Shown here one piece after another: positions 1 to 64,000 of a stretch of 64,000 nucleotides of DNA. Both the position numbers and the translations under genes were made by a program. Source of the DNA: Norana najaformis (lineage: Eukaryota; Annelida; Clitellata; Crassiclitellata; Hormogastridae); NCBI GenBank assembly GCA_964023275.1, contig OZ029922.1, positions 1,508,741-1,572,740 on the forward strand, read 5' to 3'. Under the pieces are notes generated by a model. It made no database searches. It was given only the letters and a program-made list of their open reading frames with translations, and was not told where the DNA came from. Each line of letters starts with the position of its first letter. Position 1 is the stretch's first letter.

Positions 1-235
1 AGAAGAAGAAGAGAAAGAGAACTGAACGTGAAAAATCAGCTGAGAGGATGAAGAGGATTGGATCAGACGACACTAGATGAACGAGAATTGGTTGCGAAGA
101 TCTGCTGAGAGGGAAGACAGGCAGGCAGGCAGACAGACAGACAGACAGACAGACACACACACACAGGCACAGACACACAGACAGACAGACAATGCATACT
201 AAGTAGCAACCCGAACTGCACTACCTATGCTCCAC
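1..235. repeat. Purine-rich start with (CAGA)/(CAGG) microsatellite
   Basis: The first 120 bases are GA-rich. Then come about four GGCA units and a run of ACAG units to about 190. No reading frame of interest. Confidence 0.8.
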
Positions 236-465
236 TAAATTGCAATGCAACGCAATCCAAAGCAATAAAACACAATACAAAAAACAACACCATGCAATAC
301 AATACAATGCATCATAAGTTAATACAATACAATGCATCATAATGCGTCATAATACAAAGCAATACAATACACAATACAATACACTGCATATATTACGATA
401 CAATACCATACATCATAATACAATGCAATGCAAAACAACGAACAACAGCACAATAAAATACAATA
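235..465. repeat. Degenerate (AATAC)/(AATGC) pentanucleotide tract
   Basis: CAATACAATAC and CAATGCAATGC variants repeat with point changes. The same kind of tract recurs at 29965-30025. Confidence 0.8.
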
Positions 466-616
466 TCGTTTAGAGAATTTGTTAAAAATGCGCTACACAA
501 CTGCCTGCTCCATACAAACATACATACATCGCATCGTCGATTGCTATTGCAGTCATGCGGGGCTCTCGGTCAAAGCGGATATTAGTCGGACCGAGGAAGG
601 GGAGAGGTCGTTCGAA

Positions 617-1250
617 TCACAATAATGAGGAGAACAGCCGGAGGGTTAATGGCTTCTGTGACGCGGAGCTACCCGGAATGGCAACCGGATGGATTGGGGT
701 GGGGAAATGAGTACGGGTAGTCGGGTATCCTTTGGGCTGAAACACGCACGCATGCAGGGTAGGACGCAGGCGGAGGGTGAGACGGAGAGGTAGAGAGTCA
801 GAAGCAGAGAGACGGAGAACGAGGAAAGGATACAATTGAGGAAAGGATAATTGAGGAAAGGATACAGTGAGGCAGAGAGACAGAGGTAGAGAGGTAGAGT
901 GATAGATAGAGAGATACATAGGTAGAAGAAGAGCTACAGCGGCAGGTGCTGAGAAGCATAGGTGGAGGAAGAGACACATGCAGAAGCAGAGATAGAGGTA
1001 GAGATACAGTGATGGAAGGAGGGAGACACAAGTAGAAGAAGAGATACAGATGTAGAGAAACTGCGGTATGGGTAGACTTACAGTGGTAGCAGGAGAGGAA
1101 CAGAAGTGGGGAGAGAGAAATACAGGCAGAGAGAGAGAGACATGTACAGAGAGAGAGACAGGTAGAAGGAGGCAGAGGCAGAGATATACAGGTGTATGCA
1201 GTGATACTCGCACGGATATTCAGAGATAGACACTCAGATTGACAGACATC
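617..1250. repeat. Purine-rich (GAGA, GGTAGA) low-complexity tract
   Basis: AGAGAGACAGAGGTAGAGAG-type sequence. The long minus-strand frame across it is only serine/leucine low complexity, so it is not called as a gene. Confidence 0.75.
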
Positions 1251-1417
1251 TCAGTACAAATCAATATACAGTAACTAAACTATTATTTATTTATCTTAGG
1301 ACAAAAGGATTGATTGGCAGAAGAACAGAATCCTGATCAGTTGTATCAATAACTCCAGTTTATCTTCGACTTATGATTTAAAAAATACGCGAAAGGGATG
1401 TCGAAGACGACGACGAT

Positions 1418-1506
1418 ATTCATTCATTCATTCACTCATTAATTCACTTATTCATTCACTTAATTCTTTCATTCACTCATTCATTTATTCATCCATTCAT
1501 TCACAG
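1418..1506. repeat. (ATTC)n microsatellite
   Basis: ATTCATTCATTCACTCATT-type tetranucleotide run with a few substitutions. Bases 1506-1717 after it hold no gene I can recognise. Confidence 0.85.
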
Positions 1507-1717
1507 CATTAATATAGAGCCCATTCAAGACATTATTGCGTCCATCGTTAAATCTTCATCATAACCCTTAAATACACATGGATGCATTCTGTATGATGAA
1601 AAATATGTATTTATGTAAATAACCAACAGATCATTAAACACGTGGTCAACTTTATTGCACTGATGCGTGACAAACAAGCCAACCGTGAACGCATGGATGC
1701 AATCATGCATGACGATG

Positions 1718-2036
1718 CTACGTATGGAACCGAATAGATTGAACTCGTGTAAAGGTAAGGTTAACAGAGGCGGATCCTGGTTTTAATTTCGGGGAGCATA
1801 CAATGCAATGTAGTCTAATCTAATCTCATTTCTTGTATTCCAGTCTCATCAATTCGAATGCCTTATATCTTATAACCCTTATATCATCTATCTGTTGTCA
1901 AATGTTTCAAATGAAACCTTAGTTTTTTCATTACATCCCTCTCCTGCTATAACTTCGCTCCCCGAAATTAAAACCAGGATCCGCCTCTGTTAACCTTACC
2001 TTTACACGAATTCAGTCTATTCGGTTCCATACGTAG
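1718..2036. mobile_element. Inverted-repeat element, 80-bp terminal arms
   Basis: Bases 1718-1797 and 1957-2036 are reverse complements with only two mismatches in 80. The outer ends read CTACGTATGGAACC and its complement. A 159-bp AT-rich spacer without coding capacity lies between. This is the form of a foldback or MITE-type non-autonomous DNA transposon. No clear target-site duplication is visible, so the true ends are uncertain. It directly abuts a hAT-like terminus on the right and may be internal to that element. Confidence 0.75.
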
Positions 2037-2129
2037 ATTTTACCCACATAGACAAAAGGTCTTTGGGGTTCTCAATAATTTTTAAGAGTATAAAGAGGTC
2101 CTAAGACCAAAAAAGTTTGAGAACCGCTG
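2037..2129 (-). mobile_element. hAT-like transposon terminus
   Basis: Read on the minus strand, the right edge begins CAGCGGTTCTCAAAC. It continues through a GGTCTTAGGACC-like palindrome and ends near ATGTGGGTAAAATC. From memory this matches the terminal inverted repeat style (CAGNGGTTCTCAA) and subterminal sequence of Charlie-group hAT elements. I cannot find the partner terminus, so this is one end only. Confidence 0.55.
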
Positions 2130-2399
2130 TAAGTCTATAGCACTTTGTTGTAAAAACATCCACATCAGTGTAGAAAAATCAGCTCAACAAAGGATGCAGA
2201 CAAAGTGTTGAACACTTTTTTAAGCAGAGTGCATGCTTCAAAGACCGTCTTAAATTACAACTTGGGCGACGCGTACTACGTAAATGAGCAGGCAGTCGAC
2301 TGGGGACTGGAAATTGCTTTCGTATGCTCGCAGATCAGTCCGCGGGATTATCCGCTGTCCGGCCTAATTGTAAATTACGCGTCTGCACTGTAACACTGG

Positions 2400-2690
2400 C
2401 CAAATATTACGTCGATATGTCTTCCTTATGGCCTGCGTACTCGTCCTGTTCCTATGCTGCCTGAAAACGAGGGAATATTCCTAGTGTTGATGTTTGCGTT
2501 GGCTGTACATACTGTAGTTGCAATAGCTGCTCCACTCCTCTGGAATAAACTCCCGCCAGAATTACGACAATTATCTGATCCATCATGCGAGCTGACCATC
2601 ACCTCACCCCTTGTAATCTCTGCGCAGGTCTTCCACTCAAAAACTGAAAACACTCCTCTTCCGCAGATCCTATCCTGAGTCCTCTTCTTT
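2400..2690 (+). pseudogene. Retrotransposon reverse transcriptase C-terminal remnant
   Basis: The plus frame reads AAPLLWNKLPPELRQLSDPS at about 2521-2585. This matches the (V/A)AP-LWNxLPxxLR signature found after the RT domain of CR1/Jockey-type LINE proteins. A shifted frame then gives a QVFHSK-LKTLLF-like end, so a one-base frameshift has broken it. It is a 5'-truncated dead copy. The preceding 2140-2400 holds no recognisable gene. Confidence 0.65.
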
Positions 2691-2921
2691 TCCTCATCCA
2701 TCCTGCAGATCCAATTCCAAACACCACCCACCTTAGCCGTCTGGCTACCTGCCTGCCTGACTGTTGAATCTCGAGATCCGAGCGCACCTGTTAAATCCTT
2801 GTTCCGGAAAACAGCGTTGGGGGATTGTCCATAAAATACGTTCCATTGCAAATGCAAATACCATTGTATTAGATATTGCCCTCTCTTTCACAGATCAGAA
2901 TGCACAAGCGACCATATGACA

Positions 2922-3055
2922 GTACATCGATGGCGCTGAGCAACTGTGAGCGAAGGAATAGCTCTAGGTCCCTACTCAGTAACCGTCTATGGGAAGGCTT
3001 GAACCTGTACTCTCCACGTTACAAGTCGAACGCTCTAACCAAACGCCTACATTGC
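2922..3055 (-). mobile_element. tRNA-headed SINE (type C), minus strand
   Basis: The element carries the complement of the box-A-like GGTTAGAGCG(T/C)TCG and of a B-box-like GGTTCAAGC, followed by GACC-GAGC and CAGCGCCATCGATG. The same order is seen in the copies at 18945, 28095, 41630 and 52865. A short (GTAT)n tract follows at 3070-3095. Bases 3100-3620 hold nothing I recognise. Confidence 0.7.
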
Positions 3056-3624
3056 CCTACTAAAGAGAAATATGTATGTATGTATGTACGTATTTATCTA
3101 GACCTCACTTTATACAATTCCATTCTATCAATCCTTACCTTAACTTAATTTAACTTCCCTTACCTTGCGAGAATAGTCCTGAAACTCAATGATGTTTTCT
3201 ACAACTCACGCGAGATCGTGCTGACAGTTATGTGCGTTTTCATTGGCTGCGAGAGAGATTTTCCAGCTGCATCAGAAGCCTCTCCTCCAACGATCATCGT
3301 TATCGTGAACACCGTGACCGTGATCCGTCCTTTCTGGAAACGTCTGCAATAGAAAGCGATCACACGGCGCTCAAGTTGCACGATTACGTCCGCAGCACAT
3401 ACATCACATTTACTCGCCCTAAAGGAACGCGGCATTTACATTGCACGAGGGAGAAGGAAAGCGTGCAGCACGGAGAGGCTCATGGTAGATAGAAAATGCG
3501 ACTATAGTCAATACACAGCCGTCTTCGCATGCGTTTATGAAAAATCAGCCTGTCATTCAGTTCGTGGACATAAATATCTGGCAGTAAAAAAATTTATTGC
3601 CTGTATCAAGATAAATGCATGCAT

Positions 3625-3850
3625 AAATACTTTGACATACTTGCACACACACACATACGGACAAACATATATACATATGCATATACATGCATACATACAT
3701 ACACAAAAACACGCATGCATATACATACATACACACATACATATATGCATGTACGCAGGCAAACATGCATGCATGCGTATATACGTGTATACAAACATAC
3801 ATACATACATGCATGCATACATACATACATACATACATATATACCTACGT
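3625..3850. repeat. (ACAT)n microsatellite with GCAT variants
   Basis: Tetranucleotide ACAT/GCAT array. It is open in several frames on both strands (Tyr-Ile-His-Thr translations), which are artefacts of the repeat. Confidence 0.9.
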
Positions 3851-4205
3851 AGATACAAAGGCCCATTTTCTGTACACTGATGACTGCGTATGTTTGCCCT
3901 GAGGGGCTGTGTAAATCCAGGAGGAACGATGTTTATAGGGTTCGGTCGGGGTGATTTAGGAAGACGCAGAAGAAACCTACATGCCCCACGATGGCTTACT
4001 AACTACTCTGTTTAGCAGCCATGATGCTGCATACATAGCGCCAGTTGTTGTGGCTAAGTCGCCAAAGTTTGAGTGAGCCACAATCCTCCCACCACTGCGT
4101 CACACTTCACCGCATCAAAACACATATATACATAAATATAACTACTACACGAAATAAGTGAACATTAAAAGAAATAAGTGAACTAATAAGTGTACACTTA
4201 ACTAC
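3851..4205. other. No gene seen
   Basis: Mixed sequence that looks like old repeat debris (GGGTTCGGTCGGGGTGATTT, CATAGCGCCAGTTGTTG). I recognise no coding exon. Confidence 0.5.
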
Positions 4206-4209
4206 TACA

Positions 4210-4425
4210 CTGAATAAGCTTCATTTCATTTCCTTTGCTTACCTTCGCTTCCCTTTGCTTACCTTCGCTTCCCTTCCCTAGATTTACTTCAAATTACCTT
4301 ACATTATCTTATCTCACCTGAACTTACCTCACCACCTCTTCTTCTCTGTTATCATCTCACCTTAACTTACATGTACTTACCTTATTTTATGTTAACTTAC
4401 CTTACCTTGCCTTTCATTGGCTTTC
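4210..4425. repeat. Degenerate CTTACCTT / CTTCCCTT repeat
   Basis: Pyrimidine-rich pentamer-like repeats (TTACCTTACATT, CTTCGCTTCCCTT). No gene. Confidence 0.7.
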
Positions 4426-5044
4426 TTGTTAATGGGCCGACATTGATGCCTACATCCCTAAAATAACAGCTTAACTGGATCGGATGGTGGATATCCTTAC
4501 TGGACAGTATTGCTATCGGTCAGCGCCGTCAGCGACGTCAGCCATCCTAATTGCCAACCTTCCGCAGCGCTGTTTGCTAACTCATTTGCTTAAAACTTCA
4601 TCTGCATAAATCGATCGAAAACAGACAGGTTGCGGTCTATTGTCGCCTTCTGCGTCACGTCCGTTGGACTATTATGTGCTCTTCGGTTAAGTAGAAAACG
4701 CAGCTTTCAACCTTCAGGTTTTCTGGACTACCTTCCTTCGTCTCGGGTTAAGAATTCTTTTTGAGAAAACGGACTGATCGTCGTTTAATGTGGACTCTAT
4801 TCACCCACCTCCTGTCATATCTGCTGTTCACTCTTGGGCTGATCGTAATCGTAATCGTAAACTCGAAATTTCTAAAGCGCTACTTAAAAGCTAAGCGCAG
4901 GGCACCAGCTTTTTCATGAGCGCTGCGTCAAGTCAGTGGGGTTGTCCAAAGATGGGCTAGGTGGTCGCAGGCTGTATAAAGCCATATCCCCTATCGGATT
5001 TGGGGTATGCATGCATATATGTGCATACGTACGTATGTATGTAT
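4426..5044. other. No gene; diverged short repeat near 4845-4920
   Basis: Bases 4845-4920 read AATCGTAATCGTAAACTCG, AAATTTCTAAAGCGC. This is like 11085-11150 and is the start of a TATAGCGC-tailed dispersed repeat. I see no exon in the rest. Confidence 0.45.
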
Positions 5045-5130
5045 CTGGCTGTTTATATAGCGCCTTTTAGGACCTCACAGAAGCGCTAAAACATCTTACA
5101 GATCTGACTTAAGATAGGTTGAAAATACTC
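5045..5130 (-). mobile_element. Short interspersed element 3' tail (TATATAGCGCC type)
   Basis: TTTATATAGCGCCTTTTAGG follows a GTAT microsatellite. On the minus strand it is a GGCGCTATATAAA tail running into the microsatellite, the layout seen at many places in the window. Confidence 0.55.
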
Positions 5131-5204
5131 CGCTGTTTGCGGCGGAACAGTATGCATATTTAATGGAAGACTGTTTCAGAAGGAAGGTGTTTTGAAACTG
5201 TACC

Positions 5205-5490
5205 AGTAATTGTAATCGTAATATAAGTGAACATTTATATAGCGCCCCTTCAGAAGTAACTCATCAGAGGAGCTTCCAACCTGACAACACCTGACCACGA
5301 TCGAACAGAATGGTCTTCAACCCCTGGCAAAATAGAGTAAGAGATAGAACAAGATGCTCATATCTCAGTAAATGCAAATGTACACGGTTTTCTATAACGA
5401 CCGCATGGCCTCGACCCTGCTCGTTTTTCAATGAATTTATCGGGTGAGATCCTTCACCACCGCTGCCCGTTTGAATGTGTCTGCATGTGG
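5205..5490 (-). mobile_element. Two abutting SINE-like repeats (types G and A)
   Basis: The left part (5205-5385) has ATTTATATAGCGCC, GGTCTTCAACCCCTGGC and AGAACAAGATGCTCAT. It matches 60482-60665. The right part (5398-5475) carries the type A core GCATGGCCTCGACCCTGC, TTTATCGGGTGAGATCC and CCGCTGCCCGTTTGAATG, also seen at 27740, 43345, 44486 and 58455. Confidence 0.65.
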
Positions 5491-5499
5491 TAAAGACTG

Positions 5500-6000
5500 C
5501 GTCTAATGCCCAGTTTTGAAGCTCGTTAAATGTCCAGATAACCGCGTTTTCCTAACAGCGTTTTCAATTTTCTTGCCCATTTCATTTCGGGGTTGTTAAT
5601 GGAAAAGTCGGTCGCTCCAAGCATAGATAAGCTGATGGCTGGATGGCGGGCATTTTCCAATTGAAGGAAGCCTTCCATGTTCTTTTAACACTAATGGCTG
5701 AAAGGAGAAAGACACTATAATGTGTCTCGAACAGCAGTATTTTCCTCCTCCTATTTTCTGACAGTTTTAAACACCATTTAAATAGATTAAGGGTACAACA
5801 GAGGGGCAAATCGTCTCTCGTTTAGACAATTAGTCATTTCTTTAAAAGTGTAAGGTAAGGCAGACGTCAACAATCCTGGTAGCCATAAGATGTCGTTAAA
5901 CACTGGATGCTACTACGTTGGACAAATAATTTACTAACAACATTGTAAGGTCTGGAAAAGCAGACACTGTAGCTCAGGATCGTGTACCCTCCTTTGATTT
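5500..6000. other. No gene seen
   Basis: Short open frames only; no recognisable domain, splice pattern or repeat. Confidence 0.5.
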
Positions 6001-6003
6001 CGC

Positions 6004-6100
6004 AAGTATGTATGTGTGTGTGTAAATGATAACTCTATAGCGCCTTTTTGCGTACTTCAAAAAGCGTTCAGCTCTGGCTTAACTGATGTTAGAGTGCCAA
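6004..6100 (-). mobile_element. TATAGCGCC-tailed short repeat after (GT)n
   Basis: GTATGTATGTGTGTGTG is followed by CTCTATAGCGCCTTTTTG and GAAAAAGCGTTCAGCTC-like sequence, again a tail joined to a microsatellite. Confidence 0.5.
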
Positions 6101-6349
6101 ACAGCGACAAGATCATTTCTATATTATTGCTTGTACAGCTGGAGGAGGTCCGCACTCGCAGTTCCGCGCAGACACGTAGAGACCGACCAACCAATTCCAA
6201 CACACGATTAACATTTGACGCATAGTCATAGTAATTTCCGATAATATTAGACACACTTTGAAAACACATTAAGATTGCTATCAGAGGGAAACAAGTATCG
6301 CGACTGGTTAGTGCTAACGATACTGTAATGTGGCCTCGAAATGGCGGTG

Positions 6350-6366
6350 ATGATAGTAGTAGTAGT

Positions 6367-6398
<32 letters not shown>

Positions 6399-6430
6399 TA
6401 GCGGTAGTGGTAGTACTAGCAGTAGTGTTT
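6350..6430. repeat. (AGT)/(AGC) trinucleotide microsatellite
   Basis: About 25 AGT/AGC/GGT triplets. Bases 6430-6950 after it show no gene I recognise. Confidence 0.85.
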
Positions 6431-7019
6431 AATATTTAACTACATCTTATGGCTGCTAAGGTCGTTGACGTCGATATTACCTTACCTTTACAACGATTTA
6501 CATAATCACTCGTGTATTCAGTAGCAAGTTACAGCAGGACTCACATCTTTAAAAGATGTGTCCAAAACACCAGCAGACAACTAGCGTCAACAAGAACTCT
6601 GACTACATTAGTATCTGATGTTTCGAGGCATGACTTTCCCAGGCGCGGCAATCCATACCGACCACGTAACACGTCGTCGACACGCTGCCGTCTTCGACCA
6701 GGACATCCATCGGACCATGTCGGACAACGGCGTAAATTTTTAATGAAGCAGCGCTGAAACCGGGTCCAGCGCCTGACCGGATCGGATGGAAATGAACACG
6801 CACGATATTCATCGTCGAAAATTATTCGAAAATTAAATGGAGGGCTGGAAATTAATAGCCAATCCGGTCTTCAGTGCCGCGAAAATCGCTATGATCGTCG
6901 TGATGGAATTTCACTCATGCCGAAAACTGACCTTTTTCAGAAATAAAATGAGATTTATTTGAAATTGGAAGCACGCGTATACAGATACTGTATGCAGATA
7001 CAAACATAGATTAGTAGAT

Positions 7020-7330
7020 ATATGGGTGGATGGATGGATGGATGGACGGACGGACGGACGGACGGACGGACGGACGGACGGACGGACGGACGGACGGACG
7101 GACGGACGGACGGACGGACGGACGGACGGACGGACGGACGGACGGACGGACGGACGGACGGACGGACGGATGGATGGATGGAGAGAGATATATATAAAAA
7201 ATTAATAGACCGGTGGATAGATAGATGGATGGCAGGACAAACAGACATACAGACATATAAAAAGATGGATATGATGGATGGATTGATGGATGGATGGATG
7301 GATGGATGGAATGATGGATGGAGGAACGGA
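7020..7330. repeat. (GGAC)n and (GGAT)n microsatellite
   Basis: About 31 uninterrupted GGAC units (7045-7170) are flanked by GGAT units. A second GGAT run lies at 7265-7320. The 125-201 residue frames over it (TDGR or RPSV repeats) are repeat artefacts. Confidence 0.95.
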
Positions 7331-7424
7331 TGGACGTACGGGCAGACACACACACACAGACAGACATTATATATATATATAGACAGAAAGACAGACTGAC
7401 ATGTAAGCAGGCAGTCATACAAAA

Positions 7425-7427
7425 AGA

Positions 7428-7468
<41 letters not shown>

Positions 7469-7485
7469 ACAGACAGACAGACAGA
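7425..7485. repeat. (GGCA)n/(GACA)n microsatellite
   Basis: About nine GGCA units, then GACA units. Bases 7490-7810 hold a TGCTGCTG-rich stretch without a supported gene. Confidence 0.9.
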
Positions 7486-7814
7486 AGCCAAAAGCTGAAA
7501 TTTTCTAATGCGCACTGGCGATGGTGGCGGATGCTTTGGTGCCATAATGCAGTCATGCACGCATCAGTGCGCAACAGTTACGGTCAGCGGGCGTGCCATC
7601 CTGCCAGAGCTGCTGTTGTTGCTGTTCATGCTGCTGCTGATGACGATGCTGAGACCGCCGAGCCAGACGATAAATTATCTTTGTGGCGCCGAAATGAGAT
7701 TAGGTTATCAACCGATGCGATATATTGTTTTCGACTAGGTCACGTGCCTCTTAAATCCGTGCCACGCATGCGCAGGGCTTAAACGCGTCGGCGACCCGGC
7801 TTCCAGCGAAAGCC

Positions 7815-8315
7815 GCCGTCCCTGCCATTGGTAAGCCACATTCGGCAAGCCACTTTTGGTAAGCCATTACCGCCTCTGAAAGGCCGCCATCGCTGCCCTT
7901 AATAAGCCGGCGCTGCCTTTAATAAGCCGGCGCTGCCTTTAATAAGCCGGCGCTGCCTTTTGATAAGCCGCCGGCGCTGCCTTCGTTGAGCTGTCGCCTT
8001 TGGTAAGCCATTGCCGCCTCTTAAAGAAAGGCCGCCGCGTGGCTTTGAAAAGCCGCTACCGCTGTCTTTAGTAAGCTATTGACTGTGATAACCCATATCG
8101 ATAAGACGCAACCTCTTCCTTTGGTAAGCCGCCGCTTTTGGAGCCGCCTTCTTTGATAAGCCGCCGCCTTCTTTGATAAGCCGCCGCCTTCTTTGATAAG
8201 CCGCCGCCTTCTTTGATAAGCCGCCGCCTTCTTTGATAAGCCGCCGCCTTCTTTGATAAGCCGCCGCCTTCTTTGATAAGCCGCCGCCTTCTTTGATAAG
8301 CCGCCGCCGTCGCCT
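7815..8315. repeat. 20-bp minisatellite built on TAAGCCGCCG
   Basis: Perfect 20-bp units (CCGCCGCCTTCTTTGATAAG) repeat seven to eight times at 8158-8306. A related unit (CGGCGCTGCCTTTAATAAGC) repeats about four times at 7900-7965, with decayed copies between. On the minus strand each unit is open in all frames, giving a KKAAAYQRRRRLI-type translation. I treat that as repeat-driven. Confidence 0.9.
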
Positions 8316-8319
8316 CTAA

Positions 8320-9050
8320 TGACTCTTATGGTCGCCACAAAGCGCTACTGAGTACAACTAAAGACTTCAAACACTGTATTCCGCGCTTTTGAGAGTAAAA
8401 AACGCGCTATACAAATGTTTTGACGCATCTATCCATGGATACATGAGATACAATGAAAGGTCTTACTCCTCACTCGCAGAGCCTTGCAGAGCGCTGACTG
8501 GTTCTTCGATAAACTTCCAGAAAGGTCATGACCTAAGTTCACATTCACGAAGGTCATCAGATCCATGTAACAATCCTGTAACAAAAAAAACATTAATTCT
8601 TCGTAAACTGTAATATATTTGTCTATTTACATAGCGACTCTTTTGGCCAAGGCATTTGAGGACATGTTTTTACACCTGCATACTGTGCACATACTGATTT
8701 TATACTTGCAGCCTTCCTGAACTTTACGGATAGTAAGTACTTTATTGCATACTGCATACTGACTTTAAGTACTTTACTGCACCGACCTATCGTGTGATGC
8801 TATCACTTCTCCAGAACCTATCTCTCGATATCAACACCAGGAGACAACATTCCCATTCAGTCGACCACGGTATCTGTGCTTATCTGCGTCTTTGTCCGTC
8901 TGCCTACGTCTGCCAGTCAAGCGTCGACGTCTTGCCCGGCCGGGGCGTTCTTTAGGGCTCAATTGATAGACGGCCGGGTGTCTTAAGGGGCGCTACGAAG
9001 GGGCCCCTCCTTTTATGACTGCACGCGGCCAGCACTACTCACTCGCCAGG
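8320..9050. other. No gene; two TATAGCG-like tails
   Basis: AAAACGCGCTATACAAATG at about 8398 is a plus-oriented repeat tail and TTTACATAGCGACTCTTTT at about 8626 a minus-oriented one. Nothing else is supported. Confidence 0.45.
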
Positions 9051-9059
9051 ACTGAACCA

Positions 9060-9580
9060 TTTGCCCAGCCCATCGATCATCCCACACCTTCTTATCCTCT
9101 TCCTCCGCTTCCTCCTTCGTCCTACTCCTCCTCCTCCTCCTGCAAGTCCTCCTCCTATAAATCCTCCTCCTCTTCCTCCTCTGCAATAACAGTAGGTTCT
9201 ATCTTTCCTTCTCCTATTCTTTCCTCTCTTCCTCCTACATTCTCCCCTTCACTCTCCTCCTCTCTCTTTTCTTCCTCGTAGTCTTCTTCCTCCCTGTCCT
9301 CCTCTTCCTCTTCTTCCTCCTCCTCCACTAAATCCTTCTTCAAAATTCTCCCCCTCCTCCTCCTCCTCTTTCTCCTCTGCAATAACATTGGCTCCTGTCT
9401 TCTCTTTGTATTTCTTCTCTTTCTCCTACCCCTCTTCGCTCTCCTCCTCTTTCTCGTCAACATTCTCTTTCTCTTCTTCCCTCTCATCCTCGATCTTCCT
9501 CTTCGTCCTATTCTCATCCTCCAAACCTCCTCCTGCTCCTTCAAATTCTCCTTCTTTATATCCTCCTCCTCTGTAGTAAC
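9060..9580. repeat. Polypyrimidine (TCCTCC/CTTCCTC) tract
   Basis: Nearly pure C/T on the plus strand for about 500 bases. The purine strand gives a lysine/glutamate/arginine low-complexity frame. Not a gene. Confidence 0.9.
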
Positions 9581-9660
9581 AGCAGCTTCTGTGCGCCTCT
9601 CACGAATTCTTCGACCGGGCATCTAAGAAGAAACAGTTCCATCTTTCTGTCCGTCTGGTT

Positions 9661-9900
9661 GTATGCGTCTCTTTGTATGTCTATCTATGTCTCATTTATC
9701 TCTCTCTTTCTCTCTGTCTTTCTGTCTGCCTGTCTGTCTGTCTGTCTCTCTATTTCGTTTTTTCTTTCCTTTTGTATGCATCTCTTTGTTTGTCCATCTA
9801 TGTCTCATTTATCTCTATCTCTCTTTCTGTCTGCCTGTCTCTGTCTTTGTCCGTCTGTCTGTCTGTCTCTCTATTTCGTTTTCTCTTTTCTTTTGTCGTT
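9661..9900. repeat. Diverged 113-bp tandem duplication of a TCTG-rich unit
   Basis: The units starting at 9661 and 9774 both run TATGC(G/A)TCTCTTTGT, ATCTATGTCTCATTTATCTC, CTGTCTGTCTG, CTCTATTTCGTTTT. Confidence 0.75.
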
Positions 9901-9954
9901 TTAGGTACAATAGTTGCAGTCGCAAGAGACTGCTGCCACATTCAAGAAATCTGA

Positions 9955-10545
9955 AAGGAGATGGGCGAAGGAATGACATCAGAGATAGCTGCAGCGCATT
10001 TACAGATGGAGAGAAGAGAATGTAGGAGAATGGAAGGGAAGGGAACGCAGGGAATAAAAAGGGAAGAGAATGGGAAAAAAGGAAAGGAAAGTGTAGGAAA
10101 AGAAGAAAAGGGAAGGAAAGGAAGGGAATGGAATGGAACGAAAGGAAGTTAGGAATTTGAAATATTATGGAAAAAGGAAAAAACGTTGAGAAAAAACAGA
10201 GAAAGAACAGAAACAAGATGAGGAGTGTGAAGAGAATGATTGATAAAAAGATGACGAGGATGGGAATTGTGAGGATCAGGGAGGATGAGAAGAGGATGAA
10301 GAAGAATGGTGAAGATGAGAAGAGGATGAAGCAGAATGGTGAAGATGAGAAGAGGATGAAGCAGAATGGTGAAGATGAGAAGAGGATGAAGGAGAATGGT
10401 GAAGATGAGAAGAGCATTGTGAGGATGAAGGAGAATGGTGAAGATGAGAAGAGGATTGTGAGGATGAGAAGAGGGTGAAGGAGGATGCTGAGGATGAGGA
10501 CAGAATGGTGAGGATGACTGAAGATAAAGGAGGATGAGTGAGGCA
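9955..10545. repeat. Purine-rich tract with a 30-bp minisatellite
   Basis: After GGAAAGGA-type sequence, a 30-bp unit (GGTGAAGATGAGAAGAGGAT + GAAGCAGAAT) repeats about five times at 10306-10470. Because 30 is a multiple of three, the plus frame reads a 10-residue repeat GEDEKRMKQN. A frame at 10167-10478 stays open, but nothing outside the repeat supports a gene. Confidence 0.8.
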
Positions 10546-10609
10546 ATCTGGACGGTTCATTTCCTAATCCAATGGCCTGCAAATCCTTTGATGCTGACAG
10601 GACTACGAC

Positions 10610-10960
10610 ATTAGTAGTTGGCAGACGATACTAGCTAGTAGCTAGCGTACGATGCTACTAGCCAGCGTACGATGCTAGTAGCTAGTTGTCGCAGTTGGCG
10701 CCGACACAACATATTGATCGATAACGCTCGCTCGCTTGCACGCAAAAACATAGTCACACGGACGGACAGTCGAGCGAAAGAAAGAAGGAAAAATGGATGA
10801 GTGGAATGATGAACGCACAGACTGAAAGATGGACAGACAGAAGGACAGACGGAAGGACAGACGTACAGATGCAAGGACAGACGGATATACGGAAACATAG
10901 CAAGACGTACACATAGCAGGACGTACACATAGCAAGACGGATACATAGCAGGACGGGCGG
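10610..10960. repeat. Short local duplications and (GGACAGAC) microsatellite
   Basis: CGTACGATGCTA...TAGC is duplicated at 10640-10685. GGACAGACGGAAGGACAGAC units lie at 10825-10880. ACATAGCAGGACGTAC repeats three times at 10895-10955. Confidence 0.7.
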
Positions 10961-11084
10961 AAGGAAGGGTCTTTTCTTTGTCGTTGCCTACCTAACGAAT
11001 CGCCAGAGGCTCCTAACGCTATTGCCTTCCTCGGCGATACTCTAACAGGCGCTAGATAAATAATGTACAGTATCACATCGTAAT

Positions 11085-11160
11085 CATAATCGTAATCTCG
11101 AAATTTACACAGCGTCCAAGGAAAGCTATGTCGCGGCAAACAAAAATTCACAGGGGCGCG
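11085..11160 (-). mobile_element. Dispersed repeat fragment (AATCGTAAT...CTCGAAATTT)
   Basis: ATCGTAATCATAATCGTAAT, CTCGAAATTTACACAGCG resembles 4845-4890 and the left edge of 5205. It is an end of a minus-oriented dispersed repeat. Confidence 0.4.
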
Positions 11161-11267
11161 AAATTATTAAAGCTACAAGCCCCGTCTTTCCCTACACGAT
11201 ACGTCTTTCTCGATGTCTATCGTTCTACAGGGAGTGCTAATGGAGCAGAAAATGTTGAAATATCTGT

Positions 11268-11338
11268 CTGTTTTTAACTTCCGAGCTCTGGATTGACAGC
11301 CAAGCACGCTAACCACTAAACTATCACGCAAACCTTGT
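11268..11338 (-). mobile_element. tRNA-like sequence, likely SINE head
   Basis: The minus strand reads GATAGTTTAGTGGTTAGCG followed by CTGTCAATCCAGAGCTCGG. This looks like a D-arm and anticodon arm of a tRNA, but no intact acceptor stem is visible. I call it tRNA-derived, not a tRNA gene. Confidence 0.4.
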
Positions 11339-11339
11339 A

Positions 11340-11945
11340 CAACATAACGTAGCATAACGTAATATAACATAACATAGCATAGCATAACATAACATAACGT
11401 AGCATAACATAACATAACAAAACAGCATTTCATAACATAACATAACGAAGCATAGATCATCATAGGAATATCAAAACATAATATAACATATCGTAGCATA
11501 GCATTACATAACAAAACATGACATCATAACACAGCATAGTATATAGCATAATATATCATAGAATGAAATAGCAAAACGTAACTTAAAATATCACATCATA
11601 GCATAATAACATAGCATAACATGACATATCATATCGTAGCATAGCATAGCATGACATATCATATCATAGAATCAAAACATCATAGAATAGCAAAACGTTA
11701 CCTACCATATCATAGCATAACACAACATAACATAGCACAGCATAGCATGACATATTATAGCATAGCATAACATAACAGAGCACAGCAAAGCATGACATAC
11801 CATATCATAGCATAACATAACATAGCAGACCATAACATGACATATGACATCATGACATATCATAGCATACCATGACATAACATATCATAGGACAGCGTAT
11901 TATAGCATAGCATATCGTACCTAGTATAGCAAAAAATAACACCTA
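11340..11945. repeat. Degenerate (ATAAC/ATAGC) pentanucleotide array
   Basis: About 600 bases of CATAACATAAC / CATAGCATAGC / CATGACATATC. The complementary type (TGCTATGTTATG) forms a 450-base tract at 18056-18510. Confidence 0.9.
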
Positions 11946-12107
11946 TCACCCTTATACAAGCAAAACACTAGCTAGTCTCATCAGGGGCGTCGATTTCACC
12001 CAATGTCCCACTCAATATCCAAGTCGAGTAGAAAAAAATGACTGTTATTAATATTCGCAGCTTTTTCCATACCTAATTAGGTTAATTAAGTCAACTTAAT
12101 CAACTTT

Positions 12108-12190
12108 ATGTATGCATGTATGTATGTGTGTATGTATGCATGTATGTATGTATGTTTGTATGAATGTACGAATGTATGTATGTAATAGAA
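12108..12190. repeat. (GTAT)n microsatellite
   Basis: ATGTATGTATGTATGTGTG-type run next to a SINE-like tail. Confidence 0.85.
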
Positions 12191-12229
12191 CGGAGAATTA
12201 TGTAAGAATAGAGACTTCAATAGAGAGTT

Positions 12230-12362
12230 AATTAGTAACTTCTATAGCGCCGGCGTCTCATGCACAAGGCATCAACCGATGGCGCACCAAAATCAAGCGG
12301 CAAACAGTATCCACAAGATCAGTCCTCTAAGACTGAAAAGCAGCCTATAGAGCAGAGCATTG
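12230..12362 (-). mobile_element. SINE-like repeat (type B), minus strand
   Basis: The order is AGTAACTTCTATAGCGCCGG, TGCACAAGGCATCAACCGAT, GGCGCACCAAA, GCAGCCTATAG. It matches 16018-16160 best and, more distantly, 38222, 48918 and the inverted copies at 27150, 50215 and 59440. Confidence 0.75.
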
Positions 12363-12364
12363 AT

Positions 12365-12890
12365 TTACAGCTACATTACATTTCATTACAATTACACTGA
12401 AATCATCAACAGATTCCATGCCGCCATAAGCCAATCAGTAACCGCAACCAAACAGTCGAAACGTTTCTTGTTAACGATATGGAATTTGCAGCCGGCGTCA
12501 AATTGGCGCGCAATTTAAGTCGTTCGTTGAGCAGACGACAGCCGACGACCGACGCGCGAAAACCAGTTAAAGACCGCGAACGTGAAATTTCAGAATTGCC
12601 CGACAATTTCCATCTAAGGCAATTTTTCAGATCGCCGCTTCCGAGATTCCCTTGCCTCGCGCGGTTCCGGGTGGAAGAGCGAGGCAGCTGACTGCAATGT
12701 GGTTAAGGGGAACGGGCTGTAAATGCTTTTTCCCCATTTGTTCGCCTTCCCAGCGCAGCTCGTCGATGGCAAATATTTTAAAACTCGTTGTTGTCAGACA
12801 AAATCAATTACTCTCACGCCTAAGTAGAAAATCATGTCGACGGTGGAGCAACGCATCACCGGTCTCCCTCTTGCTCGCTGCTTTTATGCA
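12365..12890. other. No supported gene
   Basis: Both strands have frames of 60-110 residues over 12406-12690, in GC-richer sequence. No domain, signal peptide or good splice pair was seen. A lone exon cannot be excluded. Confidence 0.4.
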
Positions 12891-13345
12891 CGTTATGCAT
12901 ATACATATGCATATTCACATACATATGCACATCACATGCAGCGCTTTTGAGAGGTGCATAAAAGTGGTATATAAGTGATCAGATACATACATTTATGAAA
13001 CATACAGACACACATACATACATGCGCACATATATACGCAGATACATACGCACATACATATATATATATATACATACTCATATATACACATACTTGCATG
13101 CTTGCATATATGCATGAACACATATATACATATATCATTAGTATCATTATCATCATCACTATCACAATCATCATCACTATCATTATCACTTTTACTATCA
13201 TTATCACTTTCACTATCATTATCACTTTCACTATCATTATCACTATCATTATCGTTATCATTACCATTATTGCTATTATTATTATTATTACAACAACTAC
13301 TACTACTACTACTACCACTACTACTACTACTACTAGTCAGGTATT
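12890..13345. repeat. Compound microsatellite (ACAT, TATCAT/TATCAC, TTA, ACT)
   Basis: An ACAT/TATA part (12970-13135) is followed by (TATCAT/TCACTT)n to 13270, ATT triplets and ACT triplets to 13340. Confidence 0.9.
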
Positions 13346-13639
13346 TCTATAGGGCTAATTAATGAATTCTCCTTAAAAGAGGGGGTAGCTGGAAATCGCT
13401 AGTCTTCAGTTGTTTACAAAATGAAATAAGAGGAAGAGAAAGAGCCAGATTAAAAACACCAGTGTACATACAATGTGTGTACTAAAGCTGTCTCCTCTTC
13501 GGTTGCTGCAACAGGTCATCGAATATCATCATGACAGATGAAACTGGACCAGATATCAGATCCTGTTTAATCATCTCACTAACTGCATGGGCTCAATTGC
13601 TTCCTCCCAGCAGTCTGTCTCTGTATCTATGTTGGGATG

Positions 13640-13790
13640 CATATAGAAATTTATATAGTGCCTGTGTTTACAAATTGAAAGCTCTACCTCTGCCTCTGTC
13701 TCTGTCCCTATATCTGTCTCTGTCGCTGTCTCTCTCTTTCACTCTCTCTCTACCCCGTCCCTATCTTTGTTTTCTATCTACTGTCCGACT
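13640..13790. repeat. TATAGTGCC tail next to (CTGTCT) pyrimidine tract
   Basis: AATTTATATAGTGCCTGTG at about 13650 is a repeat tail. CTCTGTCTCTGTCCCTATAT and CTCTCTTTCACTCTC follow. No gene. Confidence 0.6.
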
Positions 13791-13944
13791 ACTTATCTGG
13801 CATCTTCTTTATCCGTCTGACAGTCAGAGGCGAAAATTTGTACATAACTTTGGGGGGACGGCGCGATAGCCCCGAAATATTTTGCATTATTTGTTCGAAA
13901 TGGGGGTACAGATGAGGGACAGTAAACATAAATGGGTAATGGGA

Positions 13945-14805
13945 CTACACAAACATTTATAATTCATCAATTGCATGCAGATAACAGTGTTACCGTCCTT
14001 CAGTATGCAGATGACACCCAGGCTTATGCCCATGGTCCGGTGAAGGCGGCCCCTGCCCTTGTCCAGAGGATTCTCGATGCCACCTTTGTCCTTGACCTAT
14101 GGGTGTCCTCCAATCGCATCCGTTTGAATTGTAATAAGACGCAGTTCATCTGGCTTGGTGGCCGCTTGCAGCTCGGGAAGATCACTCTCCTCCTTACGCC
14201 AGATATTTCCGGATATCTCCTTCTCTACTACGGTCCGGGATCTCGGGGTTGTACTGGATCAGGAGCTTACTCTGTCTGCCCATGTTGTTTTTACCATCTT
14301 CGTCAGCTCCGCACCATTCGCCGTACTCTTTCCTTTCACGCTATCTCCACTCTGGTCCATGCCCTCGTTTGCACTAGGGTTGACTTTGGGAACGCCATCT
14401 TTACCGGCCTATCGCTTGCCAACACTGCTAAGCTGCAATCTGTGCTTAACTCTGCTGCTCGTCTCAGGGGGTATTCCAAAATATGGCCACATCTCGTCTT
14501 ATATTCGTGACACTCTTCACTGGCTCCCCGTCAAGGACCGTGTCCACTTTGAGATCCTCTCCCTCATGGGCAGTTGTGTTCTTGGCTCTGCTCCCCTTTA
14601 CCTAATTCACTTCTGCACTTTGGTCTCCTCGTTGCCGGGCCGTAGTACCCTTCGAGAATTGCGACTTGAGCTCCTGTCTCTCCCCCTCTCAGTGTTCCGC
14701 AGGCGCCTGAAGACTGTACTGTTCATCAGTGATTTTACCTTTCCGGGTCGGAAACACCTCTGTTGAGTTTATCCTCTAAGAGGTGCTTTATAAATCTCAT
14801 TGCGC
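13945..14805 (+). pseudogene. Degenerate non-LTR retrotransposon, RT C-terminal half
   Basis: The catalytic box reads LQYADDTQAY near 14005 (the YADD motif of LINE reverse transcriptases), then WVSSNRIRLNCNKTQFIWLG (W...N-L-LN-KT signature). Homologous text then jumps frame: RDLGVVLDQELTLSAHV in another frame, VHALVCTRVDFGNAIFTGL back in the first, and RDTLHWLPVKDRVHFEIL in the second. At least three frameshifts separate these blocks, so the copy is dead. The 5' half is missing. The 3' end (GTTGAGTTTATCCTCTAAGA, GGTGCTTTATAAATCT) matches a second fragment at 48828-48885. The family looks like the CR1/Jockey group by motif, from memory. Confidence 0.85.
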
Positions 14806-14819
14806 TTCCTACCGCTAGT

Positions 14820-15272
14820 GGTTGGCTGTTTAATTAGGCCAGTAGAAGACAAACAGCCGGCTTAAGGACAGAGGGAGGGATTAAGGCCAAGAGTTCAGGA
14901 TAAGGCCAGAAGAGAGTATGAGGCCAGAAAAGCCAGTGTAGGTATGGGGCTATCATAATCACAGGGAAAAGCAAATATCCAAGGGTTATTATAAGGCCAG
15001 GGGTTTGCATAAGGCCGGAGTAGGTCAGCAAAAGGACAGAAAAGGCCAACACAAAGCCTAAAGGATGCCAAGTATAGGACTAGAGCGCCAGTATGAGGCA
15101 TGTGGCCAGTATAAGGCTACACGGCCAGTACAAGGCCAGAGGAGACCAGTATCAGGTCACGAGGAGAGTATATGGCCAAAGCAGGCCAGTATAAGGCCGA
15201 AGAAGGCCAGTATAAGGTCAGAGAAGGCCAGCACAAAGGCCAAAGGGGACCACTATAAAGGCTAGAGGGCCA
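14820..15272. repeat. Degenerate minisatellite (AAGGCCAGTATAAGGCCAGA)
   Basis: GGCCAGTATAAGGC / AAGGCCAGAGGAGACCAGTA units of about 20 bases, best preserved at 15100-15265 and decayed before that. Confidence 0.75.
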
Positions 15273-15279
15273 TTCGGTC

Positions 15280-16015
15280 GCCGATTCGTGATTTGAGAGA
15301 AGTCGGCGGAGAAGAGACGACGAGACGAAAAGCAATCATTTCTGATTTTCTCCACTAATTCAAATGCACCCCCGCGGACCCCCCACTTGTCGCTAACGTC
15401 GGCGCCTATGACTCATTTTCCATTGATGACACGGCAACGCCAAGATGCTGCAGCTACTGAAGCTGCTGCTGCTGGCGGTGGTCGTCGACGGGACAGTCGC
15501 ACCGCAGCGGATAAGATGATAATCGCACATGGCAGAATAAGATCGCTCACTAACAATCCATACTGTTCCAAAAAGACAGATCCAGTAATATTTTCAACCT
15601 ACCGCAAGTAGGTTGAAAATAACTCGTCTCAGCGACATTTGAAAGATTCTTAAAGGCGCTACAAGCAGCCAGACACATAGATACCTACCGTCTACCGTAG
15701 CAGTCTGCCTGTCTGCCTGCCTAAACGTTCATATGTGGACAGAGCCGGACCTGCTTCATCAAGTTTGTAACTGACTGAGCGCCTGTAAACAAGCTGGTTC
15801 CCACGATTTAGCTGGAAAATCCGGAGACGACAATAACGATGCTAGATACAAATATGATGCTGGGTTGAACGCACATTGCTTATTTATTTTATTTTATTCA
15901 TTTCACGTTTATTGCTGCATTGCCATTTCTTTACAGCTATTGCTGTATTGCTACTGTTATATCACCACTGCTGCATGGTTTTTGCTTATCAGTATTATTA
16001 ATTAAATAATTAAAT
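15280..16015. other. No supported gene; short signal-peptide-like ORF at 15445
   Basis: A 24-codon plus-strand ORF at 15445-15519 starts MLQLLKLLLLAVVVDG, which looks like a secretion signal, but it sits in a CTG-repeat-like stretch and lacks a good donor. The remainder shows nothing. Confidence 0.35.
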
Positions 16016-16017
16016 AA

Positions 16018-16162
16018 GTAATAACTTCTATAGCACCGGTGTAAAATGCACAAGGCATCAACCGATGGCGCACCAAACCAAGCCGCAATTAGGTCAACAT
16101 CCGAAAGGTCAATACAGAAGATGCAGCCTATGGTGGATAAGCAAAAGAAAAAGGCAAGTAAT
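16018..16162 (-). mobile_element. SINE-like repeat (type B), minus strand
   Basis: ACTTCTATAGCACCGGTG, TGCACAAGGCATCAACCGAT, GGCGCACCAAACCAAG, GCAGCCTATGGTGG. Near-full relative of 12230-12362. Confidence 0.75.
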
Positions 16163-16384
16163 GACACAAGTCATTGAGAAGAACCAACGGATACAGGAGG
16201 AGAGCTCCAAAATCTGCATTGCTATTACTTGAGGCTGGGTTTCTTTTATCTCTTCCATACAATTTCATTCGCTTCGATGCCTCTGCAGCTGTGTCTTCTT
16301 GGTTGAATCTTTACGGACTGTATACGATGCTTTTTATGCTAAGTCCCGAGATTATTGTTTCTGCTCTGTTCCGGCTTCTAAATT

Positions 16385-16620
16385 CTTTTCCCAATTCCAC
16401 TGGTTTTGCTTCTGCTTCTAATTCTTGTTACGATTCTATTGTTTTTGCCTAAGTTTCAACTTCTGAAGTATCTAATTCTACTGTTTTGCATTGTTTCTGC
16501 TTCTGCTTCTAATTCTTATTCCGTTCCTATTGTTTCTGCCTATGCTTCAGCTTCTAAAGCTTCTAATTCTACTGACTTTTCTGTATCTACGGATGCCTCA
16601 GCTTCAGCAACCATCTGCTT
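16385..16620. repeat. Degenerate (TTCTGCTTCTAATTCT) repeat
   Basis: TTCTGCTTCTAATTCTT recurs with changes, giving Ser/Ala/Asn-rich frames. Sequence from 16620 to 16930 is GC-richer; no domain was recognised in it. Confidence 0.65.
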
Positions 16621-16929
16621 CCACCTCTGCTTCTCCTTCCGTTGGCAACGCCACCTACGTCTCCGAGTTGGCCCACGGTGTCTCTGAACTGCTGCTGATG
16701 TTGGTGTTGGGGCTGCTTCTACAGCACCGGCTGCTGATGCTGGCGGTGGAGATTTACGGTCGAAGGACACGCGACCGACGTCAGCGGAGTTTAGCGCATT
16801 TCCGGCGCCGTGCTGACGTCATATCCGACAATATCCGCGATTTATGTCCGCTTATTTTCCCCTTTATCGCTAATGCATCATGGCTCTGTTCGAGTGCAAA
16901 TCCCGCTAACGACAAGCAATACGCATATA

Positions 16930-17200
16930 TTAAATATATGACGACGACGACAACAACGATGATGATGACGATGATATTGATGATGACGACAACGACAATG
17001 ATGATGCTGATTCTGCTGCTGCTGATGATGATGAAGTCTAGGATAACGATGATGGCGACGATGATGATGATGTCAAAATCGACGATGAAGATTATGACGA
17101 CGACGACATGATTTTGATAATGACGACGATGACAACGACGATGCATACGAAGCATACACAAACTATGACGACATTCATGATTACAACGACGACGATGGCT
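16930..17200. repeat. (GAC/GAT) trinucleotide tract
   Basis: GACGACGACAACAACGATG-type sequence. The frames of about 200 residues crossing it on both strands are mainly repeat translation. Confidence 0.8.
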
Positions 17201-17394
17201 GGTGCAGATCAAAGTTGTGTCTAGGGCACCTGTCAGTCGAGACAGCGCGTGCAATCCATTGTCTAGCGAGGCCCCGCCTGAGTTGGCGGGCGATGATGAC
17301 TGCCTACTGAGCAGAGGCAGACGAGAATTCAGATACGCAGACACACGTGCTATGACGTCAGTGTACGATGTATCGATACTCAGGTACACCTAGG

Positions 17395-17780
17395 GCGACT
17401 GTCTGTATGTCTGTCTGTCTGCCAGTCTGTCTGTCTATTTATCTATCTATCTTGCTCTATCCCGCTCTCTCTTTCTCTCTCTAAACCTAATATACGTATC
17501 ATAATAGACATATATTTATGTAAGTATGTAAGTTATGATAGCGGTCTGAGAAATCCTTAAAATGCGCTATACAAAGGACATACATGCATGCAGACATCTA
17601 TGCATACATTCATACATATTTCATACATACATCCATGCATACATACACGCATATACATACGTACATTCATACATGCATGCAGAAACACATATACACTCGT
17701 ACATACATTCATGCATACATACATATAGATGCATGCAGACATAAAAGAAGTAAATGTGTATTTTTACATGCGTGAGTTTT
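17395..17780. repeat. (TGTC) and (ACAT) microsatellites with a repeat tail
   Basis: A TGTCTGTC run lies at 17400-17440. AAAATGCGCTATACAAAGG at 17560 is a plus-oriented repeat tail, and ACAT/GCAT units follow it directly to 17740. Confidence 0.85.
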
Positions 17781-18055
17781 ACATATATAGAAAGGCGTAA
17801 TTTGTGTTATTTAATTATTGAATCTATTCATCATCGTTGTTGACAAGAAATCTGTCTGCGAATGGAAAAGAGGAAGCGGAAGATTGTCGAGGCTTCTTGA
17901 AAACAGTCGACGAACGTCCAGTCATTGTTAGCTCTTGTCCCTGTTGAACCCAACCCATTCCACTGATACATTCAGCTCAAATAACTAATAGCACTTTGCT
18001 AGAGCAGAGAAACGAACGGACGTCATATTGTGTGAGACTAATTGGCACTATATCG

Positions 18056-18510
18056 CGTTACATTACGGTAGTAATGTAGTGTAATTTCGTATTGTGCTTT
18101 GTTTTGTAGTGCTATGCTATGTGCTATGTTGCGTTTCGCCTGATGCTATGTTATGTTATGGTGTGTTGTGCTATAATGTTAACTGTTGGTATGCTATGTT
18201 ATGCTAGGTTGTGTTATATTATGTTTGCTAGGTTATTTTATATTATGCTATGATATATTATATTATGGTATGCTAGATAATGTTATGTTATCTAATGCTA
18301 TGCTATGCTATGCTATATAATGCTAAGTGTGGGTATTTTATGTTGTGTTATGTCATGCCATTCTATGCTATGCTACGTTATACTATGCTAAGTCAGGTTA
18401 TATTATGCTATTCTATGTTATACTTTATCATATTATGTTATATTATGTTATGATATGTTTTGCCATCGTATTATGTGTGTTGCTAAGCTATGCCATGCTA
18501 TGTCTCGCAG
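18056..18510. repeat. Degenerate (TATGCTATGT) array upstream of the five-exon gene
   Basis: TGCTATGTTATG / TGTTATATTATG repeats end about 85 bases before the CCAAT/X-box/CRE cluster of the gene that starts at 18747. The preceding 17790-18055 contains no gene. Confidence 0.85.
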
Positions 18511-18560
18511 AAATTGGGTAATTTTATTTTGTTCGCAAATTTTCTATACTGAGCTGCTTC

Positions 18561-18601
18561 ATTGGTAACCGTTGCTTAGTGACACTGAGAATCTGACGTC
18601 A
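18561..18601 (+). promoter_or_regulatory. Candidate promoter: inverted CCAAT, X-box-like site, CRE
   Basis: ATTGG (inverted CCAAT) lies at 18561-18565. GTTGCTTAGTGAC lies at 18571-18583; its complement GTCACT-A-AGCAAC has one mismatch to the RFX X-box GTNRCC-N-RGYAAC. A perfect cAMP-response palindrome TGACGTCA is at 18594-18601. They sit 146-186 bases before the ATG at 18747. No TATA box is seen. The sites are read directly; promoter function is inferred. Confidence 0.45.
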
Positions 18602-18657
18602 CACGACGCCATTGTCAGCCAAGTACGTCTCAAAAGGAGAGCGAATTTTCGTCGTGG

Positions 18658-18684
18658 ATGAACTGTTCGTCTCTTTCGTCGTAA
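18658..18684 (+). promoter_or_regulatory. Upstream ORF in the 5' leader
   Basis: ATG at 18658 opens a frame of eight codons (MNCSSLSS) ending TAA at 18684, out of frame with and 62 bases before the main ATG. If transcription starts near the CRE, it would be a short uORF that could dampen translation. Confidence 0.35.
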
Positions 18685-18746
18685 TTTCATTTAAAATCTC
18701 GGCCATTCGATCGCAGTGGAACAGAATAACAGGCGATTGTCGAAAG

Positions 18747-18840
18747 ATGAACTTATTGTTCGTTGAGCTCGTTGTCGTCTTCTTCTTCCGAGGACTGATT
18801 TCCTCGCTCGGCCCGACTGGCGGCGTCACGGCTACTCACG
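18747..18840 (+). CDS. Exon 1: signal peptide
   Basis: ATG at 18747 is followed by a strongly hydrophobic run. The exon ends CTCACG|GTGAGC, a near-consensus donor, after one base of a codon (phase 1). An in-frame opening extends upstream to 18612 but has no other ATG. Confidence 0.7.
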
Positions 18841-21800
18841 GTGAGCCATGGCCATCGCTCGAAGACTCAGGGAGGCTGGCTTGAAGACAGGGTGGTGGAC
18901 CAGCAGGGATGAAGGGTGGCAGGAAGGTAGGCAGGGAGGTTGGTAGCATATTGGTTAGAGCACTCGGCTTGTAACGCGGTGAGTACGGGTTCGAGCTTCC
19001 TCCGAGATGGTTACTGCATAGGGATCTTTAGCAAGTCCTTAACTCACAATAACTCGGTGCCATCGATTGATGATAAGTCATTAAATAGTGGCGCCTAATA
19101 AATGCAGAAATAATAATAATAGACAGGATGTTGGCAAGCGTGGAAGCTGGCGATCCAGTGCCACTAAGTTACCCAGTCTGACTGAAGCAGAAGCAGAGAG
19201 GCAGAGGAAGACAGATAGCAAGAGACAGAGACGAGGACAGACAGACACAGTTTGTTCCAGCGTCATTGAATTACACATACAAGGACAAACAGACAGAGAG
19301 ACGGAATGACGTACAGAGAGATAGACGGACAAACAGATGAATCCGACCCACAGAGGAGGGTAGATATTGGGGCATTTTCTAGAAATGCGTTCAGACCGGA
19401 CGAAAGCGGGGTTGGTGGTGGGAGAGGCCTTTCCTTCTGAGCCATCCATTCAGCTCGACATAATGGCTAGGAAATTACTTCGCCTGAAATCGTTCGTTTC
19501 CCATCTGGACACGGGGATCGCACCTAAGCTGTACATCCCGTCGTTCATAGTCTGCAGAACGGGCAATATTGATGGCCTACGGGGGGCTTACGGCGCGTCT
19601 TCCTCTCCCCTTTCTTCGCAACCTTTCCTATAAAGCCCCGATTCATATCATCACGATATTGCGGCCTCTCTCTCACCCTCTCGCGTTCCCCGGTCTCGTT
19701 TTTCCCTCTTGGTTTTGTGTCTCTCTCTTTTCTCGTAAGATTCAGCAGTTGATGAGCATCCCCCCAGCATCCCCCTTCTCTGCACAGACGGAACAATCGC
19801 CGTGATTTTCATACAGGTGAATAGAAACGAAGGGACGAGTGAAGTGATTGGAATGAATGGATGGATGAGTGAATGGATGGATGGATGAGTGAATTGATTG
19901 ATGAACGGATGAATGAATTAGAGAGTGGGTGTATTAGAAGATGGGTGGGTGGATGGATGGATGGATGATAGCAATGATTGAATTAAGGATGAATTGATGA
20001 ATTGGTTACTGCGTAGGCGAATGTACTAGTAGGTTGGTGAGTGGATGGGTGAGTGAATGGATGGATGGATAGATGGATAGATGGATGGATGAGTGAATTG
20101 ATTGATGGGCCGATGAATGGATGAAATGATGGGTGGACGGACTGGTGGATGGACGGATGGAAGGATTACGGGAGGGTGGCTTGATGTGTGCAATAATTAT
20201 TATGGTTGGCTTGTTGGCTAGTTTGGATGGATGGATGGATGGCTGGATGGCTGGCTGGATGGGTGGATGGATGGATGGATGGATTAATAAATGAATGGAT
20301 GGGTCATTGGGTTGGTGGGAAGGTGAATGAGCAAACAGATGGATTGATGGACAGAAAAATGGTTGGTTGGAGCTAACTATCGTGAAATGGACGGAGGAAG
20401 GGCGGAAAGATTGGAATAGGGTGGGCAAATAAGAGGCTTTTGGAAATTTGTGAAAGGGTGATTGAAGGCGGATGACAAAGTGGGCGCCAGACCCACGATC
20501 CGTTTGATGGACGAACTATGGATGGATGGATGGAGGCAAGGATAAATGGATGAATGTATATATATGTGTGTGTGTGTGTTTGAGGATGGAGTGAGGAAAG
20601 GAGGAAGGTATAGGGTTTGCATCTGACCGTCTGAAAGGCGGCTCTTCTTACTTCAGCTGAATGCAGTGGTCGAATCTGAATAAACTCGAACGGACAGATA
20701 GGTAAAAGGCTTTGAGAGAGGCAGACAGGCAGGCAGTCAGTCAGTCAGACAGACAAAGAAAAACACAGATACAAAGACAGGGACATAGAAAGAGAGTCCA
20801 TCAATGTGGATGGCGTTCTCGTCTGTCCTTTCTCGTTCTTGCTCGCGTTCTTTTCTTGATTAGTCTTCATATCAGTGTTCTCGCTTTGTTCTGCTTTTTG
20901 TTCTTATTCTTGCTCTTCTTCTTATTCATTCTACATATTTCTTGTTCTCGTTGTACTTTTCTTTCTTCTTATTTTTTCTTGTTCTGTTGTTGTTCTTGAT
21001 ATTCAAATTGTTCTTCTTATTTTCTTCTTCTTCTAGTTTTTTCTTGATGTTGCTTTTCTTCTCCTTGTGAAAGTAATTTTTAATCCTCGGGTTCATATCA
21101 GCTTGATTTCTTTCTTTTCAGTCATTCAGGAGTTCCTTCTACCTGACTTCGGTACGTTCAACTTCTGAACATATAATCAAATTTCATGGACTTAGAGAAT
21201 TAATATCGGGAGATTATATATAGAGACCGCCTCATAGAACTACGACAGTTTTTAAACGAAGGCCTTAACGTGGATAGCTAGGCCTACAGTGTAATGAGGG
21301 GTGTAATAGCCCGAGGGTGATGCCAGAGAATGGGTTCTTTGTAACAGTTAATTTTTGGTTTTTCAAGTACAACTACAGAAGTTTTTTGGGTGATAAAACT
21401 GATTTTCTCGCAGAACTTTGGCATTCTTATATAATTAAAGCCTCAGCCCTTGAACCGTACATAGCAAAGGGGCAACGAAGATAATGCGATGGCGTGTGAC
21501 AAAGAATGGGATGATTGTAACAGCTTTGAGATGTTTTGGATTTTCTTGACGCTCTTCGATATTGGTAGAGATGAAGGTGCAATTCTTGGGCTGAAGGTCA
21601 GAGGTGGGCTTCTTTGACAGATCTCGTTTGGCGAAGTCCTTCGAGCGAGTTTCCGTACTTCGGAAATTCTATCACAAAACGATCGGACCACATGTCAAGC
21701 GACGCACGGCGAATCTACATCGACGTGAACTCGAGCCTGAAGCAAGGACTTCTGAAGAACTTCTACATCTTTGCCCACTCCATTCCAGGCGTGTTCGAAT

Positions 21801-24800
21801 CGTGGATTCGAATCCAGGTCTGGAGACCGACTGATCTCGAGGCGCGGGGGAAGAAGTACCAACTGGTCTGGGAACATCGGGTTCTCGTCGACATGGAGGC
21901 CTTTCCAGAGGGTGTCGTTCACCAGGTTTTATATTCATTTTCTGATCATTATTAATTAATATAATTGCTATAATTATTTGGTTATTTAATTGTTTTGAGT
22001 TTTCAACGTGTGCTTAAGAACGACACAGAGGAAATGGATTGGACACATACTGAGAGGTGATTCCCCTCTGAGAGATATCATAGGGGGAAGAATGGATGGG
22101 GAAAAGAGAAGGGAGATCTAGACAAATGCTGTTTGACTGGATGATGGTGAACGGTTAGGGCAAACTGAAGGAGGAGGCCCAACAACGTCAGCAATAGCGC
22201 CAGACTGTCTGTCAGAGCAAGCATTAGACTGCAAATCGTTGACTTAATTCTTCCTCATACAATTCCTAATCTTCTTCCTCCAACTCCTAACCCCCTTCTC
22301 CAACTCCTCCTCTTCCATATCCAACTTCTTTCCAGCTCCTCTCCTATACAGAGTATATACACCAACTCCTCCTATGCTTTATATTTCTTCGCCTCTTCTA
22401 TTTCCTACTCATTCTTTTTCCCTTTCTCCTCATTCTTTTTCCCTTTCTCCTCATTCTTTTTCCCTTTCTCCTCATTCTTTTTCCTTTTCTCCTCATTCTT
22501 TTTTCCTTTCTCCTCATTCTTTTTCCCTTTCTCCTCATTCTTTTTCCCTTTCTCCTCATTCTTTTTCCCTTTCTCCTCATTCTTTTTCCCTTTCTCCTCA
22601 TTCTTTTTCCTTTTCTCCTCATTCTTTTTCCCTTTCTCCTCATTCTTTTTCCCTTTCTCCTCATTCTTTTTCCCTTTCTCCTCATTCTTTTTCCCTTTCT
22701 CCTCATTCTTTTTCCCTTTCTCCTCATTCTTTTTCCCTTTCTCCTCATTCTTTTTCCCTTTCTCCTCATTCTTTTTCCCTTTCTCCTCATTCTTTTTCCT
22801 TTTCTCCTCATTCTTTTTCCCTTTCTCCTCATTCTTTTTCCCTTTCTCCTCATTCTTTTTCCTTTTCTCCTCATTCTTTTTCCCTTTCTCCTCATTCTTT
22901 TTCCCTTTCTCCTCATTCTTTTTCCTTTTCTCCTCATTCTTTTTCCCTTTCTCCTCATTCTTTTTCCTTTTCTCCTCATTCTTTTTCCCTTTCTCCTCAG
23001 TCTTTTTCCCTTTCTCCTCATTCTTTTTCCTTTTCTCCTCATTCTTTTTCCCTTTCTCCTCATTCTTTTTCCCTTTCTCCTCATTCTTTTTCCCTTTCTC
23101 CTCATTCTTTTTCCCTTTCTCCTCATTCTTTTTCCTTTTCTCCTCATTCTTTTTCCCTTTCTCCTCATTCTTTTTCCCTTTCTCCTCATTCTTTTTCCCT
23201 TTCTCCTCATTCTTTTTCCCTTTCTCCTCATTCTTTTTCCTTTTCTCCTCATTCTTTTTCCCTTTCTCCTCATTCTTTTTCCCTTTCCCCTCATTCTTTT
23301 TCCCTTTCTCCTCATTCTTTTTCCCTTTCTCCTCATTCTTTTTCCTTTTCTCCTCATTCTTTTTCCCTTTCTCCTCATTCTTTTTTCCTTTCTCCTCATT
23401 CTTTTTCTCTTTCTCCTCATTCTTTTTCCCTTTCTCCTCATTCTTTTTCCCTTTCTCCTCATTCTTTTTCCTTTTCTCCTCATTCTTTTTCCTTTTCTCC
23501 TCATTCTTTTTCCCTTTCTCCTCATTCTTTTTCCCTTTCTCCTCATTCTTTTTCCCTTTCTCCTCATTCTTTTTCCCTTTCTCCTCATTCTTTTTCCCTT
23601 TCTCCTCATTCTTTTTCCCTTTCTCCTCATTCTTTTTCCCTTTCTCCTCATTCTTTTTCCCTTTCTCCTCATTCTTTTTCCCTTTCTCCTCATTCTTTTT
23701 CCTTTTCTCCTCATTCTTTTTCCCTTTCTCCTCATTCTTTTTCCCTTTCTCCTCATTCTTTTTCCCTTTCTCCTCATTCTTTTTCCCTTTCTCCTCATTC
23801 TTTTTCCTTTTCTCCTCATTCTTTTTCCCTTTCTCCTCATTCTTTTTCCCTTTCTCCTCATTCTTTTTCCCTTTCTCCTCATTCTTTTCCCTTTCTCCTC
23901 ATTCTTTTTCCTTTTCTCCTCATTCTTTTTCCCTTTCTCCTCATTCTTTTTCCCTTTCTCCTCATTCTTTTTCCTTTTCTCCTCATTCTTTTTCCCTTTC
24001 TCCTCATTCTTTTTCCCTTTCTCCTCATTCTTTTTCCCTTTCTCCTCATTCTTTTTCCCTTTCTCCTCATTCTTTTTCCCTTTCTCCTCATTCTTTTTCC
24101 CTTTCTCCTCATTCTTTTTCCTTTCTCCTCATTCTTTTTCCCTTTCTCCTCATTCTTTTTCCCTTTCTCCTCATTCTTTTTCCTTTTCTCCTCATTCTTT
24201 TTCCTTTTCTCCTCATTCTTTTTCCCTTTCCCCTCATTCTTTTTCCTTTTCTCCTCATTCTTTTTCCCTTTCTCCTCATTCTTTTTCCTTTTCTCCTCAT
24301 TCTTTTTCCCTTTCTCCTCATTCTTTTTTCCTTTTCTCCTCATTCTTTTTCCCTTTCTTCTCATTCTTTTTCCCTTTCTCCTCATTCTTTTTCCCTTTCT
24401 CCTCATTCTTTTTCCCTTTCTCCTCATTCTTTTTCCTTTTCTCCTCATTCTTTTTCCCTTTCTCCTCATTCTTTTTCCCTTTCTCCTCATTCTTTTTCCT
24501 TTTCTCCTCATTCTTTTTCCCTTTCTCCTCATTCTTTTTCCCTTTCTCCTCATTCTTTTTCCCTTTCTCCTCATTCTTTTTCCTTTTCTCCTCATTCTTT
24601 TTCCCTTTCTCCTCATTCTTTTCCCTTTCTCCTCCATTTCCTACTCCAATTCATCCTTCTGCAAGCCCGACAAACATACACATGGCGTTTATATAACGTC
24701 TTAGTATGTATATATGTATATATACACGTATTGTATGTATACATACATGTGTATATATGCATGCACACATAAATACATACTCGCATACATCAGTACATAA

Positions 24801-27800
24801 TTACATACATACATAGTATATGCATGCATACATAAATAAATAAATACATACATACACATCTACAAATATACTTACGTACATACTTACGTACATACACATA
24901 TACATTCATACCAAGATTCATACATACATACGTAGATACATATATATATTGTAGTTCAGCGTGAATGCTTCCCACGTGCCAATTGAGACGGGCGACATGA
25001 TTGGCTGGACCTTCGAGGAGGAAACCGATGGCCCCATCGGGTTCGACCCCTTGCCTGGAGCAAAGACCCTCTACCGGACCCTGACGTCGAGGGACTTCCC
25101 GAGGCTCGGGCTCGTTTACGAATTCCAGGCTGAGCCACTGAACGCAGCCTTCTCAGTGGCCGTCGAGGTCTTCGAGTACGATGCCTGCTCCAGATGTGGT
25201 GATGGGACACTACCATTGGAACCACTGCGTACGATCAAGATCAGTCTCTGTAGCACATACCACCTCAAACACTGTCTCTCTTCTCTCCTTTCTCACTCTC
25301 CCCTCTCTCTCTCTTGCTCTCTCTCTCTCTCTGCTCTCCTCTCACTCCTCTCTATCTATCTATCTATCTATCTATTTCTCTCCTCTCTCCCTCTCCTCTC
25401 TTTCCCCTCTCTTTCTCTGTCTTGCTCTCTCTCTCTCTCCTCTCCTCTCTTCTCTTCCCTCCTGCCCTTCCTCCCTCTCTGAGTTTACATAATAGATAGA
25501 CCCACAGCGGCTTAAACCCCAATCTCTCAACTTATAAATAAACACGTATTACGCTCTACGAGCAAATGGGTGGATTACGATACACACCCGCACACACACA
25601 CAAGTATGTCCTTTTATGAGCGCGGAATATATTAGACTTCGTCTAACTACACGCATACATAAACATGTATATGTATGTTTATACATGAATATATGTAGTC
25701 CTTCTGACATATATATATATATGTTTATAGAGGAGTATATACATAATAGACAGTCCTTCTGGCAATGGTTGTCTAAGTCCGGATAAGATCTCAACGCGTC
25801 TTCGTCCTTTTAATTCGATACTTGGCTTCATTATTATTTATGACGTAATAACGGAACTGTCCGCGTGCATTATGACTTCCGGCGTACGCTTCACTTGGCG
25901 CTATATCATCAAACACCCAAGCAGCAGCAGCAACTATGCAAGGCCTCGGAAATAAATAGCATCTGCTGTACTCAGAATGCATATTTGTAGATATAGATGC
26001 GTAGTCATATATACGACCTATAGAAAGGTTTGCATGTACAAACATTTCATGTATACGTATATGTACGTTTGGGGATACATTTATATGGAAATATATATGA
26101 GTCTGTATACATGTATCTATGTTTATATAGATACTTGGTCATATATAAGTGTATATAGAGCGTGTATACCTATATAGATATTAGTATACAAGTATATTGA
26201 TAGTGTGAGTCTGTATAGGCCTACATGTTCGTATTCGAATATAGACACTTGGTCATATATAAGTGCATATAGGTCCTGCATATCTATATACACGAATAGA
26301 TATGAATATATATAGTTCCAAGCACTGGGGCATAAGGGGTGACTTGCAATTGTGCTCCTGGTTCGTTCCTATCTGTCTCATTGCGTAGCTTCGATGCCCA
26401 TGAGTTCAGCGGTGCATGCTTGCTGCTCAGATGGAATCCGCCCGAATATAAAATCGGCATTTCACGCTGCAACACCCCCATAGTCTTAATTCGCTCGGAA
26501 ACTCCCGTGACAGTCATTAGACTTTTCTCCATGGACAACGTTTAACGATCGCACTTTGAGATACTACGCCGATTTCTCTGCCATGTCAGGCACACGAGCA
26601 AATGCATAAGATCATCGCAAACACCGTTACACGTTCTATACTTAACCAAAGACGTCAACACAGGACCCAGTTTAACGTTTAAAACTATGCTAAGTTAACT
26701 AACGCAAATGCTAAAAACCGACACACACCGTCCCTGCCAGAAGTGGGACAAAGATGTTAGTCTAGACATGAATTCCATGAATGGCAAGCACCCCATCTTG
26801 TCCCCATGTATGAGCACTCATGCAAACATTGTAATTCGTTTAAATCTAATAATAAACCTGCTCCAGCGTAAGTATCAAAGTAAATCGCCCTAGTTAAGCA
26901 TAAAAATCTTTGCTAATTCATTTATAAGCTATCGCAAACTTCGTTACAACAAGACCTACTCAACCAAGAGCATAAAACGCCATAGGGTTTGAAAACTTCT
27001 CTACATAAATGCTTGAAATGAATGAATGGATAAATAAATGAATGAATTTAAAGTATTTAACCCTATTTTATCCTTCTTGCTCTACTAGCTGTTAGTGACT
27101 CGACCAACTAACTGCTATAGAAAGCCCTAACCAGTTTTAGAAGGCACAATAATGACTTACTAGTTTCTCCGACTTATCAGATTTAGACCTGGCATCTCCA
27201 ATGGATTAGAGCTTTGACTACAAATTCCCTTGAATCGCCCATCGATTGATGCTTTTAGGAATAACGAATAACGGCGCTAAAGAAGTCATTGGATTAGATT
27301 AGATTTTAATGCATCTTCAAGATATGAGCAAGTCTTATTAGATTACAAAGCCTAATCTTAACGTGGATGTCTGGGTTCCATTATGAGACTGAATACATTT
27401 TAATGGTCTTTGGTTAGTGATAAATAATTTCTGTGCATTTCACTAATTATGTTCAGATGAAGACGAGAGTTTACCCGGGGATTTTGCAGGAGAAGCTTCA
27501 AAAGACTCGAATCTTGCCAAGTTGAAAGAAGCCGAATCGTGTTAGTTACAGGCTATTATATCGTATGCTATTACACTGTAAATATATATTGCATTCCAAT
27601 GTATTTGCCAATTTATATAACGCCTCTTTGAGAAAAACTAATCATGGGCGTCCCGACATGACAGCCAGGAGAAAACATGTGAGTTTAAGGCAGAGTTGTA
27701 GCAATCCTTCCTCTCACAGCCACCTGTTCAAAGGGGCAGCAGCGGTGAAGGATCTCACCCGATAAATTCATAGAAAACTGAGCAAGGTCGAGGCCATACG

Positions 27801-30314
27801 GTCGTTGTAAAAATTATTGCTCAAATAATGACTCTACCTACTCGGTAGGTGTCTGTAGACGCACGTGGTCTACCTTTCTCTCTGTGTTTGGGTTACTCTA
27901 AGCGTACGTGCTAATATATGCTTGCATACTCGTGTGCTTGTAAAATAGATTTGCTCAGGTGTTGGCTTGTAACTGAATCTTCATTACGCCTTTGAACCTA
28001 TTAATAACTTTGCTGGATTCAAACGCAACATAATCAACTACAGACGCAGAACCTGCCCCAACAATCCCGTCATAAAAATTAATCATAGTAATCGCAAATA
28101 TGTGGCACGGTAGCTGATTGGTTAGAGCGCTCGGCCTGTAACGCGTAGAGTAAGGGTTCGATCCTTCCCCTTGGTGGTGTACAGGGTTCTTGAGCAAGTC
28201 CTTCACGCACAACTGTTCAGCGCTATAGCTGCTCTGTCGCATGGTCGTGTATGCACTGCTGAACTTTGGAAAGAGGGCAATATAAAATACAGTTGTGTTG
28301 TAAATATACTGTCAACTATTAAAGACCACGCTTCTGTAATGTAATGTATGGTAGGCCTGACTAAAAAGGAAAAGTAGAAATTTTCACGCGTTATGTCTTC
28401 TATAAACGCAGAACGTGACAAAACATCTAAACGAATAAAAGGCCGAAATATCGATGCAGGTAGCGCCACATATGGAGTGAATTGGTAACGGGCGGGAACT
28501 GTCAACAAAACATAGCATGATCTAAAAATATCACACAACGTAACATATAATTACATAATATTACATAACATAACAAAACCTAACCTAACATAACTTGGGT
28601 TTAAGAGGTCCAGATGTTATGTTGTGTTATGCTGACAGACCTCGGCCGGTAACAATTCATTCAATCCAGCCATGCAGGGCCTCTATTGGTCCGTGTTCTG
28701 GGAGTCTGCGAGAGACTGACATAGGAAGTCTTCTCCAGCTACATAGGCATCATTTGGCTGGAGAAGAACTTGTTCTTTAGAACTGGAATATCAAGAAAAG
28801 AATCCACAGAAGAAGAAAAGATCAGTCTCCTTTATGATAACCCCGACAGACACCCACTGTAAGTGTAATTGCAATCAGAAATTTATATAGCGCCGCTTCA
28901 GAGAAACTAATCAGAGAAGCTCTCTACCTCTACGATGCTACATGTCATTAAGAACAGACAGTTCATCAGTTAGCAAGCGATGTTCAAATGACTAGAAAGT
29001 CACCAGCGGTGGTCTCCCTCACACACGCAGAGCCCAACGAAAGGATGGACACGAAGTGTTAACGACTTCGCTTCCTTAGCCTCGGCGTACGAGGACGGGT
29101 GGCCGGAGGGGACTGAGTACGCTGATAGTGTACGATCAGCGTACTCAGTTTACACCTGAGCTCGCTAGGGGCGCAAGTGAAGCAGATAACTCGAAACTTA
29201 TTTCTGCCCTGGTGGGGATTTGAACATCTGAACTCTCGGTAGAAAGTTCAGCCGCTAACCATCTAATCATTAGACTATCGCGCAAATAACTAATTAACTA
29301 ATTAAATGCACAGTAATGCTTATGACGTCATGCATATCAGACGAATCAACATTATCATAATCATCAATCATTACCGTTATCATCACTAATTAACTAACTA
29401 AATAGACATTTATGCTTATGACGTCATGCATATCAGACGCATCAACATTATCATAATCATCATCATTACCGTTATCATCACTAATTAACTAACTAAATAG
29501 ACATTTATGCTTATGACGTCATGCATATCAGACGCATCAACATTATCATAATCATCATCATTACCGTTATCATCACTAATTAACTAACTAAATAGACATT
29601 TATGCTTATGACGTCATGCATATCAGACGCATCAACATTATCATAATCATCATCATTACCGTTATCATCACTAATTAACTAACTAAATAGACATTTATGC
29701 TTATGACGTCATGCATATCAGACGCATCAACATTATCATAATCATCATCATTACCGTTATCATCACTATTACCACTACAGATCTGTTGCATGCACTGGTA
29801 TGGTATGTTCGTGGTATTGTCCGTTGCTACAGCGGGGCATCGTACGGGAAACGACGTTAGTGTTATAGTCGGTCCCGTGCTGGGAATTGTCGTTCTCGCC
29901 CTAGGTGTCGCCAACATCGCTCTCTACGTCAGTCATCGCCAAATACAGAACAAGTAAGTATGATCATACAGTACAATAAAATACGATACGATACAATACA
30001 ATACAATGCAATACAATACAATGTAAAGTGAATTTTAGTACACTAAAAAGAGAATTGATGAAACTGCCATCGTTCGTTACTGTGCCATTTACGATCAGTT
30101 TCCTTTCACCGATTGGAAAATGTATGCTTGTGTACATGTATCAAAGTACTTATATAGCGCATCTTAACAAATTCACGAGGGTGCTGAATAATTCACCGTC
30201 AGAGTGTTTTTGACGACAGACTGTCATTTGAATTCTATGGAATGGATTTGATTTTGTTACAGGAACAACAGGAGCCAACGGAATAGCACCAGGTCAGCGA
30301 ATTCCTCTTTGTAA
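18747..30314 (+). CDS. Five-exon gene for a 271-residue type I membrane protein
   Basis: Coding exons are 18747-18840, 21621-21925, 24955-25198, 29833-29953 and 30263-30314. The 816 nt give 271 residues plus TAA. Exon-end phases (1, 0, 1, 2) agree at all four joints, and every intron is GT-AG. Residues 1-22 are a hydrophobic signal peptide ([16 protein letters not shown]). Residues 32-208 are an extracellular domain rich in beta pattern, with RIQVWRP at 95-101, YQLVWEHRV at 111-119 and [10 protein letters not shown] at 142-151. There are N-glycosylation sequons at N68 and N137, and only two cysteines (211, 214) before the membrane. Helix 223-247 ([18 protein letters not shown]) precedes a basic tail of 24 residues ending SSL. 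From memory, QVWRP...IPVxxGDxIGW occurs in unnamed extracellular domains of many marine invertebrates; I know no function. A surface receptor or adhesion role is inference. An extra skipped exon or another 3' end is possible. Confidence 0.72.
18945..19122 (+). mobile_element. tRNA-headed SINE (type C), near full length, in intron 1
   Basis: The order is GGTTAGAGCACTCGGCTTG (box A region), GGGTTCGAGC (box B), GGATCTTTAGCAAGTCC, GGTGCCATCGATTGATGA, AGTGGCGCCTAATAAATG, and a short (AAT) end. It gives the reading order for the other type C copies. Confidence 0.8.
19190..19350. repeat. Purine-rich (AGACAGAG) tract
   Basis: AGACAGAGACGAGGACAGAC-like low complexity inside intron 1. Bases 19360-19840 are unique-looking, with no exon I can support. 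Confidence 0.65.
19845..20310. repeat. (GGAT)n microsatellite, degenerate
   Basis: GATGGATGGATG units with many variants across about 460 bases of intron 1. A further GGAT run is at 20515-20535 and (GT)n at 20565-20580. Confidence 0.9.
20715..21065. repeat. (CAGT/CAGA) run, then T-rich TTCTTCTTGTTC tract
   Basis: CAGGCAGTCAGTCAGTCAGAC is followed by 200 bases of TTCTT/TTGTTC low complexity in intron 1. Bases 21070-21620 are unique-looking without a supported exon. Confidence 0.75.
21621..21925 (+). CDS. Exon 2: first half of the extracellular domain
   Basis: Acceptor GGGCTTCTTTGACAG|ATCTCG. The frame is fixed by the phase 1 donor of exon 1 (G + AT = Asp). It is open for 102 codons and ends GTTCACCAG|GTTTTA on a codon boundary. 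It contains [24 protein letters not shown] and [14 protein letters not shown]. Codon use is GC-rich at third positions, unlike the AT-rich intron around it. Confidence 0.75.
22395..24640. repeat. 2.25-kb satellite of a 21-bp pyrimidine unit, in intron 2
   Basis: About 107 copies of a 21-base unit beginning CATTCTTTTTCC and ending TTTCTCCT. Most variation is C/T at one position (CCCTTT or CCTTTT); a few units are 20 or 22 bases (near 23885, 24120, 24325 and 24618). The plus strand is almost purely pyrimidine apart from one A per unit. Because 21 is divisible by three, reading frames stay open for up to 776 codons (PHSFSLS heptads on plus, RMRRKGK on minus). These are artefacts: the array lies between two phase-matched exons. 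Diverged pyrimidine sequence precedes it from 22250. Confidence 0.95.
24690..24950. repeat. (ACAT/GTAT) microsatellite before exon 3
   Basis: A TTTATATAACGTC repeat tail at 24690 leads into TATGTATATA and then ACATACATAC units that run to within a few bases of the exon 3 acceptor. Confidence 0.85.
24955..25198 (+). CDS. Exon 3: second half of the extracellular domain
   Basis: Acceptor ATATATATTGTAG|TTCAGC, phase 0, continuing exon 2 as [20 protein letters not shown]. It stays open through [18 protein letters not shown] and [16 protein letters not shown]. Donor AGATGTG|GTGATG leaves one base (phase 1), as exon 4 needs. This donor is the weakest of the four splice calls. Confidence 0.68.
25260..25482. 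repeat. (CT)n-rich tract with a (CTAT) run
   Basis: CTCTCTCTCT and CTATCTATCTATC just after exon 3. Pyrimidine low complexity, intronic. Confidence 0.9.
25600..26320. repeat. AT-rich (ATAT/GTAT) intronic sequence
   Basis: Repeated ACACTTGGTCATATATAAGTG copies (26130-26150 and 26250-26270) and long AT dinucleotide stretches. No exon supported. Confidence 0.6.
26320..27140. other. Intronic; no exon confirmed
   Basis: The 68-codon plus frame at 26339-26545 (ends [12 protein letters not shown]) lacks a good acceptor/donor pair and its phase was not testable. I leave it out of the gene model. Confidence 0.4.
27145..27360 (+). mobile_element. SINE-like repeat (type B), plus strand
   Basis: TCGCCCATCGATTGATGC, TAACGGCGCTAAAGAAGTCA, then TTGGATTAGATTAGATTTT. 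The GATTA repeats at the tail are the usual end of this type. Confidence 0.65.
27590..27815 (+). mobile_element. SINE-like repeat (type A) in intron 3
   Basis: Left edge AATTTATATAACGCC; core AGCAGCGGTGAAGGATCTCA, CCCGATAAATTCATAG, GGTCGAGGCCATACGGTCG. The core is the plus-strand form of the sequence inverted at 5398, 43345, 44486 and 58455. Confidence 0.7.
28095..28265 (+). mobile_element. tRNA-headed SINE (type C)
   Basis: GATTGGTTAGAGCGCTCGG (box A), GGGTTCGATCC (box B), GTTCTTGAGCAAGTCC, TTCAGCGC. It lacks the far tail. Bases 28270-28860 hold only a (CATAAC) tract at 28540-28600. Confidence 0.75.
28868..29290 (-). mobile_element. tRNA-headed SINE-like composite, minus strand
   Basis: The left edge is AATTTATATAGCGCCGC; the right edge read on minus is GCGCGATAGTCTAATGATTA followed by a B-box-like GTTCAAATCCC. 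A perfect 15-bp hairpin (29112-29149) lies inside. Confidence 0.6.
29112..29149. other. Perfect 15-bp hairpin, 8-nt loop
   Basis: ACTGAGTACGCTGAT, loop AGTGTACG, then the exact complement ATCAGCGTACTCAGT. Confidence 0.8.
29285..29768. repeat. 95-bp tandem repeat, about five copies, each with TGACGTCA
   Basis: Units start every 95 bases (TGCTTATGACGTCATGCATA at 29318, 29413, 29508, 29603, 29698). Copies 2-5 look identical; the first differs slightly. The CRE palindrome TGACGTCA falls at 29324, 29419, 29514, 29609 and 29704, each followed by TGCATAT. The array ends 65 bases before exon 4. Confidence 0.92.
29833..29953 (+). CDS. Exon 4: transmembrane segment
   Basis: Acceptor CCGTTGCTACAG|CGGGGC; the phase 1 base from exon 3 completes GCG (Ala). 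It encodes [20 protein letters not shown] then [15 protein letters not shown], an uninterrupted 25-residue hydrophobic helix followed by basic residues. Donor AACAA|GTAAGTA is close to consensus and phase 2. Confidence 0.75.
30263..30314 (+). CDS. Exon 5: short cytoplasmic tail and stop
   Basis: Acceptor TTTGATTTTGTTACAG|GAACAAC; AA + G gives Lys. It reads [16 protein letters not shown] then TAA at 30312-30314. The last three residues (SSL) fit a class I PDZ-ligand pattern, a weak hint. An internal CCAG|GTCAGC at 30292 could serve as a donor, giving a 30-nt microexon and a longer tail. Confidence 0.65.
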
Positions 30315-31250
30315 ATAATATTGATAATGCATTGATAAATGTCCAAGAAATGAAAAGGACTTACACGTCACATCCTAATACTAACCCGACACGATATGGC
30401 TTAACTTCATATCCCCTTCCAGCGTCGTATCAATAACACTAAGCGGCCGCGGTGAATGTATTAATAGCTTAATGTAGCGCCTTATGGGTACTTCTCAACT
30501 ACCACATTTTCTAGTAGCGGTTAGGAACTTCTGGAACTTACGAATTCTGTCGTGTATTTTTGTAGCAAGAAGCACGAAGAGACAAAACAAGTGAGACCCG
30601 TAGAGACTTGAAGCAATCTAAATCCAATCGATACGCATGACTGAACACGACGAAATCCAATGACGCGGATGGACAAATACCACAATATTTCTTTTATAAG
30701 TTCTATTTTAAAATTCTGCAAATATCTGAACTTTCCAACAGAACTATCCAATCCAATCGTTGGATCGGATTGGATCAGATTAGATTAGGACGCCTTAGGT
30801 TAAATTGGGTGTAATTAGATCTAGTCGACTTAGAATATGATCAGGATTAGATAGAGATTAGATTAGATCAGCTTATGAAAGCGGATAATCCCTTCAGACT
30901 GGATAACCTATGATTGTACTTCATCGTAAAGTTTCAATAAGTTTCATGCCGATTTGAGAGTTCGCTTAAAGCGTCATACCCCGCTGGTTCCCCGCAATAC
31001 AGCCCGCACTGTCTGCACTTAGTCCTCCTAACGTGGTACTAATCAAGTCAGCACGAGACTGCGGCTTCATGATATTCGTCCGAAACCGCACCTCACCATT
31101 GCTTCATAGCGGAATAGACCTAAGTTTCCTGCTGGGATAGACAGAATTTCCGAGGCAAAGCGAGTTCGTACCAGCCGGACACCTGCGAGCACTCCTGCAT
31201 TCAGGGTGGCCTCGGTCAAATTTCTGCGGATTTACAGCTCAAGATGGAGC
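30315..31250. other. Intergenic; (GATTA)n run at 30750-30880
   Basis: Variants of GGATTGGATCAGATTAGATT. TAATGTAGCGCCTTATGGG at 30468 is a repeat tail. No AATAAA lies within the first kilobase after the stop at 30314. Confidence 0.5.
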
Positions 31251-31289
<39 letters not shown>

Positions 31290-31565
31290 AACAAAAGACA
31301 AAAAAACAGGCAGACGGACGACAGATACAAGTTACCACACAGCTGCACTTACTAATGCACATTAACGTCTTTAAGTGGCTCTAAATATGCGCTAAATAAA
31401 TATTTATATACATGGATACATTTACACACAGACAAGTTTAAGTTTAGACAAAAATATGTAAACATAAATGAAGAAGTGCTCTTTACTCAAGAAAAGAATT
31501 GCGAAGATCGAGTTACCCCGTATTATTTTTCAACTTAGAAAAACTAAGCTTCTTATACGGATGGA
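31250..31565. repeat. (CAGA)n run, repeat tail and dispersed repeat E (copy 1)
   Basis: CAGACAGACAGAC lies at 31253-31290. ATGCGCTAAATAAATATTTA at 31386 is a tail. Then AAGTTTAGACA, AGAATTGCGAAGATCGAGTT and ACCCCGTATTATTTTTCAAC follow. The last part recurs at 36966-37085 in the same order after a GGCGCTATATAAT tail. Confidence 0.7.
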
Positions 31566-31654
31566 CGGACGAAGACACACAGACACACACACACAGAGGC
31601 AGATACATACACAGACACAGACTTAAACAACACTAGCAGATAGATATACACTAT

Positions 31655-31845
31655 GCGATGGGACTCCTTCAGTTGGGTTCTTCGGGTGTGCGAGGGTTTC
31701 CCTGTGGTGACTCTTCTAGTTATCCGAGCATTGTTTACTTAACGACGAACGTTTTGTTCTTAATGACTTAGGCATATTTAGGCTACCATACGCGACGCTG
31801 TTGTAAGGTACTCAAAAGGCGCTATATCAAGTGTATGAATACTAA
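31655..31845 (+). mobile_element. Dispersed repeat D (copy 1)
   Basis: CTTCAGTTGGGTTCTTCGGG, TTATCCGAGCATTGTTTACT, AATGACTTAGGC, ACTCAAAAGGCGCTATATCA. Matches 38940-39118 along its length. Confidence 0.75.
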
Positions 31846-31849
31846 CTAA

Positions 31850-32640
31850 TTACGGCACAATATGTACTTATTTAATTCATTATATTTATGGAACATTTAT
31901 TACTTGTGTACAGTCGACAGATGTACACTTGAGGAATGGTTGAAGGTTAGTCAGTGACCGAAAAGGTTTGATGCAAAGTCCATACTAAATCTTATCCGTT
32001 CGACGAATGATTTAAGGCGGAAACCTTTCCATCTTTTAATAAATAACCACAGATGCAACACTTAACTGTCTGAAATGCAGTTGCCAGAAGCAAGGCGTTT
32101 TTCTCAGTTCAGGTACTAAAATTGTAGATGATAAAATATCACGCAGCAAACTCATTTGGCACAGCCCTTTGAAAATAAACAATAATACATAAGCATTCAA
32201 CGGGTAAGGTAAGGTAAGGTAAAGTAAGATGTGTTTTTATAAATTCTGGTATTCGGGGGCGTTTAAAATGTAAATGTCAATGTACAAGTTTTCTATAGCT
32301 CATTTTTCAGTAGCCCCTAGGATTTTCCTAAAGAATTTCTCTCTCAATTGTGAGGCCTCGTCTTGAAGGAACTTTCGGCTGAAGCACACACATGACAACA
32401 ACCTAAACAAGGAACTGTGAACATCACTTGACACATCGGGTTTCGAACTGCAAACGCAGTGGTGAACAGTCGGCGTGTTTCCACAACACCACCATCTTCC
32501 TCTCCTACTCCTCCCTGGGGCTGGTTCCTCCATCCTTAAAGAACTCGTAGCTTTCTCTGTCGTCGTTAGATATCCTTAGCTTAATCCGGGTTCGTTTGGA
32601 TACTTGATTCAGATACTTGATTCAGAATCTCTTTTACACT
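31850..32640. other. No gene; (GGTAA)n at 32197-32230
   Basis: Short GGTAAGGTAAGGTAAGG run, otherwise unique-looking sequence on the 3' side of the GPCR. No exon supported. Confidence 0.5.
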
Positions 32641-32649
32641 TGACGCTTG

Positions 32650-32770
32650 CTCAGCGTTTTTAGATACTCGACGCTTGTTCCTTGTTCTTTGAATACTCGA
32701 CGCTTGTTCCTTGTTCTTTGAATACTCGACGCTTGTTCCTTGTTTTTTGAATACTCAACATTTGTTCCGC
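32650..32770. repeat. 29-bp tandem repeat just 3' of the GPCR stop
   Basis: ATACTCGACGCTTGTTCCTT + GTTCTTTGA repeats about three and a half times, with decaying copies toward 32770. It would form the GPCR 3' UTR, read on the minus strand. Confidence 0.85.
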
Positions 32771-32771
32771 G

Positions 32772-32777
32772 TTTATT
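32772..32777 (-). promoter_or_regulatory. AATAAA overlapping the GPCR stop codon
   Basis: The minus strand reads ATC TAA TAA AC, so the hexamer shares bases with the TAA stop. If used, the 3' UTR would be only some tens of bases. Confidence 0.4.
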
Positions 32778-35328
32778 AGATGCTCGTTTCGAGCATAATC
32801 ACCCGATTATTAGCGTCACGTGGCGACAACTGAACCCTCGACATTGATCCCCCTTTTCCAGCGACGCCTCGAAGTCTGTTACTCGACGAATGCCCCGTCC
32901 CCTCGGAGAACCGCCGCACTCGTCCTTTGCTGCAGAACAGGCGCCACACCTTCCGCGTGCAGACGAACGCCGCGCAGAAGAACAAACCCTGAAGCGCGTT
33001 GAAGAGTACGAAGAGGTTCCAGAGGAAGGTCCAATGACTGGCCACGGCCACGACGGCCAGCAGCCATGCCACTCCCATCAGAATGGACAGCTGCATGGAG
33101 ACGATGATTCGATGCTTGTACTTGTTCCGGTGATGCTGGAAGCGCGCCGGAAGCGTTTCGAAGCAGAGCTTACATGCGGCTATCACGTACAGGATGAGGT
33201 TGACAGCCAGCAGGAGGCAGATGGGAAGGGTGAAGAGCATCAGCTGGCTGAGACCCATCGCCCAACAACCCCCCGAGCGCGGCTCGTACGGGTGCCATCC
33301 GTCAATGCGCAGTACTGCCGTGGCCACTGAGCCGGCTACGACGATGAAAGGTACGGACCAGGCGTAGAGGGAGTACCAGACGAAACGGGTGCAGCATTCC
33401 TCTGCGATGTACGAGTAGGTCGAAGAGGACGGCTCAGAGGACTTGAGCCACCGGAAGACGTCGATGGAGACGACGTTGAGCCAGCAGAAGGCGGCCAGGA
33501 AGCAGTACTGCATCGCCTGCGACACGACGAAGCAGACGGTCGATCCGGGGAAGTCGTCCCAGACAAGGATGACGAACAGGTAGAGGAGCTGGGCGAAGAA
33601 GAGCGACGCGGCAAGGCACAGCACGCATTTGCCGTCAGTGTTGGTCCAGAGGCTAGTGAACATCGCATAGACGAGAAGATGGATGAAGAGAGCGACGAGG
33701 CAGATGATGGCGCCGACCAGCGACAGAGACCGCTGCGACGTCTCAAACTGGAACATCGTGAAGTTGTACCGCGGCGATAGAAACGTGACGTCGACGCCGG
33801 TAACGTCATCGTCGGTGACGTCACGCCCCTGTCGAAAGCACACCGACGGACTTCCGCTCTGCCAGACCACGTGACCAGCGGCGAAGACGCGCCGAAGGGA
33901 AATGACGTAGACAGAACCATTTTCGTAGAGCCTGTAGTCAGTTCGGTTGACCATAAGCAGCGGGCAGTGGCTCGTGGTCACGTGCGCCAATGACGCGGTT
34001 GAAGCAATTTCCGTCGTCACTTCCGACGCATCGACGAAGTAATCGTCTTCGTCATAATCGTCCTCGGTGCTCAACCGGATGCCGTTGTTTCCGACCGGAT
34101 CCACTTCCGGCGGCGACCGCGTTTCCGGTTTCGACAGCGGAACGCAGTTTCCTGCGCGCAGAACCGACCCCTGGCGGCAGAAGAGCAGACGACACTCATC
34201 AGTGAAGGGATCATACAGTTTTCCGTCTGGGCAATCGGGAAACTGGACGGTTGAGCGACTGACGCTGCCGAATCTCCTCTCGTTGTCTTCCTCCGCCGAA
34301 ATTAGTGCCTGTCGCCCGTTGAAGTCGAGCTCGGCTACGTATGGGACGTATTCCTCAAGCACAATCCTGTAGTTCCCATCCGCGTCGACAGGAGGCGACG
34401 ACCGACTGTCTTCACACCGGATGTACGTCTCGTTCACGTAATTGCACACGGCGCATGCGCGGTTCCTAAAGGCGCGATTCCCGGCGTACACATAGTCGGT
34501 TCTTTCGCGGCACATCCGGGCAACTGTCTTATTCTGCCAGCTACGATCACACCGGCCAATGTTCACCTTGCAGGCGCGGGGTCCCGGAAGTGAAAGAGAC
34601 TCGCGACTCGGGAGAACAGTGCTCGTACATCCGGCCTTTGCGAGACTGCGGAACATAGGACCCGATGAGTCCAGGACTCCAGTAGTTGGAGCCCCGCTAC
34701 AGCGAAGAAGGACACGCCAGAAGACAATGGGTTGATCGCCGGCACAGATAGCACAGTAAGCATTGCGATAGAGCAGGTGCAGCGGCGGTCCACCGCGTAC
34801 AGGGATGCGGTAGAAGCGGTCTTCATGGCTGACTGACGACGCGGTTGCGGAGGCTGGCTTCTCGCATCGTTCCCTCACATAGGCGTCGTCGTAGTCTGGG
34901 TGGCAGCGCGTGACGACGTAAACCTCCGACGTGGACCGGCCCGATTCGGAGTCTGGCATTCGCTGGCAGGTGACGACCGAACGAGGAATGTGGTAGGACA
35001 GGGTCAAGGTCGAGGAATTCAAGGACCTGAAGTCGACGCAGCAGTCGTCGTAGACGGCACACAGGTCGTCGCAGAAGCAGTTTCGCACGAACGTCGGCTG
35101 CTGAGGATGGAGAGGAGGATGCGGAGTAGAAGATGATGCTAACTCCGGTGTTTCGTCGCACTTGCTGCGTTGCTCACAGGAAATCGAAGTCGGCGGAGGA
35201 ATCTGTAGACTTCTGGGGGTCGGCGTCGATACCGACTGCGCATGCGCGATACATGTACCGGAAATGAGTAGAAGCAGCGCTCCTATGAGCCTCTGGCCAA
35301 TCGACCTCATCTCAGGATCACGTGTCAC
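32776..35328 (-). CDS. Somatomedin B / Methuselah-like seven-helix receptor
   Basis: 850 residues in one exon. Met1 and Met7 are both possible; Met7 gives the better signal peptide (MRSIGQRLIGALLLLISGTC). A somatomedin B domain spans about 49-121, with the hallmark NCFCDDLCAVYDDCCVDF at 83-100. Two YRNAYCAIC / FRNRACAVC motifs (187-195, 287-295) mark the cysteine-rich stalk known from invertebrate Methuselah-like receptors. An acidic linker EDDYDEDDYF is at 422-431. Helices lie at about 536-557, 567-589, 597-622, 649-672, 692-719, 739-763 and 767-792, with C599 (TM3) and C688 (loop 2) placed for the conserved disulfide. The cytoplasmic tail is 58 residues, basic and serine-rich. No GPS cleavage motif was seen. 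This is secretin-superfamily architecture; ligand and G protein are unknown. It converges with the type I membrane protein gene. The lack of introns over such a long ORF is notable. Confidence 0.96.
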   Translation of the reverse strand: MTRDPEMRSIGQRLIGALLLLISGTCIAHAQSVSTPTPRSLQIPPPTSISCEQRSKCDETPELASSSTPHPPLHPQQPTFVRNCFCDDLCAVYDDCCVDFRSLNSSTLTLSYHIPRSVVTCQRMPDSESGRSTSEVYVVTRCHPDYDDAYVRERCEKPASATASSVSHEDRFYRIPVRGGPPLHLLYRNAYCAICAGDQPIVFWRVLLRCSGAPTTGVLDSSGPMFRSLAKAGCTSTVLPSRESLSLPGPRACKVNIGRCDRSWQNKTVARMCRERTDYVYAGNRAFRNRACAVCNYVNETYIRCEDSRSSPPVDADGNYRIVLEEYVPYVAELDFNGRQALISAEEDNERRFGSVSRSTVQFPDCPDGKLYDPFTDECRLLFCRQGSVLRAGNCVPLSKPETRSPPEVDPVGNNGIRLSTEDDYDEDDYFVDASEVTTEIASTASLAHVTTSHCPLLMVNRTDYRLYENGSVYVISLRRVFAAGHVVWQSGSPSVCFRQGRDVTDDDVTGVDVTFLSPRYNFTMFQFETSQRSLSLVGAIICLVALFIHLLVYAMFTSLWTNTDGKCVLCLAASLFFAQLLYLFVILVWDDFPGSTVCFVVSQAMQYCFLAAFCWLNVVSIDVFRWLKSSEPSSSTYSYIAEECCTRFVWYSLYAWSVPFIVVAGSVATAVLRIDGWHPYEPRSGGCWAMGLSQLMLFTLPICLLLAVNLILYVIAACKLCFETLPARFQHHRNKYKHRIIVSMQLSILMGVAWLLAVVAVASHWTFLWNLFVLFNALQGLFFCAAFVCTRKVWRLFCSKGRVRRFSEGTGHSSSNRLRGVAGKGGSMSRVQLSPRDANNRVIMLETSI

Positions 35329-35334
35329 CCTAAA

Positions 35335-36000
35335 CCCACCCTCAGAATAACCTCTAAACCTTAACTACCCCCAAAAGTAACCCTAGAGTAAGCCCTAAAC
35401 TTTATCCTCCACGGTAAACCCCTTTCATCTAAAGTCAAGTCATCTCAACCCAAAAACCTAGAAGCCGAATGTTAGTATTTGCAGGGCTCGGTTGTACATG
35501 CTAACACCGGAATACACTCAAACTGTCAACGATTCGAGCGGACTTGAAGCCCGGTGTCGGTAAATATCTCAACGCCTTGTCACAGTTCAATGTATTCCTA
35601 CGCATCCCAACGTGTCACAGTTTAACGTATCCCTACGCCTTCCCATGCGATCATTATACGATCCTGTATAATCCAAACGGATGCCGTTACCATTAAGCAT
35701 AAAGAGGGTCACTTCAGGTGAACTCGTAGTCGAAATCGTAAACCGATGGAAAAGTCCGGTAGAAATCTTCCACGATTCTGATTAAATCCATTTTTATATC
35801 TTCTTCTGATTAATTCTGGGCTGTTCGGTTATAATGCGCTCTTAATCAAATCTTGGACTTATATAGCGCCACTACAACAATCCATGGAGCACCAAACTAG
35901 ATAGCTGTATATCGTAATAGCGTGACCCAATCTAATAACGAAAATTCAAGAGTCTACTGTGATTCGTCAAGATCTGATAATGATACTTGAAGATCAATTT
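35335..36000. other. Upstream of GPCR; no clear promoter
   Basis: Bases 35329-35415 have several CCCTAAAC/AACCCTA-like words. GGACTTATATAGCGCCACT at 35857 is a repeat tail. No TATA or CRE site that I trust. Confidence 0.4.
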
Positions 36001-36330
36001 AGGATACCTAAATATCTTATTAGCATATATCAAAGTCTCAGTATGATATCTTAATAGCTTTATGTAATATCTCAATATCTTACTACGACATCTTCATATC
36101 TGACTGTGATGCTTCTTTATCTGGCTGCAGTACCTCTATATCTGGTTATGTATCTCTATATCTGTATCTGGCTCTGTATCTGTTCGAGATACCTCAAAAT
36201 TATTGGCTATGGTAGGTCTAAATCTGGCTATGAAATCTATATCTATTCGAGATATCTCAGTATCTCCCTGTCTCCATATCTGGCTCTAATATCTCTCAAA
36301 ATGTGACTGTTGTACATCATGACCTGGCAA
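36000..36330. repeat. Degenerate TATATCTGGCTNTG repeat
   Basis: ATATCTGGCTGCAGTACC, ATATCTGGTTATGTATC, ATCTGGCTCTGTATCTG and so on, about 16-25 bases apart. Bases 36330-36870 show no gene. Confidence 0.65.
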
Positions 36331-36879
36331 TGATGGCAAAATTTCCATCTCTCATACCTCAAGATCCTTTTGTGCGGCTCAATGACCCATCGCGGTTCTC
36401 ATATATCTTGTAAATGAATCCATTCAAACTCCAACCTATCGCCTTGCTTAAATTCCTTTCTGAAAGACCTCTATCTCATCCTGTCATCTTCAGCGCATCC
36501 GCGTTTCCCCAAGTCTTCATATCTTGCAGAAGCCTCACTGAACGGATTCTTCTCAAAACATCGACTCGCCTAAAAGCAGAAAAATCCGCGAATTTATAAG
36601 ACGCGATATTAATGTAACGAAATTTATTAGGAGCCACAAGTTGACAGCAAATCGTCGACATTATTGCGTGCCAATCCGCCTCGGCTTTTGACGAAATCAC
36701 GCGACCCTCGTATTGGTTTATAAGCCGCACACGTCTCCACGTACAGCTGAATATACATTAGGAAAAAGTTACACATAGAGCTATAACTGGACATACATTT
36801 AAACATCCATCCACGCATACATTTACACATGCATCTACACAAACATCAACACATGCTTTTGCAAATACTTACAGTCATA

Positions 36880-37090
36880 CAACAGCTCATATATTAACAG
36901 TCATCAGCACCTTTGAAATCATCTAATAGGCGCTATATAATTTCTCAGATACATACTTAACTATATAAGCTTACGTTTAGATATAAATAAGCAAACACGA
37001 AGGAGGTATGCTTTTCCCTACAATAGAATTGCAGAGATCGAGTTACCCTATATTATTTTTTTAACTCAGAAAAAGCTCATTAATCTACCC
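36880..37090 (+). mobile_element. Repeat tail plus dispersed repeat E (copy 2)
   Basis: ATCTAATAGGCGCTATATAA at 36920 is followed by ACATAC. Then ACGTTTAGATA, AGAATTGCAGAGATCGAGTT and ACCCTATATTATTTTTTTAA follow, as at 31425-31550. Confidence 0.65.
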
Positions 37091-37309
37091 TTAAACTACG
37101 AATTATTTAAATATCATACGGTCGTACGTTTACAAGCACCCCTATCGAATTCAGTTATAAAATGAGTGCACCGACAACACACTGTCTTTAGAAAGATCAG
37201 GCAGTGGTATAGAACTGGCCACCTGCCTTCATACGGCGAAGCCAAGTAAATCGCACACATATGCCGAGACCAAGAAAGTCGTTAACACTTCATACCCTTC
37301 GGTTAAGGG

Positions 37310-37375
37310 ACTGCTCATCCTCTTCTTCATCATCTTCTTCTTCTTCTTCTTCTTCTTCTTCTTCATCATCATCGC
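37310..37375. repeat. (TTC/TCA) trinucleotide microsatellite
   Basis: About 18 TTC/TCA triplets. A short (CTG) run follows at 37558-37580. Confidence 0.85.
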
Positions 37376-37665
37376 ATAGGCAGACGGATAATCGGAAATA
37401 CAGGCACATATACGCGCACAAACTTAGACATACAAGAAGACAGAAAGACAGGTATACACAATGCACGCACCTAAGCATAAAAGACGACAGCCGCCATCGC
37501 CCGCAAGAGATCCGCATCTGACGAAACAGCATCTCACATAGCAAAGCAACGAAACCCGCTGCTGCTGCTGCTGCTGATGCTGGCGCCTCGTAACAGGCTT
37601 TAGATTAGACTTCCGCAAGACACGGGTTTCTGCCCGCTCACGCAACATGACCGACAGATAAGAAG

Positions 37666-38220
37666 ATGCTTAGTTTATATCAACGGCATCTGCCTCCTGC
37701 ATCCCTCAATCAATCCCTCTCAGCTTCCCTCCCACATCCTCACTCCATCTCTTCCTCCATCCCTCACTCCTTCCCATCATCCCTCCCTCGCGGGTTCATC
37801 TATGCATCCAACGGGACTGTGCAAGTCACTACGAACCGACGCACGTGCCTTCATAGCCTTGGCTACAATTCATCGGCCATCAACAGTCAATTCCCAGCTC
37901 ATGTACACGGTGTTCTGAAAAAGGAAATCCCAGATAAATTACAAGACTGAAGCATATTTTAAAGTTATTAATCCATTTTGGAAGATCAAATTATGTCTAT
38001 CTTTTGCAATAGTTTGCTACGTCTGCCCCTCGTATTCATCACTTATCCGGAAATTCCTCAAATAAACGTTTTGCATCAAACTTATTATTTTGACGTAAAC
38101 ATTGCTAACATATTAAATCTGTCTTTTCATTTAAAAAGCCACTATTGCTTCGAGTTATCAAAACAATTGCGCAATAATATGACAGCATTTAAGGGGCCCA
38201 ACCATGCATTATTAACTTAA
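37666..38220 (+). other. Two adjacent plus frames, unrecognised
   Basis: Frames at 37666-37950 (ends KKEIPDKLQD) and 37978-38220 (80 codons, starts MEDQIMSIFCNSLLRLP) sit next to each other in different reading frames. The first begins in pyrimidine low complexity. No domain or splice support; probably chance. Confidence 0.2.
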
Positions 38221-38221
38221 G

Positions 38222-38418
38222 AACAGTAATCTAACCTAATCTAATCTAATCTAATCTAAAGACTTCTATAGCGCCGTTATCATAATGCCCAAGGCATCAG
38301 TCGATGGTCGCTTCAAGTCAAAATCACAATCCAAAATCATAATCCGTTGGAGAAGCCGGGTTGAATTCCGATAGGTCAGAGAAACCAGAAGCCAGGCTAC
38401 GGTGGGTAAGCAAGTTGA
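38222..38418 (-). mobile_element. SINE-like repeat (type B), near full length, minus strand
   Basis: AATCTAATCTAATCTAATCT, ACTTCTATAGCGCCGTTATC, AGGCATCAGTCGATGGTCGC, CGTTGGAGAAGCCGGGTTGA, AGCCAGGCTACGGTGGGTAA. Best match to 48918-49095. Confidence 0.8.
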
Positions 38419-38559
38419 AACATATGCATCTTTACTTTCTAAAATAAAGAAACTATTTTAGTTTAAGTTAAATTTCATAAACGTTGCTTATTATTCGCGT
38501 CTACCTAGTGGTTCCTTTTTTTGAACACCGTGTACATAGAAATTAGGCATGATGTGAAT

Positions 38560-38760
38560 GCGTGTAAATCCGTATAGTTACGTGAGCATACACAACATAC
38601 ATATGTTGCATGTATGTACATGTAATTGCTATATGTTTGAGCGTGCCTGTATAAATGCGTGTCTGTCTGTCTGCCTGTGTGTCTGTGTATATGTGTCCGT
38701 CAGTCTGTCTGTGTGCATAAGTATGTGTATGTCTGTTGTCTGGTTGCATATCTGGTGTCG
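38560..38760. repeat. (TG)/(TCTG)-rich tract
   Basis: GTGTCTGTCTGTCTGCCTG and TATGTGTATGTCTG sequence; low complexity, no gene. Confidence 0.7.
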
Positions 38761-38939
38761 TTCATAAAGGATTGGTTTACGTGAATAAGCAAACATTTCC
38801 TAAATGCATCGAAACAAACTCGCCTTTGAAGGCGGAAGTAAACTCCCAGTCTAGCACTAGATGGCGTTACTCAGCATGTCTGCATCTCTTCACATACGTG
38901 TGTGCATGTATACGTGTATCAATGTATAATTGTATATGT

Positions 38940-39175
38940 ATACTATGCATGGGAATCTTTCAGTGGGGTTCGGCGTGTCTGCGGGAGCCCACCAGTAGGG
39001 ACTCTTCCAGTTATCTGGGCATTGTTTGCTTACCTAAGAAGTTTTAGTTCCTAATGACTTCGCGTCATTTAGGTAGCGCTTTTGTTAGCTATTAAAAGGC
39101 GCTATATTAAATGTCTGGCTGACTATTTATCTGTGTGTATGCTTTGTGTGTGTATGTGTGTGTGTGTGTGTGATG
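38940..39175 (+). mobile_element. Dispersed repeat D (copy 2) ending in (GT)n
   Basis: CTTTCAGTGGGGTTCGGCGT, TTATCTGGGCATTGTTTGCT, AATGACTTCGCG, ATTAAAAGGCGCTATATTAA. GTGTGTGTATG(TG)n follows within 50 bases. Confidence 0.75.
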
Positions 39176-39254
39176 TCATTCGGTGCTAAGCATGTGAAAG
39201 CTTTAAACACATACATCCTACAGTGTCAGTGCACATATGTTCGTGTGTGTAGGC

Positions 39255-39365
39255 CTACATGTGATTCATCCAACTGGCTGCCTTCCAATCTAACTCATCT
39301 ATCTATCAAATCTCAGGCTTTCCGTGTAAGACGGAAGTCTCACCTCTTAAGAAATATTACCCTAG
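39255..39365 (+). pseudogene. LINE RT C-terminal remnant
   Basis: The plus frame reads NWLPSNLTHLSIKSQAFRVR then RKSHLL, the WNxLP...FR--LK-HL signature that ends CR1/Jockey-type RT proteins. Only this end is present. The downstream CTCTGTGTCCTTCTCCGTCT tract (39425-39475) is low complexity. Confidence 0.45.
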
Positions 39366-39754
39366 TCTATCCATTCCACCGCCTTCCCGTTTCTCCCAAC
39401 CTTAACACAACCCAACGTAGCGGCTTCTCTGTCTCCTTCTCTGTGTCCTTCTCCGTCTCCTTCTCTGGCCTCTCGGCAGCTGGCCTCGTTCAATCAAACC
39501 ACAGATATGATGAAATACTTCCATTAGTATGAGCAAGTAAGTAAAAGCACAGTTTTGATTGTTTTCCTTGTGGTTTTCGTTGTTATTAGTTTCAATAGTA
39601 TAGTTATAGTTTTTTATCTTGAGCTTTTGTTATTTTATTTTCGTTACTGCCTGAGTAAAGTTAAAGATTAACGAAACCGTAAACATTCGTCAGAGGCGAA
39701 TACATGACAACCCAACAACCGGACGACCGATCCGAACTGGTCGCAAATCTAGAC

Positions 39755-39815
39755 AACGGGCAGTCAATTTCAAAGGCCTTTGAAAGGTTCATTAACAGCG
39801 CTATATAATCGCTCA
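39755..39815 (+). mobile_element. Repeat tail GCGCTATATAATCG
   Basis: AAGGTTCATTAACAGCGCTA then TATAATCGCTCATTTACAT. The surrounding 39480-40200 shows no gene. Confidence 0.45.
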
Positions 39816-40209
39816 TTTACATATCATACATGTCAATGTTCCGAGTGGAATCGAATCGAACGAGTTTCGTCCACAGATGTCGGTAGGATGCTGCCAGCGA
39901 ACACTTAGACCGAATCAACCTGTCAAATAGCGTCTTAACTCATCACGAACAACATCGTCCCTCCGTCCGTCGCTCTAATCCATCCATCAGAGACGGCTGC
40001 TGCCAGTTTCCCCGCGGAACTGGAACGCATGGCTGACCAAAGGATGCCCGAATGAAACGGTAAACGGCACCAGGTGCGGTAATCTACGTAGTCGGCCCTC
40101 TAGACACCCTCTCATCACCGTCTGTGGCAGCCTCCTCTCTGCAGCGTTGACGTTTCCATAACATGTAGCCAACCGCCTCTACTCTGTGCTCTTTTCCAGG
40201 TCGTATGAC

Positions 40210-40375
40210 ACCGTCTAATCTGATCTAATCTAAATTAATCTAATCTAATGACTTCTATAGCGCCGTTAACACAATGAACAAGACATCAATAAAAGTGAAA
40301 CTGTAGTGAAACTATTAATCCGTTGATGAAATCCAGTATCTAATCTAGTGACTTCTAAAGCGCCTTTATCATTCT
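40210..40375 (-). mobile_element. Two truncated SINE-like (type B) ends
   Basis: AATCTAATGACTTCTATAGC then GCCGTTAACACAATG at 40242, and AATCTAGTGACTTCTAAAGC then GCCTTTATCAT at 40343. Bases 40380-40820 show no gene. Confidence 0.6.
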
Positions 40376-40819
40376 ACACTTCCGACTTGCGTTGGCACTT
40401 ATTTACCGACCAGCAAAAGATGGCTGGCTGAGTAGGCGTTTGATGGCGTGTTGTATCACGGACAGTTACCCATCTTAATACTTAACCGGCTCGATTTATC
40501 TTCGTCTCTCTCTCCAACGACGTATCAACAAAACCAAGACTCCTATCTTAGTCCGAACCTTAGCTCGAACTTTAATCTAAATACCAATTGATCTAGATCG
40601 ACAAACATCCTTACCCCACCCGGTGCGGTATTCTTTCATGACTGGCGCCGTGCTGAGTCGCGCCACCTTGTGACGGGTTCTTGTTTTGCTATTACAGAAT
40701 CGCAGACATAAATTCAGTAGAGCTGCGGGGTTATTCGATCGATGGACCGCATAATGGAAACTCTAACACACGCTCGCTCTATTCGTCTTACGGTCCGTGC
40801 TATTAATTAAGTTCTATGT

Positions 40820-41085
40820 GATCATTTATGTTGCGCCTTTTAGTACATCACAAAAGCTCTTCTGTGTTCCATGAAAGGAGAAAGCGAAATGACAACGATC
40901 AGGTCGTAGAATGTGCACCCATGTCACCTGCTTTGGAAAATATCACCGGAGGGCAACCTTTCCACTTAGCTGCTAACCGCCTGGAAAATAGCGCCCTAAT
41001 TCAGAATACCTCCAGACGGGTTCGAACCCTGGACTTGCGATAAACAATGCGCCGACCTATATACCAGCACCACATAGGCCATCAC
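40820..41085 (-). mobile_element. tRNA-headed SINE, minus strand
   Basis: The left end is ATTTATGTTGCGCCTTTTAG (tail). The right end has an exact box B (complement of GGGTTCGAACCC) at about 41018 and GGTGCTGGTATATAGG on minus where box A should be. Confidence 0.6.
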
Positions 41086-41089
41086 TTCT

Positions 41090-41412
41090 ACGATTACCAC
41101 CACCATCACCTTCACCGCCTTCCCTACTATCGCATCATCATCATCGCCATCATCATCGTCATCATCATCGTCATCATCATCATCATCCCCATCATCATCA
41201 CCATCTTCATCATCAAAATCATCACCATTATCGTCATCGCCATCTTCATCGTCATCATCACCACTGCCACCGTTATCATCCATCTCCTTCTCCTCCTCAT
41301 CACCACCACCACCAAAACTAGCATCACTATCGTCATCATCATCTTCCTTATCCTTCTTCTCCACCTCATCAGTATCATCATCATGCTCAACAACAACAAC
41401 AACATTATCATC
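41090..41412. repeat. (TCA) trinucleotide tract
   Basis: ATCATCATCGTCATCATC with CACC variants. The Asp-rich 158-codon frame on minus is a repeat artefact. Confidence 0.9.
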
Positions 41413-41627
41413 TTTCACTTCGACGCAACAAAACAGACCCATCCTGAAGCGAAAACAAAACCCAGATGCCACTCCTTCCTGTCTGCGCCTCGGTCATTTT
41501 TCCGTCGAGGCCGAGTGGCGGCGATAGCGGCGCAGAGGAGCAAGACGACACTCTCACCATTCGCTAACGAATAAACATTGTCAAGAGCACCACATGTTTG
41601 CTATTCGTCAAGCATCACCAACACACG

Positions 41628-41835
41628 GGGGCCCCGTGGCCGACTGGATAGAGCGCTCGGCTAGTCATTCGGAAAGTACGGGTTCGAACCTCCTCCCTTG
41701 AGACGCTTACTGCGTAGGGACCTTGAGCAATTCCTTCACTCACAAGTGATTAAATCGATTACATGCACTGCATCGAATATATTTATATAATATATATTAT
41801 ATATATTATATATATATATTATATATGTATACATG
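41628..41835 (+). mobile_element. tRNA-headed SINE (type C) followed by (AT)n
   Basis: GGATAGAGCGCTCGGCTAG (box A), GGGTTCGAACC (box B), GGACCTTGAGCAATTCC. Instead of the usual tail it runs into ATATATTTATATAATATAT to 41830. Confidence 0.75.
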
Positions 41836-41964
41836 AGTCATCGATGTTCTGTCGAATGTTCGCGTTGAGCAGACCTTGACAGCATATGCCTTAAGGGCCG
41901 TGAAGATAAAATGCCTCAATAAACAAATAAATAAACAAATAAACAAAATAAACAGTCTAGGAAC

Positions 41965-42040
41965 GGCTCGGCGGCCTATTGGTTAGCATAATGGACAGCA
42001 CACCCAGAGGTTGGGGTTCAAATCCCCTCCCGGGCAAAAA
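41965..42040 (+). mobile_element. tRNA-like sequence (pseudo-tRNA or SINE head)
   Basis: CCTATTGGTTAGCATAATGG (D-arm), GGGGTTCAAATCCCC (perfect T-arm), then TCCCGGGCA. The 5' acceptor strand and the anticodon stem do not pair properly, so I do not call a functional tRNA. The following 42040-42330 has a TTTATGTAGCGTCC tail. Confidence 0.45.
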
Positions 42041-42329
42041 ATTCGAGATTTCCGTTCTACTGGCTCAAATATAAAGATACCACACGGCAGATCATGCGGT
42101 GAAAGAAAGGAATTGTCGGCCACTCGCCCACATATGCACAGCCTAAAAATGTATATGAATTTATACACACAGAGACATAGAAAGACAGACAGACAGACCG
42201 AGAAAGAGACATACAGATGTGACCATTGGTATGAAGTTTACCTGGTAGCTGCCTGACACGCTTGTGATGTAAGGATACTAGACATTTATGTAGCGTCCGA
42301 ACAAGATGTTCAATAATACCCATATATCG

Positions 42330-42445
42330 AAACTATTGACACAGTACAGAATATGTACATTGAATATATACAGTACATATATTGAACATATTAAATCGAA
42401 TATATGCTCTGCATCGAATATATCTTATATATATATACATGAGCT
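42330..42445. repeat. AT-rich duplicated segment
   Basis: ATTGAATATAT / ATTGAACATATTAAATCGAA / CATCGAATATATCTTATATA, similar to text at 41768. Bases 42445-43160 show frames under 80 codons and a pyrimidine-rich end, no supported gene. Confidence 0.5.
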
Positions 42446-43164
42446 GGGTTAAAGAACTAATTTCCTTTCCCGGCGCCATATAAATGTTTCTTTGTCTTAC
42501 GTTACATGGCCTAGTCTGTAAGTGGTCCAGTAGTAGGGTTGTTAGCGACCAAAACACAGGATGAAATATTTAGACGAAAAAAGGCGAAGTAGCGAGTCCG
42601 GCACTCCGTATAAAAAGAACGCAGTCAAAGACTTAATACTTTATATGCATGACAAATTGCACGGCTTAGGAGACGGAAGCATCCGCCTCCTTTCCCAAAA
42701 TCCGGGTATTTGTCAGGCGGAGATTTCCGACAGGATGGCGGGGTTAGTTGTCCATCGCCGAAGCCAAGACATCTGTGTGCATTGGAAATTCGCCTAAGTG
42801 CTTCTGGAAATGGAGAATTGAGTGTTGTGTTTGCTCTCGTTCTTTTTCCCCGGGAGGGCCACTCTGTACATACCTCTCCGTCAAGGAGTCGACAAAGCCT
42901 CGATGGAAGGGCGAAGTTAGGAATGCTGTAATGGAAGAATGTCGTCAGTGGGATAGGTCTGGTTCAAAGCCTCATGAATTTCGCAAATTCTCTTTTCCTC
43001 TACCCCTTCCGTCGTTCACCCACCATCACCCGTCTCAAGCCCCTCTGTCTAGTACTCCTCAAGTACCCCATTCAAAACTGGTCTCACTTTTCAAGAAATC
43101 CCACCCTGATTCGCCGAATCCTCTGCATTCCAATTCCACACTAACAGTTCCTCCATCCTTCTCC

Positions 43165-45592
43165 TCTCCATCCTCTCCTTCCTTCTTCCCCTTCTCCTCA
43201 TCCTCTCTGACTCCTATTCCTCCTCTTATTCCTCCTCCTCTTCATTCATTTTCTTCTCCTCTCCATCCTCCTCTGCTTCTTCCTCCTTGTTGTCATCATC
43301 CTCTTCCTCACTCTCTCTCTCTCTCTCTTTCTATCTCTGTTTAGCGACCGTTACGCCTCGACCCTGCTCATTTGTCAGTGAACTGATCGGGTGAGATCCT
43401 TCACCACCGTTGCCCGTTTGAATGGGCGCCACTTCATTCAAGGTTCCCGAGTACGTATAGTGCTAAATGTCACAATCAACATTTCGAGATATCGGTGGAG
43501 ATTGCGAAATCTCTTCGTCAACTAGCTACACGATTTTTACCATATATCGTTACTAGAACATACCACTAAATAACATTAGAACATAGAACAGTCATGCAGC
43601 GCCCCTGTCGAGCCTTTGCGACAACAGAACTGATTACCAGAGTCAAATGCAGGCGACACCAACGTCATAGATCCCAACCGCTTTGTCTCCGTGAGCAATC
43701 TCACATCAGTGACGCGACCGCTGCAATATTTTCATCAGAACCGTGTCGTTTATTGCAGAAATCCTTAACGACAGAATAATAGGTGCCAGAGCACACAGTC
43801 CGTGATATCTGCGGCACTATTGCAAGTCGAGCTCTCGCCGTTCGTTAGTCAGCGGCATTCATACGATACCCGGCCTTGATAAAGGTCTATGGGCCCTCCA
43901 GCTGTGCGCCAATATAAAGTTACTGCTTATTTGTGTGTGTGTGCGTGCGTGCGTGTGTGTGTGTGTGTGTGTGTGTGCTGAGAGCGAGGCCTGAATTACG
44001 CTAGGCACTGGCTTATATCTTGCAAAACCGAACAGCATCTTCTGACGCCGACTTTCCAGCTGCTGCAACTTCTCGTTCCCATGTTCCTCTTCCTCTTCCT
44101 CGACTTCCTCACAATATTCATTCAAGTCTTCATCATCTAATTCCTCTTCCGCTTTCTCATCCTCTTCCTCCTCTTAATTTGTTCTCATCTTCCTTCTCTT
44201 CCTTCTCCTCCTTTCTTCTACCTCCTCTGTTCTTCCTCCCCTTCTCGTTCTAACTTCTCTTAATCCTCTCCTTCCTCCACTTCATTCAATTCCTTATCAT
44301 TCTCCTCTCCATCCTCTCATTCCTTCTTCCCCTTCTCCTCATCCTCTCTGACTCCTATTCCTCCTCTTATTCCTCCTCCTCTTTATTCACTTCTTTCTCC
44401 TCTCCATCCTCCTCTGCTTCTTCCTCCTTGTTGTCATCATCCTCTTCCTCACTCTCTCTCTCTCTCTCTTTCTATCTCTGTTTAGCGACCGTTACGCCTC
44501 GACCCTGCTCATTTGTCAGTGAACTGATCGGGTGAGATCCTTCACCACCGTTGCCCGTTTGAATGGGCGCCACTTCATTCAAGGTTCCCGAGTACGTATA
44601 GTGCTAAATGTCACAATCAACATTTCGAGATATCGGTGGAGATTGCGAAATCTCTTCGTCAACTAGCTACACGATTTTTACCATATATCGTTACTAGAAC
44701 ATACCACTAAATAACATTAGAACATAGAACAGTCATGCAGCGCCCCTGTCGAGCCTTTGCGACAACAGAACTGATTACCAGAGTCAAATGCAGGCGACAC
44801 CAACGTCATAGATCCCAACCGCTTTGTCTCCGTGAGCAATCTCACATCAGTGACGCGACCGCTGCAATATTTTCATCAGAACCGTGTCGTTTATTGCAGA
44901 AATCCTTAACGACAGAATAATAGGTGCCAGAGCACACAGTCCGTGATATCTGCGGCACTATTGCAAGTCGAGCTCTCGCCGTTCGTTAGTCAGCGGCATT
45001 CATACGATACCCGGCCTTGATAAAGGTCTATGGGCCCTCCAGCTGTGCGCCAATATAAAGTTACTGCTTATTTGTGTGTGTGTGCGTGCGTGCGTGTGTG
45101 TGTGTGTGTGTGTGTGTGCTGAGAGCGAGGCCTGAATTACGCTAGGCACTGGCTTATATCTTGCAAAACCGAACAGCATCTTCTGACGCCGACTTTCCAG
45201 CTGCTGCAACTTCTCGTTCCCATGTTCCTCTTCCTCTTCCTCGACTTCCTCACAATATTCATTCAAGTCTTCATCATCTAATTCCTCTTCCGCTTTCTCA
45301 TCCTCTTCCTCCTCTTAATTTGTTCTCATCTTCCTTCTCTTCCTTCTCCTCCTTTCTTCTACCTCCTCTGTTCTTCCTCCCCTTCTCGTTCTAACTTCTC
45401 TTAATCCTCTCCTTCCTCCACTTCATTCAATTCCTTATCATTCTCCTCTCCATCCTCTCATTCCTTCTTCCCCTTCTCCTCATCCTCTCTGACTCCTATT
45501 CCTCCTCTTATTCCTCCTCCTCTTTATTCACTTCTTTCTCCTCTCCATCCTCCTCTGCTTCTTCCTCCTTGTTGTCATCATCCTCTTCCTCC
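43165..45592. repeat. 1,141-bp tandem duplication, two copies plus a partial third
   Basis: Every landmark after 43330 recurs exactly 1,141 bases later (GTTTAGCGACCG near 43340 and 44481; CATGCAGCGCCCCTGTCGAG near 43593 and 44734; the GTGCGTGCGTGCGTG run near 43940 and 45081). A third partial copy runs from about 45445 to 45592. The left edge of copy 1 (43165-43260) differs at several bases from the other two. Each full copy holds an inverted type A SINE core, a (GT)n run and CTTCCTC tracts. The paired ORFs in it show no domain. Confidence 0.93.
43342..43430 (-). mobile_element. SINE-like core (type A) in duplication copy 1
   Basis: GACCGTTACGCCTCGACCCT, GATCGGGTGAGATCCTTCAC, CACCGTTGCCCGTTTGAATG. 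An identical copy is at 44483-44571. Confidence 0.7.
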
Positions 45593-45718
45593 TCAATCTG
45601 GTCATGTTCATACACCTCCTCCTCCTCAGAGACCTCCCTTTCCTCCTTCCCCTCCTCCTCTTCCTCTTCCTCTTCCTCCTCCTCCTCCTCCTCCTCCTCA
45701 CAGTCCTCGCGATCCAAG
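45593..45718. repeat. (TCC/TTCC) polypyrimidine tract
   Basis: CCTCTTCCTCTTCCTCTTCC and (CTC)n. Gives Glu-rich frames on minus; not a gene. Confidence 0.85.
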
Positions 45719-45719
45719 C

Positions 45720-46655
45720 AGACAGGAGCAGGTATAACATATTGCGTAAGTTCACGGGGTCGTCAACTTCTCGATCGTATTTCAACAGGGACATTTCGAC
45801 GGCAACGGCTGCCACAGCCTCCTGGCGTTGACCGCTCGCGCCGCTTCGGTTATGAGCAACGACGTGTATGGGATGCCGTGATCATCAGGCGCCGACTCGT
45901 AGCCAAGCGTATCGATCATGGCCCCTACACCACACAGTATCTCCCAGATCGATCGAATCTCTGCCTGAACCGTTTCATACGTCGACTAATTCAATAGATT
46001 TCGTTTCGACGAATCGAACGCTGGCCATCCCGTCTTTGTAATTCCAGCGGCAGCGTCACCGAAAACGCAGTCATTTGTAGGGATCAATTATTTTTCGATC
46101 CGGGAGCGTGCCTTTCTTATTGGCATTTTGCCTGAGGTATGGCGTGATTGAGTTGACACTTAAAAGAGCAATTTGAATGGGTTTTTGAAACCAGTCGTCC
46201 GCAAGTGAATCCGTAAAGTTCGGCCGTTGAGGTCTCTCAGAAAGATTAGGATTACAGCTGCTCGCGAATGATTTCGTATGCCGAGACCGTGAAAAAGAAG
46301 TCGCTGCAACTTCAGAGATAACGGCGAGGTAATTTAGAAACAAAAGATAAATACATAGCGGAAAACACAGACAACACAGAGGCAGATGCCGACAAGACAA
46401 GAGAGGCAGTAGAGATAAGAGAAAAGGCAGCAACAGACAATACAAAAGACTAGTACAGAGAAGACAAAGGCAGATACAGACAAGACAAGAAGACAGAATC
46501 AAAGACAAGCAAGACAAGACATAAGAGAGTCAGAGAAAAAATGTGAAATCTAGACGTCAAGACATAATCGACACACCCTTCACATCCAGACTGGAATTCA
46601 TCATGCGCAACTTGATATTCCTCTTTAATAGCCCACGCCATCCTTAACTCACTCA
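45720..46655. other. No supported gene
   Basis: A plus frame at 45720-45997 (ends RIDHGPYTTQYLPDRSNLCL) is open past the pyrimidine tract, but no start, domain or splice site supports it. Bases 46350-46520 are AGACAAGACA-rich. Confidence 0.4.
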
Positions 46656-46659
46656 CTCA

Positions 46660-47660
46660 TCTATCCATCCATCCATCCATCCATCCATCCATCCATCGCT
46701 CACCCTCAACACCCCGTGGGCCACTCCCATGACCTCACACACCGATAAACGATGACTAACTCCCGCTGCAGCAAATTTCATTCGCTGAAAGGAACACGGC
46801 GAGCCCCGACCTATAAAAATAGCCCCATAATATTTATACGAACGCACAATGCGTTTATTTGGCCAGACGTAAGACACATACACACAGAGGGAGCTAGCGA
46901 GCGGTTGGCGTTGGGTATAGGGTTACTGGGGAAATTCTACCCTCTGAACTGCGCATAAACAGTCTGCACTGTTGCATGAGGCAGGAATGAAAGCACCAAT
47001 CCCTCCCTCCTTCAATCTTCATTCCTTCCAATCTTTCCTTCTTGCCTCATTTTCTTTCTATCTTCCATAGATTTTTCATCGTATACCTTTCTTTCTTCTT
47101 CCAACAATTTTCTCCCTTTCTTCCTTCCTCACTTCCATTCTTCTTTTAATCCTTTCTTTCTTCCGATCTTCCTTCCTTCTTCCGCTTTCTTCGTATTCCT
47201 TCATATCTATCTTTATTTCTACTTCTTCCTTGCTTCCTATAGTCCTCCAATCCTCTCTCTCTCTATCTCTCTCTGTCTCTCTCTCACTCTCTCTTGGTTT
47301 TTCTTTCCCTCCCTCTCTCTCTCTCTCTCTCTGGCTTTCTCTCTCTTCTCTCTCTCTCTCTTGCTTTCTCTCTCTCTTGCTTTTTTCTCTCTCTATCTCT
47401 TGCTTTTTTCTCTCTCTCTCTCTCTATCTCTTGCTTTTTCTCTCTCTCTCTTGCTTTCGCTCTCTCTCTCTCTCTTGCTTTCTCTCTCTCTTACTTTCTC
47501 TCTCTCTCTCTTTCTATCTATCTCTCTCTATCTATCTCTCTCTTTCCATCACTCTCTCTCTCTCTCTCTTGTTTTCTCTCTCTCTTACTTTCTCTCTCTC
47601 TCTCTTTCTATGTCTCTCTATCTATCTCTCTCCATCACTCTCTCTCTCTCTCTCTCTTTG
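46660..47660. repeat. (CATC)n, then long TTCC/CTCT pyrimidine tract
   Basis: ATCCATCCATCC lies at 46662-46697. From 46990 to 47230 TTCCTTCTTCC, then (CT)n with TTGCTTT interruptions to 47660. The Ser/Leu frames of up to 230 codons are repeat translation. Bases 46700-46980 and 47660-48080 show no gene. Confidence 0.9.
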
Positions 47661-48082
47661 CGCTTCCTCCTCTTTCGCCTCAACCCTTTGCCTGTCTCTC
47701 CGTCCCTTCCGCCTTTTCATTCTTCCTTCCTTCCTCGTTCCTCTGGCTATTCCCTGTACCGCTCCCTCTCGTTCCAATTCCCTCAAGGGTTTGCATTCTT
47801 CGAAGGAGCACGACTTCCAACCAACCCAACCACCGATCCCAGCCCCCCTTTCCGCTCACTCTCTCCCCACCGGCAGAAACATCACCCAATATTGATTGCA
47901 TGGCAATGATTAAATGTCCCTTTCGTCTCTCCGTCTACACTTCGTTGGCTGACTTGAGCGAAACGAACACAATGACTAATCTTTAAAAGCCGACATTTTC
48001 TAATGATTTCTGCGGGAAGAAACGCATTTGTCGGTCAACTGAGAGACATATAATAAGATCGCCTCAGCCCTTTGGGGATGTT

Positions 48083-48450
48083 CACAAAATACGCTATATA
48101 AATGCGCATAAACATACAGACATACGTACTTATAATACATTCACACCTACATACATACATACCTTTATACATATACACGTACATACGCACGTACGTACGT
48201 GCGTACTTATATACATACATACATATACACCTATATACATACATACATGCATGCATGCATACAAACATACACACCTATATACATACATACATGCATACAT
48301 ACACACCTATATATATACATACATACATGCATACATACAAACATACACACCCATATACATACATACATGCATACATACACACCTATATAGATACATACAT
48401 ACATGCATAAATACACACTTTTATACATACATACATACATACATGTTCAT
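48083..48450. repeat. Repeat tail and (ACAT)n microsatellite
   Basis: AAAATACGCTATATAAATGC at 48087 leads straight into ACATACAGACATACG and ACATACAT units to 48445. Confidence 0.92.
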
Positions 48451-48479
48451 ATCTACCAAGTAGCCACAATTTAGGAACG

Positions 48480-48515
48480 TTGATAGACTCTCGAAAGGCG
48501 CAATATAAATGCCCA
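48480..48515 (+). mobile_element. Repeat tail GGCGCAATATAAATGC
   Basis: CTCTCGAAAGGCGCAATATA then AATGCCC. A second tail directly after the microsatellite. Confidence 0.45.
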
Positions 48516-48819
48516 ATCAGCGACAGATCCAGACGTTCACGAAGGGGGAATATCATTAATCATCAGAATTTTTGCGGCAATTATATACAGTCACAAAATT
48601 ACTTTATTTTTTATGCATAATGACTTTTAGTTATTTTCTCAATATTATTGTCTTCGTTTTAGGAATTCTGATGATTTAATCCTTGAGCTCATAATCTTTG
48701 AACTAATATGGCGCATTTATAATTATAGACATCAACTTATGTCAGTATAAGACCGATAGGGAATCCGGGACTATTCCGAGTTGGCAATCAAACCAGGAAT
48801 TCATTGGTGTGTCTCTCAA

Positions 48820-48895
48820 AATCAAAAGCGCCCCTGTTGAGTTTATTCTGTAAGAGGCGCTTAATAAATCTTAAATTACAATTAAATTACAAAAA
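48820..48895 (+). mobile_element. LINE 3' end fragment
   Basis: CGCCCCTGTTGAGTTTATTC, TGTAAGAGGCGCTTAATAAA, TCTTAAATTACAATTAAATT. Matches the end of the LINE copy at 14757-14800, so this is a 5'-truncated insertion. Confidence 0.7.
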
Positions 48896-48914
48896 ATGGA
48901 GTCACGACCGCCTT

Positions 48915-49098
48915 CTAAACTAATCTAATCTAATATAATTACTTCTATAGCGCCGTTATCGTAATGCTCAATCGATGGTCGCCTCAAGTGAAATCTTAAT
49001 CAAATCATAATCGATTGGAGAAGGCGTGTCGAATTCCTACAGGTCAGAGAAACCAGGAGCCAAGCTACGGTGGATAAGCAAATTGAAACAGACGAGTC
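48915..49098 (-). mobile_element. SINE-like repeat (type B), minus strand
   Basis: AATCTAATCTAATATAAT, ACTTCTATAGCGCCGTTATC, TCAATCGATGGTCGCCTCAA, GAGAAACCAGGAGCCAAGCT, ACGGTGGATAAGCAAATTGA. Confidence 0.8.
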
Positions 49099-49434
49099 TT
49101 AAGTTTAGACAGTGTGTCCAGAGTAGGCTACTAATACACGTCCTTTGAACTGTTCTAAGCAGGTGAGTCTTAGGTGAGTAGGTAAAGAGTGACTGATCTC
49201 ATTTTCCTATAATCTTTCCATCTACTATGTTCGTAATTGAAGTTAGAAATGCAGCGAAGAAGAGCTAAGAACTGACAGTCTGCTTTGAGGAGACAATTCA
49301 TCAAGGGAATCGAATCAGGCGTGAACAGGATCAGCCATGGATCACAGATAGCAGGTCGACCCTACGCTTGGGTCGCTCGAAAGCTGGGGCAGAAAACGAT
49401 ATCGTATTCTTCACCATCAGCATCGCTATAGGCA

Positions 49435-49680
49435 GCTTCAGCAGCAGCAGCAGCAACGATCTGGTAGTCATCATCATCACTGTCGCCACCACCACCACCA
49501 CCACCATCATCATCATCATCCTCATCATCACCATCATCATCATCATCATCATCAGCTTCGTTGTCGTTATAGTCATTATTATCGTCCTAGAGATCATCAT
49601 CATCATTATCATCATCATCATCAACTTCCTCCTCCTCCTCCTCTTCCTCCTCTTCGTCTTCTTCATTATCGTCATCTTCA
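49435..49680. repeat. (CAG), (CAC/CAT) and (TCA)/(CTC) triplet tract
   Basis: CAGCAGCAGCAGCAG, CACCACCACCACC, CATCATCATC, CTCCTCCTCC in order. Bases 49690-50190 show a TACGTAGCGCCTC tail at 49766 and no gene. Confidence 0.9.
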
Positions 49681-50224
49681 GCCTGTGAATCCAAGCCATT
49701 ATTACCGTCCTGTTCGAATGATTGATTGATCGACTTCCTTCCTTTACTTTTCATTCAGGTCACTTACGTAGCGCCTCATAAACCTATCTACTCCTCGACA
49801 CTTCGTCCATCTTTCATAGTCGGACCTGCTGCTGTATCGTTCTGTGTCCCGTTTATTCTCGTCTCGTGTACACCCGGGTTTTTCTCCTTTGAAGACTGAA
49901 CGTTGCACGTTTTCGAGTAATCAGTTTAGAACTTCACAAGATTTCTATTCGGGTTTTCCATATTGTATTGTAAAGTGATATATGGAAACTGCAGACACTA
50001 ATGAAGCCAGTACGTTTGAATACATCAGCTGTCTAGTAATAAAGCACAGTCAATGTGGTCTATCTACAGCCAGACTTTATTGTCGCTTTTTGAGGTAATT
50101 AGACATTTACAGCGATAGTGAAGGTGTTTTGACACTAGACAGTTTATGCCTGCAAAAGTTCTAGTCACGCTTTCCCGCTTCTCTGTCTGAGCGGACTGAT
50201 CTTCTGAATGTTGACCTGATTACG

Positions 50225-50312
50225 GTCCGATTTTGGTGCGCCATCGGTTGATACCTTGTGCATTAGACACCGGCGCTACAGAAGTTACTAATTAATAATA
50301 ATAATAATGCCT
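50225..50312 (+). mobile_element. SINE-like repeat (type B) 3' part, plus strand
   Basis: TTTGGTGCGCCATCGGTTGA, TACCTTGTGCATTAGACACC, GGCGCTACAGAAGTTACTAA, then (TAA). The exact complement order of 12230-12290. Confidence 0.75.
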
Positions 50313-50407
50313 AATTATCTCATTTTACAAACAACTCAAGACTCATCATCTAATTTCAGCTGCCTGCGCAATGAGGTGGATTCATAAATTAGCGTGACAT
50401 AAATATC

Positions 50408-50409
50408 TG

Positions 50410-50500
<91 letters not shown>

Positions 50501-50513
50501 ATACATACATACA

Positions 50514-50544
<31 letters not shown>

Positions 50545-50560
50545 GTACATAAATAAATAA
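50408..50560. repeat. (AAT)n then (ACAT)n microsatellite
   Basis: About 29 uninterrupted AAT units (50411-50498), then about ten ACAT units to 50540. Bases 50560-51100 show no gene. Confidence 0.95.
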
Positions 50561-51104
50561 ATATATACATACAAACAAAGATGTATACATACAAGAACAA
50601 ATGGTATTCAAGAAATAGTTTTATGATTTGAGCATCAAAGGACAAGAGACACGATCTGTCGATATTGAAAACGACTCAATAGTTTTGAAATTCTCATTTT
50701 TCATTTTACAGGCGAGACTTTGTCTAAACGGGTAACGGAAACAAATCGAAGAGAGGAGAAAAACTTTAGCATAATAGGCTAAATTGTTTTAATTGGATAC
50801 GTATTTATCTAAACGGGTAACGAGACAGTGTTTACAGGTTCTGTAAAGTAGACAAACAAAAGCGACTGCTTTTGTTGAAACAGAAGGTTAGAGTCGTTCC
50901 TTAGAAGTGAAAACCAAAGCATATGGAGTTACGCGGAGCTCTTAACCGACAACTGTGCTTAGGATCAAGTTAACGCTGATTGTTTTTATAACATTTTAAC
51001 AGCTGGAGCTGTCAGCCTCTGGCAACAAAATAAGCAAAGTAAGAAAAAAGTCCCTGAAAGTCAAGCAGTCCAAGGAACGTTTCTTTTCTACTGAGAACTG
51101 ATAT

Positions 51105-51430
51105 TTTATATTACCTAACCTGATCTAATCGGATTCAGTGTGGTATATTCTGATCTGATATAACCTCATTTGATCCTACCTAAGTAAGATCTAATCTAAT
51201 CTGGTATAATTTGATCTAAGCGAAGCTGTTCTAAAAAGATCCAAACTAATCTGACATGCTTTGATCTAATCTGGTTTAATCTGACTTTTACCTAATCCAG
51301 TTCAATTCAATCTGTTCTAACTTAACCTAATTAATCTAACCTAACACAAACAACTCTAGCCAACTCTATCATAACCTAATCTAACCAACTTGAGCATAAC
51401 CTAACCTGACCTAGTTTAACCCGACCCAAA
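51105..51430. repeat. Degenerate (CTAAT/CTGAT) repeat
   Basis: GATCTAATCTAATCTGG and AACCTAATCTAACC words over 320 bases. This resembles the (AATCT) ends of type B repeats. A (GGA) run lies at 51605-51632. Confidence 0.7.
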
Positions 51431-51974
51431 TGTCCGACTTCTCTATTAACACTGTCATAACTGAACCACAAATCGATGGGTGAACTGAAGTCCAGCTTCA
51501 GTCCGGACGAAACTGTTGCATTGAGCCAAGACTAGCGACGTTCGGGTTATGAAAGTCCAAATGGATGGACGGATGGAGGAAAAAAGGCCCCAAAATAGGC
51601 AGAAAGGAGGAGGAGGAGGAGGAGGAGGAGGAGATAGACTGGCATTTAGAAATAGTGAAAGGCAGACCCGATCAAAGCGGGACTTTATGATGCAATCTGT
51701 GGCAAGCTATTGTACGTCCCTATCAACCCAAAGCGTCCAGAGAATCCTCGTTGAGGTGATGAGGATATTTCGCAGCTAAGAACCAACCAACAGCAGCAAT
51801 AAAACTTCCTTTCGTCGCCGGAGTCTAGTTTTTATGACATGATGAAGATCTGATATCAGAGAAGATTCGTCTCTGGACTGGCGAATGCTTTTTAATTTAG
51901 AAAAGTGCGCGGTGCAGCATATAAGGAAAATAAGCAGAGTTCTCATATGAAATCGGGGATAAGGTTCTGAAAGT

Positions 51975-52195
51975 GAGTGCGGAAGATAGTTATTACACAT
52001 GCCTACATACACGCTCACTTACTTACCCTACTCTGCTGTAAATACCCACCCTATGTGCCTACCTACCCTACCCAACTCTTCCTACATACCTACTTACCAA
52101 CCTACCCAACCCTTTCCAGCATATCCATCTTCCCTACCTACCCACCCTACCCAAACCTACCATACATTCCACCCTACATACCTAACTACCTACCG
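51975..52195. repeat. Degenerate (CCTAC)n
   Basis: CCTACCTACCCTACCCAAC-type sequence. Confidence 0.75.
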
Positions 52196-52545
52196 ATACT
52201 TCGGTTGCTCTGTTCGTCCTCCGAGGCGGATTCTGACTCCGTGGAGTGGAACTAATGTGACCCAGTAGACTAATAGGCGTTCTTCTGGCCATCAGTGATT
52301 CGTCGGACGTCAGGCTTCGTCTAATCAGGCGCACAGCTGCTGCTGATGCTACCGATAGCTGGCGCCACCATGCCGGCCAAGCCACGCACCGTGCAGCTCG
52401 CTTGGCTGACTGGTCGCCGACGACCGATGGACGGACGCAGGGGCGGATGGCCGGCAGGCGATGGAAGCCCTGGCCAAGGCACGACCGACTGGGGCCCCTT
52501 GGTCGAAGCAGGAGCCGGAGATTTATAGGAGAGGCAGTGACGCAG
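52196..52545. other. GC-rich stretch, no supported gene
   Basis: Contains frames of 60-70 codons on both strands (for example plus 52346-52528) without domain or splice support. Confidence 0.35.
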
Positions 52546-52614
52546 AACTAAATGTCATTTGCACCGCAACCGGATCTGATCTTCTATCATCTGATCTGAC
52601 CTGACCTGGTCTGC

Positions 52615-52643
52615 TCTATTATTATTATTATTATTTATTATTA

Positions 52644-52685
<42 letters not shown>

Positions 52686-52858
52686 GTTATGAATATTATT
52701 ATTATTATTACTATTACTACTATTACTACTATTACTACTATTAATATTAATATTAATACTAGTAATAATATTAATATTATTATTAGTTTTAGTAGTAGAG
52801 TAATAATGGTGGTGGTGGTGATGGTGGTGGTGGTAGTAGTAGTAGTATCATTTACTAA
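52615..52858. repeat. (ATT), (ACT), (AAT) and (GGT) triplet tract
   Basis: TTATTATTATTATT, ACTACTATTACTACT, AATATTAATATT and GGTGGTGGTG in sequence. Confidence 0.92.
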
Positions 52859-52864
52859 GCACCA

Positions 52865-53025
52865 CTATCTAATGACTAAGCATCAATCGATGGCGCTGAG
52901 CAACTGTGAGCGAAGGACTTGCTCAAGGTTACTACACAGCAACCGTTGCAGGGAAGGAGGCTCGAACCCGTACTCTTCACATTACAAGCCGAGCGCTCTA
53001 ACCAATCGGCTAACCATGGTTCACC
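52865..53025 (-). mobile_element. tRNA-headed SINE (type C), minus strand
   Basis: ATGACTAAGCATCAATCGAT, GGCGCTGAGCAACTGTGAGC, GAAGGACTTGCTCAAGGTTA, complement of a B-box GGGTTCGAGCC at about 52962, complement of GGTTAGAGCGCTCGG at about 52992. Full length and close to 2922-3055. Confidence 0.8.
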
Positions 53026-53262
53026 AAACCTTAGTTAAGAATCTTAATCCGTCGAAGAAGCCGGATTGAAATCAAACAAATCAAGGAAAACTAGAAGTCA
53101 GGTTACAAATGGGTAAGCAAATCGAAACAGTAACCCATACCCAATCAATGGGTAAGAAAGCCGAAACAGTAACCCATACCCAATCAATGGGTAAGAAAGC
53201 CGAAACAGTAACCCATACCCAATCAATTGATAAGCAACAGACGAGTATCAAGAATTCATACA
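53026..53262 (-). repeat. Type B repeat with a 39-bp tandem expansion
   Basis: AATCCGTCGAAGAAGCCGGA and AGTCAGGTTACAAATGGGTA are type B text. Then a 39-base unit (GAAACAGTAACCCATACCCA + ATCAATGGGTAAGAAAGCC) repeats three times at 53125-53225. On minus it stays open as LPIDWVWVTVSAF. Confidence 0.8.
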
Positions 53263-53584
53263 TGAATGATATTCAATAAGCGACAGAACGCAGAGAACTG
53301 GAAAAAGAATTCCAAAGCTTCCGACCATCCACCGATAACGAGTTTTTCGTACAGTTACTATTGCTTAGAATTCGGACGTCTCTCCCATGGGAGCTCGGTC
53401 GGTCTTAGACTGTTGTGAGGACATTGGATCAAAGCCAAGGACGGCAGAGGCCAACGAGGCCACTGAGATCTCGTCATCGGCTCATGAGATTAGGTGAGGA
53501 CTAAAACACGAATCGAAAAGCCGACTAAAATCCACGACTACACAGCCGTAGTTTACAGGAATCCGTCGCCTTGAGACGTTCAAA

Positions 53585-54035
53585 ATGTTTAGTTACATCA
53601 GTACATACATTCACACATACAGAGAAACATACGAAATAATACATCCTTATATCTATGCACATACACAACCGCATAAGTCACTCACACACTCGCATACATA
53701 CACATACATTCATACATATATACATACATACACATACATATACTTACACACATTCAGTACATACATTCACACATACAGAGAAACATACAAAATAATACAT
53801 CCTTACACCTATGCACATACACACACGCATAAGTTACTCACACACGCATACATACATACATATACATACATACATACACACATACATATACTTACACACA
53901 TACATACATGCATACATACATACATACGTGCATATGCATGCATGCACCCACAGATGCATGCATATACATACATGCATACACACATACACATTCACACATA
54001 CACACAAGCGAAACATATAACTTCACTGGTACATA
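53585..54035. repeat. (ACAT/ACAC) microsatellite with a duplicated 175-bp segment
   Basis: ACATTCACACATACAGAGAA then ACATAC(G/A)AAATAATACAT occurs at about 53608 and 53764. Confidence 0.88.
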
Positions 54036-54539
54036 ACATTTGATGCGCTCTGTTGATTCCTACACCGGCGTACAGCGCGTGCATAAAAATGCTTTATCGG
54101 TGCTGATCAGTCAGCATCCAATTCCTGATAACCTCTGCTGCTGAAGCTGCTTTGCTGCGGCATCAGAGGAGCAAATGCAGATGCTAAAAATAAGGGGCGT
54201 TGATGAAACTATACACCTGCGCTGATTAAGCCACGCAGCAGAGTTTTTCATCAAACGCATAAAACGAGCAAAGAATCCACATGAAACAAGATGAAGGATA
54301 TTCCGACAAGAAACACACCATACCTTATATCATCATAAGACTCGTGTCTGGCTGCATCTATATTAGTTTCTGATTTTTTCCAGACATCACCACCCGATAG
54401 CGAGTACACTTTTATACGTATTACATGAAAGAACTCACGTATATATGTATATGTATATAATTACAGAGGTCAGCCACGGTTTATTTACATTTGCATGCAG
54501 GTCTAATACGGATATAATACCTGATGCCCACCGCTTTTG

Positions 54540-54955
54540 GAATCATGTATACATAAATCCAACCATCTTCGCATCCACCATCTATCCATCTAAACATCTA
54601 TCCATTCAACCATCTTTTCTATTGATCCATCAATCCATCAATCCATCAATTCATCCATCCATCCATTCATCCATCCATCCGTCCTTCCATCCATCCATCC
54701 ATCTATCCATGGATCCATCCTCCCACCCATCCATCCACCCACCCACCCATCCGTTCATCCATCTATCCTACCATCTAACGATCCATATATCCCCCTATCC
54801 ATACATGAATCCAATCCATCCATCAATCCCCTCCTTGTTTTGATCCATCGATACATCCACCCACCCGCCCATCCATCTATTCTTCCAGCCATTAACCAAT
54901 CTACCTATCTCTCCGTCCAACCATCCACATGCCTATTTGTTTCCGATCATATGCC
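54540..54955. repeat. (ATCC)n microsatellite, degenerate
   Basis: CATCCATCCATC units with CCACCC variants. The regions 53265-53585, 54035-54540 and 54960-55440 show no gene. Confidence 0.9.
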
Positions 54956-55439
54956 TCATAACACAGCCTGCGCCTCGCTCGCGAAAGAAATCTTTAATTG
55001 ATGGTTGAAGACATCGCACCTCGGTCAATCTTTTCCTCAACCCCCCTTCGACCGATCATCATCGCCCAACCTCTTCAGGGACGGAGCTCCCAAGGCTCGG
55101 GAGTCAAAAGGCGCCAAAATGACAACCTTGCGAAGATGAATTGTTGGAGGAAAACCCGATGCTCCATATCCGAGCTGACCCTCCAACAGACGCTGATGCC
55201 TTAACATAAGTTTCAATTATCCAACGGCTGACTGTGGGCGACTGATATGACGAGTCCGTCGTTATGTTGACAGCTGCAATGGCGAACACTGAGCATAGAT
55301 CGCGTGTTTCGTTCGCACATCTGGTTCCACGATCTGTGCTGAGTCGACATCGATTTCACAGTCGTTACGGTTCAATATGTGCTTAGTTATTGGGTAGTGG
55401 CGTTTAATAAATGTAGAAACAATAAGACAATATCGCAAG

Positions 55440-55760
55440 CCAATCAGATCTCATCAAATCCTGTCCAATTCAGTGCCATTCGGTCTAATTATAGAACATT
55501 TCAAACCAATTCAAACCAATGCGAGTATGTAAAATTTCCTCTAGTATAGACTAGTCTAGCCTTGTAGTCGAGCCTAGTCCAACAGAGCCTAATCTATTCT
55601 CGCCTAGTCTAGCCTATAGCCTAGCCTAATCTCGTTTTGTCTAATCTTAGCTAATCTAATCGATAATATTCAATTTCTTCATAATAGAATTAATTTAATC
55701 AATTCAACCTGATTCTATTCTCTGTTCCTTTCTCTTATTCTATCCTATTCTATTCTAGTA
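55440..55760. repeat. Degenerate CTAGTCTAGCCTA / CTATTCTATTC sequence
   Basis: TAGTCTAGCC, AGCCTAATCT, TTCTATCCTATTCTATTC low complexity. Bases 55760-56160 show no supported exon. Confidence 0.6.
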
Positions 55761-56164
55761 TCTTGACTTAACCTACAGACAGCGAAATTTTCTATGGCTG
55801 CCCTTATGAACAATTGCCTAACGTTATTTCTGAGATCTTGTTAGCCGTGTAGAATGCTCTCGTTGTGTTTAGTGCCTGAAGCCAACGTGCAGAAAATTGA
55901 TTAATCTCCAAGAGAACCGACGTCGATCTGACCTTAGCAACAGTCGACCTTTGACCCCGGGGATCTTTCTCTCGCCAGAGACTGCCTTCATACATAATAT
56001 ACATTTTATACAGATGGTACCAGTCTCTGGAACTGCTCGCCTGCTGTGCAAGGAGGGTCATAGTTCACCACGCTCATGTAAACAATGTCTGCTATGAGCA
56101 GGTACTAAATGCAAGCAGAACACAGATGCCAATGTCTTGTAACAAATTATGATTGGAAAATGTA

Positions 56165-56215
56165 ATCACAAATTGTATAGCGCCTTTTAGAGAAACTCCT
56201 CGGAGAGGATCAAAA
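56165..56215 (-). mobile_element. Repeat tail ATTGTATAGCGCCTTTTAG
   Basis: CAAATTGTATAGCGCCTTTT then AGAGAAACTCCTCGGAGAGG. The second part is like 5235-5265 and 28885-28910. Confidence 0.45.
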
Positions 56216-56545
56216 ATCACGAAATATACAAAGCATGATAGTTTTGCACAGATCCAGTCATTATTTTGCAAAAATTGGACGTAATTGTCGGAATGTATGC
56301 AATGAGGATCTCAGAAGAACACAGCTTGTAACAAAGCACAATCCGTAAAAGTAAACTTGAAGTGCAGAAAAATGTGAAACTAGAGTTAAAAGGCAAAGTA
56401 AAGGTCGGAGTAGAAGCAAGGAAGAGGTAACACACTTGTTGCCATTTTTCGGCCGGTTCATCACCTGACAACCTTTCCATTTTCTTATATTTTTCAAGTA
56501 CAGCAAATGCAAGGGAATTAATTCACAGTTTTACACAGATACAAC

Positions 56546-57190
56546 ATGCAATCATGTGTTTGCTTGTTTGTAAACAATAAAATTATAGACTTACCTTCCA
56601 TCATATCGTCCTTTCTTACGGATCTTGGACTTGACTGGATCACCATCTTGACAGCCGGAACTTGGGAACTTGACCACAAAACCTTCAAATTGATCAGTGG
56701 ATCACAATTCAACACAGGAACTGGACAGTCCATTGGAAGCTTCCATTAGTTTTCACTATCCTGACATTGTTCACTCGGTATGCCATTCCTCTATAATTCT
56801 GTTGAAACAGCTTGGCCTCCCAATACAGTTCGGCTTCCACGCCAGACAGAAGTCACGCCTCGATATGATCTGCCCCTTCACACAACAACTACAGAGAAAC
56901 ACTTGCTGAGCTAAAATATTTCTTCCAGATCAACATTCAGGCTTTGAACTGACAATTCCGTTCCTCCGATTGTCCGATTCCGTTCCTCCGGTCACGACAA
57001 CATCGTACCAGAATCGTAGATCTGCTACAGGTCTGAGATGCTTCCAATATCCAGGCGGATACGTGGATAGGAATATTGCAGAGCATTCCACTGCTGCCAC
57101 TGCAAACGTCATCGTCCTTCGGATAGTCCTCAATTTCACCAACCCCGAGATGGATGGTGGAATCTGCCATTCTTCGTTGTGGTAGCTTAT
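56546..57190. other. Region with several open frames, coding strand unresolved
   Basis: On minus, an ORF starting MDCPVPVLNCDPLINLKVLW (56733) ends at a near-perfect donor GATGGAAG|GTAAGTC at 56597. On plus, 56929 ends TATTTCTTCCAG, and the frame after it stays open for 85 codons (contains ELTIPFLRLSDS, ends MDGGICHSSLW). Both strands are open at 56930-57180. I cannot tell which, if either, is real. Confidence 0.25.
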
Positions 57191-57354
57191 TCCAGTAAAA
57201 GAAATTCGTACATTTAAGGTTTATTTTACTTAACACCGATCCAATCCGTGGTCTGCTAAATCGTTTCAAGGACTCTTCAACTGTCGCTTTTCTACCGATT
57301 TCACTGTGAAGTCATACCAATGTCTTTTAACTACAAACAACCACATTTGTAATT

Positions 57355-58260
57355 GTATTTACGACAATTTATATAGGATCGTTAGTAGCATGTTACTTCT
57401 AGGGTGCTTTACAAAGTCAAAAGTCACCCCAAGTACTAAGAGTTATGAAGTAAATAGAACATTTGACAACGTTCTCTTCAAACAACTCTTAGCATGAAAC
57501 TCTACAACTGGGCTGTTGTCTTAAATATTGTAATTAAACACAACCTAATAAGCGTACACTTTCGACAATGTCTTCCCTTCAAACATCTCTTTATACAACT
57601 AATTTAGAATAACTGTTCAATAGTTTTTACTGTCGCAGTTCAAGGTAACAACTTTTACTTTATCACAGTACGCAAATCAATATCGGCTATCGACACGCTC
57701 AGTGTTTCTTCGAGGGCTGTACTTTCTGTCTACCTTAGCCTTAGGGATGGTTATTAATTAGAACATCGGAATGTTAATAGCCGCTCTTACTACAGTTGTA
57801 TAACCTGTTTCCAGACGTTAGCCTACTTCTGGGAGCGCTGAGATCTAGGTCATAGACTGCCAGACAATTATATCTAACTGATGCAAAATGATGACTGGAT
57901 ATATTTGCAGCCAGTGTTGCATGTATACTTATATTTATATGCATGATCAGTAATATATGTAAGTATGTAAGCATATAAGAAAAAACTTGATACAGCGACT
58001 TTTGAGTAACTCACAAAAGCGCTAGTATTATAATCATATACGATGCATATGCAACAATGACTGTGTTTTATTATCAGACAACACTAGCTTGCTACTTTAT
58101 TCTCTGCTGTATCCAGACATACCCACTTAGCAAATGCCCGTCGGTTCGCTGCAGTGCTGCCACCTGGCGTCCAGTTCTAGCGCCAAGAATCCCGAAAGAA
58201 TCAGTCGTCTTATTACGCGGTCGATTGTCCGTGATGACAGGCGTGCAGTAATAGTCTATT
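57355..58260. other. No gene; two weak repeat tails
   Basis: ATTTATATAGGATCGTTAGT at 57367 and GATACAGCGACTTTTGAGTA at 57990 look like diverged TATAGCGCC ends. The rest is unremarkable. Confidence 0.4.
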
Positions 58261-58264
58261 AGTA

Positions 58265-58450
58265 GATGTCAGTGTATGTATGTGTGTATGTATGTGTATA
58301 TGTATGTATGTGGGCCCTATGTGTGTACGTGTATGTATCTGGATGTGTGTGCTTGTGTGTATGCGTTTGTATGTTTATATGCACGTTCTTATGTATATTT
58401 TATTTGTGTATATACATGTTTATGTACGTATAAATGTAAATGTACTCGTT
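58265..58450. repeat. (TATG)/(TG) microsatellite
   Basis: GTATGTATGTGTGTATGTAT-type sequence. Confidence 0.88.
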
Positions 58451-58454
58451 TTAC

Positions 58455-58700
58455 TATGGCGACCGTATGGCCTCGACCCTTCTCAATTTGCAATGAATTT
58501 ATCGGGTGAGATCCTTAAACACCGCTGCCCTTTTGAATGGGTGCCACGCCGTTTAAGGTCCTCGTATACGGACCGTGCTACCCCGAGATTAAAATCTCTG
58601 AAATAAGCTACGACCAGACGTGAACCGACATCCTCACGCTCATAGGTCCCTTGACGTACGCTTTATAGCCAATGTAGCTAACCAGGACTAGCAAGTGTGT
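58455..58700 (-). mobile_element. SINE-like repeat (type A) with tRNA-like head, minus strand
   Basis: GACCGTATGGCCTCGACCCT, TTTATCGGGTGAGATCCTTA, GCTGCCCTTTTGAATGGGTG. Further right, the minus strand reads TAGTCCTGGTTAGCTACAT as a possible box A. The core starts right at the end of the (TATG) tract. Confidence 0.7.
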
Positions 58701-58704
58701 GTGT

Positions 58705-59440
58705 GTATAGGTGTGTGTTAAATATAAGATGAGAAGTTGTTAACGGATCGGATATCCGTTGCTTGTTGCATCAGGCGAATGTTGTACGCCACAAAAATTA
58801 AAATAAGATGTTCTCGTATCACTAACAATGATGACAATGATAATAACGACGACGACGATGATGACGAATATGAATACAGAAACTCCTGAAAGCATGGCCC
58901 TGATGTTAAAGTATCACTCGGCTGAAGCGCAAACACAACGACGGTCTTAGCCTCCAGCGAATACAAAATTGTCAAGCTTAAATGACTGCATTTAAAGCAG
59001 TTCTTCCTTGTGTGCAGCGACACACAAAGACAACCCGTAACTCAACTAAGCATTACGGTTTTTCCAATGCGCTAACATGCAACCACATACATACATAAGT
59101 TAACACAATGACTTCACGCTCCGTTGACACTCGCAGCATAGACCTGTAAAGCATGTGACCATACGTCTTGCCTCAGGAAAAGATCGTCAAAGTTTTGATG
59201 TAGGTTTAAGTTTATACGGAAGATACATTTCTCTGTAAGTTTTAGCATAGGTTACATACCTAGGCCAACGGCAGCGTAATAGGAAGTCAGAAAAAACCTG
59301 GTAAGCTATTACCTTAGATTCATTAGTCTAAAAACGTGCAAAGCTGACTGATTGGGGTGAAACTGTAGCAATGGGCTCACTGTTGTCATTACGCTTTGGC
59401 CTTTTAAACACGGTTGTCTATTCTGTATCCTTCATCTGTT
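58705..59440. other. No gene seen; (GAT/GAC) run at 58830-58870
   Basis: Short triplet run, otherwise unique-looking sequence with no supported exon. Confidence 0.45.
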
Positions 59441-59622
59441 TCAACTTTCTCACCCACCGTAGCCTAAATTCTGGTTTCTCTGACCCATAGGAATCGACCT
59501 GGATTCTCCGATGGACTATAATTTTGATTACGGTACGCTTGAAGTGACCATCGATTGATGCCCTGGCCATTATGATAACAGCGCTATAGAAGTCATTAGA
59601 TTTGATAGATTAGATGAGATAG
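59440..59622 (+). mobile_element. SINE-like repeat (type B), plus strand
   Basis: TCACCCACCGTAGCCTAAAT, TGGTTTCTCTGACCCATAGG, GACCATCGATTGATGCCCTG, AACAGCGCTATAGAAGTCAT, TAGATTTGATAGATTAGATG. This is the direct-orientation, near-full copy. Confidence 0.8.
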
Positions 59623-59624
59623 TC

Positions 59625-60410
59625 GGTTCAAACCTGCTAAGTGATATCCATGTAACTACCCAGGGCAAGCTGATCGCCTACGATTGAGTGTGTCATCAAA
59701 CAGTAAAATTTGGCACCGACGTAAGCTGGGAAGTATACGGAAAAGTCCAGCGATGCACTGGCCTCGTGTCCAGAACTTAGGGAATTGCCCACTGCCGGCT
59801 CAACGGCTTAAAGAAAAGGAAATGAGAGCTTCCATTAAGTCGCGTTATGGGATTATATATATATGACACGTCACTTAATTTTTGCTTAGGTTACTTAATT
59901 TGACTCAGGTTTTATTTGCTAATTACAGTCTTACCACAGATTCAGGTCGAGGCTTTGCAGGCACTTGAGTTCTGTTTCCTAATTGGACCAAAGGGTTGGT
60001 GTAAAGTTTGTTCGTGTGCTCTGTCTTTGCTCCAACAGTTATTTAATTGTTATTGCACTGTCAGATGTGAAGGCTTTCCCAGTATAAATAGTTACTTAGT
60101 TATCTGGATACATGGCGCTATCAATTAAATAAATAATTAAATAATAGAATGAGAAGACTAATTAGTTAATTTAGTTACTTTAAACTTTTGATTGCTTGAT
60201 AATGTATTTCGATGTAAGTGAGGCCAGCCTTGAAGTCATATCTGTTTTGAACAGACACCAGTATGTATAGCAGATATATACTGTCAGCTGGCAACGCGTA
60301 TTTATTGTTGTCTTTTTGTGGAGCAATAAACTGAAATGATGGTGATGATGCTTGCCGTTAGACAGTTTTGTCTCACAACCTCAAAGGTTGCCACAGAAAT
60401 GCCCATGTTT
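59625..60410. other. No gene seen
   Basis: ATACATGGCGCTATCAATTA at 60109 is a possible tail. No exon supported. Confidence 0.45.
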
Positions 60411-60414
60411 TCTT

Positions 60415-60482
60415 TATATCGTGCAAAGATATCATGCGAAGATACCATGCAAAGGTGTCTTGCAAAGGTATCACGAAAAGAT
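60415..60482. repeat. Short tandem repeat of about 16 bp (GCAAAGATATCATGCG)
   Basis: TGCAAAGATATCATGCGAAG, ATACCATGCAAAGGTGTCTT, GCAAAGGTATCACGAAAAG: about four decayed units. Confidence 0.6.
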
Positions 60483-60675
60483 ATTGTAATCGTAATTATA
60501 ATCGCTAGTGCGCATTTATATGGCGCCTAATAAAGAAAAGGCTTCATCAGATGCCCTCTCGACCTGAAAACACGTGAACATGAGCATATCGAATTGTCTT
60601 CAACCACTGACGAAATAGAGACAGAGCAAGGACAAGAAGCTCATGCAAAGCTCATATCATGCAAGTACGGATGTC
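60483..60675 (-). mobile_element. SINE-like repeat (type G)
   Basis: ATTTATATGGCGCCTAATAA, GAATTGTCTTCAACCACTGA, AAATAGAGACAGAGCAAGGA, AAGAAGCTCATGC. Matches 5205-5385. Confidence 0.65.
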
Positions 60676-60679
60676 ATTC

Positions 60680-62330
60680 AAGTGTATCATAAAAGGAAAG
60701 TATCCAGTATATCAAACTAGCATGCATAGCAGCGTAGTAGATATGTGAAAGATAGTTTCAGCTGTCGATTAAAGTAAGTCATATATTCTTAGGTCACGAT
60801 TAGTTTCTTTTTAGACGTTGCCAAATGTTAAATAAACGCAGAAAACTGGAGCGTTTCAGAATGCTGACTTTGGTAAAGTGCAAACGTACTTCTGCAATCA
60901 AAGCAAATGATTTAACTGTACGTGGGACTCCGCTCACTGCCTTGGACGTCTATTGTTCCCGTCGGCATAAAAGTGGCTTGCTTGCTTTTGTCATCAATTG
61001 TTGTTCTTTATGATTGTCGCATTTGGCCATAGGAGATTTATTCATTTCAACAATGTCAAATACGACAGCGAATCCAAAGACCTTCTCTGATCTTTGCCCT
61101 CGACAGTTTTACGATCAAAGATTGGTACTTTCTGCAATATCATAACGGCGCTATTTATTGAATAGAATAGAATGAGCATGTATTATATTGCATTAGGTCC
61201 TATGTTGTATTGTATTGTTATTAGATTTTATTGTAGTAGATTGTGTTGGATTTGACTAGATTACAATTGGATCAGATTTGATTAGATTAGATTAAATCAG
61301 ATTCAATTCAATTAGATTAGATTAAACTTGATTGATTAGAATTGATTAGATTTACCGTACAGCGAGTTTGACAAATGTATCGCGTCCTATCGGCACGAGC
61401 ACAGACTGATTTATCCCCAAACAAGCCCTTCCTTTTGTACACAAGAGAAAACAGGGAGTGCTTCGGCGAAGACGCAGCCTACTGTACTCAGACCAAATAA
61501 TAATGCCTCCTAGTCATTATTCAGCTCTTCAAACCGACGTGGCCTTGTAGGGCGACCTTTCGCCTGAATATTTACCTACCTTTCCTATGAATACCTGCCT
61601 AATTACTGACTTAATATGTGCCAAACTTTTGGCTGAATATTTGGCGGACGAAGTAATAAATCGAAGTGTGAAAGTTGCATGGTTTCTTTTCACGGATGCC
61701 AGATATGATCATAAATTTCAGCAATTTAAATTAATACCAAGACCAAATATGGGTCAGCTAACTCTGTCATCCATTCGGGATCGGTAAATGAGGACCCCTG
61801 CAAAATGGAAGGGTATACTATTACAGGATTAGATTAGTGGTCGTATTACATAGCATCCAATTGCATAACAACAAAATATTACGTTAATATTACTTGAAGT
61901 ACATTACAGAAGAGGAAGTGAATAGCTTACAGATGGCTAGTCCCAAGTGCAAAGGTTATTCATCGTGAATCCGTATGACTCAATGGTCATTTCAACCATC
62001 AGGAAATACAGCGCTATTCGATTGCCGACGTTTTATACGGGACTACAATGGCTTATCATAAAACCATACCCGTTCAGTATGCATTGCCCTATGAAAAAGA
62101 GCCTCTCTGTATATTCAGTTATGCATGAGCGCGCACTCTTATACGAGCATAAATATTTCTTGACGCTTATATTGCGCATTTTATCACCGGTTCTCAAAGT
62201 GCTACGTGATCATGCATTCGCCATGAGAATAAGCTTCTAGAGTTTTGAGCGTCGGCCGTTCACTTATTCGCAACCACGCCCTTTGATGTTTCTCTCCCTT
62301 CACCTCAGCTTAGGCTTAAGTAGCTCCACG
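60680..62330. other. No gene; (GATTA)n tract at 61250-61355
   Basis: GATTAGATTAGATTAAATC and variants follow a tail-like CATAACGGCGCTATTTATTG at 61141. Frames of 60-97 codons show no domain. Confidence 0.5.
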
Positions 62331-62334
62331 CCCA

Positions 62335-62695
62335 TGTGAGGTTCCTAACAGGCGCTACATAATTACCTAAATGCATGCATATGAACTCATATAGTAACAA
62401 GTAAAGCTCCCTAGTGAAAAGTAGGGGAGGCGCTCATGTCCCTCTGTCATTTATCCGGCATTGGACAAATCCCAACGTCCTGGACACGGGCCAGTGCATC
62501 GCAGGGCTTACCAGGTGTACTTCCAAGCTCGCGTCGTTACCAGAATCTACTGCTTGGTGACAAAGGCATGTTGGCGCAAACAACTTGTCCACAGTCGTTA
62601 CACAGAGTCCGCTCAGCAGGTCCGAATCCGTAATCGATGGATTACAGATCTTACGCGCTAACCGAATAGACTAACGGTCGCACATGAACTTATCC
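62335..62695 (-). mobile_element. Repeat tail and tRNA-headed SINE-like sequence
   Basis: CTAACAGGCGCTACATAATT at 62346 leads to ATGCATGCAT. At 62600-62690 the minus strand reads GTTAGTCTATTCGGTTAGCG and GGATTCGGACC (boxes A and B). The text between (GGACACGGGCCAGTGCATCG) is not shared with types A-C. Confidence 0.5.
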
Positions 62696-62950
62696 CGGAA
62701 TAAAACGATAATTATCTCTTTAAAATGAATGATTGCTTTTACTCTTTTGAGCTAGTATATTGACATCTACTTTGTCTTAAACTGTTTCAGCGGCATGCAC
62801 TTGAATGTGATTATTTATTAATCCGGCCCAATCAATTTCGGATTCTGAAACAGACCTCGATTGTTACTCGATATTTACGTCAAATCTAAGATAAATCGAC
62901 AGCAAGATTTACGCCGGAAAGCAATTTAAATCAACTCGGCAGCAGCCAAT

Positions 62951-63799
62951 ATGTTCTTCAACTCTTTCAGTTCTTCAATCAAGGCGCTAATTTTTCTTTG
63001 GATGGTCGGCTTTCTGGTAGAGTTTGGTTTTTCTGAAACTTCTGAAACTTCGACACCTCCCGGACCATGCAGATACGATGCAGCCATTGTTTGCAAACAC
63101 ATAGGAACGCCAGAAGAACACATGAATGCTTTAACCAGCGCTTTTAGTGGAAACCATGAAATCGATCTGATATTCATCATCTGTAACACGTCGGACTGCA
63201 GTGCAGCATATTCTAATGTGAGTAGATTCTTAGTCAAACTAGTTTCTCTGATCTCGACTAAATACGAATCCTATATTGACGAAAATCGGGTGCATATCTC
63301 AATGATCGTCTACGACGATTCATCAGTTCGAGTGACTTTGAACGACATCCAGGAAAAGAAACCCACAGTAGGAAACTGCGAGTTCGAAAAGCGGCTTCCT
63401 AATTTGGTTTCTAAAGCTGAAAAGGAGGATAATGCGGTCTGCTGGTTACCAGATAGCCTGAAGGAAGCCAGCGCAATCTTTGCTCAGTCCATTAGACCGA
63501 ATGCCAAAAAAATACTTTGGTTGTTTTCGAACTGCGGCGGTGTTACTGACTCATTAAGCAATTGGAAGCAAGACGCTGAAACTGCCATTGACAACATTAA
63601 AAAAGGATATGGGAAGGACATCGAGATATTTACTGCAGGTATTTCTCAGTGTCCCAAGGGATGGTTTTACAAATTGTCACAAGAAGATCTGATGAAGGAG
63701 ATGGCGTCGTCAAATTCCAGTCACTATGCATGCATTGGCTCGTGGTACGACTTTACCCAGATGAAATTCAACCCAGGTATCAGTCTCATTCGGCATTAA
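62951..63799 (+). CDS. Secreted vWA-like protein with degenerate metal site
   Basis: 282 residues from ATG at 62951. Residues 10-28 are a signal peptide (KALIFLWMVGFLVEFGFSE). A von Willebrand factor A fold covers about 71-255: strand 1 IDLIFIIC (71-78), strand HISMIVYDDSSVRVTL (115-130, the family's vvxFsdxxxvxxxL), SLKEASAIF (169-177), KKILWLFSNCGGVTD (186-200) and DIEIFTAGIS (223-232), then EDLMKEMAS. The MIDAS loop expected as DxSxS reads CNTSD; the TDG turn reads SNC; the central Thr loop reads CWLPDS. Divalent-metal binding is therefore unlikely, while the fold looks kept. Many cysteines and N-linked sequons fit secretion. A possible donor CCCAG|GTATCA at 63775 would end the exon after FNP; without it the frame ends after six more residues. 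Ligand unknown. More domains could lie beyond the window. Confidence 0.85.
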   Translation: MFFNSFSSSIKALIFLWMVGFLVEFGFSETSETSTPPGPCRYDAAIVCKHIGTPEEHMNALTSAFSGNHEIDLIFIICNTSDCSAAYSNVSRFLVKLVSLISTKYESYIDENRVHISMIVYDDSSVRVTLNDIQEKKPTVGNCEFEKRLPNLVSKAEKEDNAVCWLPDSLKEASAIFAQSIRPNAKKILWLFSNCGGVTDSLSNWKQDAETAIDNIKKGYGKDIEIFTAGISQCPKGWFYKLSQEDLMKEMASSNSSHYACIGSWYDFTQMKFNPGISLIRH

Positions 63800-64000
63800 T
63801 ATTAGGAAATTTTAAGATAATCCTAAAAATTTCAGTAGTTTCGTTAAGACAATTTACTACACGCTAGTCGACAACAGTATCCCATCTTTATACCTACGAA
63901 ACTGCATAACCCCACTGCATTTAACTTTTAACTTTATGACTTGTATCTACCCAGGAGTTACGGAGACATGCTTACACCATTCTTTATACTCACGACACTA
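63800..64000. other. 3' of the vWA ORF: intron or 3' UTR
   Basis: AT-rich sequence with no further exon visible before the window ends. Confidence 0.4.

Follow-up and report, generated by a model that had tools for sequence, protein, structure and literature searches.

A predicted collagen-less membrane protein carries the head domain of giant threonine-rich collagens in the annelid Norana najaformis

Annelid cuticle collagens, as described from Riftia, alvinellids and earthworm, are giant, threonine-rich molecules, and to our knowledge the tethering and laying down of these micrometre-long chains is unsettled at the gene level. Their size can be extreme, with Alvinella collagens of up to 8,859 aa (PMC12403961). 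Membrane-anchored collagens are represented by the MACITs (types XIII, XXIII and XXV), which are type II proteins with an N-terminal cytosolic part (PMC4678570). In the genome of N. najaformis, we analyzed a 64-kb window (the whole stretch of DNA under study) containing a small gene that encodes a predicted single-pass membrane protein. By sequence comparison, the gene is a collagen-less member of a family in which the same two-exon head domain precedes giant collagens.

The corrected gene model has six exons on the + strand with intron phases 1,1,0,1,2 and a product of 281 aa (Table 1). The layout is that of a predicted type I single-pass protein, with a signal peptide, a short linker exon, a head of about 165 residues, a CxxC motif, a membrane helix and a basic tail. 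A sequence-only reading had proposed five exons encoding 271 residues. When this version was rebuilt (816 bases, 271 aa, phases 1,0,1,2, no inner stop), its exon positions, order, phases and in-frame joints were confirmed, but the 30-base exon at 21122-21151 had been missed, and adding it corrected the length of the product. The same reading had called the gene complete, small and single-pass, with which the exons, the phases and the homologous loci agree. The membrane segment has a mean hydropathy of 2.62 over 19 residues and contains a GxxxG motif, and the tail bears a net charge of +5, counted from YVSHRQ to the end. The C-terminus is SSL, which has the form of a putative class I PDZ ligand (S/T-x-hydrophobic). 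Two introns are filled by repeats, namely a 21-bp array with about 106 copies and a repeat of 95 bp. Scanning the window gave no Rfam match and no tRNA.

Table 1. Predicted exons of the window gene and sequence motifs of the first head half
Feature	Position	Strand	Content and phase
Exon 1	18747..18840	+	Signal peptide with its start codon; phase 1 out at donor G|gtgagc
Exon 2	21122..21151	+	30-base phase 1-1 microexon; peptide including IQEFLLPDF
Exon 3	21621..21925	+	Head domain, first half; phase 1 in, 0 out
Exon 3 motifs, in order			FGNSI...RIQVWRP...YQLVWEHRV
Exon 4	24955..25198	+	Head domain, second half (...FSVAVEV), and juxtamembrane DACSRC; phase 0 in, 1 out
Exon 5	29833..29953	+	Transmembrane segment; phase 1 in, 2 out
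Exon 6	30263..30314	+	Short basic tail and stop

Splice sites were scored with a local splice matrix. The donor of exon 1 scores 1.7, where the 5% point of the training donors is 1.0, and the least sure site of the model is the donor of exon 4 (G|gtgatg, 2.5). The acceptor and donor of exon 2 score 10.7 and 4.4, respectively, and the acceptor of exon 6 scores 12.2. No other candidate in the first intron comes within 1 bit of exon 2, and control DNA yielded one candidate as strong in 103,480 bases. We also compared the codon use of each exon with that of stop-free stretches of equal length, using a GPCR open reading frame in the window as the reference. None of 5,983 stretches reaches the codon score of exon 4; the corresponding counts are 87 of 3,686 for exon 3, 565 of 29,398 for the signal exon and 1,420 of 21,839 for the membrane exon. 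For the tail exon, 19,859 of 54,449 stretches do as well, which is uninformative. The signal and tail exons, placed by splice signals and phases, are best described as putative. While the intrinsic evidence alone is only moderate, homologous loci elsewhere in the genome are decisive, and we judge the predicted gene to be genuine. A chance assembly of the exons was rejected since head loci with equal intron phases recur in the genome.

The two-exon head domain was found in the window and at six further loci of the host genome, five of which are complete. Both halves are present in the window, C1, C10:12.72M, C11, C14 and C4; at C10:25.88M only the second half was found, and the preceding stretch reads N. 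Homologues of exon 3 were detected at four other loci in the host-genome search (E 9e-8 to 3e-6). A search for paralogues with the same exon phases, suggested by the sequence-only reading, was successful in that the family loci have the head phases in common: entry 1, inner intron 0 and exit 1. The splice matrix gives weak sites at the C1 entry acceptor (0.2) and the C4 exit donor (-5.1). At the position of exon 2, 27-base phase 1-1 exons are present in C11 (LPPEYVLP), C10b (LPPDSVEP) and C1 (TPPESVNE); the window microexon agrees with them in position, phase and size, and its peptide is only loosely like theirs. The short-exon candidates of C14 and C4 are unlike these three peptides. A similar candidate signal exon with a phase 1 exit lies 5.2 kb before the domain in C14, where a second candidate is also present. 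The window head is 23-32% identical to the other heads. The four heads that precede collagen share 30 identical columns, of which the window head keeps 26 and the C4 head 20, and such retention of core columns at about 30% overall identity argues for function.

In four paralogues (C1, C10b, C14 and C11), the head precedes giant Gly-X-Thr collagens. The first 30 kb analyzed at each locus hold 836, 759, 1,024 and 850 triplets, respectively, of which 304, 344, 461 and 375 have Thr in the Y position, and Thr is the commonest Y residue of these Gly-X-Y regions. Longer DNA raised the counts to at least 1,732 triplets in C14 and at least 1,740 in C10b. One C1 exon matches PF01391 with 198 bits, and collagen exons mostly enter and exit in phase 1. 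The gene end was read in C14 only and in part in C10b, the ends of C1 and C11 not being reached. In C14, EGF-like exons (two of four over a Pfam cut-off) are followed by a membrane segment and a tail. For the tail of the C10:25.88M gene, no second copy was found. Based on composition, size and taxon only, the giant genes resemble annelid cuticle collagens. The annelid marker PF16915 (erythrocruorin linker) has 29 matches in the host genome (best 8.1e-32) and was found in none of 14 control genomes. The sequence-only reading had suggested that the window protein, with its single domain, could be a new surface receptor or adhesion type. A stand-alone role of this kind is not supported, since the domain also heads the giant Thr-rich transmembrane collagens encoded elsewhere in this genome.

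The window gene lacks any collagen. No GXY run of six or more was found on either strand of the window, nor on the gene strand over 9 kb at C4. We also considered whether collagen or EGF exons might be hidden in the interval 25199-29832 and rejected this, the longest + strand frames being simple-sequence or non-cysteine-rich. C4 has the order of the window gene, that is, head, CxxC and membrane segment, and the CxxC extension of exon 4 is common to both. The membrane exon of C4 enters in phase 1 and is followed by a possible phase 2 donor, or else by an in-frame stop. It matches the window membrane exon modestly, scoring 45 where shuffled sequences average 28.3, and 6 of 1000 shuffles did as well. 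In the window gene, C4 and C14, the C-terminal membrane helix has a phase 1 entry (hydropathy 2.5-2.7). Given the order seen in C4, the membrane exon can be assigned to the window gene, as had been supposed; its origin from another gene is ruled out by that order and by the lack of a GXY run in the window. Considering that the head exit and the membrane-exon entry are both in phase 1, a collagen-EGF block could drop in one step with the frame kept. The tree of the six heads has bootstraps of 46-60, so that collagen may have been lost separately by the window gene and C4, or may never have been present.

The head was also compared with known domains. Neither Pfam nor NCBIfam has a match to the window protein, and PDB searches gave no credible hit with the single sequence (E 0.64 and 1) or with profiles, where antibody variable domains reached E 0.018-0.019 and others exceeded 0.1; the antibody matches may reflect only beta strands. 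The domain is thus absent from the libraries searched; the sequence-only reading had likened parts of the ectodomain to unnamed domains of marine invertebrate proteins that have no assigned function. For the possible beta-sandwich fold raised by that reading, AlphaFold2 models of exons 3 and 4, each alone, gave strands but low mean pLDDT of 52 and 43, respectively. PF06848 (Disaggr_repeat) weakly matched exon-A pieces of two of five copies (best 6.4e-4). Against joined heads it matched C1 only, with 18.3 bits and a curated cut-off of 33.9, and did not match the window head or the joined C10b, C14 and C11 heads. No relative turned up in a search of viral contigs. In the literature searched, with most subscription journals outside it, no such head domain and no type I membrane collagens are described for annelids.

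The head may be a protein-binding or chain-association domain. Our preferred reading, with middling confidence, is that the window gene, a six-exon paralogue of the giant collagens, sets their head on the membrane as a partner with which collagen heads dock or assemble. The small protein would lie at the epidermal surface with its head displayed close to the membrane, where it would bind the heads of giant collagens or co-assemble with them, and the deposition of cuticle collagen would be docked, nucleated or limited by it. The CxxC and GxxxG motifs could keep the small protein as a dimer or trimer. If the gene were a decaying remnant of a giant collagen gene and made no working protein, this would account for the absent collagen and EGF exons and for the two repeat-filled introns. 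However, the six exons are open and in phase, 26 core columns are kept, exon 4 shows coding bias and C4 has the same layout, which makes such decay highly improbable.

It is possible, though we think it rather unlikely, that the protein is an independent surface receptor or adhesion protein that borrowed the head for an unrelated ligand (a matrix sugar, a symbiont or another cell) and signals through a PDZ partner of its tail. The single-pass layout with its C-terminal SSL and the divergence of the head are consistent with this, and the match of the C1 head to PF06848, although below the cut-off, hints weakly at a surface beta domain. However, the window copy itself lacks that match, the core of the collagen heads is largely kept and there is no sign of a separate ligand. 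A negative regulator or decoy, which would occupy head partners and cap collagen assembly or retain chains in the secretory pathway, has the same head with no helix to propagate, and phase 1 modularity would let truncated forms evolve easily; yet two such genes (window and C4) are equally explicable as positive docking factors, and we consider a decoy improbable. Extending the docking reading, we tentatively propose that the giant Thr-rich collagens of annelids have type I transmembrane topology and an undescribed head, that at least two collagen-less genes of this genome place this head on the membrane and that, with the collagen-EGF block droppable in one step, a micrometre-long matrix molecule may have become a factor for its own docking or assembly at the membrane. 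If true, the head domain, the membrane giants and the small partner would be candidates for the molecules that dock and nucleate an extracellular fibre and control its length, and the locus would show clearly how phase-1 exon modularity can lead from a matrix giant to a small surface protein.

The likeness to PF06848 is weak, is seen among the joined heads in that of C1 only, stays below the cut-off and leaves the window head unmatched. The long Thr-rich Gly-X-Y regions of the paralogues are like those of annelid cuticle collagens, in contrast with the window gene, which has no collagen. C14 and C10:25.88M are, by sequence, membrane-anchored collagens as the MACITs are. Unlike MACITs, however, the family described here has its predicted signal peptide and head at the N-terminus and its membrane helix at the C-terminus, and its small member in the window presents this arrangement without collagen.

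The five-exon plus-strand gene proposed in the sequence-only reading was rebuilt to the base, giving 816 bases, 271 residues and intron phases of 1, 0, 1 and 2. By codon use, only exon 4, which encodes the second half of the extracellular two-exon domain that we call the head, was outstanding; exon 3, encoding the first half, was suggestive, and the membrane and tail exons were within the background. The window protein matched no family in Pfam or NCBIfam, and its best match in the PDB had an E value of 0.64. Taken alone, the evidence within the window for the five-exon gene is moderate.

Features of the window, with scores from a splice matrix built on collagen exons (training set, 55 acceptors and 64 donors)
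Feature	Position	Strand	Acceptor	Donor	Stop-free windows with codon use as good
Signal exon		+		1.7	
Microexon	21122-21151	+	10.7	4.4	
Exon 3 (head)	21621-21925	+	5.6	8.2	87/3,686
Exon 4 (head)	24955-25198	+	3.8	2.5	0/5,983
Exon 5 (membrane)		+	4.4	7.7	1,420/21,839
Exon 6 (tail)		+	12.2		19,859/54,449
Reverse transcriptase stretch	13932-14766				
SINE-like stretches	~18940-19080, ~28100-28300				
21-bp tandem array	22408-24634				
95-bp repeat	29289-29768				
GPCR frame	32776-35364	-			
Identical frames	43859-44173, 45000-45314	-			
289-residue open frame	62930-63799	+			

Relatives of the head were searched for in the 17-contig assembly (608,420,607 bases), in which the window sits on contig C10. 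The first half found relatives on contigs C1, C11 and C14 and at C10:12.72M (E 9e-8 to 3e-6), and the second half found C10:25.88M (E 2.4e-4), C10:12.72M (E 0.008) and C14 (E 0.29). Within the fetched regions, tblastn located the first half followed by the second at C1, C10:12.72M, C11 and C14. The C11 head gave an additional weak match on C4 (E 0.049), which was then found to carry both halves. At least seven head loci are thus present, a lower bound because the genome search scores the best candidates only. Paralogues whose exon phases can be read as matching, which the sequence-only reading had proposed looking for, were recovered: at each locus the sequence allows phase 1 for entry into the first head exon and for exit from the second, and phase 0 for the inner intron, whose position in the alignment is shared. 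The majority of these splice sites score well on a matrix that is biased to CAG, the ending of collagen exons; the weak ones are the C1 entry acceptor (0.2) and the C4 donors (-2.8 and -5.1).

In four of these loci the head is followed by the many Gly-X-Y exons of a giant collagen. Within the first 30 kb fetched, we counted 836 (C1), 759 (C10:12.72M), 1,024 (C14) and 850 (C11) Gly-X-Y triplets, with Thr as the commonest Y residue (304, 344, 461 and 375, respectively) and Pro in Y ranging from 110/836 to 75/1,024; the C1 and C11 genes were read to a point short of their ends. One C1 exon matched PF01391 with 198 bits. The offsets of phase 1-1 exons were occupied by 58 of 91 acceptor and 44 of 68 donor candidates, the remainder including spurious AG/GT inside exons. 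Exon sizes recur among the four Thr-rich genes (C10:12.71-12.76M, C14, C1 and C11), as do triplet counts per collagen exon from gene to gene. With 40 kb more, the C14 count rose to at least 1,732, of which 791 have Thr in Y; for C10:12.72M, more DNA gave at least 1,740 triplets, 835 of them with Thr in Y. The C14 collagen is followed by four cysteine-rich exons, two of them above a Pfam EGF-type cut-off, then by a membrane segment and finally a cytoplasmic tail whose last residues are TDDYEA. By eye, the exon after the C10:12.72M collagen resembles the first of these, with no EGF match in Pfam. The C10:25.88M locus joins the second half of the head to one short exon of collagen-like sequence; three further exons are EGF-like, one of them above a cut-off, and the tail that goes with its membrane exon is longer. 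The four giant Thr-rich collagen genes are possibly of greater interest than the window gene itself.

The C4 gene carried no Gly-X-Y run of six or more on its strand in the 9 kb seen. Its head is followed by DGCVLC and, ~2.3 kb further on, by an exon with phase 1 entry encoding MQGSLSCDAVAGIIGGILGITAIALIILGVMQYQRIQEEMKK; the window counterpart, DACSRC, likewise lies ahead of the membrane exon. Both genes share D-x-C-x-x-C, seven linker residues leading up to the next D, and a membrane helix with GxxxG, and their membrane exons align with a score of 45 (shuffle mean 28.3; 6/1000 shuffles as good). The C4 helix is followed by an in-frame stop or else by a donor (score 7.0) in phase 2, the phase of the window intron between membrane and tail exons. 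The sequence-only reading was to be refuted by homologues that place the membrane exon in another gene. Considering that head, CxxC and membrane exon keep the same order at C4, the membrane exon, judged by this shared order, belongs to the window gene.

The 271-residue model had all five exons exact but left out a 30-base phase 1-1 microexon in intron 1. No other candidate in that intron reaches its combined splice score, and a single one as strong occurs among 103,480 control bases of the window. Upstream of the paralogous heads, at a total score of at least 11, short-exon candidates numbered 1 in C14, 8 in C11, 3 in C10:12.72M, 13 in C1 and 1 in C4. The 27-base exons LPPEYVLP (C11), LPPDSVEP (C10:12.72M) and TPPESVNE (C1) are, by their peptides, plainly one and the same exon; the window peptide IQEFLLPDF bears a loose likeness to them, and the candidates of C14 (30 bases) and C4 (36 bases) bear none. 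Given the microexon and the short exons in the paralogues, the window protein is most likely 281 residues long.

The window gene belongs to the collagen family yet has no collagen of its own. At 28-32% identity to the four collagen-bearing heads, its head keeps 26 of the 30 columns identical in all of them; C4, at 23-28% identity, keeps 20 of 30. Core columns kept at such low identity speak against decay. A tree of the six heads branched without resolution (bootstraps 46-60), so that the collagen-less form of the window and C4 genes may have had one origin or two. As read from sequence, the window protein has a secreted-side head near the membrane, a CxxC, a GxxxG helix and a short basic tail, and in the large relatives a very long helix is anchored at one end and carries the head at the other. 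The heads may associate with one another or with a common partner. The small window protein would then offer a head-association site at the cell surface, and might thereby dock, nucleate or limit collagen. That its head instead binds an unrelated ligand seems to us rather unlikely, and that the protein acts as a decoy more improbable still. In a literature search of incomplete coverage, we came across no description of the head domain or of annelid type I membrane collagens.

Several other features lie in the window. The 21-bp array (~106 copies, 97% match), in the intron separating the two head exons, leaves several reading frames open over long stretches, and the 95-bp unit (five copies, 98% match) ends 64 bases 5' of the membrane exon. 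An intronless GPCR frame, its 3' end toward the small gene, exceeded the 7tm_2 cut-off (62.5 bits) and has a somatomedin-B-like Cys region just under its own (20.9 against 23.1). The two identical 104-residue frames, 1,141 bases apart, are a recent local duplication. A broken LINE-like reverse transcriptase stretch matched RVT_1 weakly (16.9 bits, under cut-off). Two similar stretches with TTAGAGC.CTCGGC.TGTAACGCG look, by eye, like a tRNA-derived SINE, and ARAGORN found no tRNA there. The 289-residue frame looks like a secreted protein, with no Pfam match at E 0.1.

The erythrocruorin-linker family PF16915, not known outside annelids, has 29 matches in this genome, the best with an E value of 8.1e-32, and registers in none of 14 control genomes. 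On this marker we regard the genome as that of an annelid; 13 of the 29 fall within 36.71M-36.88M of contig C5, in a dense cluster of linker-like frames at 36.7-36.9M. By Thr content, length and taxon, the giant collagen genes are best called putative cuticle-type collagens. In the Alvinella genome paper (PMC12403961), alvinellid collagens extend to 8,859 aa, and the five longest have Pro fractions of 0.33-0.40 in X and 0.22-0.33 in Y. The Pro fractions given there for the long alvinellid collagens are higher than those of the giant collagen genes here.
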